From a virus: DNA of 55,018 bases. The translations under genes and the position numbers were made by a program. Shown one piece after another: positions 1-55,018 of the stretch (position 1 is its first letter; every line of letters starts with the position of its first letter). The notes under the pieces were generated by a model, which had not been told where the DNA came from, did no database searches, and saw nothing but the letters and a program-made list of their open reading frames with translations. Where the stretch lies: the IMG/VR virus record IMGVR_UViG_3300006903_000014, positions 1 through 55,018 of that record; one strand, written 5' to 3'.

Positions 1-421
1 GTCCCGCGTCCTGTGATCCCGTACACTTTTCACCCCCGGGGTGCTCGAGCGATCGAACGGGCTGGCGACCGAAGCCCCCGTCGCGCGTCGCGGTCTTGCT
101 GCTGTGATGCGAATGGCAGAGCGCCTGTAGATTGGAACGATCGAGCCTGGCCCCGCCCTGTCGCATCGGCACGATGTGGTCCACGTCCTCACTTGCTACC
201 TGTGCCCCCCCCCTGAGGCATGTCCTGCAGCATGGCTCCTCGGCGAGCACCCGCTCCACCAGGGCACGCCACTCCGCCCCATATCCCCTGGCCGTGGCCG
301 AGGGACGTGGCGCCCTGGTGCTGGCTATGCGTGCGGCACAGGGGTCGCACCGTAGCCCCCTGGTGGGGAAGTTGGGACACTGACCCTCGCAGCACCGGCG
401 CCTGGCGGCCCAGGGGCTCAC
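1..421 (-). CDS. HNH endonuclease, 3' end cut by window edge
   Basis: This frame starts at a GTG (419-421) that overlaps the upstream stop as GTGA and stays open to the window edge, giving 140 residues without a stop. A first cysteine cluster (C11, C15, C25, C28) is followed by a classic HNH domain: a CxxC at residues 65-68, then DHIVP with H82, a GG turn at 89-90, NLQALC at 97-102 and HH...K at 105-109. HNH nucleases beside the packaging genes of HK97-like phages nick or cut DNA with the terminase. Here the terminase would lie just past the edge, which fits that role. The domain call is firm; the role in packaging is inferred from position. The C-terminus is missing. Confidence 0.85.
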   Translation of the reverse strand, partial: MSPWAARRRCCEGQCPNFPTRGLRCDPCAARIASTRAPRPSATARGYGAEWRALVERVLAEEPCCRTCLRGGAQVASEDVDHIVPMRQGGARLDRSNLQALCHSHHSSKTATRDGGFGRQPVRSLEHPGGEKCTGSQDAG

Positions 422-621
422 GTCTCCCGGACCCCCATGTCGCACCACCTGTAGCCGTAGCCATCGCTCCTGTCGCTCCCCCACCAGCACTCGGCGCAGG
501 GCCATGGTGGCTCGGGGTCGTCGGCCCCCCTCTGGTGGGAACCGAGCGGATGTCCGCAATCGGGGCATGGTCCGAGCTGTTCGAGGGGCGAATCGTCGAA
601 CGCGTGGAACTGCGGGGTCAT
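418..621 (-). CDS. Small zinc-ribbon protein, 67 aa
   Basis: Two cysteine pairs are visible: CPDCGHPLGSH near residues 19-29 and CAEC near 42-45, followed by a Trp-rich tail ending in MGVRET. This is the pattern of a compact zinc-binding protein; no enzymatic motif is seen. The ATG at 619-621 overlaps the stop of the upstream gene (ATGA), and its own stop overlaps the GTG of the HNH gene, so translation of the three is probably coupled. A longer in-frame start at 663 exists but would overlap the upstream gene by 46 bases. Function unknown. Confidence 0.7.
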   Translation of the reverse strand: MTPQFHAFDDSPLEQLGPCPDCGHPLGSHQRGADDPEPPWPCAECWWGSDRSDGYGYRWCDMGVRET

Positions 622-1115
622 CTCTTGCCCGCGACCAGGGTCACATGCACGCCGCAGAAGCACGGGCCCTTCGTGCGTCTACATCGGGCAACGATCTTCT
701 CGTAGCGCTGCAGGAGGGATTCGTCTGGGCGAGACGCCTCGGGCGCGATCCGCTCCAGCCCCCCCTCGAGCAGGTGCCTCACGAATGCGCTCCTGGACCA
801 CCCCAGGGCACGCGCCCTGGAGCTCAACCGCGCGCGCAGGTCCTCGGGCACCGATGTCCCCAGGGGCACGAGCCTAAGCGTCTCCACGTTCCCTCTTGCG
901 CGCCAGCTTGCGCATCGACGTCTCGTGGGCGCAGAATCGGAGAGGTCCTGCAGGCAGGCGGCGTCGAGAACCACGTGGCCGTTCGGGCAAAAGGTGTATC
1001 TCCGCCAAGGGCAGTGCCAGCAGATACGGCCCAGCTCGCAGTTCCCATCAAGCGATCGAACTAGCCAGACCACGGTGCGCCGTCGGGGGTCGCGCGGCAT
1101 CTCGTCGTACGTCAT
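618..1115 (-). CDS. Cys-rich N-terminus with ribbon-helix-helix-like C-terminus
   Basis: The 165-residue frame has two parts. Residues 1-70 carry scattered cysteines (C26, C32, C35, C43, C54) that could bind zinc. Residues 77-130 read as a ribbon-helix-helix DNA-binding fold: a short beta strand (VETLRLVPLGTSVP), then two helices (DLRARLSSRARALGWSRSAFVRHLLEGGL). The last part has more cysteines (CRRTKGPCFCG). An in-frame GTG at 885-887 preceded by AGAGGGA could start the regulator separately. The annotated ATG at 1113-1115 has only a weak ribosome site. A DNA-binding or regulatory role is inferred from the fold pattern only. Confidence 0.55.
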   Translation of the reverse strand: MTYDEMPRDPRRRTVVWLVRSLDGNCELGRICWHCPWRRYTFCPNGHVVLDAACLQDLSDSAPTRRRCASWRARGNVETLRLVPLGTSVPEDLRARLSSRARALGWSRSAFVRHLLEGGLERIAPEASRPDESLLQRYEKIVARCRRTKGPCFCGVHVTLVAGKR

Positions 1116-1207
1116 GAAGCCGCCCACCAGGCCCGCCCCCGCCCCGCGCCCACGCTCTGCCCGACCGGGCGCGACCACGAGCGTTCCCGCCACGCGCGAC
1201 CGCCTGT

Positions 1208-1783
1208 TCACAGCCACAAGTGCTCCGTAACCCTGGCCAGCTTCGCGTCCGGGAGCGCCAGCAGCGCGGCCCGCGCATCCTTCTCCCGGCTGAACCGCAC
1301 GGCCTGGTAGGCGTCCTCGGTCCATAGCTCGGATGTTCCCTCCTGCTTGCCCGCCCACCACAGGGGCATCACGTCACACTGTGTGCATTCGATGAGCCAC
1401 GAGGTCTCGCTGTGGCCCAGATCCACGGGCGCGCCGCACTCGGCCAGGAACTCGATGGCGCGCCTCAGCTCCGCCGGATTCGCCTCTCGGCCGCAGTGCT
1501 CCACGAAGCGCCGGAACTCGTTGGCGATCGCGATCTGCCTATAGCGGGGCATAAACTTCACGGGCCCCGTGACCGCGCCCGGCTCCGTGAAGACGAGGAC
1601 CAGTTCCGAGCTGAAAGCGTCGTACGTAGCCCCATGAAGGATCGCCCCCGGCGGCAGAGACGGCCCAGCCGGATCAATCTCATACGCATGGAGCATCGCA
1701 TTGCCCCCCTCGGATCGGTCCCGCCTGTCGCGCGCGCGCAGCAGGCCCTCCACCAGCTCGCTCGATATCCTCAGCTCCAGCAA
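1208..1783 (-). CDS. Hypothetical phage protein, 191 aa
   Basis: I do not recognise a named family. The TTG start at 1781-1783 has a good GGAG site eight bases upstream and overlaps the previous gene by 13 bases. The C-terminal 40 residues (WTEDAYQAVRFSREKDARAA onward) resemble short C-terminal domains common in phage hypothetical proteins. The centre has a CxxC (ECTQC) and several histidines. No signal peptide or membrane segment. The 92 bases between this gene and the next (1116-1207) hold no feature I can see. Confidence 0.65.
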   Translation of the reverse strand: MLELRISSELVEGLLRARDRRDRSEGGNAMLHAYEIDPAGPSLPPGAILHGATYDAFSSELVLVFTEPGAVTGPVKFMPRYRQIAIANEFRRFVEHCGREANPAELRRAIEFLAECGAPVDLGHSETSWLIECTQCDVMPLWWAGKQEGTSELWTEDAYQAVRFSREKDARAALLALPDAKLARVTEHLWL

Positions 1784-2193
1784 TTGAGGTCTCCTCCCCC
1801 CCGGCGACGGCGCGTCAGGTTCGCGCTGTCCTCGTAGTCAAGGACCAGCAGGCTGTCGGCCGGGATCCGCTCCGATCGCCCGCTCCTGACCTTCCAGAAG
1901 ACGAACGGCAGCAGTGGCCTCCAGCGCGCCGGTGCGCCGTGCTCCGCCGAGTACCAGATCGCGCCCTCGCCGAACATGCTCCCGACCCGATAGCGGAGCG
2001 GCACGTCGTCCGGCTCCACGCAGGGCCGCGTCGCCGTGCCGAGCCAGAACGCCGGCCGGCCCACGCGCGCGTAGTAGTAGGCGCCGTCCTCGGAGTACAC
2101 CACCGTGACGCGCCGATAGGCACGAAGGCGGTCCCCCGCCCAGCGGACGAGGGACCGGACGAACTCTCGAAACCCGGTGGCGCCAGGCTTCAT
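1771..2193 (-). CDS. Hypothetical protein, 140 aa
   Basis: The ATG at 2191-2193 overlaps the stop of the small secreted-protein gene upstream (ATGA); an in-frame start at 2214 would overlap it further. The protein is rich in aromatic and basic residues (VTVVYSEDGAYYYARVGRP; WRPLLPFVFWKVRSGRSER) and looks like a soluble beta-rich fold. It ends in an arginine/glycine-rich tail. No family recognised. Confidence 0.6.
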   Translation of the reverse strand: MKPGATGFREFVRSLVRWAGDRLRAYRRVTVVYSEDGAYYYARVGRPAFWLGTATRPCVEPDDVPLRYRVGSMFGEGAIWYSAEHGAPARWRPLLPFVFWKVRSGRSERIPADSLLVLDYEDSANLTRRRRGGGDLNCWS

Positions 2194-2339
2194 TTTGGCG
2201 GCGTGGGATCGCAACCGTGCCCGTTGTCCGGCGTGCAGCCGTCGTACTGCGGCGCCGGTCGGGCGGGCTCGACCTGATGGGTCACCTGCGCCGGGCCAGA
2301 CGCCCAGAGCAGCCAGAGGGACAGGAACAGTCGCAGCAT
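2190..2339 (-). CDS. Small secreted or membrane-anchored protein, 49 aa
   Basis: Starts at the ATG at 2337-2339 behind a strong AAAGGAGAG site. Residues 1-15 (MLRLFLSLWLLWASG) are a hydrophobic signal-like segment with one N-terminal arginine. The mature part is short, Pro-rich and has two cysteines (C35 and C43). Its stop overlaps the next start (ATGA). Position in the late/lysis-side cluster would suit a small outer-membrane or periplasmic lysis accessory such as a spanin subunit, but there is no lipobox, so that is only a guess. Confidence 0.6.
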   Translation of the reverse strand: MLRLFLSLWLLWASGPAQVTHQVEPARPAPQYDGCTPDNGHGCDPTPPK

Positions 2340-2343
2340 CTTC

Positions 2344-2937
2344 TCACTCTCCTTTGGGCTCGTGGCCCCCGGGCGAGCCTGAGCCCGGTATGTCCTTGGA
2401 GAGGCGCACGACGTCGACGTCGAAGCCGGCGTCTACGACAAGCACGGGCACCCGCCAGCCGAGGCGATCTGCGAAACGCTTTACCAGCGCCTCCGTCCGC
2501 TCGATCGCCTCGTGGCTCAGGTGCTCCCTGGAGCGCAGCACGAGGGCGTCTCCGATCGACAGGACCAGCGGCCTCAGCGCCCCATCGACCCGCTCGCGCT
2601 CGGCCGTCTCGGCCACGTCGCGTGCGCAGAGCGCGCAGGTCCCATTTGGTGCGATCCAGTCCGGGTCCGGCGGCCCGTGGGGGTGATCTCCGCTCGCGTT
2701 CGCGGTCGGTTGATGCTGGAGCCCGCGATAGAGCGCGTGATCGAGTCGTGGGGCAGCCTGGCTCATCTCCCAGCGCTCCTGCTCTCGCTCGGCCTCCCCG
2801 AAGGCGACCAGCTCGGCCCGCAGCATCGCGCAGAGCCGATGGGCCAGCATCTTGCTGTTGACGTGGACGTGGTCCCCGTAGGCGATCTTGCGGGCCACCT
2901 CGTCCGCTCGCGCCACGGTGCTCGCCCTGTGCTCCAT
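2344..2937 (-). CDS. Conserved phage hypothetical protein, 197 aa
   Basis: The ATG sits five bases after a GGGGGAGG ribosome site. The N-terminal half is helical and charged, with a CALC pair near residue 102. The C-terminal half (LVLSIGDALVLRSREHLSHE through WRVPVLVVDAGFDVDVV) matches a pattern I know from small phage proteins that begin a beta strand with GD.LVLR and continue with an S.E..... helix; its function is not established. The gene precedes the UDG-like gene's downstream partners but gives no functional hint. Confidence 0.6.
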   Translation of the reverse strand: MEHRASTVARADEVARKIAYGDHVHVNSKMLAHRLCAMLRAELVAFGEAEREQERWEMSQAAPRLDHALYRGLQHQPTANASGDHPHGPPDPDWIAPNGTCALCARDVAETAERERVDGALRPLVLSIGDALVLRSREHLSHEAIERTEALVKRFADRLGWRVPVLVVDAGFDVDVVRLSKDIPGSGSPGGHEPKGE

Positions 2938-2951
2938 CTCTCACCTCCCCC

Positions 2952-3440
2952 TCAGCCTTCGTCGTCGACCTGGACCCGGTCCGCCGGTCTCGGGACGCGA
3001 TCGCCCTCGAGAACGTGCCTCAGCAGGCCCCGCGCGCGGTCGATGGCGCCCGGATCGTTCCACTCGAGGCAGCGGCCGCTCGGATGCGGCAGCCGGTAGG
3101 CCGTGAAGCATCCCCGCGAGCCGCTGAGGGCGCTGCCCCAGACGGCGCCCGTGAACACCGAGAAGTCCGCGCCGAACGCCTGCGCCACCTTGGAGCCCAG
3201 CAGGATCAGCGTCCGCGGCTCCCCCGCCAGGATCAAGGCGGACCGCGCGCGCGCCCGCACGAGGTCCCACGGCCCCTCGCACAGGTTCACGCGATCGAAC
3301 GTGCGCAGGTACTCGCGCTCGGTCAAGCCCAGGATCTTGAAGCACAGCCTCCAGCCGGCGCAGCCCTTGGGCAGCGGGTAGAGCGCATAGCGCGGGTCTA
3401 GCGAGCGCGGGTTATCCTCGCCGATGAGCAGGGGCTTCAC
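2952..3440 (-). CDS. Uracil-DNA glycosylase-superfamily protein
   Basis: The 162-residue protein begins with LLIGEDNP (residues 4-11), the position of UDG motif A. It ends its fold with LPHPSGR (117-123), the motif B loop that enters the DNA minor groove. In between lie a YPLP.GCAGWRL block, VNLC at 51-54 and LILLGSKVAQAFG at 78-90, all typical of the short phage UDG-like family. UDG-fold proteins excise uracil or, in some phage groups, act on or recognise modified bases. The GTG start overlaps the upstream stop (GTGA). It is two genes downstream of the glycosyltransferase, so a part in base modification or its quality control is plausible but inferred. Confidence 0.75.
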   Translation of the reverse strand: MKPLLIGEDNPRSLDPRYALYPLPKGCAGWRLCFKILGLTEREYLRTFDRVNLCEGPWDLVRARARSALILAGEPRTLILLGSKVAQAFGADFSVFTGAVWGSALSGSRGCFTAYRLPHPSGRCLEWNDPGAIDRARGLLRHVLEGDRVPRPADRVQVDDEG

Positions 3441-3730
3441 TGACGCCGCTTCCGGCCCTCGGCCTCGCGCTCGAGGCGCGCCGCCCGGTCCGCCCGCGCG
3501 AGCGTCTCATCGTCGAATTGATCGAGGTCCCTACCGGCCTGCAACACCTCGTCCAGCGCGGCGCCGTCTCGCGGCGGCGACGGCGGGACGGGAGTGCAGC
3601 CCGGAATGTAGCGCGGCGCATTGGTGCCCCTCTCGTCGGAGATGGGCGTGCTGGGCGGTCCGCCATGGCGATAGACGTCCCGGATGACGAGCCCCAGCGC
3701 GAGGACGAGCAAACCGGCGATCACGATCAT
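3437..3730 (-). CDS. Single-pass membrane protein, 97 aa
   Basis: Residues 1-16 (MIVIAGLLVLALGLVI) form one transmembrane segment at the very N-terminus. A Pro-rich linker follows, then a charged helical tail (DLDQFDDETLARADRAARLE). That layout recalls an inner-membrane spanin or anchored accessory protein. The ATG at 3728-3730 uses an AGGTGA site that is also the stop of the glycosyltransferase gene. No enzymatic motif. Assignment as spanin is unproven. Confidence 0.6.
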   Translation of the reverse strand: MIVIAGLLVLALGLVIRDVYRHGGPPSTPISDERGTNAPRYIPGCTPVPPSPPRDGAALDEVLQAGRDLDQFDDETLARADRAARLEREAEGRKRRQ

Positions 3731-3734
3731 GGCG

Positions 3735-4619
3735 TCACCTCCCCTTTTTGCTATCTCCGAGCAGCTTCTGCAGCCCGGCGCTCCGGACGTCCTTGACCTG
3801 CTCGAGGCGCAGGCCGTATTCATTGGGCGCCGCGTCCACGACCGCTCCCGGCTTGAGCCTCAGCGGCGTGTCGAAGCCCCGCCAGGCGCCGCGGATCACG
3901 TGCTGAGGCCTCTTGAAGCGCCTCTTGGTAGCGACCACGTACGGCCAGACCCGCTCCAGGCTGCGCGCCATCCGCAGCCGGCCGTCTCCCTGGTAGAGCT
4001 GGTCCGTGTTGCCCCCCCGCATCGTCATCGTGTGGAGCTTGTTCGCCATGAAGACGTTGATCAGGGCCGTACACCAGCCGCTAGAGAGGACCTGAAGGCA
4101 CAGGTCGGTGTCCTCGTTGTACCGACCGCGCCAGCGGAACGGCAGGCTGTTCATAATCAGGATGCAGGAATAGACATGCACGTTCAGGTAGAACGGCGGC
4201 GCGCTCTGGATGCAGAACATCTGATAGTTCAGGCCCGCCATTGCGAGGTTCTCGTAGCGGTCCGCGAAGTCCTCGCACGCCGCCAGCGCCGGCCCGGAGT
4301 CGCACATCAGCCGCCGACCTCGCCACCACCTCCGGATGTAGCGGATGTTGTCGTCCAGGATCCAGTGGCGCTCCGCCCCCGACGCGACCGCGTGGCCCCA
4401 GATCCAATTGCGGGCCGGAGTCGAGCCCAGACCGAGATTCGAGAACGGCAGCACGAGCAGCGAGTCCTCGCCCCACGCGGCCGCGTACGCCTCGCGCTCC
4501 TGCGGCTCGACGACCAGCTTGAACGGCACGCCGTCCGCCCGCAGGAACCGCGCCGTCAGCGCGAGCGCGCGCTCCGAACGCCCCTTGGACGGCACGTAGA
4601 TGGGATAGCGCGGGTTCAC
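3735..4619 (-). CDS. TET-associated-type glycosyltransferase (TAGT), putative DNA-base glycosyltransferase
   Basis: This 294-residue protein has the hallmarks of the GT-A family that accompanies TET/JBP dioxygenases in phages: YPIYVPSKGR (residues 5-14), LVVEPQE (35-41), LLVLPFSNLG (54-63), ARNWIW (69-74) and HWILDDNIR (85-93), where DDN stands in for the metal-binding DxD. YNEDTDLCLQ (167-176) supplies a second acidic site. Family members are proposed or shown to add sugars to 5-hydroxymethylcytosine in phage DNA. The GTG start overlaps the stop of the ParB-like gene (GTGA), so the two are translated together. The dioxygenase and cytosine methyltransferase partners are not in this window. 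Family call is strong; substrate is inferred. Confidence 0.85.
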   Translation of the reverse strand: MNPRYPIYVPSKGRSERALALTARFLRADGVPFKLVVEPQEREAYAAAWGEDSLLVLPFSNLGLGSTPARNWIWGHAVASGAERHWILDDNIRYIRRWWRGRRLMCDSGPALAACEDFADRYENLAMAGLNYQMFCIQSAPPFYLNVHVYSCILIMNSLPFRWRGRYNEDTDLCLQVLSSGWCTALINVFMANKLHTMTMRGGNTDQLYQGDGRLRMARSLERVWPYVVATKRRFKRPQHVIRGAWRGFDTPLRLKPGAVVDAAPNEYGLRLEQVKDVRSAGLQKLLGDSKKGR

Positions 4620-5719
4620 TCGCCCTCGCCGTCGGTCGCGACCGGCGCCGGCTCCGCGCCCGACCTGAAGCGGAGCGACACGAGGTCCTCGCGCTCCCTC
4701 TCCGGCCACCAGATCGACCAGACGGCCCCGTTCTTCTTGCTTACCACCGTGGCTCCGATCTGCTCCATGAAGCGTGCCCGGTCGCCCTCGTTGTCGAACT
4801 GGACGACGAGGCGCTGGACCTGCCCCGCGGGCTCGTATTCGGGCAGGCCCGCCCACGCGGCGGCGGCGTCCTTGTCGCGCAGCTCGCCCGCCGGCCGCGT
4901 GGTCAGCGCGAGGGCCGCGAGCTGGTTCCCGTCGAAGCCGGTCCCCTCGAGCCCGCCGTCTCCCATCAGTTCCTTCAGCAGCTCGGTGAGCGCGCGGTCG
5001 TCCACCTCGGCCAGGTTGCGGATTTCGTTCTCGCTCTCCATGATCCGGAGCGCGCGCGGATCCTCGGGTCCGACCGCGATGCGAACCGCCGGCACGCGCT
5101 CTAGCCCCATCGACTGCGCCGCCTCGACGACGCCGTGGCCCACCAGGATCGTGCCGTCCCGCGCCACCACGATGTTGCGGAAGAACCCGTGTCGCGTGAT
5201 GCTCGCGACCAGGTGCGCTATCTGATCCGCCGGGTGCTTCCGGTAGTTGCGCGGGTGGGGCTTGAGGTCCCTCAGCGCCACGGAGCGGGTCTCCGCGAGC
5301 CCCTCGAAGCCCCACGTCTCCAGGTCGGTCCACTCGTAGAAGTCGGCCAGCTTGTCGTAGTCCCAGTCGCCCGCGTTGCGGTTCAGCCGGACGTTCAGCT
5401 CCTCGACCTCTCCGGGCTCGAGCTGGCGCGAGGGCACGCGCACGTCGACCAGGGCGCCGGGCTCCACGATGGACTGCGCCAGGAGCACCCGCCTCCGCAT
5501 GTGCCCGCCGAGGACGGTCCCGTCCAGGTTCACGGCGATCGGCTCGACGTAGCCGAACCGCCGCAGGCTCTCCGCGAGGTCCGCGGCCTGGCGCTCCGTG
5601 AGCTGGCGCGGGTTCCGCTCCCACTCGACGAGGCTCGACAGCGGCCGCTGCTCCGTGTGCCACTCGATCGCCGCGCGGGTCGGCCGAGCCCTGGCGACCG
5701 GCTTCCTGCGGGGGCTCAC
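4616..5719 (-). CDS. Tandem ParB-like nuclease-domain protein
   Basis: Two ParB N-terminal domains lie in one 367-residue chain. The first (about 25-110) has NPRQLTERQAADLAESLRR and GTVLGGHMRRR at 67-77. The second (about 145-215) has PHPRNYR, a HGFFRNIVV strand and GTILVGHGVVEAA at 189-201. A C-terminal segment near 305-345 (VVQFDNEGDRARFMEQIG, then SIWWP) matches the tail seen on ParB proteins of phage TET and methylase loci. ParB domains there are thought to bind or nick DNA and guide modification. It overlaps the TAGT gene by four bases. The exact role is inferred from association. Confidence 0.85.
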   Translation of the reverse strand: MSPRRKPVARARPTRAAIEWHTEQRPLSSLVEWERNPRQLTERQAADLAESLRRFGYVEPIAVNLDGTVLGGHMRRRVLLAQSIVEPGALVDVRVPSRQLEPGEVEELNVRLNRNAGDWDYDKLADFYEWTDLETWGFEGLAETRSVALRDLKPHPRNYRKHPADQIAHLVASITRHGFFRNIVVARDGTILVGHGVVEAAQSMGLERVPAVRIAVGPEDPRALRIMESENEIRNLAEVDDRALTELLKELMGDGGLEGTGFDGNQLAALALTTRPAGELRDKDAAAAWAGLPEYEPAGQVQRLVVQFDNEGDRARFMEQIGATVVSKKNGAVWSIWWPEREREDLVSLRFRSGAEPAPVATDGEGE

Positions 5720-6027
5720 GCGAGGGTGATCTTGGCGCCGAGGCGATTGGAGAGGCGCGCCTCGTACCGCTCACGCTCGCGCTCCGCCTGGTCGGCCTGC
5801 GCCCGCACGTACTCTTCGGGGGTGATGATCCCCTTCTCGATGAGAAGCGCCGCCAGTGCCGCCTGACCGCATAGCGCCAGGTTCACCCCAACTCGCAGGT
5901 GCTTGGGCGTGGTCTCGCCGCTCGCTGCCCCCTGGCCGCGCGTGTTCAGCTCCATCTCCATCGCCACGCCCGACTGAATCGCGTGGCACGCCGCCTCGTA
6001 TCGCTTCTGGTCCTTGCTCTCCGCCAT
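5716..6027 (-). CDS. Conserved phage hypothetical protein, 103 aa
   Basis: The sequence KHLRVGVNLALCGQAALAAL followed by LIEKGIITPEEYVRA recalls a small phage family (D.RVG.N.A....AL..LL..KGIIT.EEY) found near replication and modification genes, with no known activity. It ends in a charged helix and ITLA. It overlaps the ParB-like start (GTGA), so it is probably part of the same translational unit as the modification genes. No membrane or metal motif. Confidence 0.65.
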   Translation of the reverse strand: MAESKDQKRYEAACHAIQSGVAMEMELNTRGQGAASGETTPKHLRVGVNLALCGQAALAALLIEKGIITPEEYVRAQADQAERERERYEARLSNRLGAKITLA

Positions 6028-6030
6028 CGC

Positions 6031-6273
6031 TCAGCTCGCCTTTCCAGCCAGGGCCTGGAGCACGGGGTCCGGCCTCGGCTCGTTATCCTTCCGGTTCGGG
6101 AACAGCATGAAGTCGATGACCCAGAGGCCGGCCGCTCGCACGGATGGGAAGCCGCCACAGCCGAATGCCCAGCTGCCGTCCTGCGTGCTGTAGAAGGACG
6201 CGCGCCACTGCCCCTTGACCTCGCCGTCGGGCTCGATCCGCCAGCCGCCGCGCGGCCTCTTGGTGCGCTCCAT
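6031..6273 (-). CDS. Hypothetical protein, 80 aa
   Basis: Begins at the ATG at 6271-6273. The sequence is compact and aromatic (GGWRIEPDGEVKGQWRASFY; SWAFGCGGFPSVRAAGLWVI) and looks like a small beta-rich domain. It is separated from the upstream gene by a 32-base gap that holds no visible signal. No family recognised. Confidence 0.5.
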   Translation of the reverse strand: MERTKRPRGGWRIEPDGEVKGQWRASFYSTQDGSWAFGCGGFPSVRAAGLWVIDFMLFPNRKDNEPRPDPVLQALAGKAS

Positions 6274-6305
6274 GCGATCGCCGCCCCCCGGCGGCCGGCC
6301 CGCTT

Positions 6306-6881
6306 CTACTGCGCGAAGATGACGCGCAGGAGCGGGTGCAGCTCGACGCCGTTCTTCGGCGCCCCCGTCTGTCCGTGCAGCCTGTCGTAGAACGCCACGC
6401 CCTCGAGCGTCACGCGCCGACCCACCAGGGCCCTCAGCGTCCCCTCGGTCAGGTCCCCGCCCGCGACCGCCACCAGCCTCGCGCGGGCCCGGATGATCTC
6501 GTTGAGCGTCCTCGAGCCCCTGGCGCACGCCGGGTCCACCAATTCGGCCACGAGGCTCGGACCCCTGCACCGACGCGAGCGCGCGTCCCACGCGGCCGGC
6601 TCGCACGCGCAGACGTGGACGTCCCGGTCGTCCTCGATCTTGGCGCAGGAGATGATCGCCGCCACCTGGTAGACCCTGAACTCCTCGCGGCCCGGCGCGC
6701 CCCGCGCCTCCCAGCCGACCACCGGCGGATCCGGGGCCGGCAGCGAGGCCAGGTGGTCCACGGACGTCTCGGCCGGACGCAGGTCCACGCGCCCGGCCTT
6801 CTCGTCGCTCATGCGCTTGACGTCGGAGCGCTCGACTCCGCAGGACGCCGCCGCCGCCAGCAGGAGCGCGGCGGTGATCAC
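6306..6881 (-). CDS. Putative phage-encoded lipoprotein, 191 aa
   Basis: The GTG start overlaps the upstream stop (GTGA). Residues 1-13 are hydrophobic (VITAALLLAAAAS) and lead to C14, a weak lipobox (AASC), so export and lipidation are plausible. The C-terminal segment (VTLEGVAFYDRLHGQTGAPK, then NGVELHPLLRV) matches a motif common in small secreted bacterial proteins of unknown fold function. It lies in the lysis/envelope cluster. An envelope role such as superinfection exclusion or outer-membrane anchoring is an inference. Confidence 0.6.
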   Translation of the reverse strand: MITAALLLAAAASCGVERSDVKRMSDEKAGRVDLRPAETSVDHLASLPAPDPPVVGWEARGAPGREEFRVYQVAAIISCAKIEDDRDVHVCACEPAAWDARSRRCRGPSLVAELVDPACARGSRTLNEIIRARARLVAVAGGDLTEGTLRALVGRRVTLEGVAFYDRLHGQTGAPKNGVELHPLLRVIFAQ

Positions 6882-7435
6882 TTGCCCATCCGGTAGCGGA
6901 CGGCGCCCGGCGTCTTGGACAGGAAGCCCGCGTCGAGGATGCCGAGGTACGACGCGGCGGCGGCGACGAAGAGCAGCACGCGACCCTGGCCCGCGCAGGA
7001 GAGCGAGAGCGACCGGACGGCGAGCGCGACGCAGCTGGACCCGCTGACGTAGACGAACAGCGCGGTGAGGATCGAGGCCAGCGTGCCGGAGTTGTCCGCC
7101 AGCCAGCGATAGACGGGGCTCTCCGCCAGGATCGCGGGGCGGCCCGGGGTGCTGATGGCCTTGTCCGAGAGGCCGATCGCCAGGAGGAACCCGCCGATCC
7201 ATTCGAGCGACGCCTCGAGCCCCGGCGACGCGCCGACGGCGCCGCCCACGTAGCCCACCAGGCCGATGGTCAGGCCGGTCCAGCTCTTCCACCCCTTCAG
7301 CGCGCCCAGCACGCGCTCCAGGAGCGCGCCGTGCTTGCCGGCCTCGCCGTCGCGCAGCCAGCGGATGAGCAGGTTCTCCGCGAGCCCGCGCAGCAGCTTG
7401 TTCGGTACGCCCCAGATAGCTCTCAGGATCCCCAC
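6878..7435 (-). CDS. Multi-pass membrane protein, holin-like candidate
   Basis: GTG start at 7433-7435. The 185-residue protein has an amphipathic N-terminus and several hydrophobic stretches: TGLTIGLVGYVGGAVGA, GGFLLAIGL, LASILTALFVYV and VLLFVAAAASYLGIL. Three to four membrane passes are likely. It sits downstream of the amidase within a group of small membrane proteins, so a holin or other lysis role is possible. No named holin family is recognised. Confidence 0.5.
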   Translation of the reverse strand: MGILRAIWGVPNKLLRGLAENLLIRWLRDGEAGKHGALLERVLGALKGWKSWTGLTIGLVGYVGGAVGASPGLEASLEWIGGFLLAIGLSDKAISTPGRPAILAESPVYRWLADNSGTLASILTALFVYVSGSSCVALAVRSLSLSCAGQGRVLLFVAAAASYLGILDAGFLSKTPGAVRYRMGK

Positions 7436-7446
7436 GGCTCCCCTCC

Positions 7447-7725
7447 CTATTCCGCGCCGCCCTCGGCGCCCGGCTCCGTCGGCCCACCCGAGTCGCCGGT
7501 CTCGTCCGGCGCGGGTCTGTCCTTCGCCTTACCCTTGCCCTTAGCCTTGGTGGGCTTGACGGGCGCGCAGCCCTCGGGCAGGACCTCGCCCTCGGCCGGC
7601 TTGCACAGCCCCTCGGCGATCAGGGCGGCCGCGTCGCGCGGGTCGCCCACGTCGATGATCCCGGGCTGAAGCGAGTAGCCCGTGCCGTCGTGGAACATCG
7701 GCTCCCCGTCGTAGGTCAGCTTCAT
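7447..7725 (-). CDS. Small hypothetical protein with acidic/Lys-rich tail, 92 aa
   Basis: The first 55 residues form a small domain (MKLTYDGEPMFHDGTGYSLQ ...). The rest is low complexity: a KAKGKGKAKD linker and a Gly/Glu/Pro tail. Its beginning resembles the style of the small gene at 47942-48172 near the tail tube, but I cannot show homology. Preceded by a GGAGAGGA ribosome site. Function unknown. Confidence 0.5.
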   Translation of the reverse strand: MKLTYDGEPMFHDGTGYSLQPGIIDVGDPRDAAALIAEGLCKPAEGEVLPEGCAPVKPTKAKGKGKAKDRPAPDETGDSGGPTEPGAEGGAE

Positions 7726-7727
7726 CG

Positions 7728-7979
7728 CTACTCGCTCCTCTCCGGCCAGTGCCAGGTGCCGGGTGCCTGCTGCTCGTCGTGGCCCACCCCGCCCTTCGAC
7801 TCGAGGTCGGCCGGCAGCTCTCGGAAGTGTATGCCCGTCGGGTTCAGGACCGCCAGCCCGACGCGTTCGTCATCGTCCAGGCCGGTGACCTCGGTCACGA
7901 TCGCGGCGCGGCAGGCGCTGGGATATGGTCCGCCGCCGACGGAGACGTAGTGGACCACGCGTCCGACCGTCGGCCTCAT
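7728..7979 (-). CDS. Conserved small protein (HYVS...LNPTG...TWHWPER type), 83 aa
   Basis: The order of HYVSVGGGPYPSACRAAIVT (residues 10-29), VGLAVLNPTGIHF and a terminal TWHWPER is a recognisable small family seen in phages and high-GC bacteria, without known function. The ATG overlaps the upstream stop (ATGA). No signal peptide. Confidence 0.65.
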   Translation of the reverse strand: MRPTVGRVVHYVSVGGGPYPSACRAAIVTEVTGLDDDERVGLAVLNPTGIHFRELPADLESKGGVGHDEQQAPGTWHWPERSE

Positions 7980-8209
7980 CGCCCCCCCCTCAGGAGCGCG
8001 TCGGGCACCACTGGCCCGGCGATCCCGCCCGGCACGAAGCCCGCGCCGTTGCGCGGGACCATCACGTGGGCCGCCGCGTTCGCGCGCTCGATCGCCGCGA
8101 GGCGAGCGTCGATGGCTCCGATCAGTCGCAGCAGGCGCCGCAGCTCCACCAGGCAGCTCACGCCCAGCGCCAGCAGGCCGAGCGCCGCGACCCCGCACGC
8201 CGCGATCAC
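7976..8209 (-). CDS. Membrane-anchored coiled-coil protein, spanin-like candidate
   Basis: Residues 1-20 (VIAACGVAALGLLALGVSCL) form one membrane span. Residues 21-45 (VELRRLLRLIGAIDARLAAI) continue as an amphipathic coiled coil, followed by a Pro/Gly-rich tail. This is the layout of an inner-membrane spanin subunit, but also of other small phage membrane proteins. It overlaps both neighbours by four bases. Confidence 0.5.
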   Translation of the reverse strand: MIAACGVAALGLLALGVSCLVELRRLLRLIGAIDARLAAIERANAAAHVMVPRNGAGFVPGGIAGPVVPDALLRGGR

Positions 8210-8541
8210 TTGCCGCTCCACGACAGCTCGAACCCGGCCTCGGCCTGCGGCTTCGCCCCGCGCTCCCACTCGACGCCGAACAGGCCCTCGAGCTTGAACC
8301 CGCGGCCGAAGCGCTTCACGCCCACGATCTGCGCGTCCCCCCGTGGCTTGCCGTCGAGACCGATCCCGCCGTGGAACTTCACGTCGAGGTAGGGGTGCTC
8401 CTCGTCCGCCAGCGCGACGGCGCGGTCCCACGAGGCCTGCAGCTCGCTGTCCTTGAAGTGGACCAGCCCGTCGTGGGTCAGGGCCATCCCCGGCGGGAGC
8501 GTCGTCGGCAGGCTCGGCAGCGGCGCGGACGAATCGGTCAT
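8206..8541 (-). CDS. Hypothetical protein, 111 aa
   Basis: A Pro/Ser/Thr-rich N-terminus leads into a domain with alternating charged and aromatic residues (YLDVKFHGGIGLDGKPRGDA; FKLEGLFGVEWERG), probably beta strands. ATG start with a GGGGGAA site. Possibly a structural or envelope-associated protein given its neighbours; no family recognised. Confidence 0.5.
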   Translation of the reverse strand: MTDSSAPLPSLPTTLPPGMALTHDGLVHFKDSELQASWDRAVALADEEHPYLDVKFHGGIGLDGKPRGDAQIVGVKRFGRGFKLEGLFGVEWERGAKPQAEAGFELSWSGK

Positions 8542-8553
8542 TGGATTCCCCCT

Positions 8554-8676
8554 TTACCAGAACCGGCCGCGGCGGGCCGCTAGGCGGTTGTAAGCCAGGC
8601 GTTCATTCTCGCGAAGGTCCCTGTCCAGGCGGGCGAAGATGCGCCGGATTCGACGCGCCGACGGGATCGCGGTCAC
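8554..8676 (-). CDS. Small basic helical protein, 40 aa
   Basis: Too short for most gene callers, but the GTG at 8674-8676 overlaps the lipoprotein stop (GTGA) and the frame ends in TAA before the next ribosome site. The product is strongly basic and helical (ARRIRRIFARLDRDLRENER), a composition that suits nucleic-acid or membrane contact. Function unknown. Confidence 0.4.
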   Translation of the reverse strand: MTAIPSARRIRRIFARLDRDLRENERLAYNRLAARRGRFW

Positions 8677-9842
8677 TTGGCCCTCGTCCCCCATACCTTG
8701 TCGTCCTCGACCACTAGACCGGTGCTCTTCTGCCTGAGCCACACGTGCGCCTCATGATCGCCGCCCGACGTCGTCGTCGCGTACCAGTAGCCCCAGCTCC
8801 CCTCTGCCGGATCCGGGCCGCGCTGTGGCTGCAGGTCGAACAGTCCCTCCAGCTCCAGCTTCACGATCTCCGTGTCCCGCTTCTGGCACAGGGCGGGATA
8901 GTCCGCATCGAAGCCCTTGGGGTTCGGCCCGCTGGCCTTCCAGCGCAGCTTGACGCGCGTGTTCGCCGGGAGCGTCTTCTCCCCGTGCTTCGTCACGCCG
9001 TTCTGCGACCAGACCTCGACGCTGGTCAGTGGCGGGCAGGTCCCCGGCGGCGGCGTAGGGCCCGGCGTCGGCGTGGGACGCGGCGATGGATGGGGCGTCG
9101 GGACGGGCGTCGGCTCCGGGCTCGGCCGCGGGGTGGGCTCCGGCGTCGGTTCCGGCTCGGGCGTCGGGGTCGGGATCGGCGTCGCCCCCCCAGTGATCCG
9201 ATAGACGCCATTGTCGTCCCGACCGATCTTGCCCCAGGCGACGCGCGGGCCGCCGTAGGCCACGACGTGGACGCCCTCCCACAGGCCCGCCATCCCGTGG
9301 GTCGTCTCGGCGGGCCCCGGCGCGATCGCGATCCCGTCGTCCGGGATCCCGCCCCCGTGAGGCGAGAACTGCCCCGCGCACAGGCCCTCGCCGCGCAGGC
9401 GCTCCGTCAGGCGAGCGAAGAACGCCTGTGGCTCGCCCGTCCGGCAATCCTGGTCCCCGCGATGGCAGTTGGTCAGCGTCTCGATGGTCTTGGTCAGGTG
9501 CTCGGCGATCCCGCCAGGCCGATGCATGTACTCGAGAAAGTCGCGCGCCGTCGCCGGCTCGCGCGGCCCGGACGAGTCGTTGAGCAGGACCTCGTCCCCG
9601 CCCTGCGGCGTGACGCAGCCCTGGAACGATGGAGGCGGCGCCGGGGTCGGAGACGGGCTCGGGCTCGGCTGGGGCTGTGGGATCGGAGTCGGAGAGGGCG
9701 CGGGCTCCGGCGATGGCGTGCCGCCCGGAGAGGGCGGTGGGCTGGGTGCGGGGCCGCCCGGGAGCGAGACGTGGATCGCCGGGCAGCCCAGCGAGAGCAT
9801 CGCCGCGGCGGCGATCGCGAGGAACCCGGCCCAGCGGCGCAC
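8673..9842 (-). CDS. Large lipoprotein with Pro-rich linkers
   Basis: Starts at GTG (9840-9842), two bases after the upstream stop. Residues 1-22 form a signal peptide ending in a lipobox-like LSLGC. Two long Pro/Thr/Ser/Glu linkers, one after the signal and one in the middle (PTPEPEPTPEPTPRPSPEPT), separate a central domain with several cysteines from a C-terminal domain (VEVWSQNGVTKHGEKTLPAN; WGYWYATTTSGGDHEAHVWL) that looks like an Ig-like beta sandwich. The design resembles an exported cell-surface protein. Phage-encoded lipoproteins often alter the host envelope; that role is inferred here. Confidence 0.65.
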   Translation of the reverse strand: MRRWAGFLAIAAAAMLSLGCPAIHVSLPGGPAPSPPPSPGGTPSPEPAPSPTPIPQPQPSPSPSPTPAPPPSFQGCVTPQGGDEVLLNDSSGPREPATARDFLEYMHRPGGIAEHLTKTIETLTNCHRGDQDCRTGEPQAFFARLTERLRGEGLCAGQFSPHGGGIPDDGIAIAPGPAETTHGMAGLWEGVHVVAYGGPRVAWGKIGRDDNGVYRITGGATPIPTPTPEPEPTPEPTPRPSPEPTPVPTPHPSPRPTPTPGPTPPPGTCPPLTSVEVWSQNGVTKHGEKTLPANTRVKLRWKASGPNPKGFDADYPALCQKRDTEIVKLELEGLFDLQPQRGPDPAEGSWGYWYATTTSGGDHEAHVWLRQKSTGLVVEDDKVWGTRAK

Positions 9843-9844
9843 GG

Positions 9845-10354
9845 TCAGTCCGCCCTCGGAAAGATCAGGAACGGCCCCCAGGCGCGATTGCCCGAGGCGT
9901 CCAGGCCGTGGCTCACCCGGATCGCCGCGCTGGTCGTCCCAGGGCCCCATCCGTTCCAGCGCACCATGAAGGTGTAGCCGTCCGTGTCGATCAGGCCCCC
10001 CTCGTGCGCGCCCCGCGCCGCCTTCGCCGGGTCCTTCGACGGCGGCCGTCCGGAGTCGCCGAAGATGCCCTGGTCGATCAGCTCCCAGGCGCTCCCGAAC
10101 GTCGCCGCCACGTCGGCGTCGCCGCGGAAGCTGCCCACCCGGTGAGCTGGCTGGGTGCCGCCCTCGTACAGCTCCACCTCGATCTCCGCCGCGGCCGGCT
10201 TGGGCTTCGACGGGTCGCCGACGGTGTCCAGGCGGATCTTGTCGCGCGCCATCAGCACGCCCTCGTCCGTGGCGAACGGCGATAGGATCGCCTCGACGTC
10301 CTGCTCCACCCCGCGATTGCGGATCGTGCTGACCTTCAGCAAGGGATAATCCAC
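9845..10354 (-). CDS. Hypothetical protein, 169 aa
   Basis: GTG start behind an AGGAGG site. The sequence is soluble and mixed alpha/beta (DYPLLKVSTIRNRGVEQDVE; YTFMVRWNGWGPGTTSAAIR), with a charged loop rich in Lys and Pro at its centre. It lies between the holin-like gene and the large lipoprotein. No family recognised. Confidence 0.5.
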   Translation of the reverse strand: MDYPLLKVSTIRNRGVEQDVEAILSPFATDEGVLMARDKIRLDTVGDPSKPKPAAAEIEVELYEGGTQPAHRVGSFRGDADVAATFGSAWELIDQGIFGDSGRPPSKDPAKAARGAHEGGLIDTDGYTFMVRWNGWGPGTTSAAIRVSHGLDASGNRAWGPFLIFPRAD

Positions 10355-10356
10355 GG

Positions 10357-10674
10357 CTACCTCCTACCCTCTCGAATGGCCTGGTAGACCTCGTCCGACT
10401 GCGCCGTGAAATGGCCCAGCAGGAAGGCGATGACCACGAGGCCGATGTCGACCAGCATGTGGACCACGACCACGATGATCAGGACGACCCACGGCTGCTC
10501 GGCCCAGACCTGCCAGATCAGGCGCGAGATGGTCCCGTCCCCCGCCGCCTTCCCGCTCAGCTCGATCCAGAGCAGCCAGCCGCCGCCGCCGAAGATCACG
10601 AGCAGGCCGATGCACACCAGCGCGATGGCGAACGGGAGCAGGCGACGCGCGGTCACGACCAGCTCGGGCTTCAT
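10357..10674 (-). CDS. Two-span membrane protein, putative holin
   Basis: Two long hydrophobic segments are clear: residues 12-38 (LLPFAIALVCIGLLVIFGGG onward) and residues 60-87 (PWVVLIIVVVVHMLVDIGLV onward), with a short acidic/basic tail. The ATG at 10672-10674 overlaps the stop of the amidase gene (ATGA). A small two-span protein directly linked to the endolysin is the usual holin arrangement, which would let the amidase reach the cell wall. Confidence 0.6.
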   Translation of the reverse strand: MKPELVVTARRLLPFAIALVCIGLLVIFGGGGWLLWIELSGKAAGDGTISRLIWQVWAEQPWVVLIIVVVVHMLVDIGLVVIAFLLGHFTAQSDEVYQAIREGRR

Positions 10675-11240
10675 TCGTTGATCGCCGCGATCACGAGGCC
10701 GAGATAGGTCGACATCGGGAAGGACGGGCCCGGGTCCCAGTGGTCCGACTTGCGGAACGCCACGCTGATCGCGGCGTGGGTCGTGATCCCCGCCAGCCCG
10801 TTCTTCAGGTCGACCGGCGCCAGGGCGCGGGCCGGGATCTTGTGGCGCACGCAGATGTCGGCCGCCAGCCTGGCGCTCACCCTCAGCATGGACAGGCTGT
10901 ACTCGTCGAGCCAGTCGCGCTCCGACTGGTTCGCGTAGCCCGCGTGCTCGATGTGGATCCCGTTCTGGTTCGCGCCCGGCGCGGCCCACGCCACGTCCTG
11001 CTCCTCGACGCACCGCACGACCTCCCGGTCGTCGACGCAGTAGTGGGCCGATGCCTCCGGAGAGTCTGGCGAGGCGAACCACTGCGCCACCGCGCGCGCC
11101 GTGCCCGGCTTCTCGGGATGCTCCATCGAGTGGAGGACCAGGAGGCTAACCTGGCGGCCGAGCTGTGCGTGCGTGAAGTACCTCGCTCGGATCAGGTCCA
11201 CGGTGCCAAAAGCGTAGCCCGCGACTTGCCTTGATGTCAA
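10671..11240 (-). CDS. N-acetylmuramoyl-L-alanine amidase (endolysin)
   Basis: Amidase_2-type fold: LLVLHSMEHPEKP (residues 33-45) provides the first zinc histidine (H37). HYCVDDREVVRCVEE follows at 66-80, then AWAAPGANQNGIHIEH at 84-99. GITTHAAIS (151-159) and SDHWDPGPSFP (165-175) provide H155 and D169. This enzyme cuts the bond between muramic acid and the stem peptide at the end of infection. Single domain of 189 residues, no signal peptide, so it needs the adjacent holin. The TTG start overlaps the upstream stop (TTGA); an in-frame GTG at residue 14 is an alternative. Confidence 0.9.
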   Translation of the reverse strand: MTSRQVAGYAFGTVDLIRARYFTHAQLGRQVSLLVLHSMEHPEKPGTARAVAQWFASPDSPEASAHYCVDDREVVRCVEEQDVAWAAPGANQNGIHIEHAGYANQSERDWLDEYSLSMLRVSARLAADICVRHKIPARALAPVDLKNGLAGITTHAAISVAFRKSDHWDPGPSFPMSTYLGLVIAAINE

Positions 11241-11725
11241 GCCCGGCCCCCGAGCACCCGCGCCCTCTGGAGGATCGTCTCGACCGCCTCTGCGGCCGAG
11301 CCCACGATCATCACGGCTGAGCCGCGCCAGCCCTCGACGAATCGCTGCTCGTCCGGCGTCAGCCTCTGCGCGCTGGGCTTGAGCGACCCGTCCTTGACCT
11401 CGACCAGGAACGTCAGGCCCTGATAGCCGACAGTGAGGTCCGGGAATCCCTGGCCGAGCATCGACGTCACGCGCACGCTCGCGCCGATCTTGCGCAGGGC
11501 GTCCACCACCGCCTTCTGCGTCGCGTCGACCCGGTGCCGCTGCCTCACGTCGTCACCGTCGGACCACTTCAGCGGCGCCGGGATCACGTCCCACGAGGTC
11601 CCCCGGCGATCGAGCCCCGCGGCCGCGGCGTATTCCCGCGCGTCGACGTCGGCCACGAACGGCCCGGCGATCGCGACCCCGTCGGCGTACCGCGCGAGAA
11701 TGAAGTACTCGAGCTGGGCCGTCAC
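11237..11725 (-). CDS. VRR-NUC-type PD-(D/E)XK nuclease
   Basis: The C-terminal half carries GFPDLTVGYQGLTFLVEVK (residues 93-111), with the catalytic pattern D96...E109-x-K111. It is followed by the conserved glutamine helix (SAQRLTPDEQRFVEGW). This is the VRR-NUC fold found in phage Holliday-junction and flap nucleases. About 60 N-terminal residues form an additional unassigned domain. GTG start, four-base overlaps on both sides. Likely acts on branched DNA during replication or packaging. Confidence 0.8.
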   Translation of the reverse strand: MTAQLEYFILARYADGVAIAGPFVADVDAREYAAAAGLDRRGTSWDVIPAPLKWSDGDDVRQRHRVDATQKAVVDALRKIGASVRVTSMLGQGFPDLTVGYQGLTFLVEVKDGSLKPSAQRLTPDEQRFVEGWRGSAVMIVGSAAEAVETILQRARVLGGRA

Positions 11726-12756
11726 TTGCCCTCGTCCTCGTCATCGGGCAACTCTAGCAGGCGCCGCGGCGGCGTGGGGTCCAGTTGCTGCGGCCGCGGC
11801 CTCGCAGGCATCCGCTTGTGCGGAGTCGCCCTCATCGGCGGCCCGCCCGCATGCAGTCCGCAGGCTGTATATCCCGGCCCGAGCACGGGCAAACGACAGC
11901 CCGCCACCCCGCAGATTTCGCCTATCGGGATCGCCTGGATAAACGATTGCGTGTTCAAGTAGCCGGCCGCTTCGGACGCCCGGAGCATCGCGTCCATCCG
12001 CTCCGCGGCGCTGGCCGCGCTCGCGCCCATGCTCGCGATGGTGAGTCCGGCCGTCGGGTCGTATTGGGCCACCGGGAAGGCCTCCTCCATGCTGAAGCTG
12101 GTCGTGCTTCCGTCCGGGAATCGCACGCGGAACTCGGGCATGTAGCCGAGAGTCCTCACCCGATCGCCCGCCATCCCGTGGATCGCCTGAAGGACCCCGC
12201 GCTTCCCGCGATTCGACCAGAACCCGACCGAACAGCCCACCGAGGACTCCGTCAGCATTCGGCTGGAGCTCAGCATCTTGACGGCGCGCTGACGCCACGG
12301 CGCGGATTCCGGGCCGCCCTGGGATATGAGGAGAGCCTGCAGCTCGGACGTGAAGGCATTGACCGTCGTCTCCGCGCCGGTGAACCTCTGGACGATCCTG
12401 CGGAGCGCGCCCTCGGCGTCGGTCCCGTCGCACTGCCGAATCGGCACATCGACGTGGACGCAGCCGGCCTTCCCGCAGTAGAAGACCTCCCTCCACCCGC
12501 CGCCCTCGAACACTGCGTCCCGCGCGGCCGCGACGTCCTCCATGAACCGCTCGGCGTCATGGCGGCTGCTGAAGCTGCGCCGCTGGCGACTCGTGATCTC
12601 CTCGGCGACCCCGACCTCCGTGGGCGTCGGCCCCAGCGCGGCCTCCAGGTCGATCAGGATGTGGCTCTCGTGGTTCTTCACCACCCTGGCGCGCACCCTC
12701 TGTCGGCCGGAGCGGAACTCCCGGATCCCTCGGCTCAACCAGCGATAGGTCGCCAT
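11722..12756 (-). CDS. Hypothetical protein, 344 aa
   Basis: ATG at 12754-12756 in a TGATG junction. The N-terminal part is charged and mixed (TYRWLSRGIREFRSGRQRVR). A Cys/His cluster follows (FYCGKAGCVHVDVPIRQCDG), then a Met/Ser-rich helical region, and near the end a second cluster (ICGVAGCRLPVLGPGYTACG), which looks like a short zinc-binding element. The tail is Pro/Arg-rich and ends acidic. No enzymatic motif is evident. A nucleic-acid role is possible because of the neighbours. Confidence 0.55.
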   Translation of the reverse strand: MATYRWLSRGIREFRSGRQRVRARVVKNHESHILIDLEAALGPTPTEVGVAEEITSRQRRSFSSRHDAERFMEDVAAARDAVFEGGGWREVFYCGKAGCVHVDVPIRQCDGTDAEGALRRIVQRFTGAETTVNAFTSELQALLISQGGPESAPWRQRAVKMLSSSRMLTESSVGCSVGFWSNRGKRGVLQAIHGMAGDRVRTLGYMPEFRVRFPDGSTTSFSMEEAFPVAQYDPTAGLTIASMGASAASAAERMDAMLRASEAAGYLNTQSFIQAIPIGEICGVAGCRLPVLGPGYTACGLHAGGPPMRATPHKRMPARPRPQQLDPTPPRRLLELPDDEDEGK

Positions 12757-13088
12757 CACGTCTCCAGCTTCGCGAGCGCGGCGACGTAGTCGGCGAGCGC
12801 CTCGAGCGCGACCACCAGCCGCTCGCGCGACGGTGCGTCCATCTTCCGCGCGCGCGCCATGATCGTGTCCGCCGCCAGCACGCATTCACCGTCGGGCTGC
12901 CCGGCGAAGAACACCCGCCGCACCCGCGGGAGCGTCGGGACCGGCCGCTGCCTCAGCAGCTCGCAGACCTGGACGACGTCGCGCGGCCTGAAGCCCGAGC
13001 CGTCCGGCGGGAGCGGGAGCTTTCGGAAGAACTCCGCCACCTCGTCGAGCGCCGCCTCGCGCGCGCGGTCCGTCGCGCGCTGGATCAT
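12756..13088 (-). CDS. Hypothetical helical protein, 110 aa
   Basis: Almost all alpha-helical by composition, with charged amphipathic stretches (DRAREAALDEVAEFFRKLPL; RERLVVALEALADYVAALAK). No zinc or catalytic motif. Its stop overlaps the next start in TGATG. Confidence 0.55.
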   Translation of the reverse strand: MIQRATDRAREAALDEVAEFFRKLPLPPDGSGFRPRDVVQVCELLRQRPVPTLPRVRRVFFAGQPDGECVLAADTIMARARKMDAPSRERLVVALEALADYVAALAKLET

Positions 13089-13366
13089 CGCGCCGTCCCC
13101 TCCCCGCGTTCCCTGCTCCAGCGCTTCGCCTCCGGGCAGGTCGCGAAGTGGGCGACGTAGCCGTCCGGATCCCGGCTCAGGCGCGCCAGGGGATCCCCCC
13201 CGGGGCGGCGCTCGAGCGAGAAGAGCAGCGCCTTGGGCCCGGCCGTGGCCCGTGAGACCTGCTCCGCGTCGACGGGCATCTTCTTGCCCCGCGCCGTCAC
13301 CACCCAGATCATCGCGGCGCCGCAGCTCCGGCAGTCGCTCGTGTAGAACCCCTCATCGGTGATCAT
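13085..13366 (-). CDS. Small zinc-ribbon phage protein (CxxC...GKKMPVD type)
   Basis: The start of the protein (FYTSDCRSCGAAMIWVVTAR, then GKKMPVDAE) is a common pattern in small actinophage- and proteophage-type proteins, with a CxxC knuckle at residues 11-14. A later FATCPEA may complete metal binding. ATG overlaps the upstream stop. Function unknown. Confidence 0.65.
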   Translation of the reverse strand: MITDEGFYTSDCRSCGAAMIWVVTARGKKMPVDAEQVSRATAGPKALLFSLERRPGGDPLARLSRDPDGYVAHFATCPEAKRWSRERGEGTAR

Positions 13367-13683
13367 GCCTCGTCCCCCCTTCCCTCTGTCCTCAGCTCCA
13401 GCGCCGCGTCGATGAGCTGCCCGCAGGCGCCACAGCGGACCTCGTCCCCCCACGCCGGCCTGGAGCCGTCCGGCATCACGACCTCCTCGGCCCTGGCGAA
13501 CGCGCCGCCCTGCCGATAGAAGGCGATCCCATTGCATACGACGTGCCGCATGCGGAATGGGTAAAGCCTCGGCTCCGGACCCGTCCAGGGCCCGCAGGGG
13601 CGGCAGCCCAGGTGGGCGCCGTAGGGATGACAGCAGGCGACGCACTCCGCGCCGACGTCCGTCACGTCCCAGGACGCCCTCAC
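13363..13683 (-). CDS. Cys/His-rich small protein, 106 aa
   Basis: Several metal-binding pairs are seen: CVACCHPYGAH near residues 14-24, CRPC near 27-30 and CGACG near 89-93. GTG start with GTGA overlap. Probably a zinc protein; no family recognised. Confidence 0.6.
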   Translation of the reverse strand: MRASWDVTDVGAECVACCHPYGAHLGCRPCGPWTGPEPRLYPFRMRHVVCNGIAFYRQGGAFARAEEVVMPDGSRPAWGDEVRCGACGQLIDAALELRTEGRGDEA

Positions 13684-14417
13684 GCCGACCGCCCGTCTGA
13701 GACCCGTCCGTCCGTCAGCAGCTTGACCTCCGCGGCCGCGCGCGCGTCGGCCGGAGTGACGCCGCGGCGCCTCAGCTCGGCGACCTCGGCGCGCGTCCAG
13801 ATGGAGCCCCTCGGCACCCCCGCGCGCTCGAGGCGGGCGAGCGCGGCCGCGTCCGTCGCGACGTGGAGCGTCCTCCCCAAGCCGGCGTCGATCTCCACGC
13901 AGAGCGAGCGCGGAGGGCGCAGCAGGTCCTGCACCGGCCACATCTCCTCGAGCGGCACGTACCAGAGCTTGACCTCGCCGCCCGGCCTCTTGAATCTACC
14001 CTGGCGCCGCGCGCGGCGGAAGCCCGCGCGGTCCACCCAGCCGCGAAGGAGCGCCGTCGAGTCAGTGAGCCGCCAGATCAGCACGCCCACGTCGAACGAC
14101 AGGGTGTCGTCCTCCGGGTGGTTCAGGCGGAACGGGCCGCCCTCCTTCCAGCACGTCTTCACGTCGACCGTGCGTGCGTCGGCGAGGGCGAAGTCGGGGT
14201 CGCGCAGCTCCTTGAAGCGCGGCGTGGGCGTGATGCCCGTCGCCCGGCCGAAGGCGATCTCGCCCCAGTAGCCGCGCGCCTCCGGCGTCTGGTCGTCCGC
14301 GCCCGTCGTGTTCTTGTACTCGCGGACGCTCCGCCTGCGCGCGCGCCCGTCGAGTCGCCGCTGGGCCCCGACCTTGAGCGCCTGCTCCCAGTCGTCCGAC
14401 GTCATCTCGACGATCAC
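13680..14417 (-). CDS. PD-(D/E)XK-fold nuclease candidate
   Basis: Residues 45-90 contain RGYWGEIAFG (E53), LRDPDFA (D73, D75) and TVDVKTCW (D85-x-K87). That is the E...PD...(D/E)xK arrangement of restriction-endonuclease-like folds. The C-terminal 50 residues (GSIWTRAEVAELRRRGVTPA) may form a separate small helical domain. 245 residues, GTG start, GTGA overlap. It could be a resolvase or modification-dependent nuclease; the sequence does not decide. Confidence 0.6.
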   Translation of the reverse strand: MIVEMTSDDWEQALKVGAQRRLDGRARRRSVREYKNTTGADDQTPEARGYWGEIAFGRATGITPTPRFKELRDPDFALADARTVDVKTCWKEGGPFRLNHPEDDTLSFDVGVLIWRLTDSTALLRGWVDRAGFRRARRQGRFKRPGGEVKLWYVPLEEMWPVQDLLRPPRSLCVEIDAGLGRTLHVATDAAALARLERAGVPRGSIWTRAEVAELRRRGVTPADARAAAEVKLLTDGRVSDGRSA

Positions 14418-14734
14418 GGGACCACCGGCGGGGTCAGCGCGGCGCATGAGACGTAGCCGACGACCCAGCGAATGAAGATTACCCATGACCCGGCGGACGA
14501 CAGGAATGGCTCCCCCTCGATGAGGCAGTGGGGCTTCGTGATCTTGCGGCCGATGATCGAGTGGTAGTCGGCGTAGCCGCCCCGCCTCAGCCAGGCGTAT
14601 TTGGCTGGAGGCGTGGTGAAGAACGGGTCCCTGGGATCCTCGTGGCAGCGGACGCAGAGGTATCTCTGGTGCTGATCCGAATGGAGGCATGGGCCGGGCC
14701 CATGGCAGCTCTCGCACTTCCGCCCGCCACTCAT
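14414..14734 (-). CDS. Zinc-binding small protein, 106 aa
   Basis: The N-terminus has two cysteine clusters: CESCHGPGPCLHSDQHQ at residues 7-23 and YLCVRCHEDPRD at 25-36, which could bind one or two zinc ions. The rest has short hydrophobic stretches ending in VVGYVSCAALTPPVVP. ATG overlaps the upstream stop (ATGA). Confidence 0.55.
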   Translation of the reverse strand: MSGGRKCESCHGPGPCLHSDQHQRYLCVRCHEDPRDPFFTTPPAKYAWLRRGGYADYHSIIGRKITKPHCLIEGEPFLSSAGSWVIFIRWVVGYVSCAALTPPVVP

Positions 14735-15060
14735 GACTCGAGCCCCATGGCCTTCTCTATCGCCCGCTCGATCGCCTCGACCTCGATCGCGTCCGTAGGC
14801 CATGAGCCTATCGCTGCCGCGGCAGCCTCCGCGATTCGCCTCGTCGCTCCGGCGCCCAGGACCAGGACCCGATGGTCGTCGCAGACCGGCATGCTGCCGA
14901 GCAGCAGCGTCCAGCCGCGCGGCGGACGAAGATATGCCTCGGCGATGTATCGGCTCGGCCCGCCGCCGGGAGCCGGCGAGAGGCGCGTGACGTCGTCTTT
15001 CTGGCAGAATCGGCAACGCCACGTGACGTCCACGTCGAGGTCCGTCTTACGGTCAGCCAC
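14731..15060 (-). CDS. Small CxxC protein, 109 aa
   Basis: One CRFC pair near residue 16 and a VCDDHR near residue 59 suggest a zinc-ribbon half. The C-terminal helix is acidic (DAIEVEAIERAIEKAMGLES). GTG start, eight-base overlap with the Nudix gene. Function unknown. Confidence 0.55.
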   Translation of the reverse strand: MADRKTDLDVDVTWRCRFCQKDDVTRLSPAPGGGPSRYIAEAYLRPPRGWTLLLGSMPVCDDHRVLVLGAGATRRIAEAAAAAIGSWPTDAIEVEAIERAIEKAMGLES

Positions 15061-15559
15061 GGGGCACCTCGAATATCTGCGCGCGGGCGATGTCCTCGTC
15101 GAGCGCGAGCGGAATCAGCCACAGGAGATTCGGTACGAAGGCGAGCCCCGTCAGGCCCCCCGGCGAAGCGGGACCACACCAGAGCGTCTCGTCCGTCCGC
15201 GGCATCAATGTCGACATGCCGTCCAGCGTCCACTTCGCCGCGAAGAAATGCACGGCCCAGCCACGGGCGTCGGACAAGGAGGCGTAGTGGCGCCATGTAA
15301 AATCGGGCGGGTCGCGCAGCGCATCCACGGTGCTGATTCCTGGATCGGCGACGCCGACCTCCTCGCGGAACTCCCTGCGCATCGCGTATTCGAAGGACGG
15401 GTCCGTCGGCTCGACCTTCCCGCCGATCCCGTTCAGGCGGCCGGCCTGCCACTCCGGCCTGCGCTTCCGGATCAGCAATACCCTCCTGTCGAACGGCGGC
15501 GTCGGGTCGGCGAACAGGAACCCGACGACGTAGTGGGTCCTCTTCGGGGCTCCCGTCAC
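15053..15559 (-). CDS. Nudix (MutT-like) hydrolase
   Basis: The Nudix box is intact: GGKVEPTDPSFEYAMRREFR (residues 46-65) followed by EEVGV, giving G-x5-E-x7-REUxEExGU. The N-terminus (YVVGFLFADP; RVLLIRKRRPEWQAG) has the usual first strand and lysine/arginine-rich loop. These enzymes cleave nucleoside diphosphates linked to another group, for example sugar nucleotides or damaged dNTPs. With a DNA glycosyltransferase in the genome, a sugar-nucleotide or modified-nucleotide substrate is conceivable but not shown. GTG start at 15559 in GTGA. Confidence 0.85.
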   Translation of the reverse strand: MTGAPKRTHYVVGFLFADPTPPFDRRVLLIRKRRPEWQAGRLNGIGGKVEPTDPSFEYAMRREFREEVGVADPGISTVDALRDPPDFTWRHYASLSDARGWAVHFFAAKWTLDGMSTLMPRTDETLWCGPASPGGLTGLAFVPNLLWLIPLALDEDIARAQIFEVPRG

Positions 15560-15825
15560 GACTCGCTCCGCCTCGTCGAGCAGAGCTGAGCCAGGGCCCG
15601 GCACTCGGACGCGGCCTCGATGAACGAGTGCTCGAGGTCGTACAGCGAGCGCGGCGGCAGGTCGCTGACGGCCAGGCCCCCGTTCAGGAGCATCTGGAGC
15701 GGCCCCTGGACGACCGCGATGCGCTGGATGTGGAATCCCAGCAGCCCCCAGCGCGCGGTGGGCTCCTCCGGCGTGCCCTTCTGCTGCTCGAGCGTCCGCT
15801 TCGCCTCGTCACACTGCTTGCACAT
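15556..15825 (-). CDS. Hypothetical protein, 89 aa
   Basis: Starts with a CxxC (MCKQCDEAKR), followed by a helical domain (IQRIAVVQGPLQMLLNGGLA; SLYDLEHSFIEAASECRALA). No family recognised. A GGGGGG tract lies just before the ATG. Confidence 0.55.
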   Translation of the reverse strand: MCKQCDEAKRTLEQQKGTPEEPTARWGLLGFHIQRIAVVQGPLQMLLNGGLAVSDLPPRSLYDLEHSFIEAASECRALAQLCSTRRSES

Positions 15826-15841
15826 GCGCCCCCCCTCTCTC

Positions 15842-16231
15842 CTAAAGGCCGCGCGACCGCAGCCACTCCCCGACCTGCTCCCGTCTCCAGCCGTGCTGGT
15901 CCTGCACGTGCGCGAGCGCCATCATCCAATCGTGCCGCGGCGGGCACTCGCACATCTGGAGCGCGGTGTCCTTGAGCCAGGGCCAGCAGACCTCCAGCGC
16001 GTCGACCACGCTCAGCCGCTTCGCCGCGAGCCTCGCATTGAGTCGCTCCCACGATCCCGCCCGCGCGATCAGGGCCGTCCCCATGGCGTCGGCGCAGGCC
16101 GGGACCGGCCCGTCCTCCGGGCGCCCGATCCACGCCATCCCGTGGCTCGCGGTGAAGAAGTACTCCGGGCCCTCGGGGATGAGCGCGCAGCCGGCGAGGA
16201 TCGCGTCCGACAGCTTGACCATGGCGCTCAT
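15842..16231 (-). CDS. Conserved phage hypothetical protein, 129 aa
   Basis: Sequence features include GMAWIGRPEDGPVPACADAM and LSVVDALEVCWPWLKDTALQ. The C-terminus (HDWMMALAHVQDQHGWRREQ) resembles small phage proteins with a conserved D.A..HLND.H.W...I motif and no known function. ATG overlaps the upstream stop (ATGA). Confidence 0.6.
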   Translation of the reverse strand: MSAMVKLSDAILAGCALIPEGPEYFFTASHGMAWIGRPEDGPVPACADAMGTALIARAGSWERLNARLAAKRLSVVDALEVCWPWLKDTALQMCECPPRHDWMMALAHVQDQHGWRREQVGEWLRSRGL

Positions 16232-16506
16232 CTCTCGAGCCGCTCCGGGAACCAGGTCGCCAGCTCCGCCCTGACGGCCGCCGGCTCGTGGTCGTAGTCG
16301 GGCCGGCCGCAGGAGGCGCACGCCCACCGTTCGCTCCCGGCGAAGTCATGGTTCGGAACCAGCGCCGGGAGCGAGGCGCCGCACAGGACGCAGCGCGCGG
16401 CGGCGCCATGGATCTCGACGTAGCGCGCCATGCCCTCGACCGGCACGAATCCGCACATCGCGCAGCAGTGGGGCGGCCAGGGCACAGTGCCCGAGATAAG
16501 AGTCAA
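16228..16506 (-). CDS. Double zinc-ribbon protein, 92 aa
   Basis: Three CxxC pairs: CCAMCG near residue 15, CVLCG near 39 and CASCG near 63. Probably two small zinc modules. TTG start overlapping the upstream stop (TTGA). The short acidic/Trp tail (ELATWFPERLER) may form a helix. Function unknown. Confidence 0.6.
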   Translation of the reverse strand: MTLISGTVPWPPHCCAMCGFVPVEGMARYVEIHGAAARCVLCGASLPALVPNHDFAGSERWACASCGRPDYDHEPAAVRAELATWFPERLER

Positions 16507-17057
16507 TCCTCACCCCCCTCGTCGTCAAACACCTGGTCCGCCTCGTCGGGCGGGTCCTTGTATGGGAGCCAGCCCTGTCCCGCCACCGGGGCCGCGGGCA
16601 TCGACTTGGCCACGGGCGCGACCGGGGCCTGCACCATCCCCAGACCGGCCGCGATTCGCTCCAGGTGCTCGTCCGCCGGCTCGCCCTCGCGCCGCTCCAG
16701 GTCTCCTCCCGGAGAGAGGCGCGTCAGCTCGGCCTCCGTCGGGCCCGGCCGCTCGCGAGCCCCCGTGAACTTGTCCGGCCTGGTCCCGTCCGCCAGCAGG
16801 ACGCGCACCTTCAGCTCCGCCGTGTGGGTCACCGCGAACAGGAGCACGCCGCGCTCGGCCGGCGTCAGGCGCTTCCCGTCGGTCTCGAGGTCCGCCGACC
16901 ACTGGTCAAACGCCTCCTCCACGCCGAGCTGACGCGAGCGGCCCTCGAGCGCGTACCAGTCCAGGAACGTCTGCGCGAGGTCCTGCGCGCGCGACGCGAA
17001 CAGCGCCAGGCGCCGCCCGTAGTAGTCCGACTCCTCGCGCGTCAGCTCGTCCGCCAT
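16503..17057 (-). CDS. Hypothetical helical protein, 184 aa
   Basis: The first 90 residues are helical with aromatic positions (ESDYYGRRLALFASRAQDLA; QTFLDWYALEGRSR). The rest is Pro/Gly/acidic and probably disordered, ending in QVFDDEGGED. Could be an adaptor with a flexible acidic tail. TGATG junction with the upstream gene. Confidence 0.55.
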   Translation of the reverse strand: MADELTREESDYYGRRLALFASRAQDLAQTFLDWYALEGRSRQLGVEEAFDQWSADLETDGKRLTPAERGVLLFAVTHTAELKVRVLLADGTRPDKFTGARERPGPTEAELTRLSPGGDLERREGEPADEHLERIAAGLGMVQAPVAPVAKSMPAAPVAGQGWLPYKDPPDEADQVFDDEGGED

Positions 17058-17176
17058 CACGCCCTCCCGTGGCAGCGCGGGCAACGACCGCCCTCGGCGC
17101 GCCGATGGCCGAGGAGACCGCAGGCGATCCCGCGGAGCCATCGTCCCAGCGCCGCGACGCCCACCCGACTCGACAT
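17057..17176 (-). CDS. Tiny basic protein with CPRC knuckle, 39 aa
   Basis: Below usual gene-calling length, but the ATG overlaps the upstream stop (TGATG) and its stop overlaps the next ATG. The sequence has a hydrophobic helix (GVAALGRWLRGIACGLLGHR) followed by CPRCHGRA. Membrane contact or zinc binding is possible. Confidence 0.4.
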   Translation of the reverse strand: MSSRVGVAALGRWLRGIACGLLGHRRAEGGRCPRCHGRA

Positions 17177-17697
17177 CAGCTCCACTCCGCTGGACGCAAC
17201 GACGCCGGGAGATAGAGGGGGTGCGCGGGGCTGCCGTCCTTGTTCAGGGCCAGGACGCTCAGCCGAACGCCCAGCGCCCGCAGCATCGAACGCACGTAGC
17301 GGCAGTGGGCGGCATATCCCGGCACCGAGCGCCCCGACCTGCCCCACGCGGCGATCACCAGTTGCGCCTGCGCCGCGTTGCCCGAGATGAAGCCGGCGTT
17401 CTGCGGCCCCTCCGGCTCCGGGTCGCGCGCGAGGTCCATCGGATCGGTGGCCCGCCGCGCGTAGAGGTTCACGACGACCATGCCGCCGAACCCCAGGTCC
17501 CGGGAGAAGCGCGCGCACCGACGAATCGTCGGGTCGTCGTCCATCCCGTCCGCCGTCGACGGGTTCAGCATGATCCAGCACGGTCGCGTCGCGAGCATTC
17601 CCGGCGCCCACCAGTGGCGCCAGAGGCTGTAGCGATATCGGCCATCCTCCGAGATGACCGCGCCCCCCGTCCATTCGTCGCGCGCCGGCATGATCAT
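17176..17697 (-). CDS. DUF1643 family protein
   Basis: The core CWIMLNPSTADGMDDDPTIR (residues 40-59), RCARFSRDLGF and GMVVVNLYARRATDP define this family; the 173-residue length is normal. DUF1643 proteins occur in bacteria and many phages. Their biochemical role is not established, though the conserved NPS.AD.. and acidic residues suggest an active site. ATG overlaps the upstream stop. A longer frame to 17763 is not needed. Confidence 0.85.
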   Translation of the reverse strand: MIMPARDEWTGGAVISEDGRYRYSLWRHWWAPGMLATRPCWIMLNPSTADGMDDDPTIRRCARFSRDLGFGGMVVVNLYARRATDPMDLARDPEPEGPQNAGFISGNAAQAQLVIAAWGRSGRSVPGYAAHCRYVRSMLRALGVRLSVLALNKDGSPAHPLYLPASLRPAEWS

Positions 17698-18209
17698 CTC
17701 CGCCTCCCCAGACCCAGCTCCTCCATCGGCTCGGGCAGGCCGATGGCCGCGCGCCTTGCCCACGCGGCGCGCAGGGCCGCCGTGAACTGACGCATGACGT
17801 ATCGGCGCCCGCGGTCGTCCTCCTCGAACGCCTCGTGCCCTCCGACCGCCTCGAACGCCTCGGCGACCTCCGGCCCGAGGTCGCGCGCGATCACGTAGTG
17901 GACGCGACGGCGCTGGCCGCCGCCCATCTCGACGGCGCTCCTGTCGACGGCGCGGAACGCCTCGTTGGCGGCGGCGACCTCCGCGGCCTCCCGCTCGCGC
18001 CGCTTCGCCTCGAGAAGCATCGCCGGTGGCGGGAGCCGCGTGGAGCGCCAGGTGCTAAGCGTCTCGGAGACCGCGACTCTCCACTCGTCGTCGGTGAGCT
18101 GCGGCGCGATCACCCCGCGGTAGACGTTAAGCAGGTCCTCCGTGGGCTCGCGGTCATAGGCCACGCAGAGCGCGTGCATCCCGGCGGCGAACGCCGCATC
18201 GCTGATCAC
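17694..18209 (-). CDS. Candidate replication accessory protein (helicase-loader N-domain type)
   Basis: The N-terminal 75 residues (LLNVYRGVIAPQLTDDEWRV, then AVSETLSTWRSTRLPPPAML) resemble the helical domain that begins phage helicase-loader and inhibitor proteins: Y...L..L.DEE...AV, followed by a P.PA.LL motif. No Walker A motif is present, so it is not a DnaC-type ATPase. The C-terminal half is helical with a basic end. If the match holds, it could recruit the host helicase, which fits the lack of a phage helicase here. Similarity judged by eye only. Confidence 0.45.
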   Translation of the reverse strand: MISDAAFAAGMHALCVAYDREPTEDLLNVYRGVIAPQLTDDEWRVAVSETLSTWRSTRLPPPAMLLEAKRREREAAEVAAANEAFRAVDRSAVEMGGGQRRRVHYVIARDLGPEVAEAFEAVGGHEAFEEDDRGRRYVMRQFTAALRAAWARRAAIGLPEPMEELGLGRRR

Positions 18210-18382
18210 TCGAATCCCCACGGGACGTCGAATCCCACGGCACCATCGCCATCGGGCGGCGGTGACGGCCGGCTCAGGTCCGCGAATGGTCCGAGGGGCG
18301 TCGGTCCCGCGTCCCGCAGGCAGACGCCGCAGGTGAGGCGGTCGTCGCAGCGGCAGTCGGCCCGCTTGCAGTAGCCCCTCAT
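18206..18382 (-). CDS. Small Cys-rich protein, 58 aa
   Basis: N-terminal cysteines CKRADCRCDDRLTCGVC (residues 5-21) could bind zinc; the rest is Pro/Gly-rich and disordered. ATGA overlap at the start, GTGA overlap at the stop. Confidence 0.5.
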   Translation of the reverse strand: MRGYCKRADCRCDDRLTCGVCLRDAGPTPLGPFADLSRPSPPPDGDGAVGFDVPWGFE

Positions 18383-18762
18383 AGTCGCCCCTCGATAGAG
18401 AACTCTGGCAGCGGGTGTCCGTCCTCGCAGGACCAGAGGTGGAGGCAGTACGGGTGGATGTTCACGTAGCGGTCCCGCGGGGGAATCACCTGGACCGCAT
18501 AGCGCTCCCTGCCGAGGAACAGCTCCTTGACCGCGACGACCTCCGTCCAGTTGGGCAGCCTGTCGGGGCGCGCGAGCGACAGGTGAATCCAGCGCCTCCC
18601 GTCCCCCGGACGGCGCCCGGAGATGATGACGCTGAGCTGGTCGTGGCGGAGGTAGCGGCGGCCGTCCCCCTTCTCCTCGACGACCCGCCAGTTGTGCGGC
18701 AGGATCAGCGGCAGCACCGACCGACAGTCCCACGCCCCCGGCGGAAGCTCCTGGCCGCTCAT
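18379..18762 (-). CDS. DUF7694-like protein (copy 1)
   Basis: The segment WIHLSLARPDRLPNWTEVVA, VKELFLGRERYAVQVIPP, then YVNIHPYCLHLW follows the family pattern of a His-Leu-Ser strand, W-x-E and VK helix, a Val/Gln-P strand and a final HLW. A second gene at 27067-27568 shows the same order, so the phage carries two divergent copies. The fold is small and soluble; function unknown. Family name given from memory of the pattern, with moderate certainty. Confidence 0.6.
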   Translation of the reverse strand: MSGQELPPGAWDCRSVLPLILPHNWRVVEEKGDGRRYLRHDQLSVIISGRRPGDGRRWIHLSLARPDRLPNWTEVVAVKELFLGRERYAVQVIPPRDRYVNIHPYCLHLWSCEDGHPLPEFSIEGRL

Positions 18763-19109
18763 CCGATCACCGGCCTGGCGGAGACCGGCACCAGCGGGTC
18801 GTCGGCGAAGTCGAACGCCGGGCGGCTGGTGCCGTCCGGGAATACGACCTCGATCGGCGAGAGATTGAAGAGTCCCCCGCTGGTGTAGTCGCAGGGTCCC
18901 GCGCCGGGCACGAACGCCTCCCTGGAGACGGGCAAGTTGCGGCCGACGCAGCTGTAGGCCACCCCTCCCTCCGTGAAGCCGGCGGCCCTATAGTCGAGCA
19001 CCGAGGCCACGTGTTGGCAGGACGGGCATCGGAAGCGCCACGCCATCGGGTCGAGCCCATAACGCCGCGTGCCGGCGGCGACCCACTCTGAGTGCTCGAT
19101 TCTTCTCAT
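18759..19109 (-). CDS. Conserved phage protein with zinc-ribbon, VVLDY/GLF type, 116 aa
   Basis: The order WRFRCPSCQHVASVLDYRAA, AYSCVGR, GPCDYTSGGLFNLSP and a C-terminal PVSARP is a pattern I know from phages and high-GC bacteria, with no assigned role. Two cysteine pairs (CPSC and the later C...C) may bind zinc. ATGA overlap. Confidence 0.65.
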   Translation of the reverse strand: MRRIEHSEWVAAGTRRYGLDPMAWRFRCPSCQHVASVLDYRAAGFTEGGVAYSCVGRNLPVSREAFVPGAGPCDYTSGGLFNLSPIEVVFPDGTSRPAFDFADDPLVPVSARPVIG

Positions 19110-19246
19110 CGACGGGATCGCTCCGCGATGACGATGTTGATCAGTCCGCCTAGCGCCCAGACCAGAAGGCGCGGGTGGTGGAGCAGCGCGACGACCGACG
19201 GGATCACGATCATCAGCGTGCCCAGCAGCCAGCCGAGACCCCGCAT
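19106..19246 (-). CDS. Small membrane protein, 46 aa
   Basis: Residues 3-35 are nearly all hydrophobic (GLGWLLGTLMIVIPSVVALL; LLVWALGGLINIVI) with a basic end (AERSRR), giving one or two membrane passes. The ATG at 19244-19246 is the likely start, with GAGGAG 12 bases upstream; an in-frame GTG at 19270 is an alternative. Confidence 0.5.
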   Translation of the reverse strand: MRGLGWLLGTLMIVIPSVVALLHHPRLLVWALGGLINIVIAERSRR

Positions 19247-19262
19247 GACGGCGACGTTCTCC

Positions 19263-19982
19263 TCATCCACGGCCGCCGCCGATCCACGGCTCCGCGGCCG
19301 CCAGGAACCGATGCACCTTGTCCAGGTCGAACTGCTGGTCATCGTCCGAGCGCAGACGGGTCTCCGCGTCGATCCAGAGGCGCTGGGTCGCCGGCACGTG
19401 CGCCGCGAGCCTGCCGAGCTGCTCGCCGACGTTCTCCGGCGACAGCCCGCCCGCGTAGCCCACGTAGCCCGCGCCGGGGAGCGGCCAGAAGTCGGGCAGG
19501 ATCCCGGCCCCGCCCGAGCGGTCGTAGAGCGGAGCGACGCGCAGGCCCCAATCCTGAAAACGCCTGAGCTTGTCGTCGTTCACGCCGTCGACCTGGACGA
19601 CGTAGCCGCCCCACGGCTGCAGGGCCTGGAGCGCGGGCGCGGCCTCTCCGGGCTGGACGTCGTGGAGGCTCGCGTGGAAGTTGAGCTGGATGCGGTCGAA
19701 GCGGCCGGCGATGGTCGGCCTCATCTGCGCGAAGTCGTCTCCCCCGAGCAGGAGGGCCCGCACCCAGCGCCCGCACAGGTGGCCGCTGATCCCGCCCGGC
19801 GAGCGCGGGCCGCCGAGGAACGCCTGGATCCACTTGGTCGTGGGGAATCGCGGCGACCCCTCCTGCGACTTGGAGAGCAGGATCCCCCACTCGACGAACG
19901 GGAAGCGCCGCTGCAGCGTCCAGAGCGCCTCGGGCCCAACGCTGTCGTCCGCCCCCGTGACGGTGACTCTATCCAGGATCAT
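19263..19982 (-). CDS. TIM-barrel protein, phosphoribosylanthranilate-isomerase-like
   Basis: A 239-residue protein starting VTVTGADDSV (residues 6-15), with FPFVEWGILLSKSQEGSPRF and SGHLCGRWVRALLLGG, and later alternating strands (IQLNFHAS; YVVQVDGVND; VAPLYDRSGG; GYVGYAGGLSPENV; LWIDAETRL). This fits a (beta/alpha)8 barrel. Related proteins in other phages and plasmids are labelled PRAI-like but lack a tryptophan-pathway context, so the true reaction is unknown. ATG start, four-base overlap with the HNH gene upstream. Confidence 0.65.
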   Translation of the reverse strand: MILDRVTVTGADDSVGPEALWTLQRRFPFVEWGILLSKSQEGSPRFPTTKWIQAFLGGPRSPGGISGHLCGRWVRALLLGGDDFAQMRPTIAGRFDRIQLNFHASLHDVQPGEAAPALQALQPWGGYVVQVDGVNDDKLRRFQDWGLRVAPLYDRSGGAGILPDFWPLPGAGYVGYAGGLSPENVGEQLGRLAAHVPATQRLWIDAETRLRSDDDQQFDLDKVHRFLAAAEPWIGGGRG

Positions 19983-20281
19983 CGCGCACCTCCGATCGGC
20001 CTTCCCTTGTCGAAGTTCTTGTGGCAGTCGTCACAGAGCAGCACGTAGTCGCGCAGGTGGCGACGTACATCCGCGAGCGTCTCCCAGCTCCCGCGAGACC
20101 TGCCGCTGACGCCCGTCGGCCTCAGGTGGGCGAACTCGAGATAGTCCTCTCTGCTGCAGGCCACGCAGCGGCCGCCGCCCAGGATCTGCCGGAGTCGCTC
20201 GCGCAGCCGGCGGATGCATCGGCGTCGCCTGTCCTCGTAGCGGAGGAGCGCGGCCGTCGACGCGTCGCGCTCGGCGCTCAA
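19979..20281 (-). CDS. HNH endonuclease, 100 aa
   Basis: CVACSREDYLEFAHLRPTG gives a CxxC and the first histidine; DYVLLCDDCHKNFDKGRP gives the second CxxC, H and the terminal basic loop. The N-terminal helix is very basic. A small, stand-alone HNH nuclease. The TTG start overlaps the upstream stop (TTGA). Homing or a helper role in replication are both possible. Confidence 0.8.
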   Translation of the reverse strand: MSAERDASTAALLRYEDRRRRCIRRLRERLRQILGGGRCVACSREDYLEFAHLRPTGVSGRSRGSWETLADVRRHLRDYVLLCDDCHKNFDKGRPIGGAR

Positions 20282-20634
20282 CGGGCCCCGCCCTCGCGCC
20301 GGCCGTCGAGCCAGCGCTGGATCAGCTCCCGACTGGCGGCCGCCACGTCGCGCGAGCCGGACGTCTTCTTGCCGAGCCAGACGCCCAGCTTGCTCGCGAA
20401 GGTGCCCGGCTTGACGAAGCGCGCCGGCTCGGCGCGCAGGTAGAGCTGCCACGCGGGCCGCACCGCGTCCCACCCATATCGCTCGACGACGCGGCGCAGG
20501 GACCCGGCGATCTCGCCGCCGGGGGCCGTCGCCTCCCCGAACACCGCGTTCCAGTCGTCGCACGCCTCCTGCACCCACGCCGCCCCCCTCCTGACCACCT
20601 TCGCCCCCCGGGTTGGCATGTCTCTCGCTACCAT
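20278..20634 (-). CDS. Conserved phage hypothetical protein, first gene after the control region
   Basis: The central part (VVERYGWDAVRPAWQLYLRA, then FVKPGTFASKLGVWLGKK) has the look of a small helical domain seen in phage replication-side proteins, where W..YL...P.....P..FA....W is recurrent. Two starts compete: the ATG at 20632-20634 with GGAGGG almost abutting it, and the ATG at 20617-20619. It is the first gene of the leftward early-type run downstream of the 748-bp control region. Confidence 0.55.
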   Translation of the reverse strand: MVARDMPTRGAKVVRRGAAWVQEACDDWNAVFGEATAPGGEIAGSLRRVVERYGWDAVRPAWQLYLRAEPARFVKPGTFASKLGVWLGKKTSGSRDVAAASRELIQRWLDGRREGGAR

Positions 20635-20676
20635 CCCTCCGTCGTAGGACGCCGGTGAGTAGCGGACCTCACTTGC

Positions 20677-20721
20677 TCCGCGCGGACGAGGCTCGACCCC
20701 TCAGGGTCTCGTCCGCGCGGA
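20677..20721. repeat. 14-bp inverted repeat in control region
   Basis: Arms at 20677-20690 (tCCGCGCGGACGAG) and 20708-20721 are exact reverse complements, with an inner ACCC/GGGT pairing in the loop. In the leader of the leftward transcript it would form a stable hairpin about 45 bases upstream of the first gene. It may attenuate transcription or bind a regulator. Confidence 0.65.
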
Positions 20722-20762
20722 AGCGTCGGCGCCGTACGAGCACGGCCCCACCGCACGCGCCC

Positions 20763-20820
20763 CGCGGACGGCGTCGTCCGCCGCGGGAGGTCGCTACTTA
20801 ATGGTCCGACGCGCGGACCA
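20763..20820. repeat. Two further short inverted repeats with GCGGAC cores
   Basis: One pairs GCGGACG (from 20764) with CGTCCGC over a four-base loop. The second pairs TGGTCCG (20802-20808) with CGGACCA (20814-20820) over five bases. They repeat the core seen in the 14-bp repeat nearby, giving a cluster of similar dyad sites typical of operators or iteron-like origins. Confidence 0.55.
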
Positions 20821-21110
20821 GGAGAGAAGGCATCCGACCTGCGAGCGCCCCGGGACCGTCTCCCCACCCCCACAGAGGTCCCGTTTTTGAGAACCCGCGG
20901 GGCGCTGCCGTTGACCGCCCGCCCCGCGAGAGAGGAATGGCGCGCCCGGAGGCCAGGGACCGACCGTCCACGTACCACTCGCGGAGCTTGGAAGTTTTCC
21001 GCAGCAGGGGCGTGGCTGGCGGCGGGGGGCAGACCGCGCGCGCGCCGCGACCTTCGCGGGCACTCATCTCGGCGAGGTGACGGTCGGTCTCTGGCATCCA
21101 GGCGTACCTG

Positions 21111-21179
21111 CGGTTGGGGCTTGACCGGTGGGGGTGCGCCGGATATAGTGGCGGGCATCCCGCTCGCCTCTGCGATCCC
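21111..21179 (+). repeat. Placeholder for hairpin listed next
   Basis: See the entry at 21179-21211; this entry carries no separate claim. Confidence 0.01.
21121..21149 (+). promoter_or_regulatory. Sigma70-type promoter facing right, against the genes
   Basis: TTGACC at 21121-21126 and TATAGT at 21144-21149 are separated by exactly 17 bases. It is one of the best promoter matches in the window, but it reads along the plus strand where no protein gene is seen. A transcript would start near 21156 and run antisense to the 3' end of the coiled-coil gene at 21383-22168. Confidence 0.55.
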
Positions 21180-21211
21180 GGCGGCCTCGGACTGAATCTC
21201 CGAGGTCGCCG
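21179..21211 (+). repeat. 13-bp hairpin downstream of the rightward promoter
   Basis: The stem pairs 21179-21191 with 21199-21211 (core GCCTCGGA / TCCGAGG, one G-U pair) around a seven-base loop. It starts about 25 bases after the predicted start site of the rightward promoter. There is no T-run after it, so it is not a classic terminator; it could be the 5' domain of a small RNA. Confidence 0.55.
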
Positions 21212-21239
21212 CCCCTCCCTCGCGACCTTCCCGCGGACG

Positions 21240-21270
21240 ACAAGATAGCGCCCTTTGGTAGAATGGTCCA
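21240..21270 (-). promoter_or_regulatory. Possible leftward promoter overlapping a repeat
   Basis: On the minus strand TGGACC and TATCTT stand 17 bases apart (each four of six to consensus). The spacer includes the first copy of a 15-base direct repeat, as expected for a repressible promoter. It would drive the run of genes that begins at 20634. Moderate match only. Confidence 0.35.
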
Positions 21271-21299
21271 GCGGAATCTCGAAATTGGTAGAATCGCCC
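21255..21299. repeat. 15-bp direct repeats spaced 30 bp, operator candidates
   Basis: TTGGTAGAAT occurs at 21255-21264 and again at 21285-21294. The match extends to 13 of 15 bases (followed by GGTCC and CGCCC). A 30-bp spacing is about three DNA turns, as seen for tandem regulator sites. The XRE-type protein at 25299-25538 is a candidate binder. Confidence 0.45.
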
Positions 21300-21382
21300 A
21301 CCGCGGGGCCGCGCAGGATCCTCCCTGACGCAACGTGGGCGCCGCTGGCGCGATCGGCGGGGCGGCGCCTGCTCTCGAGCCA

Positions 21383-22168
21383 TCAGCGCCTCCGCGCGCC
21401 CCTGACGGTCGACTTGGGACGCTCGAAGATGCGTACGCCGGCCAGCTCGCGCGTCCCGCTCTCGACGGCCGCGCGGATCAGCCGCGGGTCGGGGCTGCAG
21501 TAGCGCCGCTCGACCTGGTCGGGCTGCTGGATCTCGAAGTCCCAGACCATCCCGCTCGAGACGCTCCCGGAGTCCGTCTTGACGCCCGTGGGGATCGGTG
21601 GCGCCAGGGTCTCACGATGGGCGGCCGCCGCCTGCAGGTGAGCCCGCCGCTCGCCGGCCGCCGCCGCCACGCGTTCCTCCGCGGTCTTGGCCTCGAGCTT
21701 GCGCGCCGCCTCCAGGCGCTCCTGCTCCTGCGCCGCCTGCTCCCGGCGCCTGGCCTCCGCCTGCTGCTCGGCGCGACGCAGCGCGATCGCGGAGAGGGCC
21801 GCCTCCGTCTTCCGCTTGGCGTTGAGCTTCACGGCCTCCAATCGTCTCACGACCGGGTCGACCGCGGCCCGCAGGCGCGTCTCGATCCCGCGGACGGGCC
21901 CGAGCACCCTGTCCCTCGCGCGTTCCGCGACCTTGACGCCGCGGTGAGCCAGCGCCGCGATCTCGCCCGCGGACGTCTCGGCGCCCTCGGCCTCGGGGTC
22001 GATCGCCTCCAGCCTGGCCTCGAGCCGAGCGGCTCCGGCCGCCAGGCGCTCCAGGATGGCGACGCCGCCCATCACCCCCACGGCGACGGACTCCGACATT
22101 CCCGCCGTGAGCTCCGGTCCAGCGACGCGCGCCACGCCCGTCTCGGTCACCGTGCTATCCTCTGGCAT
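21383..22168 (-). CDS. Coiled-coil recombination-module protein
   Basis: A 261-residue protein. Its middle (about 90-190) is a long Ala/Glu/Arg coiled coil (AEQQAEARRREQAAQEQERLE). The C-terminus (GMVWDFEIQQPDQV, YCSPDPRLIRAAVESG, LAGVRIFERP) matches a tail common in phage proteins encoded beside ssDNA-annealing proteins, where W.FE..D...VP..Y...D...I...V..G....PGVR.... recurs. ATG behind AGAGGAGA. Likely a partner of the putative annealing protein encoded just upstream. Confidence 0.65.
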   Translation of the reverse strand: MPEDSTVTETGVARVAGPELTAGMSESVAVGVMGGVAILERLAAGAARLEARLEAIDPEAEGAETSAGEIAALAHRGVKVAERARDRVLGPVRGIETRLRAAVDPVVRRLEAVKLNAKRKTEAALSAIALRRAEQQAEARRREQAAQEQERLEAARKLEAKTAEERVAAAAGERRAHLQAAAAHRETLAPPIPTGVKTDSGSVSSGMVWDFEIQQPDQVERRYCSPDPRLIRAAVESGTRELAGVRIFERPKSTVRGARRR

Positions 22169-22190
22169 TCGCCTCGTCTCCTCTCGCGGA

Positions 22191-22227
22191 GCCCCCGGCC
22201 CGGGGTCGCCGCCCTCGGGCCGGGGGC
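22191..22227. terminator. Strong intergenic hairpin, terminator or attenuator
   Basis: GCCCCCGGCCCG at 22191-22202 pairs perfectly with 22216-22227, and the stem extends inward by three more pairs. It lies between the two recombination genes, just before the ribosome site of the downstream one. No T-run follows, so it may slow or reduce rather than end transcription. Confidence 0.5.
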
Positions 22228-22244
22228 CGGCGGGCTCCGCCGCC

Positions 22245-23267
22245 TCAGTCCTCGTCCGGGAACAGCTCCATCGCCGCGCGTTCCAGCTCATCGGCGGGCG
22301 CAGGTTGGGGGGCTGAAGCTGGCTCCGGCGGCGGCTGGGAGGCCGCAGGCGGCGACGGCGCGGCCTTTCTTGGCTTCGGCTCGGTCGCCTTCTCCGGCTC
22401 GCGCTTCGCGTCATCCTGGCCCGTCGCCGCCCCGGCCTGGACCTGCTCGGGCGTCAGGCTCGCCGGCCTGACCACCTCGGGACCGGCCTCGCGCGCCGTG
22501 GAGAAGATCTCCTCGAGCGTGGCCTCCTTGTCGACGGTAACCGCCGTCTTGATGCCCGTCAGCGTGATCAGGTCGTCCACGTCGACGTCCGCCAGCCCCG
22601 GCCGGTCGAGGAGCTTGAGCACCGCGGCCTGGTCGTAGCCCTTAGTGGCGAACCAGGCGAAGGCGCGCTCGCGCCGCTTCTCGATGGTCATCCCCTTGCC
22701 GGTCGAGACGTCCTTCGCCTTCTCCAGGATCCTGCTCACCACCGGCGACGGGATCACGTTGAAGACGGCGTTGCGATACGCGATCGCGCTGGCCGCCATC
22801 GTCGTGACGTTGATCATGTCGTCGCTGTAGCGCCGCCCGTCGCTGTTGCGGATCCCGCGGGTGACGTCGACGCCCACACGCAGGTTCTTCTCCAGGTCCC
22901 AGGCGACCCCGCGCACCGTAACGACCTTCTCCCCCGCGCCGAGCGGCGTCGTGGCCGCGTGGATGTTGCCCCAGCTCGAGGCCATGATGCGCGCCAGGTG
23001 TACCGACGGGCCCTCGATGTTCTTAGTCTTGCCCTTCTTGTCCTTCCGCGGGAGCCGGTAGTAGCACATCGAGGCCGTGTCCTCGTCCATCGTCGCGAGC
23101 AGCTCCGCCTCCTTGAGGCAGAGGTCGACGCTGCGCGGGAATCGCTTCGCCGTCGCGATCTGCACGTCTATCTCGGCCCGGCTGATCGTGGAGAGCGCGG
23201 TCGCGTCGACCTCGTCCGCGCCGACCGGCTCGACGACCTCGGCCTCCAACGTCCTCGCCTTCGACAT
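22245..23267 (-). CDS. Putative ssDNA-annealing/recombination protein
   Basis: The order MCYYRLPRKDK, NIEGPSVHLARIMASSWGNI, VTVRGVAWDLEKN, GRRYSDDMINVTTMAASAIA and YRNAVFNVIP belongs to a phage protein family usually encoded between an exonuclease and a coiled-coil protein, here in the same position. I infer single-strand annealing or a related DNA-pairing role; no ATP-binding motif is present, which excludes RecA-like proteins. The C-terminus is a long Pro/Ala/Lys-rich tail. Homology to RecT, Erf or Sak types needs a profile search. Confidence 0.55.
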   Translation of the reverse strand: MSKARTLEAEVVEPVGADEVDATALSTISRAEIDVQIATAKRFPRSVDLCLKEAELLATMDEDTASMCYYRLPRKDKKGKTKNIEGPSVHLARIMASSWGNIHAATTPLGAGEKVVTVRGVAWDLEKNLRVGVDVTRGIRNSDGRRYSDDMINVTTMAASAIAYRNAVFNVIPSPVVSRILEKAKDVSTGKGMTIEKRRERAFAWFATKGYDQAAVLKLLDRPGLADVDVDDLITLTGIKTAVTVDKEATLEEIFSTAREAGPEVVRPASLTPEQVQAGAATGQDDAKREPEKATEPKPRKAAPSPPAASQPPPEPASAPQPAPADELERAAMELFPDED

Positions 23268-23269
23268 CT

Positions 23270-23560
23270 CTAGACCTCCTCCTCCGAGCGGCGCCGCGGG
23301 CCCCTCGGCATCCTGTTCTTCGGGTCCCCGGCCTTTCGGCCGCGGCGGGACATCACGATATGTTCGACGCGCCGGATCTCCGCGCGCGTCGCCTCCACGA
23401 CGGCCCCCCTGTCGATCGCGCCGAAGTCTCGGCGCCGGTCGAGCGAGTCGAGGTAGTCGAACAGCAGCACGAGCGATCGCCTCGGGTCAGGCTTCGCGGC
23501 GAGCCCGCGCATGTAATCGACCTCGTCGGCCGTCGTCCAGGCGAGGACCTCCTCGCTCAA
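23270..23560 (-). CDS. Hypothetical protein, 96 aa
   Basis: TTG start overlapping the upstream stop (TTGA). The N-terminal 70 residues are helical and acidic (LSEEVLAWTTADEVDYMRGL); the C-terminus is strongly basic (MSRRGRKAGDPKNRMPRGPR). Possibly a DNA-associated accessory in the recombination group. Confidence 0.5.
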   Translation of the reverse strand: MSEEVLAWTTADEVDYMRGLAAKPDPRRSLVLLFDYLDSLDRRRDFGAIDRGAVVEATRAEIRRVEHIVMSRRGRKAGDPKNRMPRGPRRRSEEEV

Positions 23561-23832
23561 CTGCGGGCCTTGACGTGCGCGGCCTGCACACGCGCCGAGA
23601 ACGTCGCCGCCGCGAGGGACATCCTCCGCAGGGACTCGACGGGCAGCGGGAAGGCGTCGACGAACAGGCACCACCGCGCGAGCGCCTCCTCGATCGCCTC
23701 GCACTGCCGGGCGAACAGCTCCGGGCCCGCGGCCGCCTGGAGCTGGCGCGCCAGGTCCGCGACGGGCATGCAGCCCCGCCTGCCCGCCCTCGGCGGACGC
23801 GGCGCGAGGTGGCCGTGCTTGGGGCGCCTCAC
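23557..23832 (-). CDS. Hypothetical helical protein, 91 aa
   Basis: A basic N-terminus (RRPKHGHLAPRPPRAGRRG) precedes a helical domain (DLARQLQAAAGPELFARQCE; ESLRRMSLAAATFSARVQAA). GTG start in GTGA. No family recognised. Confidence 0.5.
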   Translation of the reverse strand: MRRPKHGHLAPRPPRAGRRGCMPVADLARQLQAAAGPELFARQCEAIEEALARWCLFVDAFPLPVESLRRMSLAAATFSARVQAAHVKARS

Positions 23833-24110
23833 GTGGTCTGCCCCGGCCCCTGGCGCCGCATGGACTCGAGCGCGGCGAGCGCCAGCGCGCCTATCTGAGC
23901 GAAGCGGAGCCGCGAGTCGTACGTGCCCATCCCGATCTCCTGATTCAGCGCCAGCGCGTAGTGGAGAATCAGGTCGCACCACTCGGAGGGCGTGTGCCCG
24001 TCGTCGTGGGCCTCGGCCCATCGGTCTCGCTGCCGCGCGCGCTCCACCAGGACCTGGATCATCGCCCAGCCGGCGGGCGTCCTCTCCTCGACCGGCACCT
24101 GCAGCCTCAT
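23829..24110 (-). CDS. Conserved phage protein with ERxRQxxRW...HDDxH motif, 93 aa
   Basis: The segment LVERARQRDRWAEAHDDGHT, followed by a helix ending in LHYALALNQE, is a known small-domain pattern in phage proteins (E...Q...W...HD..H....L..AA..YA), sometimes fused to larger proteins. Role unknown. ATG overlaps the upstream stop. Confidence 0.6.
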   Translation of the reverse strand: MRLQVPVEERTPAGWAMIQVLVERARQRDRWAEAHDDGHTPSEWCDLILHYALALNQEIGMGTYDSRLRFAQIGALALAALESMRRQGPGQTT

Positions 24111-24373
24111 TCTGTTCCCTCCGCCAGGCCGGCGACGTCGTCGCTGTACCAGCGCTCCATCTCGTCCGCGAGCGCCAGCGCCTCGAGCACCTTGGCGCGC
24201 TGCCGCTTGCTCGCCCCGGAGAACCCGCCGTTGGCGCCGAGGTAGCGGTCGCACCACTCCCGAATCGTGCCCGGCGCATGCTGGTCCCTGGCGAGCAGCA
24301 CGAATATCGGTTCGTCCGCCCGCGCCCTGCCCAGGCAGCTCCGCGGGTCCCTCAGCTCCATGCTCTTCTTCAA
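24107..24373 (-). CDS. Conserved phage protein (RDPRSCLG...DEPIFVL type), 88 aa
   Basis: RDPRSCLGRARADEPIFVLL, DQHAPGTIREWCDRY and a helical acidic tail match a widespread small phage family of unknown activity. TTG start in TTGA, so its translation is tied to the nuclease gene upstream. Confidence 0.65.
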   Translation of the reverse strand: MKKSMELRDPRSCLGRARADEPIFVLLARDQHAPGTIREWCDRYLGANGGFSGASKRQRAKVLEALALADEMERWYSDDVAGLAEGTE

Positions 24374-25251
24374 TCGGTCCCCCCTCCGCGTCGCCCGTTC
24401 ACGAACGGGCAGTCAGACCAGAACTCGCACCAGCGCGGCGCGCACCACCAGGAGAGCGCCGGGTCCGCCGGTACGAATACGCCCCGCTTCACCGCCGCGA
24501 CCGCCACGTTGATTCGCCTGACCAGGGCCGCCACGTCCCTGGCGTCGCGCGTCGTCTCCAGGGGAACGTGTCGCCTCAGGCCGCGCCCCGGCGTCCTGAC
24601 CAGGTAGTCGAGGACGTACTTGCCGGGGAGCGCGCCCGTCTCGGCCGAGCGGATCATTCCGTACATCGTGAGCTGCTGGCTCCGCTCGGCCGCCGAGGCG
24701 GCCGGACTCTTCTCCGACGTCTTGGCGTCCCGGATCACCTCGACCGTCTCCTGCTCCTCGAGCCCGAGCGAGGCGCGGAGCTGACCGACCAGGCTCACCG
24801 ATGCCGGCTCCCGCGTGATCACATCCATGGTCCCGTGGACCACGAGATCGGAGTCTCGCGGTCTGACGATGACCTTGCGCTCGACCGCCACGACGTCCAG
24901 CGTCGGCGCTACAACCTTGGCGTACAGGCCACCCAGGTCCACCGCGAAGTCCTTGGCCGCGTCGACGTCGTCGGGCCGCGCCTCCCCATCGACCGCGTCC
25001 CCGCTCGGCGTGATCCCGTCCTGGACCTCGCGCTCGAAGGCGTCGGCGGCGACGTCCTCGGCCTCCTCGACGCTCATCACGGCTGCGTCCATGCGGCGCA
25101 GGTTCGCCTCCCGCGCGGCGGCGTGGACGGCCGTCCCGCGCGCCTGCGGCAGGGTCCGGGGCCGGCGCTCGCCCTCGATGTGTCGCCGCCTGAACATCTC
25201 CCCGCAGCGCTGCAGGTCGGTGAGGGCGGAGTTGTTCCACTCCTGGCTCAT
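24370..25251 (-). CDS. Cas4/RecB-like PD-(D/E)XK nuclease with Fe-S cysteines
   Basis: Catalytic residues appear as H43 (GTAVHAAAR), D143 (VHGTMDV) and D175-x-K177 (VIRDAKTSEK), followed by the QL-Y helix (SQQLTMYG, 191-198). C16 near the start and C270, C275 and C281 at the end form the four-cysteine iron-sulphur arrangement of Cas4 and AddB. At 293 residues it is a free-standing exonuclease, probably supplying 3' tails for the annealing protein three to four genes downstream. ATG start at 25251 after a 47-base gap with an AT-rich TATATT. Confidence 0.8.
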   Translation of the reverse strand: MSQEWNNSALTDLQRCGEMFRRRHIEGERRPRTLPQARGTAVHAAAREANLRRMDAAVMSVEEAEDVAADAFEREVQDGITPSGDAVDGEARPDDVDAAKDFAVDLGGLYAKVVAPTLDVVAVERKVIVRPRDSDLVVHGTMDVITREPASVSLVGQLRASLGLEEQETVEVIRDAKTSEKSPAASAAERSQQLTMYGMIRSAETGALPGKYVLDYLVRTPGRGLRRHVPLETTRDARDVAALVRRINVAVAAVKRGVFVPADPALSWWCAPRWCEFWSDCPFVNGRRGGGTD

Positions 25252-25298
25252 GGTAGACCTGAATATAAGTCGGTGCCCGGTCGGGTGTGGTCCGGACC

Positions 25299-25538
25299 CT
25301 AGCGCTTTTTCTTGGAGGGGCGGCGCGGCGGACCGGCATTCTCGGCCAGGAGCTGCAGGTGCCGGGCCCGGCCCTCGGGGATCATCACGGCGCCGGTCTC
25401 GTAGCGGCTGATCTGGACGGCGCCGCGCATCCCGAGCATCTCGGCGAGGCGCGCCTGGCTCACGCCGAGCCGCTCCCGGAGCGCGCGGAACTCGGCCGGC
25501 GACATGGTCGACTCGACGGTGGCTGACATTGCGTTCAA
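25299..25538 (-). CDS. XRE-family helix-turn-helix regulator, 79 aa
   Basis: Residues 13-60 hold one HTH domain: FRALRERLGVSQARLAEMLG, then AVQISRYETGAVMIP, with the usual Q-x-x-x-A and R-YE contacts. The C-terminus is basic (RRPSKKKR). The start could be TTG/ATG at residue 1 or the ATG at residue 4 or 12. It is not linked by overlap to its neighbours, as expected for an independently expressed regulator. No integrase is seen, so it need not be a lysogeny repressor. Confidence 0.8.
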   Translation of the reverse strand: MNAMSATVESTMSPAEFRALRERLGVSQARLAEMLGMRGAVQISRYETGAVMIPEGRARHLQLLAENAGPPRRPSKKKR

Positions 25539-25556
25539 GATAACACCCCCCCCTCG

Positions 25557-26237
25557 TTACTTCAAGCCGAACGGATGGCCCAGGTTCGCGAATCGCTCGA
25601 GCGTGTCCCAGGCTCCGGGTCTCTCCGGCTGGGGATGGGGCCGCTCCGCCCTCCGATAGAGCAGGTTCGCCCACACGTCGCTGCGGACGAAGAACGCGTT
25701 GACGCCCCGGCTCTCGCAGTAGACCAGCGTGTAGCCCTTCCGCTGCGCCAGGCAGGCCAGGCCCATCAGCGATGCCCCGAAGTAGGCGTCGCCCGACCAG
25801 ACGAAATCGTTGTCCCTCGGGACGCTCGCGATCCACCCCGGTCCGAGCTGCGCGTTGTACTCGATCACGACGACCCGCGGGAGCAGGCGCATGGCCTCCC
25901 ATATCCACAGGTCCTGCCCGTCGACGTCGATCGAGACCAGGTCCGGCTGCGGGACCGTCGGCACGCCGAGCGCCTTGAAGATGGAGTTGACGTTGTCCGG
26001 GGTGATCCTGACCTTCACCACCCCGGCGGACGGGTCGCCGTCCCTGTCGATCCAGACGCCGCTCCAGCCCCGCTGCAGCAGCAGCCGCGTGTTGCACTCC
26101 TCGGCGCGCGGGCCGGTCCCGATCTCGACGTAGTAGCGCGAGCGCTCCCCGATCGCGCGGAAGATGGACTCGATCACGCCGTCCTCGCCGTTCTGGCTGA
26201 AGACCTTCGCCTCCGCGATCGGCAGGGCGGGCGTCAC
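25557..26237 (-). CDS. FkbM-like methyltransferase
   Basis: SQNGEDGVIESIF (residues 14-26), YYVEIGTG (35-42), GVWIDRDGD (60-68) and LVSIDVDGQD (100-109) are the motifs of FkbM-type SAM-dependent methyltransferases. IEYNAQLGP follows at 125-133, and a C-terminal domain has YTLVYCESRGVNAFFVR. Such enzymes methylate sugars or related hydroxyls. The GTG overlaps the stop of a second methyltransferase-like gene (GTGA), so the two probably act together. Substrate unknown; a modified sugar on DNA or virion is one possibility. Confidence 0.7.
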   Translation of the reverse strand: MTPALPIAEAKVFSQNGEDGVIESIFRAIGERSRYYVEIGTGPRAEECNTRLLLQRGWSGVWIDRDGDPSAGVVKVRITPDNVNSIFKALGVPTVPQPDLVSIDVDGQDLWIWEAMRLLPRVVVIEYNAQLGPGWIASVPRDNDFVWSGDAYFGASLMGLACLAQRKGYTLVYCESRGVNAFFVRSDVWANLLYRRAERPHPQPERPGAWDTLERFANLGHPFGLK

Positions 26238-27052
26238 TCCGAGGCCATCCTGTTCATGACCTCGCTGACCCTGCGGCCCCAGCGACGCTCCCACGCGGGG
26301 AGCCCGACGTCGCGGACGAAGGCCAGTGCCTCGGCCGGCGCCATGTCCGGCTCCAGCGCCTTGTAGAACCAGCCCCGGCCCCCCATCGACGGTATCGCCC
26401 GGATGACCCGTCCGAGCATGATGCTCTCCGCCCAGCACCAGACTGGCTTGCGGCCCCAGCGGCGCGCGATCCGGCGGCGGAGCGGCATCACCTCCGACCA
26501 CCAGGTGGATTCGTTCGTGCCCTGCCAGACGTCCAGGAGGTAGTGGTCGAACTCGACGTCCGTGCGTAGCAGGAAGTCGTGGAGGTCGCCGCCGATGATC
26601 GAGACGCCGCCCGGGCGGCAGAGCTGAATGACGTCCGGCGACAGCTCGACCACCGTCACGGCCGCGACTCCGGGCAGGTCGCGCACCTTCGCGGCCAGGA
26701 TCCCGAGGCCAGGCCCGCCCACGAGCACCCGGCCGCTCGGCCGCACCTTCGCGAGCATCTCGTCGATCTGGCGCAGCTCGCGCGGCTCGTCCGTCATCCA
26801 GACCCGCTCGCCCCACGGGTGGAGCTGCACGAGCTGGTGGACCCGGACGGGCACGTCGTAGGTCACGTACTCGACCTTGCGCCGCGTGAGGAACGCCTCG
26901 CGCTGGTCGACGACGGCGACCGGCACGCCCGGGACGAACACGCGGTGCTTGATGGCGTGGATCCCCACGCGCCGCTCGGGCAGGTCCACCGGGGAGCCCG
27001 GCACCCTGGTCTCGCACGTCCCCTCGACCGGCTCGATGTACTGGTCGCTCAA
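26234..27052 (-). CDS. Spermidine-synthase-like class I SAM enzyme
   Basis: The TTG at 27050-27052 follows a GGGGGG site. After a beta-rich N-domain come VLVGGPGLGILA (109-120), VVELSPDVI (134-142), GGDLHDFL (154-161) and DHYLLDVWQGT (169-179), the nucleotide-binding motifs of Rossmann methyltransferases and aminopropyltransferases. The two-domain layout resembles SpeE, but the catalytic aspartates of true spermidine synthases are not clear. It overlaps the FkbM-like gene. It could methylate or aminopropylate a small molecule. Confidence 0.65.
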   Translation of the reverse strand: MSDQYIEPVEGTCETRVPGSPVDLPERRVGIHAIKHRVFVPGVPVAVVDQREAFLTRRKVEYVTYDVPVRVHQLVQLHPWGERVWMTDEPRELRQIDEMLAKVRPSGRVLVGGPGLGILAAKVRDLPGVAAVTVVELSPDVIQLCRPGGVSIIGGDLHDFLLRTDVEFDHYLLDVWQGTNESTWWSEVMPLRRRIARRWGRKPVWCWAESIMLGRVIRAIPSMGGRGWFYKALEPDMAPAEALAFVRDVGLPAWERRWGRRVSEVMNRMASE

Positions 27053-27066
27053 CCTTGCCCCCCTTC

Positions 27067-27568
27067 TCAGAATTCGGCGCCGGGGCGCTGCTTCGCCCGG
27101 CCCACGCCGCTCTCGTCCGACACCAGCCGCTGCTCGAAGCCGAACGGGAACCGCAGCCCCGGCTCGGCCAGGGGCGAACAGGTGATACTGGTTGGCGGAG
27201 TCGACGCGCCGGCTCTCCGCCGGGAACAGCTCCACGGCCTCGCGCTCCGCCGACAGGATGGCGTTCTTCACCCGCTGCAGCTCCCGCCAGTCTCGGATGG
27301 GCTCGCGATCGTTGCGCTTGATGGAGAGGTGGAGCAGGGCCGGCCAGTTCTGCGGCCCCGCGTTCCTGTAGAGCGCGACCGTGTACAGCTCGTTCTTCCA
27401 GACCTCGCCCGCGGCCAGGTGCCCCTTGACCCACGCGGCAAGCCGGTTCTCGTCCACGATCCCCAGCTCGGCGTAGAAGTCGGGCCGCGCGCGGAAGTCG
27501 CGCAGCGTCTCCGCCACGGCGCGCGCGACCTCGTCCGCTGGGTACTCCGCCCGCTCGAACGGGGTCAC
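27067..27568 (-). CDS. DUF7694-like protein (copy 2), frame broken near its 3' end
   Basis: GTG start at 27568 in GTGA. The core is HLSIKRNDREPIRDWRELQR, VKNAILSAEREAVELFPAES and VDSANQYHLF, matching the gene at 18379-18762. After HLF the frame runs into nonsense, while one base over it reads LAEPGLRFPFGFEQRLVSDE and ends at a TGA (27067-27069). Removing one C from a CCCC run near 27170 would restore one continuous protein. This is either a sequencing error or a +1 shift; I favour an error. Confidence 0.6.
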
Positions 27569-27708
27569 ACGCGCCCCCGCAGCGCCGCGATGAAGTTGGC
27601 GCAATAGCCGCAGGTACACCAGCGCTTCGGGATATAGGGCGCGTGCCCGAGTCGGCGCCAGTATGCCACGGGGCCGAGGCCGAGCGCCCGCTCCAGAACG
27701 GCCCTCAC
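27565..27708 (-). CDS. Small protein with CTCGYC motif, 47 aa
   Basis: GTG at 27706-27708 overlaps the stop of the coiled-coil gene (GTGA). Sequence: helix (AVLERALGLGPVAYWRRLGH), then PKRWCTCGYCANF and a short helix. One small metal site is likely. The same frame stays open upstream to 28029, but that stretch is overlapped by a better gene. Confidence 0.5.
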   Translation of the reverse strand: MRAVLERALGLGPVAYWRRLGHAPYIPKRWCTCGYCANFIAALRGRV

Positions 27709-27944
27709 CGCAGATCCATCAGCCGCCCGGTCGCGCGCGGCCTGGCCCCGTCGAGGTCGACCGGTTCCTCGCAGTCCAGTTCTCGCCTCAGCTCGGTCAG
27801 GCGCACCGCGGCGCGGCCGGCCGCCTCGCGCCACTTGCGCACCTTCGTCTCGGCGAGCTTCCGCCTGCGCTCCCAGCGCCGGTACATCTCCGTGGCCTTC
27901 TCCTGCGCCGCCTTCGCCCGCTTCCACCGCTGCTCGATCGACAT
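27705..27944 (-). CDS. Coiled-coil protein, 79 aa
   Basis: Highly charged helix throughout (RWKRAKAAQEKATEMYRRWE; RAAVRLTELRRELDC), consistent with a coiled coil. The ATG at 27942-27944 is preceded by GTGAGG. Function unknown. Confidence 0.6.
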   Translation of the reverse strand: MSIEQRWKRAKAAQEKATEMYRRWERRRKLAETKVRKWREAAGRAAVRLTELRRELDCEEPVDLDGARPRATGRLMDLR

Positions 27945-28029
27945 CTCGCCTCACTTTCACTGCTACCAGGTCCTCCGGAATCCCGAACCACCCCGCGACC
28001 TCAGCCGCCGTGAGCCACCGCGCCGTCAC
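27945..28029 (-). pseudogene. Excisionase/MerR-like HTH start without a proper end
   Basis: The GTG at 28027-28029 overlaps the upstream stop (GTGA), and the first 26 residues (TARWLTAAEVAGWFGIPEDL...) look like the N-terminal helix-turn-helix of AlpA/excisionase-type proteins. Downstream the frame has no stop and only mirrors the coiled-coil gene in another frame. It may be a truncated gene, a frameshifted one, or a long overlapping frame to 27565. Right boundary is certain, left boundary arbitrary. Confidence 0.3.
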
Positions 28030-28439
28030 CGCCGCTCGGCCAGCGAGCAGCGCCACGCCTCCTCCGCGGTCGCGTACCAGCGGAGCAGCTCGTCGCCGCC
28101 GCAGGCCCGGATCCTGACGAACGCCTCCGGGTCCGGGGTGATGCCTCGGGCCGCGAGCCTGGCGCGGCAGGCCATCAGGCCGGCTGCCGCGCGCGCCACG
28201 CCCAGCGTCGGCGTCCACGGTTCGGATTCCGGCTCCGGCCGGCGGGCCCACTCCCGGAGGCGCTCGAGCGCGGCCGCGACGTCCTCCTCGCGCGTCGTCG
28301 CCGGCCGCGCCACGTAGCTGACCCGCTCGAGGCTCTCCCGCTCCCGCCGGGCCCGGTCCGCCACGCCGGAGCGGACCAGGGCCACGCCGACGGCGACGGA
28401 CAGCGCCGCCGCCGTCAACCACCAGACTCGGGGCGCCAT
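28026..28439 (-). CDS. Membrane-anchored protein, 137 aa
   Basis: One N-terminal membrane span (VWWLTAAALSVAVGVALV, residues 5-22) is followed by a soluble helical domain (RRERESLERVSYVA; EDVAAALERLREWARR) and a Cys-containing C-terminus (GLMACRARLAARGIT). ATG start. Function unknown; it follows the DUF3150-like gene. Confidence 0.55.
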   Translation of the reverse strand: MAPRVWWLTAAALSVAVGVALVRSGVADRARRERESLERVSYVARPATTREEDVAAALERLREWARRPEPESEPWTPTLGVARAAAGLMACRARLAARGITPDPEAFVRIRACGGDELLRWYATAEEAWRCSLAERR

Positions 28440-28441
28440 CG

Positions 28442-29404
28442 CTACTCCTCCAGCTCCATGAGGCGCGTGGGCCGATCCGTCACCATCGTCGCGAGCGCCG
28501 CCTTGATCTCGTCCATGCGCGCCCTCACGTGGTCGCGCAGGGCGCCCTCCTCGCGGAGCGTCTCGACGGTCACGCCCTCGAGCAGCTTGCGCAGGCGCTC
28601 GGAGACCTGCTCCAGCTCGGAGTCCCCCGTCACGTTCCGCAGCTTCACGGTGTCCAGGAACTCCCCCAGGTTGGAGACCAGCGTCGAGCGGAACACCTTC
28701 GGCTTGCCCGTCTTGCCGTCCACCTCGAGCCGATCGGCCATGTGGTCGACGAGGTCCTTCAGCTCCGCGCGCAGGAGCGCCTGGACCTGCTCGCCGACGG
28801 CGGCGATCGCGCGCTCTTGCTTCTCGACCTCGCGCTGGAAGATCGCGGCCGAGATGGCCTTTAGCTTCTTGGGCGTCGCGAACGTCAGCCATCGCGTGTC
28901 GAAGACGTAGGCCGCGCGGACCACGGCCGGCTTGGGATACTCGGCCTCGTCGAAGATGTCGCCGAGCTGCTCGCGGTCCGTCTCGATCAGCCCGCCCGGC
29001 GCCGCATAGGCGTCGATGAGCGCCGTCACCAGGGCGGTCCGCTCGACGTCGCGCTCTGCGAGGTAGTCGTCGACCTCCTCGACGCCCTCGAAGGCGACCA
29101 GGTATAGCCCGCCGCGGAAGAACGACGGCACCGAGTGCTCCACGACCCACTCGCGCGTACCGCCGTCGTGCTTCCGGATCGCGTCGACCAGCGGGTGGCG
29201 GAGGATGCGCTTCGTGACGCGGACCAGCTTCTTGTCCGCGTCGGTCTGCACCAGCTCGCTGTCGACCCGGCGCGAGGTGCCGTACCGCCCCAGCGTCAGG
29301 GACAGGCACAGCGTCCGTTCCATCACGCCGCCGAGGTCCTGCACGTTCTCGCCCGCCTGAGCCTGCGCCAGGCTGCCGCCCGGCATCGCCGTCGCGGTCG
29401 TCAT
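28442..29404 (-). CDS. DUF3150-like protein, partner of AAA+ ATPase module
   Basis: The 320-residue protein has an N-terminal mixed domain (TLCLSLTLGRYGTSRRVDSE) and a long helical middle with the pattern IFDEAEYPKPAVVRAAYVFD, RWLTFATPKKLKAI and FQREVEKQERAIA. A C-terminal region reads FRSTLVSNLGEFLDTVKLRN. This resembles DUF3150-type phage and plasmid proteins that travel with MoxR/CobS or Ycf46-like ATPases. Assignment by pattern only. Four-base overlap with the 89-residue gene upstream. Confidence 0.5.
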   Translation of the reverse strand: MTTATAMPGGSLAQAQAGENVQDLGGVMERTLCLSLTLGRYGTSRRVDSELVQTDADKKLVRVTKRILRHPLVDAIRKHDGGTREWVVEHSVPSFFRGGLYLVAFEGVEEVDDYLAERDVERTALVTALIDAYAAPGGLIETDREQLGDIFDEAEYPKPAVVRAAYVFDTRWLTFATPKKLKAISAAIFQREVEKQERAIAAVGEQVQALLRAELKDLVDHMADRLEVDGKTGKPKVFRSTLVSNLGEFLDTVKLRNVTGDSELEQVSERLRKLLEGVTVETLREEGALRDHVRARMDEIKAALATMVTDRPTRLMELEE

Positions 29405-29670
29405 CGTCCACCTCCCAGGGGCTCCGGGATCCCGTGCCCCTCGATCCAGTCCCGCTCCGCCTTGAGCGCCGTCGACCGGCGCCCGAACGGCCCGACCGTC
29501 GGGCCGCCGACGGGCGCCAGGTCGGCGACCCACTGCCCGGAGTCGTCCGGCTCGACCGTCGACGCGCGGCGGATCAGCACGTCCCCCACCGCGCTCGCGA
29601 TCGGCGCGAGGTCGTCGTCGTGAACGAAGCGCAGGTCGCCGTTGGGGCCCACCACGATGAGCGCGCTCAC
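29401..29670 (-). CDS. Conserved small protein (VGPNGDLRFVHDDDL type), 89 aa
   Basis: LIVVGPNGDLRFVHDDDLAP, IRRASTVEPDDSGQWVADLA and PVGGPTVGPFGRRSTALKAE follow a pattern common in phages and environmental bacteria, with no known function. GTG start overlapping the DUF2997 gene stop. Confidence 0.65.
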   Translation of the reverse strand: MSALIVVGPNGDLRFVHDDDLAPIASAVGDVLIRRASTVEPDDSGQWVADLAPVGGPTVGPFGRRSTALKAERDWIEGHGIPEPLGGGR

Positions 29671-29852
29671 CGCTGGCGCTCCCGCTCGCGCTCGCTGTAC
29701 TCCGGCGTGCGCCGGTTGCTCGCGACGTCGCCGAGCGCCTGCTCGAGGGCGCGCGTGGCCCGCTCGCACTCCGGGCCCGAGAACCCCCTCATGTCCCCGA
29801 TCTCGACCTCGCCCTCGGGCGAGACCGTCACGTTGAAGCTGCGGAGCGCCAT
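29667..29852 (-). CDS. DUF2997-like protein, 61 aa
   Basis: The short strand-rich start (RSFNVTVSPEGEVEIGDMRG) plus FSGPECERATRALEQALGDV and a basic tail (PEYSERERE) match DUF2997, which is usually encoded beside Ycf35/DUF1257. Here it sits directly downstream of that gene. Role unknown. Confidence 0.7.
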   Translation of the reverse strand: MALRSFNVTVSPEGEVEIGDMRGFSGPECERATRALEQALGDVASNRRTPEYSERERERQR

Positions 29853-29855
29853 CGC

Positions 29856-30353
29856 TCACCCCCTCCATCCGGAGGCGGCGACTCTGATCTGCACGGAGCC
29901 GTCCTCCTGGACCTTGACGCCCTCGACCCGGCCACCGCGCCGCTTGACCTCGGCCTTCACCTTCTCCACGGCGTACGCCTGGCAGAGCTGGGCGCCCGCC
30001 GTCTTGGGCAGGCGACCGACCATGTAGTAGTCCCACACCGGCACGAAGCCGCGCCCGCTCGGCGCCTTGCGGAGGCCGATCTCGTAGGTTGCCCCCGGGA
30101 CCCGGATCGCGTGCTCGCAGCCGCGGAGCAGCTTGGTCATCTCCTTGATTCGCTCGTGGTCGGCGAGCCCCTTCAGGCGCGCGACCTCTGCCGGCGTGAA
30201 CAGGTGCTCCGGGATGGCCGTGTCGCCCACCCACGAGCCGTACCAGTTGTACGTCTGCTGCCCCTCCAGGAACTCCCAGCCGAGCGTCTTGCAGGCCGCG
30301 CGCACGGCCGAGAGGTCGTCCATCCGCGTCTTCACCGTCACCACGTGGCTCAT
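29856..30353 (-). CDS. Ycf35-like protein (DUF1257)
   Basis: The opening MSHVVTVKTRMDDLSAVRAA (residues 1-20) followed by CKTLGWEF is diagnostic of the Ycf35 family known from plastids and cyanobacteria. The rest has YEIGLRKAPSGRGFVPVWDY and a C-terminal beta segment. Family members are encoded next to Ycf46-type AAA+ ATPases, as here (the stop of the ATPase gene directly precedes this ATG). Biochemical role unknown. Confidence 0.75.
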   Translation of the reverse strand: MSHVVTVKTRMDDLSAVRAACKTLGWEFLEGQQTYNWYGSWVGDTAIPEHLFTPAEVARLKGLADHERIKEMTKLLRGCEHAIRVPGATYEIGLRKAPSGRGFVPVWDYYMVGRLPKTAGAQLCQAYAVEKVKAEVKRRGGRVEGVKVQEDGSVQIRVAASGWRG

Positions 30354-31868
30354 CTACTTCGCTCCTTGCATCTGCGAGAGGTCCCGGCCGCCCCGGAGCG
30401 CAGCCTCCGGTCGGTCCGCGCGATACGCGCCCTCATGCTGGGCGCTCAGGAAGCGCCCCTCCGCGAGCTGGCGCGCCTTCTTGATGGAGTCGGGGTCCGC
30501 CTTCGACACGGGCACGATCCGCCGCGACGCCTCGACCAGGCCGCAGTTCAGGCGATAGGCCAGCTCGCAGCAGTTGCGGATCTCGGCCCCCGTCCAGCCC
30601 GCGTCGTCGGGCAGCTCGGCGTCCTCGATCCCCCGGCGCTCGCGATGCAGCGCCCAGATCGCGGCGCGCTCCTCGGCCGACGGCAGGTCGAAGAACCAGA
30701 TGCCCATCCAGAACCGGCGACGCAGCTCGGGCGAGAGCGAGTCCAGGCGGTTCGCGGTCCCCACGACCAGGACGCGGTTGCGCCCCACGGCCTTGACGAC
30801 CTTCATCATGTCGCGGATGCCGCGCTCGCTCTGCCCCACGTACTCGCCCTTGGTCGCGCCGAGGTCCCCCGATAGGAGCGGCACGCGCATCGTCCCGGCC
30901 AGGCCGCGCGCGAAGTGGCTCTTGCCGGTGCCGGGCGGCCCATACAGGATGACGCCGCTCCAGCCGTTGTCCTCCATCTCCCGCAGGATCACGCCATGCT
31001 GGTCATCGGAGACGCCCGACGTGTCGCGCCCGTGCCCGGTCCCGCCGAGCATCTTCTCAATCTCATCCAGGTGGAAGACGGCCTCCGGCGGCACCGGGCC
31101 GGCGGCGAGCTGGCGCGCGAAGCCGCTGATGGACGGCAGGCCGCGCAGGTCGTCGAGGGAGTCGCGCCCATAGACCAGCTCGATCCCCCGCGTGTTGATC
31201 GCGACCCGCTTCCGGTCCCACAGCTCGTCGAGGCGCAGACCGCTCTTGCGCATGCTCATGGCGGCGATAGTCTCGGCCTCGAAGGCGGAGAGGCCGCGCA
31301 CGGCCGCCACCGCCGGCTCGAGCCCGCTCTTGGGCAGGTCCACCCCGCCGTCCTTGTACAGCGCCTTCAGGATGCCCGCCAGCGCCGCGTCATCCGGGAG
31401 CTGCTCGTCGAGTACCACGACGTCGTGGCGCAGCTCGCTCGGGAGCGGCATGTCGGGCCCCATCAGGACGAGCATCCGGCCGTCGGCCTTGTACCTGTTC
31501 CGCAGGTTCGCCACCGCCTGCGCCACGATCGGGTCGGCGATGTGCCGGTGCGCGTTCCACATCAGGAGCAGGCTGCGCCGCGGGAACTTGTCGGCGAGCT
31601 GGAGCGCGACGTCCGGCTGCCGGCTCTGAGAGGCCAGCTCGTCCGGCGGCATGTCGAGCCCCGCCACGGCTGCCGCCCCGGCGTCGTTCAGCGCGACCAG
31701 GCCGCGGCAGGCATCCCACTGCACCTTGGGGCTCTCGGACGGGATCGCGCTGCAGATGCGGTCGACCAGGGCGTGCTGGTCCGGCGTCATCAACCCGACC
31801 ACCGGCGTCGAGACGTTGCGCGCCGAGACCAGGGTGTCGACGATGTCCTTCTCCGCGCGGCCCGTCAT
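30354..31868 (-). CDS. Ycf46-like AAA+ ATPase with Walker B placed before Walker A
   Basis: Residues 90-240 resemble the N-terminal inactive ATPase-like domain of Ycf46 (SLLLMWNAHRH; RMLVLMGPDMPLPSELRHDV; VVLDEQLPDD). The C-terminal AAA domain has VFHLDEIEKM (264-273), then ILYGPPGTGKS (307-317), VVGTANRLDSLSPELRRRF (368-386) and WFFDLPSAEERAAIW (391-405). The acidic DEIE segment and its helix (ILREMEDNGWSGVI) lie upstream of the P-loop rather than between P-loop and sensor 1. An ATP-driven remodelling or protein-quality role is inferred. ATG overlaps the upstream stop. Confidence 0.8.
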   Translation of the reverse strand: MTGRAEKDIVDTLVSARNVSTPVVGLMTPDQHALVDRICSAIPSESPKVQWDACRGLVALNDAGAAAVAGLDMPPDELASQSRQPDVALQLADKFPRRSLLLMWNAHRHIADPIVAQAVANLRNRYKADGRMLVLMGPDMPLPSELRHDVVVLDEQLPDDAALAGILKALYKDGGVDLPKSGLEPAVAAVRGLSAFEAETIAAMSMRKSGLRLDELWDRKRVAINTRGIELVYGRDSLDDLRGLPSISGFARQLAAGPVPPEAVFHLDEIEKMLGGTGHGRDTSGVSDDQHGVILREMEDNGWSGVILYGPPGTGKSHFARGLAGTMRVPLLSGDLGATKGEYVGQSERGIRDMMKVVKAVGRNRVLVVGTANRLDSLSPELRRRFWMGIWFFDLPSAEERAAIWALHRERRGIEDAELPDDAGWTGAEIRNCCELAYRLNCGLVEASRRIVPVSKADPDSIKKARQLAEGRFLSAQHEGAYRADRPEAALRGGRDLSQMQGAK

Positions 31869-32143
31869 CGCCGCCCCCGCATCATCGGCGCGAGCCGGAA
31901 CCGGGGGTCGGCGTCCAGCTTCCGCTCCATGAACGCCATCGCCTCCTCGAGCGCCTCGACCCGGCGCCGGCACGCCTCGCACGAGCAGCCCAGCGAGTAG
32001 CGCCCGCAGCCGGGCAGCGCGTTGACTCGGCCCATCAGCTCGTCCTGCCTGGCGTCGCCGGAGCAGGCCGGGAGAACGGCGGGGGTCCGCCCCATCGTCT
32101 CTCCGCCCTCGGCCGGGTTGGGTCCGTCCGCCCGGGCCGTCAC
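31865..32143 (-). CDS. Small Cys-containing helical protein, 92 aa
   Basis: CGRYSLGCSCEACRRRVEAL in the centre suggests a small metal site followed by a coiled helix (EALEEAMAFMERKLDA). GTG start in GTGA. It precedes the AAA+ ATPase in the same run. Confidence 0.5.
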   Translation of the reverse strand: MTARADGPNPAEGGETMGRTPAVLPACSGDARQDELMGRVNALPGCGRYSLGCSCEACRRRVEALEEAMAFMERKLDADPRFRLAPMMRGRR

Positions 32144-32355
32144 AGCGCCTCCGTGTAGACCAGCTCCCGGCTGTCGGCGTCGTACACCAGGCCGCGAGCG
32201 TCCGTCTGCCCGCGAAGCCAGGCGCTCTCCAGCGCGGCCGCCGCGCGCTCGATCGTGCGGAACTTCGAGCCCCCGCGCCGCGGCACAACGCGGAGCCGCC
32301 GCCCATCTGCTTCCAGGATCGCCACGAACCGCCCGTCCTGCCCCAGGTCCTTCAT
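32140..32355 (-). CDS. Hypothetical protein, 71 aa, first gene after promoter
   Basis: Small mixed domain (GRFVAILEADGRRLRVVPRR; ALESAWLRGQTDARGLVYDA). The ATG sits behind AAGGGAGG and a strong promoter-like sequence, so it opens the transcription unit that contains the ATPase module. Confidence 0.6.
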   Translation of the reverse strand: MKDLGQDGRFVAILEADGRRLRVVPRRGGSKFRTIERAAAALESAWLRGQTDARGLVYDADSRELVYTEAL

Positions 32356-32379
32356 GCTCGCCTCCCTTATCTTGGCTCT

Positions 32380-32408
32380 AATATAGCACGTATATTATAG
32401 GCTGTCTA
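32380..32408 (-). promoter_or_regulatory. Sigma70-type promoter of the ATPase-module operon
   Basis: Read on the minus strand: TAGACA (five of six), 17-base spacer, TATATT (five of six). The spacer itself contains TATAATATAC. The leader ends in AGATAAGGGAGG directly before the gene at 32140-32355. A six-T run just after the stop of the upstream gene (32422-32427) may end transcription from upstream. Confidence 0.65.
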
Positions 32409-32427
32409 GCCCCCCCCCAAGAAAAAA

Positions 32428-33090
32428 CTACTCGGGCAGGCGGTCGACGTCCTCGCGCCCCGGCGGCGCCAGGAGCAGCGGGACGTCCCCGGCCATCACG
32501 GCCGTGAGCTGAGCCGGGCTGGCGAACGCGCGGTCCAGCTTCAACAGGAGCGCCTCATATCCCCCGCATAGCGCCGCGAACCACGCCTCGGCCTCCGGCG
32601 TCCACTCGACGCATCCCGGCGCCCTGTCCCCATGCGGGACGTTCAGGGCGTTGCGCGTGATTCGGAACGCCGTCGGGATGGAGCTGTCGAGGAACTCGTA
32701 GCGGTACTTGACCACGCCCGTGCGCGGCGCCGCCACGGCGATCTCGTCGTAGACGCCGACGGCCAGCTCCAGCGCCATCCCCTCCGACAGACCCATCTCC
32801 GACCGCGCGAGGACCGCCCGGCCGGAGCGCTGGATCCGCGCGCACATCCTGACGTGATAGACAATCACCCGGCGGCGCGTGGTCCTGCTCAGCAGGTACT
32901 CCTTGACGGCCGCCTCCCAGGCGGACTTGCAGGCCTCGAGCGTCGGCCCGCCCATCTCCCGCCGGCCGCCGAGGACCTCGACGACGTAATCCGGCAGGTT
33001 CGCGGTGAACAGGCCGTCCCTGTCGCAGCGGATCTCGCGATGGAACTCCTTCCCGCCAATCCAGACCGTCTCGCTCCTGACCTTCGCCAT
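32428..33090 (-). CDS. Hypothetical protein, 220 aa
   Basis: N-terminal part: KVRSETVWIGGKEFHREIRC, DGLFTANLPDYVVEVLG and a helical CKSAWEAAVKEYL. The rest has RRRVIVYHVRMCARI and helical C-terminal stretches. ATG behind AGGAGGGG. No family recognised; last gene before the promoter at 32380-32408. Confidence 0.6.
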   Translation of the reverse strand: MAKVRSETVWIGGKEFHREIRCDRDGLFTANLPDYVVEVLGGRREMGGPTLEACKSAWEAAVKEYLLSRTTRRRVIVYHVRMCARIQRSGRAVLARSEMGLSEGMALELAVGVYDEIAVAAPRTGVVKYRYEFLDSSIPTAFRITRNALNVPHGDRAPGCVEWTPEAEAWFAALCGGYEALLLKLDRAFASPAQLTAVMAGDVPLLLAPPGREDVDRLPE

Positions 33091-33102
33091 TCGCCCCTCC
33101 TC

Positions 33103-33291
33103 TCAGCGAGCGGCCGACTCCGGCCGACGCCTGGTCACGACCTCGTGGCCGCACGCGTCACAGACCTTGTAGACGATGCCCGGGAAGCGTCCCTGGTCAG
33201 AATCCTTGCCTTCGATGAATCGGACCCGGGCGCCCCCGCATCTCGCGCATCCCGCCCGTCTCCTGTTGGCCTCCCGGACGGCCTCGCTCAT
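33103..33291 (-). CDS. Zinc-ribbon protein, 62 aa
   Basis: CARCGGARVRF and VCDACGHEVV give two CxxC knuckles about 30 residues apart, the shape of a single zinc ribbon. ATGA overlap at the start. Probably nucleic-acid or protein binding. Confidence 0.6.
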   Translation of the reverse strand: MSEAVREANRRRAGCARCGGARVRFIEGKDSDQGRFPGIVYKVCDACGHEVVTRRRPESAAR

Positions 33292-33530
33292 TCCCGATCC
33301 CCGGCGGCTCCGCGAAGCCGCGCTCGCGCCCACGCCCGCTCGGCGTCCTGCTCGCGGAGCGCCCGGTGCGCGTCGCCGTCCGGGTCGAGCGCGTCGAGAA
33401 GGATCGCCCGGAGGCGGTAGTACTCCTCGACGTCGCCGGGCTGCGCCGGCCGCGACAGCATCCGAAAGAGACGGCCCAGCGCCAGGCTCACGACGAGGCG
33501 CTCCTCCGGCGCCGGGCCGTCCCCACTCAA
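33288..33530 (-). CDS. Hypothetical helical protein, 80 aa
   Basis: Helical throughout (RLVVSLALGRLFRMLSRPAQ; VEEYYRLRAILLDALDPDGD) with a basic Arg/Ala-rich end. TTG start in TTGA. Confidence 0.5.
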   Translation of the reverse strand: MSGDGPAPEERLVVSLALGRLFRMLSRPAQPGDVEEYYRLRAILLDALDPDGDAHRALREQDAERAWARARLRGAAGDRE

Positions 33531-33709
33531 GACGTCTTCTCCGTCAGCTTCTCGACCGACTCCGGCCTGGAGCAGCGGTCGACGGCCCAGCCCCGCTTCT
33601 TCCAGTCCGGCCCGTGACGCTCATCCATCTGAGCGAGCGCCGCCTCGTCCGTGTCGACCTCGAAGACGTAGATCGGTTCTCCCCGGAATGACGCGACGAA
33701 GTGCCTCAC
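33527..33709 (-). CDS. Small hypothetical protein, 60 aa
   Basis: VRHFVASFRGEPIYVFEVDT and LAQMDERHGPDWKKRGWAVD form a small alpha/beta unit. GTG start overlaps the esterase stop (GTGA). Confidence 0.45.
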   Translation of the reverse strand: MRHFVASFRGEPIYVFEVDTDEAALAQMDERHGPDWKKRGWAVDRCSRPESVEKLTEKTS

Positions 33710-34584
33710 TCGCAGACCGGGAGGGATCCGCCCAGCCCGCCCCCGCAGCCGAGGATGGCCTCCAGCGCCGTCTCGTAGCGCGCCCCCAGCAGGTCCTGCG
33801 AGGCGTGGTCGAAGTGCAGGTTGTCGCCCTTGTCCGTGAGCCCCAGCGAGTCGACGAAGGCGCGCGAGAAGTCCTTCGTCATCGCCTGGCGCGTCTGGTT
33901 CACCACGGCGGCCCTGGCGGGGTACGCCGTCGGGTCCAGGAAGCGCCCCAGCTCGCCAGCGATGAACGGCAGGCCCGCCGCCGGCAGATGCGGGGACCTC
34001 GAGAGCTGGCTGGGGCCTTCGGCCAATGGCAGTACCTCCTGGCGCATCTGGAGTACGACCGCCTCCAGCGCCGCCTGGTATCCCTGCGCGGCCGCCGTGC
34101 TCTTCGCGTTGGACTCGCCCTGGTGCCAGAGCACCGCCATGATCTCGACTCCAAGCGCCTGCGCCTCGTGGATCATCACGCGGCAGACGTCGTATGCGTC
34201 CCGGTTCGCCTTCCAGTCCGAGACGAGGGACCCGGACACGGCGCACTGCACGATCCACAGTTCCGGCGTCAGGGGGTGGGCGGCGAGGTACGCCTCCGCG
34301 AACGCGCGGCCGAACCCGTAGCCGGCGCCTCCGATCGGCTCGGCGGAGTCTCGCGGGCGGCCGTCGCGGCGGATCGCCTGGACCGCGGCCAGGGGAGTGG
34401 TATCGCCGGCCTCGAGCGCCGCCTGCCCCAGGGCGTTGCTCTGCCCCATGATCACGACGGCGCGCGCGCCAGGCAGCGGGACCGGCCCGGCGGCGGCCGC
34501 GGCCGCCCCGGAGAGGACCGCCAGGAGAGACAGAGCGAGCGGGGCCGCTCCGGCCCCGCGGGTCTTGTGCTGTTGTCCGTTCAT
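33706..34584 (-). CDS. Secreted SGNH/SASA-type esterase
   Basis: Residues 1-33 are a signal peptide (basic start, then LALSLLAVLSGAAAAAAG). The catalytic blocks follow: VVIMGQSNALGQ (43-54, nucleophile S49), CAVSGSL (114-120), WHQGESNA (153-160) and a late DNLHFDHAS with the Asp/His pair. This fits sialate-O-acetylesterase-like carbohydrate esterases (SASA domain). It would remove acetyl groups from sugars outside the cytoplasm, for example on capsule or cell wall. ATG behind GGAAGGA. Not among the tail genes, so it is likely a host-surface modifier rather than a virion enzyme. Confidence 0.75.
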   Translation of the reverse strand: MNGQQHKTRGAGAAPLALSLLAVLSGAAAAAAGPVPLPGARAVVIMGQSNALGQAALEAGDTTPLAAVQAIRRDGRPRDSAEPIGGAGYGFGRAFAEAYLAAHPLTPELWIVQCAVSGSLVSDWKANRDAYDVCRVMIHEAQALGVEIMAVLWHQGESNAKSTAAAQGYQAALEAVVLQMRQEVLPLAEGPSQLSRSPHLPAAGLPFIAGELGRFLDPTAYPARAAVVNQTRQAMTKDFSRAFVDSLGLTDKGDNLHFDHASQDLLGARYETALEAILGCGGGLGGSLPVCE

Positions 34585-34646
34585 CGTATGTCCTTCCTTT
34601 CCTGCCGCGATCGGAGGGGCCCGCGGCGTTGCCCCGTTGGTTGAGC

Positions 34647-34889
34647 CTAGTCCTCGTCGCGGCGTCCGCCGCGCTCGACGATCTCGGCCTGCAGTTCCGC
34701 GATGCGCGCCAGGCGCTCGTGGGTCGGCCCGTAGTCGGAGACCTCGTTCTCGAGCCCGCCCAGCTCGAAGCACTGCGTGCAGAGGCGGAGATGGACGCTG
34801 TCGCCGTGGCCGTCGTCCCGGGTCTTGCGGCCGCAGGCGCCGCAGGCGTAGCAGCCGGAACCGTGGGAGAACGTCGTGGTGCGCCTCAT
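34647..34889 (-). CDS. Zinc-finger phage protein (CxxC...C..CFELxGLEN type), 80 aa
   Basis: CYACGACGRKTRDDGHGDSV, LCTQCFELGGLENEVSDYG and a helical tail match a frequent small phage family with two CxxC pairs. ATGA overlap. The 62 bases to the esterase gene hold only its ribosome site. Confidence 0.65.
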   Translation of the reverse strand: MRRTTTFSHGSGCYACGACGRKTRDDGHGDSVHLRLCTQCFELGGLENEVSDYGPTHERLARIAELQAEIVERGGRRDED

Positions 34890-35251
34890 CGACCGGCCCC
34901 AGGCTCGGCCGGGCAGCCCTCGTCGTGCCCGCCGTAGGCGCCGCACGCGATGCACGGACCGGGCTCGGCGCCCTCGCACGCCGAGGAGCAGGCGCCGCTG
35001 TTGACGCCGCTCACCAGGGGCCCGCCGCATGCTGAGCAGCTCGGCTGAGTGGGCGCCTCGACGTCCAGGGCCGTCAGGACGGCGTCGTGAATCACGGCGC
35101 CGGTCGGGCACAGGCCGTCAGGATCTCGCGACTCGAGGCAGCGCCGGCAGCTCTCGAGGTGGCGGCCGTACTCTAGCTCGGCGTGGCGGGACGGGGGCGC
35201 GCATCGGCACGCGTAGGTCAGGCGGCCGCAGTCGGGGCAGGTCGCGCTCAC
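34886..35251 (-). CDS. Multi-cysteine protein, 121 aa
   Basis: At least five CxxC/CxC-type pairs: CPDCG, CRC, CRRC, CSACG and CIACG, plus others. It is probably two or three zinc modules in tandem. GTG start in GTGA. Function unknown. Confidence 0.6.
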   Translation of the reverse strand: MSATCPDCGRLTYACRCAPPSRHAELEYGRHLESCRRCLESRDPDGLCPTGAVIHDAVLTALDVEAPTQPSCSACGGPLVSGVNSGACSSACEGAEPGPCIACGAYGGHDEGCPAEPGAGR

Positions 35252-35523
35252 TTGCGCGCCCCGCGCGCCTTGCGCACCTTCGTGACCTGGACCTTCGAGA
35301 CCTGGTCGAAGCGGGCGAACCAGGTCTGACCGCCGGCCGCGGGTCGCAGGACATAGCCCAGGTGATGGAGCGCGACGACGACCGCCGGCACCGTGACGAC
35401 GACCTGGCCCACGACGGCCTCTCCGACCTCGAAGCGCCTGACGTTCCGGTAGCGCTCGATCACCTCGTGGTCCTGGTCGGCCTGCCATGCGAGGGAGCCC
35501 CTCATCGGCCGGGGCTCTCTCAC
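35248..35523 (-). CDS. Hypothetical protein, 91 aa (start possibly 35505)
   Basis: The sequence QDHEVIERYRNVRRFEVGEA, VVVTVPAVVVALHHLGYVLR looks like a small beta-barrel-like domain with a basic tail (KVRKARGARK). GTG at 35521-35523 overlaps the upstream stop; the ATG at residue 7 is an alternative. Confidence 0.5.
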   Translation of the reverse strand: MREPRPMRGSLAWQADQDHEVIERYRNVRRFEVGEAVVGQVVVTVPAVVVALHHLGYVLRPAAGGQTWFARFDQVSKVQVTKVRKARGARK

Positions 35524-35624
35524 TTGCCACCCCGCGCCGCCGCGAACTGCGCCACCGTCATGCTGGCGTAGGTCATGTGGCCCGCCTTCGCGTCCCGCCT
35601 GGCCGCCCGCGCTCCGTTCTTCAT
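35520..35624 (-). CDS. Tiny protein, 34 aa, first gene after second promoter
   Basis: ATG at 35622-35624, six bases after AAGGAG. Product: basic N-terminus (MKNGARAARRDAKAG), then HMTYASMTVAQFAAARGGK. The well-placed ribosome site and the GTGA junction with the next gene make it credible despite its size. Confidence 0.5.
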   Translation of the reverse strand: MKNGARAARRDAKAGHMTYASMTVAQFAAARGGK

Positions 35625-35643
35625 AACCATCTCCTTATCTCCA

Positions 35644-35681
35644 GTATATTATACGAAAGATAAGGGGCCGGCTGTCCAGCT
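35644..35681 (-). promoter_or_regulatory. Second promoter/leader module
   Basis: On the minus strand TGGACA (35673-35678) and TATAAT (35648-35653) are 19 bases apart. The module shares TATAATATAC, GGACAGCC-like and AGATAAGG words with the promoter at 32380-32408. It also has A-rich sequence upstream of the -35 box. It separates the tail operon from the small-gene run. Confidence 0.55.
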
Positions 35682-35701
35682 TTTTCTTGAGATTTTTCTG
35701 C

Positions 35702-35736
35702 GCTGCTAGTGGATGGGCTCGGCTCGGGTTAGCAGC
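35702..35736. terminator. Inverted repeat after the last tail-side gene
   Basis: GCTGCTA (35702-35708) pairs with TAGCAGC (35730-35736), directly after the stop of the gene at 35737-36264. The 21-base loop and the absence of a T-run make it a weak terminator candidate. Confidence 0.3.
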
Positions 35737-36264
35737 TTAGCGGTTGGCGGCGGCGGCGAGGGTGGGCGGGGGCGGTGACGCAGGGGCCGGCCTGGCGTCC
35801 GTGGCGGGACGGATCCCCATGTGGTCCATCATCAGGTCCAGCTTGCGCTCGAGGCGCCCGAGGCGCTCCTCGACGCGGTCCCGATAGCGCAGGTCCGCCT
35901 CCTGCGTGCGGCGCCATTCGGCGACGTTCGCGTCCGAGCTGGCGACGTGGCCCGCGAGGCGCTCCTGGAGCTCATCGACGCGGCGCCGCTGGTCGCGCAT
36001 GTCCTCCGCGGACGTCGCCGTCTGAAACGTCGGGGCGGCGGCGGCGTGGCCCGAGGCCGCGTCCATCGCGCGACCGGCGAGCCCGGAGGCGACCGCGACC
36101 ACCAGGGAGGCCAGGATCCCCATGAGCCACCACACCACCTTGCCGGTTCCGGCGTCCTCGTGCGGAGGATTCTCCTCGGCCCATCGCTTGCGTTCGTCGG
36201 GAGTCGATCGGCGTCGGTCGCGACCGACGTATCGCATAGTGGTAACCAGGGAACCGATTTTCAT
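35737..36264 (-). CDS. Membrane-anchored coiled-coil protein, 175 aa
   Basis: A basic cytoplasmic N-terminus precedes a membrane span (VVWWLMGILASLVVAVASGL). A periplasmic-type coiled coil follows (RRRVDELQERLAG; RYRDRVEERLGRLERKLDLM), then a Pro/Ala tail. Position at the end of the tail operon suits a spanin, anti-holin or virion-associated membrane protein. ATG overlaps the upstream stop. Confidence 0.55.
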   Translation of the reverse strand: MKIGSLVTTMRYVGRDRRRSTPDERKRWAEENPPHEDAGTGKVVWWLMGILASLVVAVASGLAGRAMDAASGHAAAAPTFQTATSAEDMRDQRRRVDELQERLAGHVASSDANVAEWRRTQEADLRYRDRVEERLGRLERKLDLMMDHMGIRPATDARPAPASPPPPTLAAAANR

Positions 36265-36950
36265 GCTACACCACCCGCGGCCGGCGTCAAGGGGGCCGCG
36301 AAGAAATAGCGCCGCCGCCGGTCCTCGCGCAGCGCGCGCCAGAGCTGGGCGTACTCGTCGGGCCGGATGACCCGCCGCCAGCGCCGATCGGCGCGGTAGA
36401 GCGCCGCCACGAGGCGCGGCAGCTCGAGCAGCCCCACCGCGACCAGCGGTCCGATCAGGGACGAGCACAGGTAGGCGAACCCGCCCGCGTCGATGTTGTA
36501 GTCCACGACCGCGTAGATCTGCGTGGCCCGGACGTTGCCCGTGCCCGTGCCGCCGACCACGACGCCGGACTCCAGCGTCGCGATGTCGGCCGGGGACCAG
36601 GCGCCGCCGCCAGGGCGCCCCGGGCTCTGCGAATAGTCGACGTACGAGCCCGTGGTCGCGAAGGCCGAGCTGTCGCTGTTCGTCGCGCTCAGGCGGAGCC
36701 GGATGATGAGCGTGCGGCCCCCGCCCTCGTTGCGCCCCAGCGCGTGGCCCGCGACCTCCCCGTTGATCGACGTCGCGGCCGAGTCGAGGGGGTCGAGCGT
36801 GAACGTCTGGCCGTTCCCGACCGTGCCGTTGACGATGTACGACGTGTCGCCGTCGTTGGTCTGGCACGCCGCCGGCTTCCCGCTGCCGGCGCCCAGCGTC
36901 CACGCGTTCGATCCGCCGTTGGCGACCGGGAACAGGCTGACGACCGGCAC
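36261..36950 (-). CDS. Tail-associated or fibre-like protein, 229 aa
   Basis: The first 150 residues are Gly/Ser/Thr/Asn-rich beta structure (SLFPVANGGSNAWTLGAGSG; GRTLIIRLRLSATNSDSSAF). A hydrophobic segment (LIGPLVAVGLLELPRLVAAL) and an Arg-rich helical end follow. Its place directly after the tail-tip genes supports a minor virion role. Confidence 0.5.
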   Translation of the reverse strand: MPVVSLFPVANGGSNAWTLGAGSGKPAACQTNDGDTSYIVNGTVGNGQTFTLDPLDSAATSINGEVAGHALGRNEGGGRTLIIRLRLSATNSDSSAFATTGSYVDYSQSPGRPGGGAWSPADIATLESGVVVGGTGTGNVRATQIYAVVDYNIDAGGFAYLCSSLIGPLVAVGLLELPRLVAALYRADRRWRRVIRPDEYAQLWRALREDRRRRYFFAAPLTPAAGGVA

Positions 36951-36951
36951 C

Positions 36952-37980
36952 CTAGCTCTCCTCGGAGGCGCCCAGCATGATCTCGTGGGGCCGCGCGAAT
37001 TGGAGCGTCCGAATGGAGACGGACAGGTCAGCGCCGGCCGTCCCGGTGCCCACCTGGTCGATGTCGAAGTCCAGGACCGCGTCCGTCGGGGTGGCGCCGT
37101 GGATGCCCTTGAAGCACCGATAGCGGTAGGTCCCGTCCGGCGTCTGCGCGCCGTAGTTGGCCGCGGCCGCGATCTGCGGCTTGGTGGTGAACGCGGTCGT
37201 CCAGGCCGAGCCGTCCCAGTGGTTCACGTCGACGATGATGGCCTGCGTCGCCGGGGCCGTCTTCGCGCGGAGCTGGACCTCGGTGATGATGAACGGCCGG
37301 TCCGGCTCGAAGCGGTCGACGTCCGTCCCGGTGCTGAGCGTGCCGCCCTTCGAGAGGCGGATGGTTCCCTTGAGCACCGGGGGCGGGATGAAGCGCGAGG
37401 GCGGCGAGTCGGCGAACAGGAACATCCCGCCGCTGACATAGTAGACGGCGCTGATCGCGCCCTCGACCCCGGCGACGATCTTGGTGGCGGCCGCGGCGTC
37501 GAGGGTCTTGGTGTGGAAGATGAGCTGCCAGGTCCCATCACCCGTGTGCGCGGTGCCGTAGGTCTTGCTGTTCCCGTCGTCGATGAAGACGCGCACGGCC
37601 GGCGAGGCGTTCGAGGTCTTGACGTAGAACGCGGCATTGCAGATGACGCCTTTGAAGTAGTCGTCGAAGCTGGTCGTGCTGAAGACGTTCTGAAAGACGT
37701 TCGAGACGGCGCCGCCGCCCGACGTCAGCTTGATGCAGAACTTGCCGACCTTCCTGTTGGTGTCCCCGAGGCCGGTCCCCGCCCGCGTGATCGCCCGTCC
37801 CGCGCCCGCGGTCTGCCAGTGGGCCGGGTCCGACGTGTCCCCCGCGGGCCAGATGAGGAAGGTGGGGTCCGCGAGCAGGTTCCCCCAGATGCTCGCCTGC
37901 AGCGCCAGGAAATTGGTGCGCTCCTGCGCGCTGACCGGGGGCGTCCCGAAGGCTGGCAGCGTGTAGTCGGGCGCCGGCAT
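36952..37980 (-). CDS. Putative receptor-binding or tail-tip protein, 342 aa
   Basis: Residues 35-200 look like a carbohydrate-binding jelly roll (WPAGDTSDPAHWQTAGAG; GKFCIKLTSGGGAVSNVFQN; VFIDDGNSKTYGTAHTGDGT). The C-terminal part is another beta domain (FIITEVQLRAKTAPATQAII). This resembles tail proteins that contact the host surface. It is three genes downstream of the tape measure. Confidence 0.55.
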   Translation of the reverse strand: MPAPDYTLPAFGTPPVSAQERTNFLALQASIWGNLLADPTFLIWPAGDTSDPAHWQTAGAGRAITRAGTGLGDTNRKVGKFCIKLTSGGGAVSNVFQNVFSTTSFDDYFKGVICNAAFYVKTSNASPAVRVFIDDGNSKTYGTAHTGDGTWQLIFHTKTLDAAAATKIVAGVEGAISAVYYVSGGMFLFADSPPSRFIPPPVLKGTIRLSKGGTLSTGTDVDRFEPDRPFIITEVQLRAKTAPATQAIIVDVNHWDGSAWTTAFTTKPQIAAAANYGAQTPDGTYRYRCFKGIHGATPTDAVLDFDIDQVGTGTAGADLSVSIRTLQFARPHEIMLGASEES

Positions 37981-37982
37981 TT

Positions 37983-40799
37983 TTAGGTCCTCATGTCGAG
38001 GTCGGGCAGCAGCTCGACGGTCGACTCCCCCGCCTGGAAATTCTGCGAGATGGACTTGATTCTCTTGACCGCCGAGGCGAGCGCCCCGGTGGTGGCGAGC
38101 GCGCGAGCACGCGTCAGGATCACCTTGTCACCCACCTTGCTGTTGATGAGTTTGCCCCGGACGCGGATGGGAAGCAAGGCCGGCGGATTCGCCGAGAGCG
38201 ATAGGAACAGGTTGGCGACCCGCTGCGCGTCCTCGCCACTCGTGAGCAGCGTCGGGATGGTCTTGGTCCCGCGGCGGTTGAAGCGCAGCGGAACCGTCGT
38301 GCTCGTCGCCTGGCGCGAGAACGGCTTGCCCGTGGACGGGTCCGTCGCGAAGGTGACGAGCACCGCGGCGAACACGTCGTTGATGGTCTGGCGCGCCGCA
38401 TACGCCTGGAAGTCCTCGTCCCTCAGGTCGACCGCGCCGGCCGAGCCGGCCTGATAGATGTTGTAGAAGATCACCCCGGTACCGTCCACCAGGATGTCGG
38501 CGAGGTTCGAGTACTCGAGCAGACTGAATAGGTCCTCGGTGGAGACGCTCGCCGCCAGGTAGAGCGCGAGCGCCTGCGGCGCCGTGGTCCGCGCCGAGAC
38601 GAAGGACGCTGAATCGAGCAGCGCCGCCGGGTAGCGCATGAGCTGGCCCAGGATGAAGCGGCAGACGTCGGCCCCCTTCGTGATCAACGCCGAGGCGCTC
38701 CCCGTGTAGCTGCCCGCCGCGTCGTCCTTGTAGCCCTGCACGTCGACCCGGAGGTGATGCTGCGCGTCTGGGTCGCTGAACACGGGCGTGTCCGAGAAAA
38801 ACGGACCGGCGCCCGTGAGATCCGCGCTCGAGGCGAAGCCCAGTGTCTTGTAGATGCCTCGCTCCTTGTTGACCCCCGTCCCGCACAGCAGCTTCTTGGT
38901 GGTGCCGCTGTCGATGAAGACCCGGAACGTGTGCCGCTGCGTCGCGCCATTGTCGAAGCTGTCCTCATAGAAGCACTGGAGCGATGGATGCCCGACTGGC
39001 TTTTGCGCCGCCGTCCGGATGTGGCCCGCCAGGCCGACCGCCGTATAGACGCCCGGCGTGAGGTCGGTCTCGATCACGCCATCATCCGACTGCCAATCCA
39101 GGCGGTCATTGACACCCAACTGGATGATGAACGGGCCCGGATTCTTATTGATGGTGAAGCGCCCCGTGGCGGCGAAGTTGTCAGTGTAGCCGAGGCCGGC
39201 TCCGACGGCGACCGCGATCCTGCGGGCCGGATCCTTGATGGTCGCCGCCGCCTCGTCCGCATAGGCATAGACCGCGTCGAGGCTCTTGAAGCCATTGATG
39301 CCGACGCTCGCGTCGCCCACCTCGTAGGTGCCGTATAGCGTCAGCTCGTCCTTGTCGATCCGGACGACGGGGACGCCGGTCAGGACGCCGAGCAGCAACG
39401 CCCTCGGCGTCGACGCCTTGCTGGGGTCGAGCCCCGGGAAGGAGAACTGATCATAGCTGTTCGGTGGGGCCGTGCGATGGAGAAAGGCCCGAGCGTCCTG
39501 CACGTCGAGCTGGACCGCGAGGTCGTCCGCCGAGACGTTCTGCACGATCCCCGTGAACTGGCGCCGGTAGTCGTCCGCGAGCAGCTCCTCGCCGTCGATG
39601 AACGTCCCCCCGAACGACACGCGCACCTCGGAGCCGATCCAGTCCAGGTCCGCGAGCGGCCTGTAGAACAGCCCGTCGACGTTCTGCAGGCCGAGACTCC
39701 CCGAGCCGAGCTGCTTCCCGCCGAAGAACGCATCGTGGGAGCCTACCGACGCCGCCGGCACAGACCCGGCCGCCAGTCGGTCGTCGTACAGCTCGAAGGA
39801 CCAAACCGGCAGGAACGCCGCGTTGTCGAAGTAGACGTCGCCCGTCTTCCCGACGCCCGACGTATTGCGCATGCGCAGGTGAACCTCAAAGGCCGAGGAG
39901 TCGCTCCAGGCCCGGAAGTCCACGACGACGCGCCTCCACTCGCCCGCTGTTTGCGGCAGGTCGATGCCGTTGGTCCCGCTCTCGAAGTCGCGCCCGTTGC
40001 TCTGCAGGTACTGGCTCGAGCCGGAGATGCCCAGCAGCAGGTTCGGCACCAGCGCGACGTCGGCGCCGACCGGGGTCATATAGAGCGCCGACATCCGATA
40101 GGTCCGGCCCGAGCGCACGACGACGTTTTGCTTCTCCTCGGCCGGGATCGAGACGGACGAAGCGGTCGCCTTCAGGTCGAGCGAATAGGTCCCGGAATAG
40201 ATCAGCGCGGCCTCGCGCGCCACGCTGCCGCCGGCTCCCGTCGCCTCCGTCCAGTTGTCCGCGTCGCTCGCGCTCGACCAGCTCTCGAACGTCCCGTTGA
40301 GCAGCTTTGTGTCCCCGAGCGTCGGATGCGTCGCCGCCCGCCCGGAGAAGAAAAACCCGAAGGACGCCACCACGGTCACCGCGTTCGGATCAGCCCCGGC
40401 GGCGAGATGGACGTAGAGCTGCGGGTAGGCGTCCCAGACGTCACCCGTCGAGTTGTCCCACCACACGATCCCGTCGTCCCAGCGCCGACCGGAGTCGATG
40501 GTGGTGCGGTCGTAGTAGTAGGTGCCCGCCGTGGCCGCGCAGTCCGCCAGGGACTCGGCCCGCGTTAGCCCGGTGTCGAGGTCCGAGCGCACCGCCACGA
40601 CGTCGAGCGTGAACCCCTCGTAGCCCAGGAGCAGCGGCGAGGCGTACGTCCCCGTCTGGTAGAGCGACCAGCTCGTGACGACCCGCCGGGGCCGCACCTC
40701 GACCAGGACGTGCTTCTCGCTCGCCGTCTGGATCACCAGCTCGGCGAATGGCCGCAGGTTGCTCCGCACGCCGAGGACGCCGTGCCCGACGTCGCTCAC
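37983..40799 (-). CDS. Large tail-tip/baseplate protein with carbohydrate-binding module, 938 aa
   Basis: The N-terminal region is beta-rich. Residues ~165-330 form a CBM-like domain (LLNGTFESWSSASDADNWTE; SGTYSLDLKA; GEWRRVVVDFRAWS). A middle segment (GVNDRLDWQSDDGVIETDLT, then YKTLGFASSADLTGAG) recurs in the neighbouring 374-residue protein. The C-terminal third resembles baseplate-hub or tail-tip proteins. It probably forms the central tail tip. The frame starts and ends cleanly and overlaps its neighbour by four bases. Confidence 0.65.
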   Translation of the reverse strand: MSDVGHGVLGVRSNLRPFAELVIQTASEKHVLVEVRPRRVVTSWSLYQTGTYASPLLLGYEGFTLDVVAVRSDLDTGLTRAESLADCAATAGTYYYDRTTIDSGRRWDDGIVWWDNSTGDVWDAYPQLYVHLAAGADPNAVTVVASFGFFFSGRAATHPTLGDTKLLNGTFESWSSASDADNWTEATGAGGSVAREAALIYSGTYSLDLKATASSVSIPAEEKQNVVVRSGRTYRMSALYMTPVGADVALVPNLLLGISGSSQYLQSNGRDFESGTNGIDLPQTAGEWRRVVVDFRAWSDSSAFEVHLRMRNTSGVGKTGDVYFDNAAFLPVWSFELYDDRLAAGSVPAASVGSHDAFFGGKQLGSGSLGLQNVDGLFYRPLADLDWIGSEVRVSFGGTFIDGEELLADDYRRQFTGIVQNVSADDLAVQLDVQDARAFLHRTAPPNSYDQFSFPGLDPSKASTPRALLLGVLTGVPVVRIDKDELTLYGTYEVGDASVGINGFKSLDAVYAYADEAAATIKDPARRIAVAVGAGLGYTDNFAATGRFTINKNPGPFIIQLGVNDRLDWQSDDGVIETDLTPGVYTAVGLAGHIRTAAQKPVGHPSLQCFYEDSFDNGATQRHTFRVFIDSGTTKKLLCGTGVNKERGIYKTLGFASSADLTGAGPFFSDTPVFSDPDAQHHLRVDVQGYKDDAAGSYTGSASALITKGADVCRFILGQLMRYPAALLDSASFVSARTTAPQALALYLAASVSTEDLFSLLEYSNLADILVDGTGVIFYNIYQAGSAGAVDLRDEDFQAYAARQTINDVFAAVLVTFATDPSTGKPFSRQATSTTVPLRFNRRGTKTIPTLLTSGEDAQRVANLFLSLSANPPALLPIRVRGKLINSKVGDKVILTRARALATTGALASAVKRIKSISQNFQAGESTVELLPDLDMRT

Positions 40800-41920
40800 A
40801 ACGCCTCCAGGACCTGAATAGAGGGCGTGAAGCGGTCGAACGTCGCACCGTCGCCGGGGCTCTGCTGGTGCGTGATCTCCGCCATGAGGCAGATGTAGCG
40901 CGTGTCCGCCGGGACGTTCTGCGGGTCGAGCGCCATGAAGAACGTACCGCCCACGCCAACGGCGTCCGCCAGCGCCTCCAGCGCGTCCTTGTCCGCCGAG
41001 CTGAGGCGCGGGAAGCTGAGCGTCCAGCCGCGGGCCCGCTGCCGCTTGTCCCGGAACAGCGCCCCGTGGTCCGCGTAGGCGATCGCGCTGTAGTCCTTCC
41101 GGGTGATCTGGTAGCCCTGCGCGTGCGAGCGGCCCGGCTCGAAGTAGGTCCCCAGGAACGCGACCCCCGCGTAGGTGACGCCGGCCACGTTGCTGATGTC
41201 ATCGACGATGATCCGCCGCCACTGCTGGCTCTGGCTCGCGAAGTAGGCGCAGCGCACTATCGCGTCGCCCGCCAGGACCTGCGTGAACGTCGGCGCCGCC
41301 CACGAGTTGGTCGTGGAGCCCTGCAGGGTCACCGTCCCCGTCGTCCCCATGTTGTGGTCCAGCAGCGCCGCGAACGTCGTGGCCAGCGCGGAGCCCTGGT
41401 CGAAGAGCAGGAACTCCCTCGAGTGGTAGACCACGACGTCGGACGTATACGAGGTCGAGCCAGTCTTGTTCGCCGACGTGTCGAACCCTAGGTCCCGCCC
41501 GCAGCTCTGCGCGACGTTGGCCCCGGTGAGCAGCAGCAGCGCTAGCGCGTCCGTCCCGCTCGTGCGCGCCACCGTGATCTTCTTGGTGCCCGTGTCGTAC
41601 GTGACCGTGTACGTGTTCGTGTGCCCGGGGGCCGCGTTCATCGCGGCCTGGACCGCGGCCGCCCAGTCCGCCCCCGTCGCATAGTTGGTGTTCACCGTCG
41701 CGATGGTCGCCACGCGCGCCACGCCGGCCTCGCTGAAGTCCAGCTTGTCGTTGAAGCCGACGTAGACGTTCCATCCTGCCTTCGACCACCAGCGCTTCTG
41801 ACGGCTCGGATCCCTCAGACGCGACGCCGGAAAGTTGGTCTGCTGCGAGCTGGCGGTGATGACTGTCGTCGAAACGATGGCCTTGTTGTCGTACGGGAGC
41901 CGAGGCGTCACGTTCGCCAT
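40796..41920 (-). CDS. Minor tail protein (distal tail candidate), 374 aa
   Basis: Directly after the tape measure, where siphophages encode the distal tail protein. The N-terminus has ASSQQTNFPASRLRDPSRQK and GWNVYVGFNDKLDFSE. The middle has a ~100-residue module (YTVTYDTGTKKITVARTSGT; CGRDLGFDTSANKTG) shared with the next tail protein. ATG behind GGAGG. Confidence 0.6.
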   Translation of the reverse strand: MANVTPRLPYDNKAIVSTTVITASSQQTNFPASRLRDPSRQKRWWSKAGWNVYVGFNDKLDFSEAGVARVATIATVNTNYATGADWAAAVQAAMNAAPGHTNTYTVTYDTGTKKITVARTSGTDALALLLLTGANVAQSCGRDLGFDTSANKTGSTSYTSDVVVYHSREFLLFDQGSALATTFAALLDHNMGTTGTVTLQGSTTNSWAAPTFTQVLAGDAIVRCAYFASQSQQWRRIIVDDISNVAGVTYAGVAFLGTYFEPGRSHAQGYQITRKDYSAIAYADHGALFRDKRQRARGWTLSFPRLSSADKDALEALADAVGVGGTFFMALDPQNVPADTRYICLMAEITHQQSPGDGATFDRFTPSIQVLEAL

Positions 41921-41926
41921 CTCTCG

Positions 41927-44900
41927 CTAGCCTCCCCAATCCCCGACGGCGTTGTTATGCACGCGCCACTTGCGGTTCTTGGTGTTCTTCAGGAGCACGC
42001 GGCCGACGGCCTCGCCGTCGAGGGTGATCGTGGCGTCCTGGTCCCCGCCCGGCCCCGCCGGGGCACTGGCGCCCATCATCGCCGCTAGCTGGGCGCCGAG
42101 TGCGGACCCGAGTCCGGCGCCGATCGAGCGGGCGAGCGCGTCGGCCGGCCCGACCAGCTCCGGGTTGGACGGGCTGCCGTGCAGGACCCAGTTGCCCACA
42201 GAGGTCGCCACGCCACCGAACGCCGCGCCCTGCTGGTTGCGCTCCCCCGGGCCGCCGGGCGTGTTCGACCCGCCGGGGCCGCCCCCGGGCCCGTTGTTCG
42301 GCACGTTGTAGCCCTGCGCGGCCTGGTTCGCCGCGTTGGTCGCGTTCGTGACCGAGCGCCACTGCGAGGCGATGTCGGCAACGACGTCCAGGGACCCGGC
42401 GAGCGGCCCGTTGGGGTCGGTGACCAGGTCGGAGAACCCCTGATAGACGTCGATCGTGTCGGAGGTCGCCTTCGTCGCGAACACCGACATCTCGTCGATG
42501 CCGGCGTTGATCTCGCTGGTCCAGTATTCCCCCTGGGAGACCAGCGCCTCGGCCATGTTGCTCCCGTCCACCGCGATGTCCTGGAACGCGGAGCCCGTCG
42601 AGGCCGAGACGTCGCCCGCGAACGTCTGCCACGCCTGCGAGCTGGCGCTGCTGGCGGCGAAGGCGGCGCCCGTGGCCGCCGCACTCCCGGACTGCAGCGA
42701 CTGGATGGCGGCCTGGCTCGCCGTGGCGGCCGCCTGCGTGCCCTGCGCGGCGGCGTTCGCGCTCGCCTGCGCCGCGGCCTGCGCGGCTCCGGCCGCGGCG
42801 CCGGCCGCCGCCTCGCCCGCCGCCGCCGCCCCCTGCGCCGCCTGGCTCATGCTGCTGTTCATCCCGTTCGCCGCGTTCTGCGCGGCCGGCGGGATGGCGC
42901 CCATCGCGGTCGCGATCGAGGTCAGGAGGGACACCACCTGCTGCAGTGGATCCGTCGGGAAGGCGACGCCGGCCGCCTTCGCCTGGTCGATCAGCGCCTG
43001 CGTGTTGGAGTCGAGCTGCATCCCATACTGCTGCGCGACCTGCTGCGCCTGCGCGAGCAGCGGCGCGATGGCCTGCAGCGCGGTCTGGCTGTCCACGCCC
43101 TGGTCGGTGAGCTGCTTCATCGCCGACGCGGCCTGCTCCTCGAAGCCCTGGAATGCGCCCTGGGTCATGTACCCCGAGTCGGCGAGCCCGCCCAGCGCGT
43201 CCTGGAGCCCCTGGATGCCCTCGGTGATGTTCTTCGTGGCCTCGTTGCCGATCAGCCCCATGATCTGTTCGATGGGGCCCATCACGGCCGAGGCGTCGAA
43301 GCCGCCCTTCTTGAGCGAGTCCTGGATCGCGTCGAAGGCGGGCTTCATCGCCGTCGCCGCGTTGATCAGCCCGTCCTCCTTGACCTTCGCCCAGAAGGTG
43401 GCGCCGAAAATCTGCGCCTGCGCCTGCGCGTCCTCGGGGGTGATGATCTGGATCCCCTTGACCGCGCCGGCCGTTCCGGATACCGCCTTGTCCAGCCCCG
43501 CCTTCACAGCGGCCGCGATCTCCGGGACGTGCTCGCCCATCGCGCGAGCCTCCTGGATCATCTGGACGCCCAGCCGGCGCGCCGCCTCCGCCGCGGCCCC
43601 CGTCGAGGACTCGGCCTGGTGCTGGACCTGCGCGAACGCCTTGCCGATCTCGGCCACGCCCTCCGCCGCCGGGATCGAGCCCGAGGCGACGCCCTTCATC
43701 AGATCGCCGATCTGGGAGGTGAAGGCCTCGACGCCCATCCCGCTCTCGGTGATCGCCTGCGTCAGGTTGAGCAGGCTCGCGCTCTTGACGTCGATGTGGA
43801 GGTGGTCGGCCGTCTGCTGGATCGCCTGCTGCAGGCTCTCGGAGATGGTCGTGCCGAGCTGCTGTCCGATGGCCTGCGCCTGCTGCTCCGCCTTCGAGGG
43901 TCCCCCGAACAGGTGGCCGATGAGGCTGATTCCGGCGAGGATCCCGTGGACGGCCCCGGCGATGATCTGCACCGGGTTGTGGGAGGCGAGCCCCTCGACG
44001 ACGTCGCTGGCCGCCTTGCCCATGTTCTGCAGGTCACCGAGCGCCTGCGCGAAGGAGGAGTCCGCGGCGACGCCGAAGGCCGCCGCCACCTCGCTGGCGA
44101 TCCCGATCAGGTCCGAGATTCCCTTGAACGCGTGGGCGATCCGCTTCAGGTGCTCCTCGTGCTCCTTTTCCTGCTCGAGCAGCCGCTCATCCTCCTGCCG
44201 CGCGATCTCCTCGGCGACGCGCCGGCTCGCCCAGAGGCCGTTACCCATCTGGACGCCGGTGTTCATCCGCTCCTGCGCCTCCTGAGCCTTGAGGATCACC
44301 TGGTAGAAGTCGTCGGCGCTGTCGTCGAGCGGCGTGCCGTTCAGCTCCTGATAAAGCGCGCGGATCTCCTGCAGCTTGGGCGGGACCTTCTCGAGCCCGC
44401 CCTTCACCAGCGCCTCGATCTTCTTGTTGGCCTCCTCGAGCAGCACCGGGTTCTCGCGCAGGATCGCCGTCGTGTGCTCGTCGCCCAGGGCGGCCGCCAG
44501 CTTCGCCGCCTTCTCCTCCAGGTCCTGGCCCGTGAGCTGCCGGCGCAGCTCCTCGACCTCCTGCGCCCACTTCGACAGGTCACCGGCCGAGCCCTTCGCG
44601 TGCTCGCCGACGTGCTCCAGCTCGAGGCTCGCCCCGGCGATCTTCTCCTTGGCGCCCTGGAGCGTGGAGTTGACCTTCTCGAGGCTCTCGTGGAACTTCG
44701 AGTTGGCGGCGATCGTGTCGTTGGCGCTCGCCTTCATCCCGACCAGGGCGCTGTTCACGTAGTCGAGCCCCGTCTTGGTGGAGGCGATCGTCTTGCTGAG
44801 ATCGTTGCCGAACAGCTTCGAGACGAGCCCGCCGCCGGGAATCGAGGCCGCCAACTCGGCCAGCTTCAGGTTCGCCGTGAGGATGGCCTGCGCGAAGAGA

Positions 44901-45859
44901 AGGACGCCCGCCATCGCCGCGTCGAAGCCGATGCGCAGGAAGTCGAGCACGTCCCGCGCCGCGCCGACGCCGCTCACCAGGAGCTGGATGCCAGAGACGG
45001 CGAGAACGATCCCCTGCGTGGTCCAGGCGGCGATCTGCGCCCGATTGTCGATGAACCAGTGGGAGAGCTGACCCATCAGGTTCGTCAGGATCTCGATGGC
45101 CGCGTGGAGCCCTCCGCTCGAGGCGACTCCGGCCGCAAAGTTGTTCCAGACGCCCTGTCCGGTATCCTTCAGCAGCTTGAACTCGTTGTTGAGCTTGGCG
45201 CCAGCCGCCACGGCCTTCTCGTCGATGATGATCCCCAGCTCCCGAGCCCTCGCGATCACGGCCGCGATGTTGCTGGAGAACAAGGGAAGCATCTCCGTCC
45301 CGGTCTTGCCCAGCGTCTTGAAGGCGGCGATCCCGCGCAGCGTCGGGTTCTCGATGCTGGCGATCTTCTCGCCCAACTTCAGGAAGGCATCGGCGGGATT
45401 CTGCGCGATCAGCGCGCGCGTCTCGAGGCCGAGCGCCCGGAACGCCTCCGGGGTCTCCCCCAGCTTCTTCTTCATCTTGTCGATCGCGCCCGTGATCGAG
45501 TCCAGGGATGTGTCCGTCGGCCGTCCGGCGGCGGCCAGCTCCTGCAGCATCGTCGTGTTGGTGCCGATCTTGGTCCCGAGGATCTCGAGCTTGTCGCTCA
45601 TCTCCGCGAAGTGCTCGACGCTCTCCACCGCCAGCTTGGGGACCTCGAGCAGGGTCTCCTTGAATTTCTCCATGGCCTCGTGGGCCAGCTCGATCCCCGC
45701 GCCGATCCCGATCCCCTCCTTGAAGGCCTCGCTCATCCCGTGGGCGGCGTGGGACGCCTCCTGGGTGGCGTGGGCGATCTGGGAGAGCTGGAACGACACG
45801 TCCTGCAGGACTCCGCCGCCGGCCTGGCTGATCACGAGGCGGACGGAGACGTCCGCCAC
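41927..45859 (-). CDS. Tail tape measure protein
   Basis: The longest gene, 1,310 residues. Long helical stretches, hydrophobic segments at about 300-345 and 600-660, and an Ala/Gln-rich zone (AAAGEAAAGAAAGAAQAAAQ) are typical. It follows the two chaperone frames, the usual order. Its length sets the tail length; at roughly 1.5 angstrom per residue it would suggest a tail near 200 nm. The C-terminal 80 residues contain a QDATITLDGEAVGRVLLKN motif common in tape measures. Confidence 0.85.
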   Translation of the reverse strand: MADVSVRLVISQAGGGVLQDVSFQLSQIAHATQEASHAAHGMSEAFKEGIGIGAGIELAHEAMEKFKETLLEVPKLAVESVEHFAEMSDKLEILGTKIGTNTTMLQELAAAGRPTDTSLDSITGAIDKMKKKLGETPEAFRALGLETRALIAQNPADAFLKLGEKIASIENPTLRGIAAFKTLGKTGTEMLPLFSSNIAAVIARARELGIIIDEKAVAAGAKLNNEFKLLKDTGQGVWNNFAAGVASSGGLHAAIEILTNLMGQLSHWFIDNRAQIAAWTTQGIVLAVSGIQLLVSGVGAARDVLDFLRIGFDAAMAGVLLFAQAILTANLKLAELAASIPGGGLVSKLFGNDLSKTIASTKTGLDYVNSALVGMKASANDTIAANSKFHESLEKVNSTLQGAKEKIAGASLELEHVGEHAKGSAGDLSKWAQEVEELRRQLTGQDLEEKAAKLAAALGDEHTTAILRENPVLLEEANKKIEALVKGGLEKVPPKLQEIRALYQELNGTPLDDSADDFYQVILKAQEAQERMNTGVQMGNGLWASRRVAEEIARQEDERLLEQEKEHEEHLKRIAHAFKGISDLIGIASEVAAAFGVAADSSFAQALGDLQNMGKAASDVVEGLASHNPVQIIAGAVHGILAGISLIGHLFGGPSKAEQQAQAIGQQLGTTISESLQQAIQQTADHLHIDVKSASLLNLTQAITESGMGVEAFTSQIGDLMKGVASGSIPAAEGVAEIGKAFAQVQHQAESSTGAAAEAARRLGVQMIQEARAMGEHVPEIAAAVKAGLDKAVSGTAGAVKGIQIITPEDAQAQAQIFGATFWAKVKEDGLINAATAMKPAFDAIQDSLKKGGFDASAVMGPIEQIMGLIGNEATKNITEGIQGLQDALGGLADSGYMTQGAFQGFEEQAASAMKQLTDQGVDSQTALQAIAPLLAQAQQVAQQYGMQLDSNTQALIDQAKAAGVAFPTDPLQQVVSLLTSIATAMGAIPPAAQNAANGMNSSMSQAAQGAAAAGEAAAGAAAGAAQAAAQASANAAAQGTQAAATASQAAIQSLQSGSAAATGAAFAASSASSQAWQTFAGDVSASTGSAFQDIAVDGSNMAEALVSQGEYWTSEINAGIDEMSVFATKATSDTIDVYQGFSDLVTDPNGPLAGSLDVVADIASQWRSVTNATNAANQAAQGYNVPNNGPGGGPGGSNTPGGPGERNQQGAAFGGVATSVGNWVLHGSPSNPELVGPADALARSIGAGLGSALGAQLAAMMGASAPAGPGGDQDATITLDGEAVGRVLLKNTKNRKWRVHNNAVGDWGG

Positions 45860-46300
45860 CTAACGCCCCTTCTTATCGGGATACAGCCGCTCGAGCATCT
45901 GCTCGGAGTGTACAGCGTTACTGACCCGGATCAAGAGCGCCCGTCGGACCTCGGGCGGGTCCCCCTCCAGGCTGGCGGCATAGTAGGGGTCGAACAGCGG
46001 CCGCAGGTGGGGCTGCACCATGAAGAACGCGAGCGTGGCCGCGTCGACGTTGTCGGGGTCCAGCTCGACGCGGGGACATGGGCGGCCCCACTGTTCCCGG
46101 ATCGCGGCCAGGTGGTACTCCGGCACGCAGGGCCCCTCTTCCACGTGCTCGCCCTCCTCGACCCCACGCCCGAGCGAGGCCGACAACCGCCTGGCGTCGG
46201 CCTCGCTCTCTGCGTCCGTCCCGCCGAGCATCACGCACGCCCGGCACCGGTCCTCAGTGACTGCCCCGAAGTCGAGGCGGAAGGACAGCCACGCGATCAG
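45860..46300 (-). CDS. Tail assembly chaperone, second frame (CTG start or -1 frameshift)
   Basis: The frame encodes IAWLSFRLDFGAVTEDRCRA, a DAESEADARRL helix and a C-terminal helical domain ending RLYPDKKGR. It has no ATG, GTG or TTG near its start. It opens at a CTG (46298-46300) that overlaps the upstream stop as CTGA, copying the NTGA junctions elsewhere. In many siphophages the second chaperone frame is made by a -1 slip near the end of the first; the required direction is -1 here too, though I see no classic slippery heptamer. Confidence 0.65.
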   Translation of the reverse strand: MIAWLSFRLDFGAVTEDRCRACVMLGGTDAESEADARRLSASLGRGVEEGEHVEEGPCVPEYHLAAIREQWGRPCPRVELDPDNVDAATLAFFMVQPHLRPLFDPYYAASLEGDPPEVRRALLIRVSNAVHSEQMLERLYPDKKGR

Positions 46301-46779
46301 TTTGACTCGAGGTCCTGCGCCTTGTCCTGCGCCCGGCGCGCCTCCTTGTCGACCCACGCGAGCACGGACGAACCGACGTAGGGGTGCTCCTCGAGATAAT
46401 GCTCCTTGAGCGCGTCGTTTTTCCACTGCTTGTCCAGGGACACCGCCTGACCGGCCGTGACCACGCGACCCAGCAGCTTGGAGTAGACCTCCGCGGCCTC
46501 GGCGTCGCCCACCAGGTGCTCGAAGTTCTCCGAGTCGGTCAGGGCATACGCGGCCCGCGCGCGCGCGTATGCCTTCGTCTTCTCCGTGTCGACGACGATG
46601 ACGCCGTCGCGCATCTTGACCTTGGTCTGGTCGTGCTTCACTCGGAACTGGCGCTCGACGGACGCCGGGATCCGACGCACCCTGAGTCGGACCATCTTGC
46701 CCAGGTCCTTGTCCTCCTGGTAGTCCATCCAGTCGCCGTCGTCGTTCTCCGCATTCCCGAACTCCCTCGTGACCGCCAT
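46297..46779 (-). CDS. Tail assembly chaperone, first frame
   Basis: 160 residues between the tail tube and the tape measure, the fixed site of this gene in siphophages. Charged and helical (KDLGKMVRLRVRRIPASVER; TKAYARARAAYALTDSENFE). It helps the tape measure fold and tube polymerise. ATG behind GAGGGGACG. Confidence 0.65.
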   Translation of the reverse strand: MAVTREFGNAENDDGDWMDYQEDKDLGKMVRLRVRRIPASVERQFRVKHDQTKVKMRDGVIVVDTEKTKAYARARAAYALTDSENFEHLVGDAEAAEVYSKLLGRVVTAGQAVSLDKQWKNDALKEHYLEEHPYVGSSVLAWVDKEARRAQDKAQDLESN

Positions 46780-46825
46780 TCGCGTCCCCTCCTGGTTCTA
46801 TGCGTGAGCGGCCTGCCGCGCGCCG

Positions 46826-46855
46826 GGGCGGGGGCGGCCGCGACCTCCCCCGCCC
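46826..46855. terminator. Hairpin after the tail tube gene
   Basis: GGGCGGGGG (46826-46834) pairs with CCCCCGCCC (46847-46855) over a 12-base loop in the 91-base gap between tail tube and chaperone. It may lower expression of downstream genes relative to the abundant tube protein. No T-run. Confidence 0.45.
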
Positions 46856-46870
46856 GGTCCGGTCCGACGC

Positions 46871-47938
46871 CTAGGCCAGCGCGTCCGTGCTCTTCTGGTT
46901 GACCATCTCCATGGTGACGGCCTCCTGGTAGGTGGCCGGGAAGCCCGTCGGCACGGCCGTCCTGCGGTGCGCCTCGAAGGACAGGTTGACCGGGATGCGG
47001 CCCGGCCCGCCCACGTTCGCGTCCCCGCCGCTGAACTGCACGTCCGGGAAGTACAGCGTGATGGAGAAGTTGGTCGTGCCGTTCGCGATCGGCCCGGTGA
47101 AGGTGACGGTCATCTTCTTGCGGGCCTTCGAGAGCATGGCGGAGAGCAGCGCGTCGTTGCCGCCGGTCCCGTCGAAGTACTTCGAGAAGGCGATCTTGCC
47201 CGTGACCATGGTGAAGCCGTCCTGGATGGGCTCGTCGATCAGGTAGCCGTAACGGGTGGTGACGTCGTCCGTCGGGTAGCTGTTGTCCAGCGAGACCTCG
47301 AACTCCGAGAGGTAGACCAGGTCCGCGTTGGCGAGCGCGCCACCGTCGTGGGCGTTGATCTTGACCACCATCTGGGAGAACAGGGCGAAGTCCCGGTTGG
47401 AGGGCATCGTGATGTTGGCGACGGTGGCGTTGGTGTTCGTGCCGGCGCCCGTGTTGATGTTGAGCCCCTGCGGGATCATGGGGAACTTCGCGCGCAGGCG
47501 CGTCCCGTTCTTGATGCTCAGGTTGAAGCCGCCGACCTTCGCGGTCGTATACTCCCAGACGCCGACCTGCTTGTTGAAGACCAGCGTCCCGTGCAGCCCC
47601 TCCTTGTCGTCGTTGATCTTGAAGACGTGCTTGTACGCGTTGTCGCTCGCGACCTGCGAGGGCGCGCCGGCCGTCCCCATCGCCATCGCGAAGAACCGTT
47701 CGATCCCCTCGTAGCGCACATCCATCTCGACGTCGCCCGAGTGGAACTCGTTGCCCTTGTCCCCGAACAGCTTCGACGCTCGCCCGGTGAGCGAGACGTC
47801 GGGGATGAACTGCGAGTCGGGCGTGAGCCCCTCGGTGACGTACTCGAATCCGTCGTTGGCCCCGGCCGCGACGGGCGTGCCCCACGTCGTCGACTTCTTG
47901 AACCCACCGATCGCGCGGAAGCCCTTGCCGTAAGCCAT
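46871..47938 (-). CDS. Major tail tube protein
   Basis: 355 residues of mostly beta structure (RAIGGFKKSTTWGTPVAAGA; SGDVEMDVRYEGIERFFAMA; VGGFNLSIKNGTRLRAKFPM), with two similar halves. Position just before the chaperone and tape measure genes, and a following hairpin, both fit the tube protein. ATG start, followed by MAYGKGFRAIGG. Confidence 0.7.
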   Translation of the reverse strand: MAYGKGFRAIGGFKKSTTWGTPVAAGANDGFEYVTEGLTPDSQFIPDVSLTGRASKLFGDKGNEFHSGDVEMDVRYEGIERFFAMAMGTAGAPSQVASDNAYKHVFKINDDKEGLHGTLVFNKQVGVWEYTTAKVGGFNLSIKNGTRLRAKFPMIPQGLNINTGAGTNTNATVANITMPSNRDFALFSQMVVKINAHDGGALANADLVYLSEFEVSLDNSYPTDDVTTRYGYLIDEPIQDGFTMVTGKIAFSKYFDGTGGNDALLSAMLSKARKKMTVTFTGPIANGTTNFSITLYFPDVQFSGGDANVGGPGRIPVNLSFEAHRRTAVPTGFPATYQEAVTMEMVNQKSTDALA

Positions 47939-47941
47939 GGC

Positions 47942-48172
47942 CTACTCCCTCCTTCGGCGCGCCGGCACATCGGCCTCGGGCGCCCTGTCGACCGTCTCGA
48001 TCACGGGCCCGCCGTCCGGGATCTTGACCAGCCCGGACGCGAGCATCTTCTCGGCCCACTCGGGCTCGACCTCATTGACGCCGCGCTCGAGCTGGATGCC
48101 CGAGGGCGGATGATACGTGCCCTGCCCGGCCGAAGCCGGGTCCACCGCGGGCCCTGGATATTCGACCTTCAC
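47942..48172 (-). CDS. Small hypothetical structural-side protein, 76 aa
   Basis: KVEYPGPAVDPASAGQGTYH, LERGVNEVEPEWAEKMLASG and a basic end. Such small proteins often sit between neck and tube genes. No family recognised. Confidence 0.5.
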   Translation of the reverse strand: MKVEYPGPAVDPASAGQGTYHPPSGIQLERGVNEVEPEWAEKMLASGLVKIPDGGPVIETVDRAPEADVPARRRRE

Positions 48173-48840
48173 GGCGTCCTCCCTCGGAGAGCGAACGGGT
48201 AGTTGTCGGGACCCCAGGCGAACGGGGGCCCCAGCTCCGCGAGAGCGTCGCCCTCCGCGACCGTCTCGAGGCCGCCGGCTTCGAAGTGCGCGCGCCAGGC
48301 CGCCGGGTCCATGCAGAGGTAATGATTGCGCGGACCGGCCGAAATGCCAAGCCGGAAGTGGGGCGGCGTGGACGGCACCGTCGCCAGGATCATGTGCCGC
48401 GCGACCCGCCCCAGCTCGGCGAGCACGCGCGGCTGGAGCTCAAGGGGCAGGTGCTCCACGATGTCGAGCGCCACGACGACCTCGAAGGCGCCGTCCACGA
48501 ACGGCAGCGCGCAGGCGTCGGCGACAGCGCCGGCCCGCGTCCGGAAGTCCTCCCCGAGGTCCACCCCGACGGCGCGCAGCCCCCGGTCCCTCAGCTCCTC
48601 GACCAGGATCCCCCGGCCGCAGCCGAGGTCCAGCACGCGCCAGTCCGGCGGCAGGTCCTGGCCCCGGAGCAGCAGCTTGCGCAGCGCCAGGCAGACGCCG
48701 ACGGCGCTCCTGCGCCAGCGGTCCCTGTTGTCCCAGTGGCCGGGGCCGCCGTAGCCGCTCTCGAATCCTACGTCCTCGCCGAGGTTGTAGCGGGGGCCGT
48801 ACCTGGTGCGCAGGTCGGCCCTCAGCTCCTCGGGGGTCAA
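48169..48840 (-). CDS. SAM-dependent methyltransferase within the structural operon
   Basis: VLDLGCGRG (residues 69-77), VGVDLGEDF (91-99) and VVVALDIVEHLP are motifs I, II and post-II of class I methyltransferases. The N-terminus has LGEDVGFESGYGGPGHWDNR. TTG start overlaps the stop of the glycosyltransferase gene (TTGA). Probably methylates a sugar, lipid or protein substrate linked to the glycosyltransferase product. Confidence 0.75.
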   Translation of the reverse strand: MTPEELRADLRTRYGPRYNLGEDVGFESGYGGPGHWDNRDRWRRSAVGVCLALRKLLLRGQDLPPDWRVLDLGCGRGILVEELRDRGLRAVGVDLGEDFRTRAGAVADACALPFVDGAFEVVVALDIVEHLPLELQPRVLAELGRVARHMILATVPSTPPHFRLGISAGPRNHYLCMDPAAWRAHFEAGGLETVAEGDALAELGPPFAWGPDNYPFALRGRTP

Positions 48841-50009
48841 TTGGGCTGCCCCGCCGGCCCACCAGGCGCCTCGCTGGCGTGAGCGCCGGCCGGATGCCAG
48901 GGATGGATGCCCGCGGGGCCGTTCTGCGCGTCCCTGGGGGCGCCCAGCGCCTCGGTGGGCTCGGCGCCCGGGAATGTTCCACGTGGAACGTCCTGCCCGG
49001 CGGCCGCCTCGATCGCCCGGAGCAGCCCCTCCGCCGAGGCGCCCCAGGTCATCGAGCGGGCCCGGTGGACGCCCATGAGCCGGCGTGCCTCCAGGTCCGG
49101 GGAGCCGAACCCGGCCCGCGCGGTCCGCAGGCTGTCGGCCAGGTCGGCGATGCTGGCGACCTCGAGCCGGTAGGCCGCGTCCCCGTATCGGATCGAGACG
49201 ACGTCCCGCGTCGGCACGACGATCCCGTGGGAGTCGTCGAGGAAGTCCGCGTGGCCGCCGGTCAGCGGCGAGACGACCAGGCACCCCGCTGCCATCGCCT
49301 CGAGCGCCGGCAGGCCGAAGCCCTCGCCGTAGGACGTCGAGACGAACACGTCCGCCGAGGCGTAGAGCGCCAGCATGTCCGCCGGCTCCAGGTCGCGCCC
49401 GTCCACGAGCACGTGGTCCTGGCCGTTCATCCCCCGCACGATCCTGTCGGCCGGGTCCGTGGCGATGGTCTTCACGTAGAGCTGGGGCGGGTCCACCGCG
49501 CCCTCGAAGGCGCGCGCCCACGCCGGCGCCAGCCGGTCCCAGCCCTTGCGCTCGATCGGCGAGCCGACCCACAGGAATCGTCGCCTCGGCCCCGTCCCGG
49601 CCGCCATCGCGATGGTGCGCCGCGAGTAGTCTGTCGAGAGGAAGGACTCATGCACGCCGAGCGGGACCACCTGCGCCTCGAGCCCGTGCGCGCGCCAGAC
49701 CTCGGCGCAGTACGTCGACGGGACCACGAGGCGATCCGCCCTCGAGATCGGGTCGAGCAGGGCAGGGGGTATGACCGGCGCCTCCCACATAGTGAACAGC
49801 ACGTTGATCTTGCCCGGGACGGGCGCGAACCAGTGGGGCGGACAGAAGTGAAGGTGCGCCCTCGGGTCCGACCCCGCGGCGCCCGCGTCCCTCAGCGCCG
49901 GCCCCACGCGGCGCCTGAGCGCGTCGTAGAGATTGAAGGCGGCCGAGAGGTAGCCGCGGGCGATCCCGAGCCCTGCCGGGAAGCGGTAGTGGCGCCACGC
50001 CAGCTTCAC
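48837..50009 (-). CDS. GT4-type glycosyltransferase within the structural operon
   Basis: GT-B fold: the C-terminal domain has FLWVGSPIERKGWDRL, LYASADVFVSTSYGEGFGLP and ALEAMAAGCLVVSPLTGGHA, the usual donor-sugar site with its E-x7-E. The N-terminal domain binds the acceptor. A disordered Pro/Gly tail follows. Encoded between tail-terminator-type and tail-tube genes, it may glycosylate virion proteins. GTG start in GTGA. Confidence 0.8.
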   Translation of the reverse strand: MKLAWRHYRFPAGLGIARGYLSAAFNLYDALRRRVGPALRDAGAAGSDPRAHLHFCPPHWFAPVPGKINVLFTMWEAPVIPPALLDPISRADRLVVPSTYCAEVWRAHGLEAQVVPLGVHESFLSTDYSRRTIAMAAGTGPRRRFLWVGSPIERKGWDRLAPAWARAFEGAVDPPQLYVKTIATDPADRIVRGMNGQDHVLVDGRDLEPADMLALYASADVFVSTSYGEGFGLPALEAMAAGCLVVSPLTGGHADFLDDSHGIVVPTRDVVSIRYGDAAYRLEVASIADLADSLRTARAGFGSPDLEARRLMGVHRARSMTWGASAEGLLRAIEAAAGQDVPRGTFPGAEPTEALGAPRDAQNGPAGIHPWHPAGAHASEAPGGPAGQPN

Positions 50010-50266
50010 CTGTCGTCCCTCCTGGCGCGCGCGACCCGCAGCCGCTCCGTCGCCACGCGCGCGCGGGCCCTGAACGATGCGCCCAGGGCGGCGAACGCGT
50101 CGTTGTCCCCGGCGACCTGCGCCACCTGGAGCGCGTCGGCGTGCAGGGCGCCCACCTCAGCCTCGAGTCGCTCCAGCCTCTGCTCGAGGGCGGCGACCCG
50201 CTCGCGGAGCGCGACGACCTCCGCCCACGCCTTTGACTCCTTGGCCAGGCTCTCCATCGCGCTCAC
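50006..50266 (-). CDS. Coiled-coil protein, 86 aa
   Basis: ALRERVAALEQRLERLEAEV is a textbook coiled coil; the C-terminus is basic (ERLRVARARRDDR). Possibly a scaffold or adaptor near the neck. GTG start in GTGA. Confidence 0.55.
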   Translation of the reverse strand: MSAMESLAKESKAWAEVVALRERVAALEQRLERLEAEVGALHADALQVAQVAGDNDAFAALGASFRARARVATERLRVARARRDDR

Positions 50267-50760
50267 GGCAGGTTCCTGTCGTAGCTGAACTCGACCACCA
50301 CGCGCATGAACACCAGGGCCCAGCCGTCCAGGTAGGTCCGCTCCGGGCCCAGCTCGGAGGTCGGGATCATCACGTTCTCGGCCAGGCCCCCGAGGGAGAC
50401 GTCCTGCCGGAGCGCGCGCTTGGCGTCCCGCAGGATGCGGTGCTGGACCGTGTTCCGGAGCGGGATGGAGGAGTCGGGATCGAACGGGTCCTCCACTCCC
50501 TGGTCTATCCTGACCAGGCCGGCGATGTCCACCGACATGTCCTCGCGCACGATGAAGCTGGGCTCTTCCACGGCCTCCATGTCGTCCGGCACCATCACGA
50601 AGTAGGCCGCGTACTGGCGCGCGATGACCTTGTCCGAGAACTCGAAATAGCGGGCCACCTTCTCCGGCGTGTACCAGTAGGTGGCGCCACCGTCGGCGAC
50701 GATCCCCGCCAGCTTGGCCTGCAGCGCCACCATGATCTGCTCGGCGATGGACTCGGCCAT
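50263..50760 (-). CDS. Tail terminator-like protein, 165 aa
   Basis: MAESIAEQIMVALQAKLAGI opens with a helix. Strands follow (YAAYFVMVPDDMEAVEEPSF; LGPERTYLDGWALVFMRVVV), the order seen in tail terminator and minor tail U-type proteins. It is placed correctly after the tail completion gene. Call by position and general fold. Confidence 0.5.
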   Translation of the reverse strand: MAESIAEQIMVALQAKLAGIVADGGATYWYTPEKVARYFEFSDKVIARQYAAYFVMVPDDMEAVEEPSFIVREDMSVDIAGLVRIDQGVEDPFDPDSSIPLRNTVQHRILRDAKRALRQDVSLGGLAENVMIPTSELGPERTYLDGWALVFMRVVVEFSYDRNLP

Positions 50761-50761
50761 C

Positions 50762-51277
50762 TCAGCGCCCCTCGAGCAGGCGCTCGCCCAGGGCCGCGAC
50801 CTCGCTGGCGACCCGCGGGCCGGCCCACCTCGCCGCGGCCTGCACCTCGGGCTCGAGCGCGACCGTCCTGGTGATCGGGCTGCCGGGGTGGCGGACGGCC
50901 CTCGCGAACACGAGGCGGCCGCCGACCTGGAATACGAGGCGCCCGGCGACTGATCCGCCGCGCGGCTTGATGGCGTGCGGCTTCGTGTGCCCGCCGCCCT
51001 CGATCAGCGCCGCCATCCCGATCGCCTGCAGCCCGCCCACGTACGCGTCGGCCGAGGCGTCGTAGGTGGGCTTGATGTTCTTGATGATCAGGGGCGGGAT
51101 GCCGGTGCCGCGGGTCTTGGTCAGCCAGATGCGGCGGCCGGCGCCGCGCCAGCGATAGCGGGTCATCGCCCCGCGGCGCGCCATCTTCAGCGCCTCCGAG
51201 AGGACGGGGTTGATCGCCCGGCCGCGCTCGCGCGCCATGGTCCTGAGCCGCTCCGCCGCCGTCTCCGCGTCGATCAC
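50762..51277 (-). CDS. HK97 gp10-like tail completion protein
   Basis: N-terminal helices (ETAAERLRTMARERGRAINP) are followed by a basic beta region (IPPLIIKNIKPTYDASADAY; GHTKPHAIKPRGGSVAGRLV), the usual shape of gp10-type joining proteins. GTG start in GTGA. Position between connector and terminator genes supports it. Confidence 0.55.
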   Translation of the reverse strand: MIDAETAAERLRTMARERGRAINPVLSEALKMARRGAMTRYRWRGAGRRIWLTKTRGTGIPPLIIKNIKPTYDASADAYVGGLQAIGMAALIEGGGHTKPHAIKPRGGSVAGRLVFQVGGRLVFARAVRHPGSPITRTVALEPEVQAAARWAGPRVASEVAALGERLLEGR

Positions 51278-51918
51278 TCGTCCCTCTCCCCAGTGCTGCT
51301 CGGGAACTCGCGCCGGAACGGGCGCAGCATCCGGAGCATCCTGTCGTTCAGGTCCGGCAGCGCCACGCGCGAGAAGTTGCCCGCCGCGTCGGTCTGGCTC
51401 AGGATGTCGAACTGCTGCCGCTTGAAGGCGCTGTAGGCGATCGCGGCCTGCAGCAGGCAGACGTCCTTCAGGTCCTGCGGCACCGAGGCGGTGTCCGCAT
51501 AGCCCGCCTGGTAGGTCACGCGCACCGCCCGGAAGCCGCGCAGCCACGCCCACGGGCTCGGCCCCCTAACGCGGAGCAGCCGCGCGCGCTTCTTCTGGAG
51601 GATGTAGTCCGTGTTCACCGTGAGCAGCGTCCCTGCCGCGGCGTAGCTTCGAAAGAGGTCCTCGCGGATCTCGGTGATCGAGATGACCGGCCAGTCGATC
51701 AGCAGCAGCTCGGTGTCGTAGGCGCGGAAGGTGTGGAACTCGACGAGGTCCGAGGTCCTCTTGACGATCTGCCTCTTGAGGTGGGTCTCCACCTGGAGCG
51801 AGACCCCGTTGCAGATGTCCTTGATGGCGTCGTCGGCGCCGGTCCCGCTCTTCACGTCGAGCTTGCGCTTCAGCTCGATGTCTGTGATCAGCGCGTAGTT
51901 GGAGAGCGTGACCGGCAC
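51274..51918 (-). CDS. Head-tail connector protein (gp6/gp15-like)
   Basis: YALITDIELKRKLDVKSGTG, DDAIKDICNGVSLQVETHLK, IDWPVISITEIRED and VRVTYQAGYADTASVPQDLK form the recognisable helical-bundle connector pattern, with a long C-terminal helix. It forms the ring below the portal. GTG start. Confidence 0.75.
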   Translation of the reverse strand: MPVTLSNYALITDIELKRKLDVKSGTGADDAIKDICNGVSLQVETHLKRQIVKRTSDLVEFHTFRAYDTELLLIDWPVISITEIREDLFRSYAAAGTLLTVNTDYILQKKRARLLRVRGPSPWAWLRGFRAVRVTYQAGYADTASVPQDLKDVCLLQAAIAYSAFKRQQFDILSQTDAAGNFSRVALPDLNDRMLRMLRPFRREFPSSTGERDE

Positions 51919-51924
51919 CGGGTC

Positions 51925-52203
51925 CTACCCCTGGATGGCGCCGCGCGCGCGCTTCGCGGCCGAGGCGGCGGCCCGCTCGCTGGCCGGCCTCTTGCCGACG
52001 GCTGAGGCGCTTGTGCCGACCTCGGGCGCGATGGTCTGGTTGACGACGTCCGGCGGCATGACCGTGCCCGGCGCCGGCGTGGCGAAGCCCTGCTTGTAGG
52101 CGTTCACCGCCGCCGTGAAGGACATCTCGACGACGACGCCGGTCTCTCGGCCCATCGTCCGGATCATCTTCATGGTCCTGCCTTTCGTGTCTCGCTGGTT
52201 CAT
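51925..52203 (-). CDS. Small hypothetical protein, 92 aa (start possibly 52173)
   Basis: GVVVEMSFTAAVNAYKQGFA, then a Pro/Ala/Lys-rich tail (KRPASERAAASAAKRARGAI). Two ATGs have plausible ribosome sites. Lies between connector and decoration-type genes. Function unknown. Confidence 0.5.
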   Translation of the reverse strand: MNQRDTKGRTMKMIRTMGRETGVVVEMSFTAAVNAYKQGFATPAPGTVMPPDVVNQTIAPEVGTSASAVGKRPASERAAASAAKRARGAIQG

Positions 52204-52258
52204 TCGTCCTGCGCTCCTCTCTCTCCCGCCGCCCCGCGCCGCGCGGAGCGGGCGCCCG

Positions 52259-52690
52259 TCAGCGGATGTAGACGTAGCAGACGCCCTGCTTCGACGCGCC
52301 CGCGTTCGTCACATGGATCGTGAGCTTGTCGTTTGCCACGACCCCGAGGGACGTCGCGAGCACCTGCTCGACGACCGTCCCCGATCGGTTCTGTCCCGCG
52401 CCCATCAGCACGTCGGTCGTGTCGTCGTCGTTGACGACGATGTCGTAGAGATTCGTGGGCGCCGTCCCGCCGCCGGACGGGACGGTGACCAGGCGCTCGA
52501 GCGCGCCGTCATAGGTGAACGTAGTGGCGCCGTCCGCCGCGCCAGCGCCGTCCGACGTCCACGAGAAGGTGACCTTCTTCACGGAGCCGGCGCGCTCTTC
52601 GGTCACGACGACCGTGCCGGCCGCGAGCGCGAACGCCGCGGCCCCGAGCGTCAGGGCCGCGGTCATGGTTGCCGTCAGGAGCTTGGGCAT
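52259..52690 (-). CDS. Head accessory-like protein with an apparent signal peptide, 143 aa
   Basis: The first 23 residues (MPKLLTATMTAALTLGAAAF ALA) look like a Sec signal with an AxA cut site. The rest (VKKVTFSWTSDGAGAADGAT; APTNLYDIVVNDDDTTDVLM; VTNAGASKQGVCYVYIR) matches a beta-rich family often found next to phage capsid genes. A signal on a virion-type protein is odd. Either the hydrophobic start is structural or the protein is exported. Confidence 0.55.
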   Translation of the reverse strand: MPKLLTATMTAALTLGAAAFALAAGTVVVTEERAGSVKKVTFSWTSDGAGAADGATTFTYDGALERLVTVPSGGGTAPTNLYDIVVNDDDTTDVLMGAGQNRSGTVVEQVLATSLGVVANDKLTIHVTNAGASKQGVCYVYIR

Positions 52691-52694
52691 CGGC

Positions 52695-53153
52695 CTAGGG
52701 TTCCTTCGCCCAGGTGCCGACGACGGACTCGATCGCCCATTCCGCGCCGGTGCAGACCAGCGTGATCTGGTCGTAGACCCGGTCCGTCGCGCCGGTGTTG
52801 ATGATCCCCTTGCCGGCGACGGCCGTCAGGCCGTTCCCCTGGATGACGTCGGTCCCGTTGGGGCTGATCTTCAGGCCGGTGCCCGCCGAGGGCGTCCCGC
52901 ACATGAAGGTGTACCAGACCCCCTTCAGCGCGGCCACGGCCGCCGGCAGCGTGAAGACGGCGTCGACGGCCCCGATGAAGAGCTGGCCGCTCATGGCCCT
53001 GGTCAGGGCGCCCCCCGCGTGGGGGTTCGTCGTCGGCTGCTGGGATCCCTGCGTGGTGACCACCAGGTTGTCGCCGTCGATGTCCTGGATGTTGTTTGCG
53101 CCCGCGTAGAACCGGAGGACGTTCCCGATCCAGCGAGAGCTGAGGTTCGCCAT
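52695..53153 (-). CDS. Putative capsid decoration or head protein, 152 aa
   Basis: Beta-rich, Gly/Thr-rich sequence (RFYAGANNIQDIDGDNLVVT; FTLPAAVAALKGVWYTFMCG). It begins MANLSSRWIGNVLRF and ends in WAIESVVGTWAKEP. Position between the capsid and connector genes suggests a head component. Confidence 0.5.
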   Translation of the reverse strand: MANLSSRWIGNVLRFYAGANNIQDIDGDNLVVTTQGSQQPTTNPHAGGALTRAMSGQLFIGAVDAVFTLPAAVAALKGVWYTFMCGTPSAGTGLKISPNGTDVIQGNGLTAVAGKGIINTGATDRVYDQITLVCTGAEWAIESVVGTWAKEP

Positions 53154-53211
53154 CGGCCGACCGCCTTTCCCCTCCCTATCCCGGCCGCGTCATTGCGGCC
53201 TCGGGTTCAGA

Positions 53212-53245
53212 CCCCGCGCGCCCGGGAAGTCAAGGGCGCGCGGGG
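53212..53245. terminator. 12-bp perfect hairpin downstream of a head gene
   Basis: CCCCGCGCGCCC (53212-53223) pairs exactly with 53234-53245 over a 10-base loop, in the 108-base gap between two head genes. Likely an RNA hairpin that tunes or ends transcription; no T-run. Confidence 0.55.
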
Positions 53246-53261
53246 CGTCCGTCGGCAGATC

Positions 53262-53729
53262 CTAGTTGGCCTTCGCGTCGACGTCGAGCGGCTTGAAGCG
53301 CGGCCGGATGTAGACGCACGCCTCGGTGATGTTCGCCGCGTTGCTCGCGCCCGTGACGGCGCGCACGCAGTCGAAGCCGCCCGCGATGTCGAACGCGTCG
53401 ATGTCGAGCTGGAAGATGACGATCTTCTGCTTGACGGCGGCGCTCGTGGTGAAGTTGGCCGCGGCCGCCTGCTTGGTGAGCGGGGAGGCCGTGCCGGCGT
53501 CCTGGTTGACGTAGATCGGGCAGGCCGGGATGGCCTTGCCGCCGGCGCCCGCGACGTTCGTACACTGCTCGGGCGCGATCGCGATGGTGGCGGCGTTGCC
53601 CTGGTCGATGTGGACCACCAGGAACGCGGCCTCGGCGTTCTTCAGGCTGACCGCCTCCCCGTTGCGCCCCGCCGCGTCCGCGGCCGGCTTCAGCGTCTGC
53701 ACGGGGATCATGTCCTGCGGGATGAACAT
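53262..53729 (-). CDS. Head-associated protein next to capsid gene, 155 aa
   Basis: The sequence MFIPQDMIPVQTLKPAADAA, AFLVVHIDQGNAATIAIAPE and VIFQLDIDAFDIAGGFDCVR is beta-rich and resembles small proteins encoded right after major capsid genes. ATG behind AAGGAGAAG. Decoration or head-stabilising role inferred from position. Confidence 0.55.
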   Translation of the reverse strand: MFIPQDMIPVQTLKPAADAAGRNGEAVSLKNAEAAFLVVHIDQGNAATIAIAPEQCTNVAGAGGKAIPACPIYVNQDAGTASPLTKQAAAANFTTSAAVKQKIVIFQLDIDAFDIAGGFDCVRAVTGASNAANITEACVYIRPRFKPLDVDAKAN

Positions 53730-53749
53730 TGACTCTTCTCCTTGCTCTT

Positions 53750-53778
53750 CCGGGGGCCCGGCCTCACCGGACCCCCGG
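53750..53778. terminator. Hairpin after the major capsid gene
   Basis: CCGGGGGCCCGG (53750-53761) and CCGGACCCCCGG (53767-53778) pair at 11 of 12 positions around a five-base loop. It follows the capsid stop by about 25 bases and would partly insulate the highly expressed capsid message. Confidence 0.5.
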
Positions 53779-53803
53779 CTCACTCAAGAAAGGGCCCTGC
53801 GCC

Positions 53804-54958
53804 CTACGGCCTCGACGCCAGCAGGACGAACGGCGACAGGGTGTTCGTGCCGTTCTTCGGCGTGAGCGGCGCATTCCAGACCGGCTGACCGTCGATCCGG
53901 TACAGGAAGCGGAACACCTGCTCGTCGTTCAGGAAGCGGACGTGCATCGACACGGCGCTCTGGATCGCGCCCTTGTCGATGGTCAGGTACTGCGAGAGGT
54001 CCACGAGCTGAATGTCGCCCACGGTGCCGACCGTCGAGCAGTACTCCACGGGGATCACGGGCCGCCCGAACAGCGTGGCGTACGGCTGTCCGGAGACGCC
54101 CCCCGCGGGCAGGTAGACCGGCACGCCGCCGGTCCCGATCTTGAGCACCATCTGGTAGAGCTGGGGCTCGCAGTCCTGGTTGATGAGCCACACGGCGTTC
54201 TGCCGCGAGCGCGCCCACATGCGCGACCACATCTTGAGCACGTTCTCGAAGACGATCGTGCCCGTGGGCTGGCCCGACTCGGCCGACACCGTGACCACCG
54301 CGCCGCTGTTCAGGTAGCCGAGCGGCTGACCGGCGCCGCTGCCGTTGACGATCGCGTCCTCGCACCGGAACATCAGCTCCTCGGGCAGCGCCTCGTTGAC
54401 GATGCTCTCGAGGGCGGCCGCGTCGGCGAGCACCTCGTCGGTGCCGTAGACGAGACCGGTGATCTTGTGCAGCTGCAGCTCCATCTGGCGGAACTTCGGC
54501 TGGGAGGCGGTGAACGCCGCGGCCTCCGCCGTCCAGTAGGACAGCACGCCGCCCCAACGGGAACCGTCCACGCGCGAGGTCTCGTCGATGGCGTTGATCT
54601 TCAGGCCGTTCGAGCCCCCGCTGATGGGGACCCGGCGGACCCGGCTCATGATCTGGCCGGTCTCATACGTCTTCCGCAGGATCTCCGCGCTGAAGTCCTT
54701 GGTGACGAGGAACCCGCCGTCGGCCTGGATCAGCTCACCGAGCCCGGTCGCGGCCGCGCGCTTCGGGTCCGGGGCCTGCCAGACCAGCCGCGGGTCGACG
54801 TGCTGGTTGGGCATCGTCGCCCCGGCGACCGCCTGCAGGAACTCTCCGAAGCTGGAGAACCCGCCCTTGCCGTCTCCCGCCCCGGCCGCGAGCGCGGCCC
54901 TCTGGGACGCCGTGTGATCCGCCGGGCCGCGCGTCGGCTCGACGGTGCGCTCCAGCTC
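53804..54958 (-). CDS. Major capsid protein, HK97 fold, 5' end missing
   Basis: The protein shows the Phage_capsid pattern. An N-terminal linker is followed by LGELIQADGGFLVTKDFSAE, ILRKTYETGQIMSRVRRVPI, AAFTASQPKFRQMELQLHKI, a helix with LPEELMFRCEDAIVNGSGAG and C-terminal SVSMHVRFLNDEQVFRFLYR. About 384 residues are real. Beyond 54958 the frame reads the mirrored half of a perfect palindrome, so the apparent start at 55003 is artificial. The true start, and any protease or scaffold gene, lie outside. No protease-site call is possible. Confidence 0.9.
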   Translation of the reverse strand, partial: ELERTVEPTRGPADHTASQRAALAAGAGDGKGGFSSFGEFLQAVAGATMPNQHVDPRLVWQAPDPKRAAATGLGELIQADGGFLVTKDFSAEILRKTYETGQIMSRVRRVPISGGSNGLKINAIDETSRVDGSRWGGVLSYWTAEAAAFTASQPKFRQMELQLHKITGLVYGTDEVLADAAALESIVNEALPEELMFRCEDAIVNGSGAGQPLGYLNSGAVVTVSAESGQPTGTIVFENVLKMWSRMWARSRQNAVWLINQDCEPQLYQMVLKIGTGGVPVYLPAGGVSGQPYATLFGRPVIPVEYCSTVGTVGDIQLVDLSQYLTIDKGAIQSAVSMHVRFLNDEQVFRFLYRIDGQPVWNAPLTPKNGTNTLSPFVLLASRP

Positions 54959-55018
54959 GAGCTGGAGCGCACCGTCGAGCCGACGCGCGGCCCGGCGGAT
55001 CACACGGCGTCCCAGAGG
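54899..55018. repeat. 60-bp perfect palindrome at the window end, probably an assembly fold-back
   Basis: Bases 54899-54958 and 54959-55018 are exact reverse complements with no spacer, and the repeat ends exactly at the edge. Natural hairpin loops almost always leave a few unpaired bases. The symmetry inside the capsid coding sequence points to a chimeric or fold-back read. A true covalently closed end is less likely. Confidence 0.85.

Follow-up and report, generated by a model that had tools for sequence, protein, structure and literature searches.

A ParB-coupled phage cassette encoding a putative DNA-sugar transferase

A phage genome fragment carries a coupled gene pair, encoding a ParB-like protein and a TAGT-family glycosyltransferase, that probably attaches sugars to the DNA of the phage itself. 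A survey of relatives shows that this cassette is widespread, that it is characterized by an undescribed domain of about 54 residues found in 101 of 108 TAGT loci, and that the known enzymes for making the base that would be sugared are, as a rule, missing from the sampled virus records. The window, i.e. the whole stretch of DNA that was analysed, is the linear 55,018-base IMG/VR virus record IMGVR_UViG_3300006903_000014; it is about 70% G+C, with siphovirus-like structural genes mostly on the minus strand. The locus comprises the following features:

2952..3440 (-), UDG-like protein belonging to phrog_12275
3437..3730 (-), short ORF of 97 aa between the TAGT and UDG-like genes, matching no family
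3735..4619 (-), TAGT-family glycosyltransferase, 294 aa, GTG start
4616..5719 (-), ParB-like protein, 367 aa, with two ParB domains plus a C-terminal tail domain
5300..5641 (-), first ParB domain (residues about 27-140), optional in relatives
4865..5293 (-), second ParB domain (residues about 143-285), conserved in the ParB-tail proteins aligned
4691..4855 (-), undescribed tail domain (WAGLPEY...SIWWPERER), the constant partner of TAGT in relatives
5716..6027 (-), short ORF of no assigned function overlapping the ParB start by 4 nt, probably on the same transcript

The original prediction, that a TAGT glycosyltransferase overlaps by four bases a gene for a double ParB-domain protein with a SIWWP tail, is borne out by our analysis. 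Translation of the 3735-4619 frame yields the motifs YPIYVPSKGR, LVVEPQE, ARNW and HWILDDNI, and the product matches PF20691 over its full length (positions 1-205 of 205) at 149.6 bits against a cut-off of 27.5 (150.7 bits in the genome search). The motifs HWILDDN, NEDTD and MRGGN are invariant or nearly so in relatives, with D89 D90 N91, E169 D170 T171 D172 and R201 G202 G203 N204 being invariant in 12 aligned relatives. The junction reads GAGTGAACC, such that the GTG start of TAGT and the TGA stop of ParB overlap by 4 nt. In the ParB-like protein, the ParB_N domain (PF02195) is over cut-off for the second domain only (32.2 versus 26.3 bits); however, PHROG ParB families match both stretches (phrog_9353 at residues 35-139 for the first), and the AlphaFold model shows the same order of helices and strands twice, in residues 20-112 and 144-236. 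This model matches ParB, Noc and KorB structures, and PDB profile and fold searches gave hits to ParB, Noc and Spo0J; no ParA was present among the window proteins scanned. Both the open frames and the profile scores are far above chance.

The SIWWP tail belongs to a domain with the consensus WVGMPEFEQEDLEPFKKIIVHFETEEDREEFAKLIGQKITEKTKSIWFPKKE, which has no significant match in Pfam, PHROGs, NCBIfam or the PDB, and which could not, therefore, be equated with a known family. It is present in 101 of 108 TAGT sources; of the seven without it, two are cut off at the contig start. Its setting varies: among 192 TAGTs, 71 follow a ParB-tail protein, 62 a solo tail gene and 18 a longer tail protein not recognized as ParB, whereas 27 are fused to the tail, 2 are ParB-tail-TAGT in one frame, 2 are cut off by the contig end and 10 have none. 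The reverse test, using loci fetched by tail sequence alone (although the six annotated-phage loci fetched for TAGT are included in this count), shows that 78 of 88 tail domains are followed by TAGT within 700 nt; 7 more have it on the same strand at about 0.8-1 kb, one lies at a contig end and two are second copies just behind TAGT. In phages Aeh1 and POP12, a second, stand-alone tail domain lies directly behind tail-TAGT (L193:5134-5283; L195:4873-5022; L numbers denote loci fetched around TAGT or the tail). Moreover, in 50,697 annotated phage records, the tail query found 11 records, all of which are TAGT records. The exact 4-nt overlap is not a general rule: by a simple test, it occurs with a recognized start codon in 24 of 147 tail/TAGT pairs, and the common feature is, therefore, close coupling rather than a fixed overlap.

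The two single-chain ParB-tail-TAGT proteins are encoded by L059 and L099. The AlphaFold model of the L059 protein (501 aa, mean pLDDT 90.4) is predicted to contain ParB and GT-A folds, with GT-A structures among the best PDB hits; the predicted fold of TAGT rests on this relative only, in which the TAGT part is about half identical to that of the window. In the same model, the tail is predicted with confidence above 90, despite having one short helix and no assigned strands, whereas in the model of the ParB-tail protein alone the same region is mostly less certain. Given that alignment depth differs between the two models, the inference that the tail packs against TAGT is a modest one.

That DNA is the target is well supported, albeit indirectly, by four natural fusions that join TAGT to DNA enzymes, with domains checked in Pfam. 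L005:5450-8722 encodes tail-TAGT-3'-5' exonuclease-DNA polymerase A (1091 aa) and L130:6170-9364 encodes TAGT-UDG-exonuclease-polymerase A (1065 aa), with each named Pfam domain over its cut-off. Both come from metagenome contigs, and so an assembly error that removed a stop codon cannot be fully excluded, although the two have different architectures and lie apart on the tree. In L049:9596-11284 and L073:9280-11019, tail-TAGT is fused to a C-terminal UDG-like domain of the phrog_12275 type found in the window (GQAPG...HPSG motifs); here, the UDG match is below cut-off in Pfam, and both sequences were also among the seeds of our local profile. The UDG-like gene of the window is the next recognizable gene downstream of TAGT, and the same order is found in L023 and L098, which are among its nearest relatives on the TAGT tree; L023, the closest same-order relative, has a further ParB-like gene (4135-4743) just downstream of this operon. 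The window protein has no Pfam match of its own, but belongs to phrog_12275 (73.9 bits), another member of which matches PF03167 at 33.8 bits. All six members of this UDG-like family in the fetched loci lie within 400 nt of TAGT on its strand (five of the six were the seeds, and the loci were fetched around TAGT or the tail, but extend several kb). UDG is not, however, a general partner of TAGT: PF03167 was found in only 8 of 56 records, and only the phrog_12275-like subset is tightly linked.

The ParB domains themselves also point towards DNA modification, as their best match is PHROG 498, ParB-DNA methyltransferase (4e-49). Additionally, Microbacterium phage Terij and Pelagibacter phage HTVC112P have a ParB gene overlapping a TET gene by four bases. 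ParB plus a DNA-modifying enzyme is thus a recurrent pair, with methylase, TET or tail-TAGT in the enzyme place. Lactobacillus phage Ld17 has a short, gapped TAGT upstream of terminase where the related phage Ld25A has a shortened ParB (L207:75-833 and L208:90-515); these are, perhaps, remnants of one cassette.

No known source of the acceptor base was found in the window, the 55,018-base record showing no TET, C5-methylase or thymidylate-synthase-family gene, and this holds for most of the relatives. TET/JBP was found over the family's cut-off in 0 of 73 distinct TAGT virus records, 26 of which are 40 kb or longer, although most are fragments. The positive control, the TET of Nonlabens phage P12024L, was found at 96 bits, and the profile still scores the divergent Terij TET at 29 bits (E 7e-7). 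The only weak hit (15 bits over 59 positions, in the virus record G012) is a partial match within a generic 2-oxoglutarate dioxygenase frame, and was rejected. Thymidylate-synthase-family enzymes, which include the synthases of hydroxymethyl-dCMP and hydroxy-dCMP (PMC13390438), were found in 0 of 73 virus records, but in 5 of 5 large isolates with tail-TAGT (Aeh1, Kuja, POP12, PTm1 and henriette). C5-methylases were found in only 3 of 48 virus records. ThyX, considered as a source of a modified thymine, was found in 7 of 40 records but not in the window, and is not a general feature. Vibrio phage 1.076.O, an isolate of 47.9 kb with terminase and portal, has none of TET, C5-methylase or thymidylate synthase, although its record is labelled partial. 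Both this phage (MG592452) and Vibrio phage 1.124.O (MG592499) carry tail-TAGT fusions and no TET or thymidylate-synthase-family gene. The window lacks recognizable terminase or portal homologues, which are probably in the missing stretch that joins its two ends; absence from the window alone is, therefore, weak evidence, and a TET gene in that stretch cannot be excluded for this phage itself.

With respect to the sugar, 15 TAGT loci hold a nucleotide-sugar enzyme family of epimerase type. Two of its members were compared with solved structures and match UDP-glucuronate decarboxylase, that is UDP-xylose synthase, far ahead of any other family (407 versus 147 bits, and 300 versus 151 bits). One is directly downstream of TAGT in L022, whose TAGT is the most similar to that of the window (68%). 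A pentose is, therefore, a reasonable guess for these lineages, although the window itself shows no such gene. A sulfotransferase family gene lies between ParB-tail and TAGT in L041 (1646-2410), suggesting a sulfated sugar, and in L047, L072, L080, L088, L163 and L194 two TAGT genes are close together, as if two sugars were added in turn. Elsewhere in the window are a group 1 glycosyltransferase (48837-50009) and a SAM methyltransferase (48169-49572), which lie among the tail and head genes (48169-50009, -) and are possibly for virion or receptor glycans, together with a SASA-type carbohydrate esterase (PF03629; 33706-34773, -), and a NUDIX hydrolase and a DUF1643 protein (15053-15604, -, and 17176-17763, -).

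Based on the currently available data, we favour, with moderate confidence, a DNA-glycosylation cassette. In this view, the ParB-like protein would bind or load on phage DNA, its tail domain would dock the TAGT enzyme, and TAGT would transfer a sugar from a nucleotide-sugar (a pentose such as xylose in lineages that carry their own UDP-xylose synthase) to a base in the phage genome, during or soon after replication, with the UDG-like partner checking or preparing the acceptor base. The gene identities and domain content, the overlap, the conserved TAGT motifs, the near-obligate pairing of tail and TAGT, the fusions and the lack of known hydroxylating enzymes in the sampled records are seen directly in the sequences; by contrast, the loading of ParB on DNA, the docking role of the tail, catalysis of sugar transfer and a DNA base as its acceptor, the pentose and the action of the UDG-like protein are all inferred. 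Counting against this view are the lack of an enzyme that makes a hydroxylated base in the window or, as a rule, in the 73 records, and the presence of the UDG-like gene in only a minority of loci.

The reading placed on the gene pair by the original prediction, DNA cytosine hypermodification in a family that follows TET dioxygenases, is supported only in part. The TAGT assignment and the functional coupling to ParB are supported, whereas cytosine as the base is, on present evidence, a supposition. The suggestion that TET and a C5-methylase lie in the missing part is not supported by the survey; the alternative offered alongside it, a base made another way, fits better, but the known nucleotide-level route, through the thymidylate-synthase family, is absent as well. 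A yet more speculative possibility, which we regard as rather unlikely but cannot rule out, is that cassettes of this type glycosylate DNA without TET, a C5-methylase or any thymidylate-synthase-family enzyme: the ParB-tail-TAGT complex, with its UDG-like partner and sometimes the DNA polymerase itself, would put a sugar (probably a pentose in some lineages) on DNA by a route not yet described, for example directly on a standard base or by base exchange.

Several other explanations were weighed, and all appear unlikely. In the classical TET route, a C5-methylase and a TET dioxygenase in the unsequenced few kb would make hmC (or hmU), which TAGT would glycosylate; this is in keeping with the name and origin of the family, with TET being next to TAGT in P12024L, and with the missing terminase and portal, as in Terij TET sits exactly in that stretch. 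The survey counts given above nevertheless speak against it; moreover, among annotated phages, TET (80 records) and TAGT (24 records) overlap in the listed rows only in P12024L. Glycosylation of a virion or packaging protein (capsid, portal or terminase) is slightly less improbable. Terminase-like genes lie within 9 kb of TAGT in at least 58 of about 106 loci (for one of the four gene clusters, 7 loci, the terminase reading is ours and not that of Pfam), which would also suit a packaging or virion role; glycosyltransferases between portal and protease genes are proposed to modify capsids in phage Corndog (PMC4351075); and no base-hydroxylating enzyme is present. Against this are the fusions to DNA polymerase A and UDG, and the coupling to ParB proteins of the DNA-methylase and TET type. 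Furthermore, the thymidylate-synthase-family enzymes of the five large isolates would be expected if TAGT acts on a modified pyrimidine there. Least likely is that TAGT modifies host DNA or a cell-surface glycan and that the ParB link reflects only shared transcription: the GT-A fold hits do include wall and surface transferases such as TarP, and UDP-sugar synthesis genes are common in surface-glycan loci, but the reciprocal tail-TAGT pairing and the single-chain ParB-tail-TAGT proteins go beyond shared transcription.

TAGT and ParB are known families, and a 2026 study of T4 glucosyltransferases reported solitary TAGTs in 288 of 753 phage genomes without explanation (PMC13216743). Our survey suggests what many of these may be: parts of a ParB-coupled cassette with its own tail domain, linked to DNA polymerase and UDG by gene fusion, and not to TET. 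We found no description of the tail domain, of the ParB-tail-TAGT architecture or of the TAGT-UDG and TAGT-polymerase fusions, although our reading did not extend to some key older papers and priority is, therefore, not certain. The question thereby becomes testable in isolates already in collections, and the possibility is raised of a base-glycosylation route without the known hydroxylating enzymes, which would bear on phage escape from restriction and CRISPR, and on enzymes for DNA labelling.

The cassette may be compared with five known systems. The beta-glucosyl-HMC-alpha-glucosyltransferase of T2/T6 (PHROG 842) belongs to the same Pfam family and is a DNA glycosyltransferase with a GT-A fold, the T6 enzyme adding glucose to glucosyl-hmC in DNA (PMC13216743); however, the T-even enzyme adds a second sugar on hmC made by a dCMP hydroxymethylase, whereas here no such enzyme was found and a ParB-tail partner is present instead. 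Nonlabens phage P12024L, a small phage, also has a TAGT family member, but with TET immediately upstream, no tail domain, 26% identity to the window TAGT and a very long branch on the tree. The ParB-TET pairs of Terij and HTVC112P share a ParB-like gene that overlaps by 4 nt that of a DNA-base-modifying enzyme, upstream of terminase, but the enzyme is a dioxygenase and no tail domain of this type was detected. The ParB-DNA methyltransferase proteins of phages (PHROG 498) have the closest ParB domains by profile, likewise coupled to a DNA-modifying enzyme, with a methylase in place of tail-TAGT. Finally, the pentose modification of Shewanella phage Thanatos and the arabinosylation of RB69-like phages use pentose donors made by phage enzymes for DNA modification (PMC12838424, PMC13390438), although those phages encode thymidylate-synthase-family enzymes thought to make the acceptor, and none was found here.

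Follow-up and report, generated by a model that had tools for sequence, protein, structure and literature searches.

Evidence for an exchange of adjacent segments within the core of a Ycf46-type AAA+ ATPase family of phages

Introduction

AAA+ motors occur in all life, and the strand connections of their core are regarded as fixed. The standard AAA order places Walker A first, Walker B second, and sensor 1 third. This normal order is found in Ycf46 proteins of phages (Pseudomonas phage SM1, Rhodobacter phage RcTiptonus, and Aeromonas phage HJ05), of bacteria, and of plastids, and it sets them apart from the phage ATPase described here, with which they share the same two-part architecture and the AAA core motifs. 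Among other P-loop proteins, circularly permuted GTPases have been described, namely the YRG family YjeQ/YqeH/YlqF and cpRAS (PMC2430557), and an analysis of P-loop topology in eLife found that P-loop folds vary topologically by insertion of β-α elements (PMC7758060). In the open-access literature, our searches turned up no account of a permuted AAA+ core or of a Walker B that precedes Walker A; this absence is not proof, and an internal rearrangement of the AAA+ core seems to be previously undescribed.

Results

The window, by which we mean the whole 55,018-nucleotide stretch analyzed here, is the metagenomic IMG/VR virus record IMGVR_UViG_3300006903_000014, and matches to tail tape-measure and minor-tail profiles indicate a tailed phage. 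Its Ycf46-like ATPase begins with an N-terminal AAA-like domain that has no Walker motifs (approximately aa 6 to 235), followed by the AAA core, and there is no P-loop within aa 1 to 300 of the 504-aa protein, as in the Ycf46-like layout. In this protein, the standard order is violated, as Walker B comes first: a hydrophobic strand ending in DE (VFHLDE, aa 264 to 269) carries D268 and E269, and both residues lie inside a moved 41-aa segment located immediately ahead of the Walker A strand (Table 1).

The first-pass annotation had placed VFHLDEIEKM and its helix at aa 264 to 306 and GPPGTGKS at aa 310 to 317, with GTAN after them, and this placement holds: AVFHLDEIEK runs from aa 263, GPPGTGKS is at aa 310 to 317, and GTAN is at aa 370 to 373. 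It had also claimed that the P-loop is not followed by another Walker B, and we agree: the sole conserved acidic strand end in that region is D335 after β2, an Asp that is also present in normal-order homologues. A hidden second Walker B was rejected on this ground. The helix that had been written as ILREMEDNGWSGVI does precede the P-loop, but it stops at about residue 301, and the end of that string already falls within the Walker A strand (DSSP, H286-301 and E304-309).

Table 1. Coordinates of the ATPase, its motifs, the gene cassette, and other genes of the window
Feature	Position	Strand	Evidence or remarks
Rearranged Ycf46-like AAA+ ATPase	30354..31868	minus	504-aa ORF; profile, AlphaFold2, superposition
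Moved β3-α3 segment, AVFHLDEIEK...HGVILREMEDNGW	30960..31082 (aa 263-303)	minus	Profile match (normal-order positions 85-123), conservation, DSSP
Walker A, GPPGTGKS	30918..30941 (aa 310-317)	minus	Profile, AlphaFold2, conservation; fits GxxxxGK[ST]
Sensor 1, GTAN	30750..30761 (aa 370-373)	minus	End of β4, which directly follows α2
DUF1257 (Ycf35-like) protein, 165 aa	29856..30353	minus	Pfam DUF1257, E 7.5e-5; cassette profile, E 3.8e-40
DUF2997 protein, 61 aa	29667..29852	minus	Pfam DUF2997, E 2.7e-12; cassette profile
Small conserved cassette protein (cluster 5), ~89 aa	29401..29670	minus	Cassette profile, E 2.1e-27; no Pfam match
DUF3150-like protein, 320 aa	28442..29404	minus	Cassette profile, E 4.1e-109
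ParB-like/DNA methyltransferase-related protein	4616..5719		PHROG matches, Pfam ParB_N
Single ORF, DUF7694 region then methyltransferase-like region	26234..27619		
Group 1 glycosyltransferase	48837..50009		Also a Pfam GT4-conflict match

When the native protein was compared with a normal-order profile built from 74 normal-order phage AAA cores, it gave three partial matches that are out of order yet tile the profile: profile positions 26 to 85 at aa 305 to 364 (53.8 bits), positions 85 to 123 at aa 263 to 301 (21.2 bits), and positions 125 to 203 at aa 364 to 435 (36.4 bits). Moving aa 263 to 303 in silico to a point before residue 365 produced a single match of 146.5 bits (versus 53.8 bits), and the controls, which were other insertion sites, a shuffled segment, and other segments, all scored lower than this. 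With two profiles, returning the segment improved the score of every one of the 69 members; with the sister-group profile, the median gain was 191 bits. These scores strongly support homology of the moved piece to the normal β3-α3. Pfam AAA also matches the window protein in two stretches, and a warning follows for annotation in general, namely that profile searches show such proteins as fragmentary AAA matches.

An AlphaFold2 model computed with 69 family sequences (pLDDT 93.8, pTM 0.89) gives the chain order β3 (263-267), α3 (286-301), β1 (304-309), α1 (316-327), β2 (331-334), α2 (344-362), β4 (366-372), and β5 (390-392), with linkers of approximately 2 to 6 residues. A model of a normal-order sister made as a control reached a pLDDT of 76.9, which is too poor for side-by-side comparison. 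A fold search of BFVD returned best matches annotated ycf46. Against solved structures, the window model aligns to p97/Cdc48 D1-D2 over aa 6 to 473 (Z 18.4, 396 residues, 4.9 Å) and to p97 D2 alone (6g2v) over 198 residues at 2.5 Å, across model residues 230 to 474. The latter stretch minus aa 258 to 303 comprises 199 residues, about the number superposed, and therefore, apart from the moved segment and its lead-in, nearly the whole core superposes. By this arithmetic, the superposition implies that the predicted fold would leave a strand-wide gap for β3 to fill.

Covariation was analyzed in 129 rearranged proteins (approximately 101 effective sequences), a set that superseded an earlier, noisy MI run with 57 effective sequences; its signal is weak to modest, and it is independent of the structure model except for the strand limits, which were taken from the model. 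The strongest links of the moved segment include α3 to α2 (289-348, 301-359, and 297-359), which is the strongest helix pair, as well as β3 to α2 and β3 to β4 (265-368 and 264-366). Among ten strand pairs, the canonical neighbors of the order 5-1-4-3-2 rank 1 to 4 by top-3 and top-5 scores, while by top-1 or top-10 scores the top four hold just three of the four canonical pairs. These links point to a moved strand that lies beside β4 and a helix that lies beside α2, as in ordinary AAA+ proteins. The sheet order 5-1-4-3-2 is thus favored by covariation and by the p97 D2 superposition outside the segment, and the packing is deduced from these two.

Covariation does not distinguish intrasubunit from intersubunit contacts, and AAA+ proteins are ring-shaped oligomers, both of which would suit a domain swap in trans, whereby the moved β3-α3 fills the sheet gap of the neighboring subunit and the active site is complete only in the oligomer. 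We consider such a swap very improbable, given that the connections are very short (α3 ends at 301 and β1 starts at 304; α2 ends at 362 and β4 starts at 366) and that the monomer AlphaFold2 model is confident at these short connections.

The putative catalytic residues are strongly conserved among the 69 members examined: D268 and E269 are each present in 68, and K316, the sensor 1 residue N373, and R385 are present in all 69. Strict DE is absent in two members, which have DD (L010) and EE (L087). From its position, R385 is probably the arginine finger, and because of this pattern of conservation, we infer that the protein is a working ATPase that would hydrolyze ATP. The P-loop itself is more relaxed, as the Gly before Lys316 (Walker A position 315) is replaced by Ala in 18 members and by Ser in 6, a total of 24/69, with examples such as GPPGCAKS and GVPGVSKS; a relaxed P-loop is rare in the normal-order set, where it occurs in L173 only (GKPGCSKS). 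The relaxed Walker A of one-third of the members could be taken to mean that the leading DEIEK is a decoy, that Walker B function has been lost with nucleotide binding alone remaining, and that the segment is kept for another role. We regard this as very improbable in view of the near-complete retention of D268 and E269, the invariance of the sensor 1 Asn and of Arg385, and the covariation of the segment with α2 and β4.

Searching IMG/VR with the window protein alone yielded ten relatives, and a scan with an alignment of these ten and the protein of Tunturiibacter phage Tunturi_3 yielded 76 loci, partly on the same contigs. Walker B lies approximately 43 to 53 residues before Walker A in 87/87 loci of these first two viral scans, as judged by a motif pattern, with the few rows missed by the pattern inspected directly and found to have the same order. 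In normal-order viral homologues, Walker B trails Walker A by approximately 55 aa. Divergent members used as queries in another scan added 80 loci; the rearranged pattern was recognized automatically in 76, 2 more have a P-loop outside the motif pattern, and 2 have broken reading frames. In L250 and L253, the rearranged ATPase gene has a broken reading frame, which may reflect sequencing error or decay. Altogether, 129 non-identical viral proteins, from many metagenomes and including one from a cultured phage, have the rearranged order; the latter is gp103 of Tunturi_3, which is annotated only as "ATPase." Chance as the source of this order is excluded, because all 87 loci and nearly all of the further 80 keep it and normal-order homologues differ. 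Although the window derives from metagenomic data, a chimeric assembly or a rearrangement confined to one contig is already refuted by the identical order in these 129 proteins and in a complete cultured-phage genome.

No cellular copies of the rearranged ATPase were found in two scans of genome contigs that used short exact peptide patterns, and none of the loci inspected, of either order, contained an intermediate with both segment copies.

In a tree built after realignment of the segment, one branch (SH-aLRT 100) separates the rearranged proteins from all others. The normal-order homologues found on a Candidatus Manganitrophus plasmid and in IMG/VR join this clade, also with an SH-aLRT of 100; the family nests among Ycf46-like proteins. 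The trees are quick ones made without bootstrap, with a root set by the chosen outgroup Javan368, and the placement of normal-order phage homologues as sister to the rearranged clade is well supported, though not final. The sisters (WDT73634.1 of the Candidatus Manganitrophus plasmid and IMG/VR loci L258 to L283) resemble the rearranged family in having a similar N-terminal domain and a GAEI signature after the lid helix, and they differ from it in the position of Walker B, which again falls approximately 55 aa after Walker A. All three plasmid relatives examined have the normal order. One plasmid locus (L255, CP114554.1 110551-121729, Candidatus Manganitrophus) combines a normal-order Ycf46 ATPase gene with DUF1257, DUF2997, and DUF3150 genes, an equivalent of the phage cassette outside phages.

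The ATPase gene of the window is followed by genes for the DUF1257 protein, the DUF2997 protein, the small protein, and the DUF3150-like protein, all abutting or overlapping. DUF3150-like genes were found near 82/87 rearranged loci, DUF2997-like genes near 81/87, and DUF1257-like genes near 40/87; near 23 sister loci, the counts were 22/23 for DUF1257, 22/23 for DUF2997, and 16/23 for DUF3150-like genes. One member of the DUF3150-like family matches Pfam DUF3150 at E 1.3e-4, below the Pfam cut-off. In phages, DUF3150 usually partners MoxR/CobS-type ATPases. The link between DUF1257 and DUF2997 extends beyond phages, as a DUF2997-ycf35(DUF1257)-ferredoxin cluster has been reported in Synechocystis (PMC4284462). 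We suggest that the DUF1257, DUF2997, and DUF3150-like proteins are adaptors or cofactors of the ATPase. Elsewhere in the window, the ORF with the DUF7694 region has relatives near five rearranged-ATPase loci.

Discussion

Our results are best explained as a whole by an exchange of the adjacent blocks [β1-α1-β2-α2] and [β3-α3] in the core of a Ycf46-type phage AAA+ ATPase, and we hold this explanation with high confidence. The first-pass annotation had left a choice between an internal segment swap and a circular permutation of a working AAA core; the profile comparisons, the AlphaFold2 model, the p97 D2 superposition, covariation, the conserved residues, and the tree all favor the segment swap. 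Circular permutation of the entire domain is ruled out because β4, α4, β5, and the lid stay in place and keep their order.

After the block exchange, each piece would still occupy its canonical position in the 5-1-4-3-2 sheet of the same subunit, and three connections would be rewired, from α0 to β3, from α3 to β1, and from α2 to β4. An ordinary ATP site would then be formed by Lys316, Asp268/Glu269, and Asn373, together with arginine 385 of the next subunit. By analogy with p97/Cdc48, the protein may assemble into a ring of two tiers, the upper one inactive, in which ATP-driven movement might remodel a protein or complex.

The rearranged order is conserved and real, and its single origin is strongly supported. 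Because the rearranged proteins form one clade and the normal-order sisters have largely the same neighbors, a single rearrangement within an existing cassette explains the family. The change probably arose once, in a normal-order ancestor already bearing the cassette, and might have proceeded either through transposition of the segment or through an internal duplication and subsequent loss.

It is tempting to speculate that this is the first natural AAA+ family whose catalytic core is rearranged and that the rewiring goes beyond neutral reshuffling to change how ATP cutting is coupled to pore-loop movement, with the Walker B helix leading straight to the Walker A strand and the pore-loop helix α2 leading straight to the sensor 1 strand; taken together, we consider these two propositions doubtful, although worth entertaining.

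The widespread rearranged family and its normal-order sisters, with much the same cassette, constitute a matched pair, which lets one ask whether P-loop NTPase function needs particular strand connections or the final packing only. The comparison also bears on how P-loop folds evolved from β-α pieces.

The window ATPase is Ycf46-like by descent, motifs, and neighbors, yet it departs from the standard motif order. With p97/Cdc48, Vps4, and other classical AAA proteins, it shares a fold (p97 D1-D2 and D2 alone), while these proteins have the normal order and 16 to 24% identity to it, and p97 D1 bears Walker motifs that its N-terminal domain lacks. The closest conceptual precedents are the circularly permuted GTPases (PMC2430557), which are likewise P-loop NTPases with altered motif order and which keep a working site; they are, however, whole-domain permutations in another family, whereas the phage protein appears to carry an internal swap in an AAA+ core. 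The rearranged family may be a recent natural example of the topological variation described for P-loop folds (PMC7758060).
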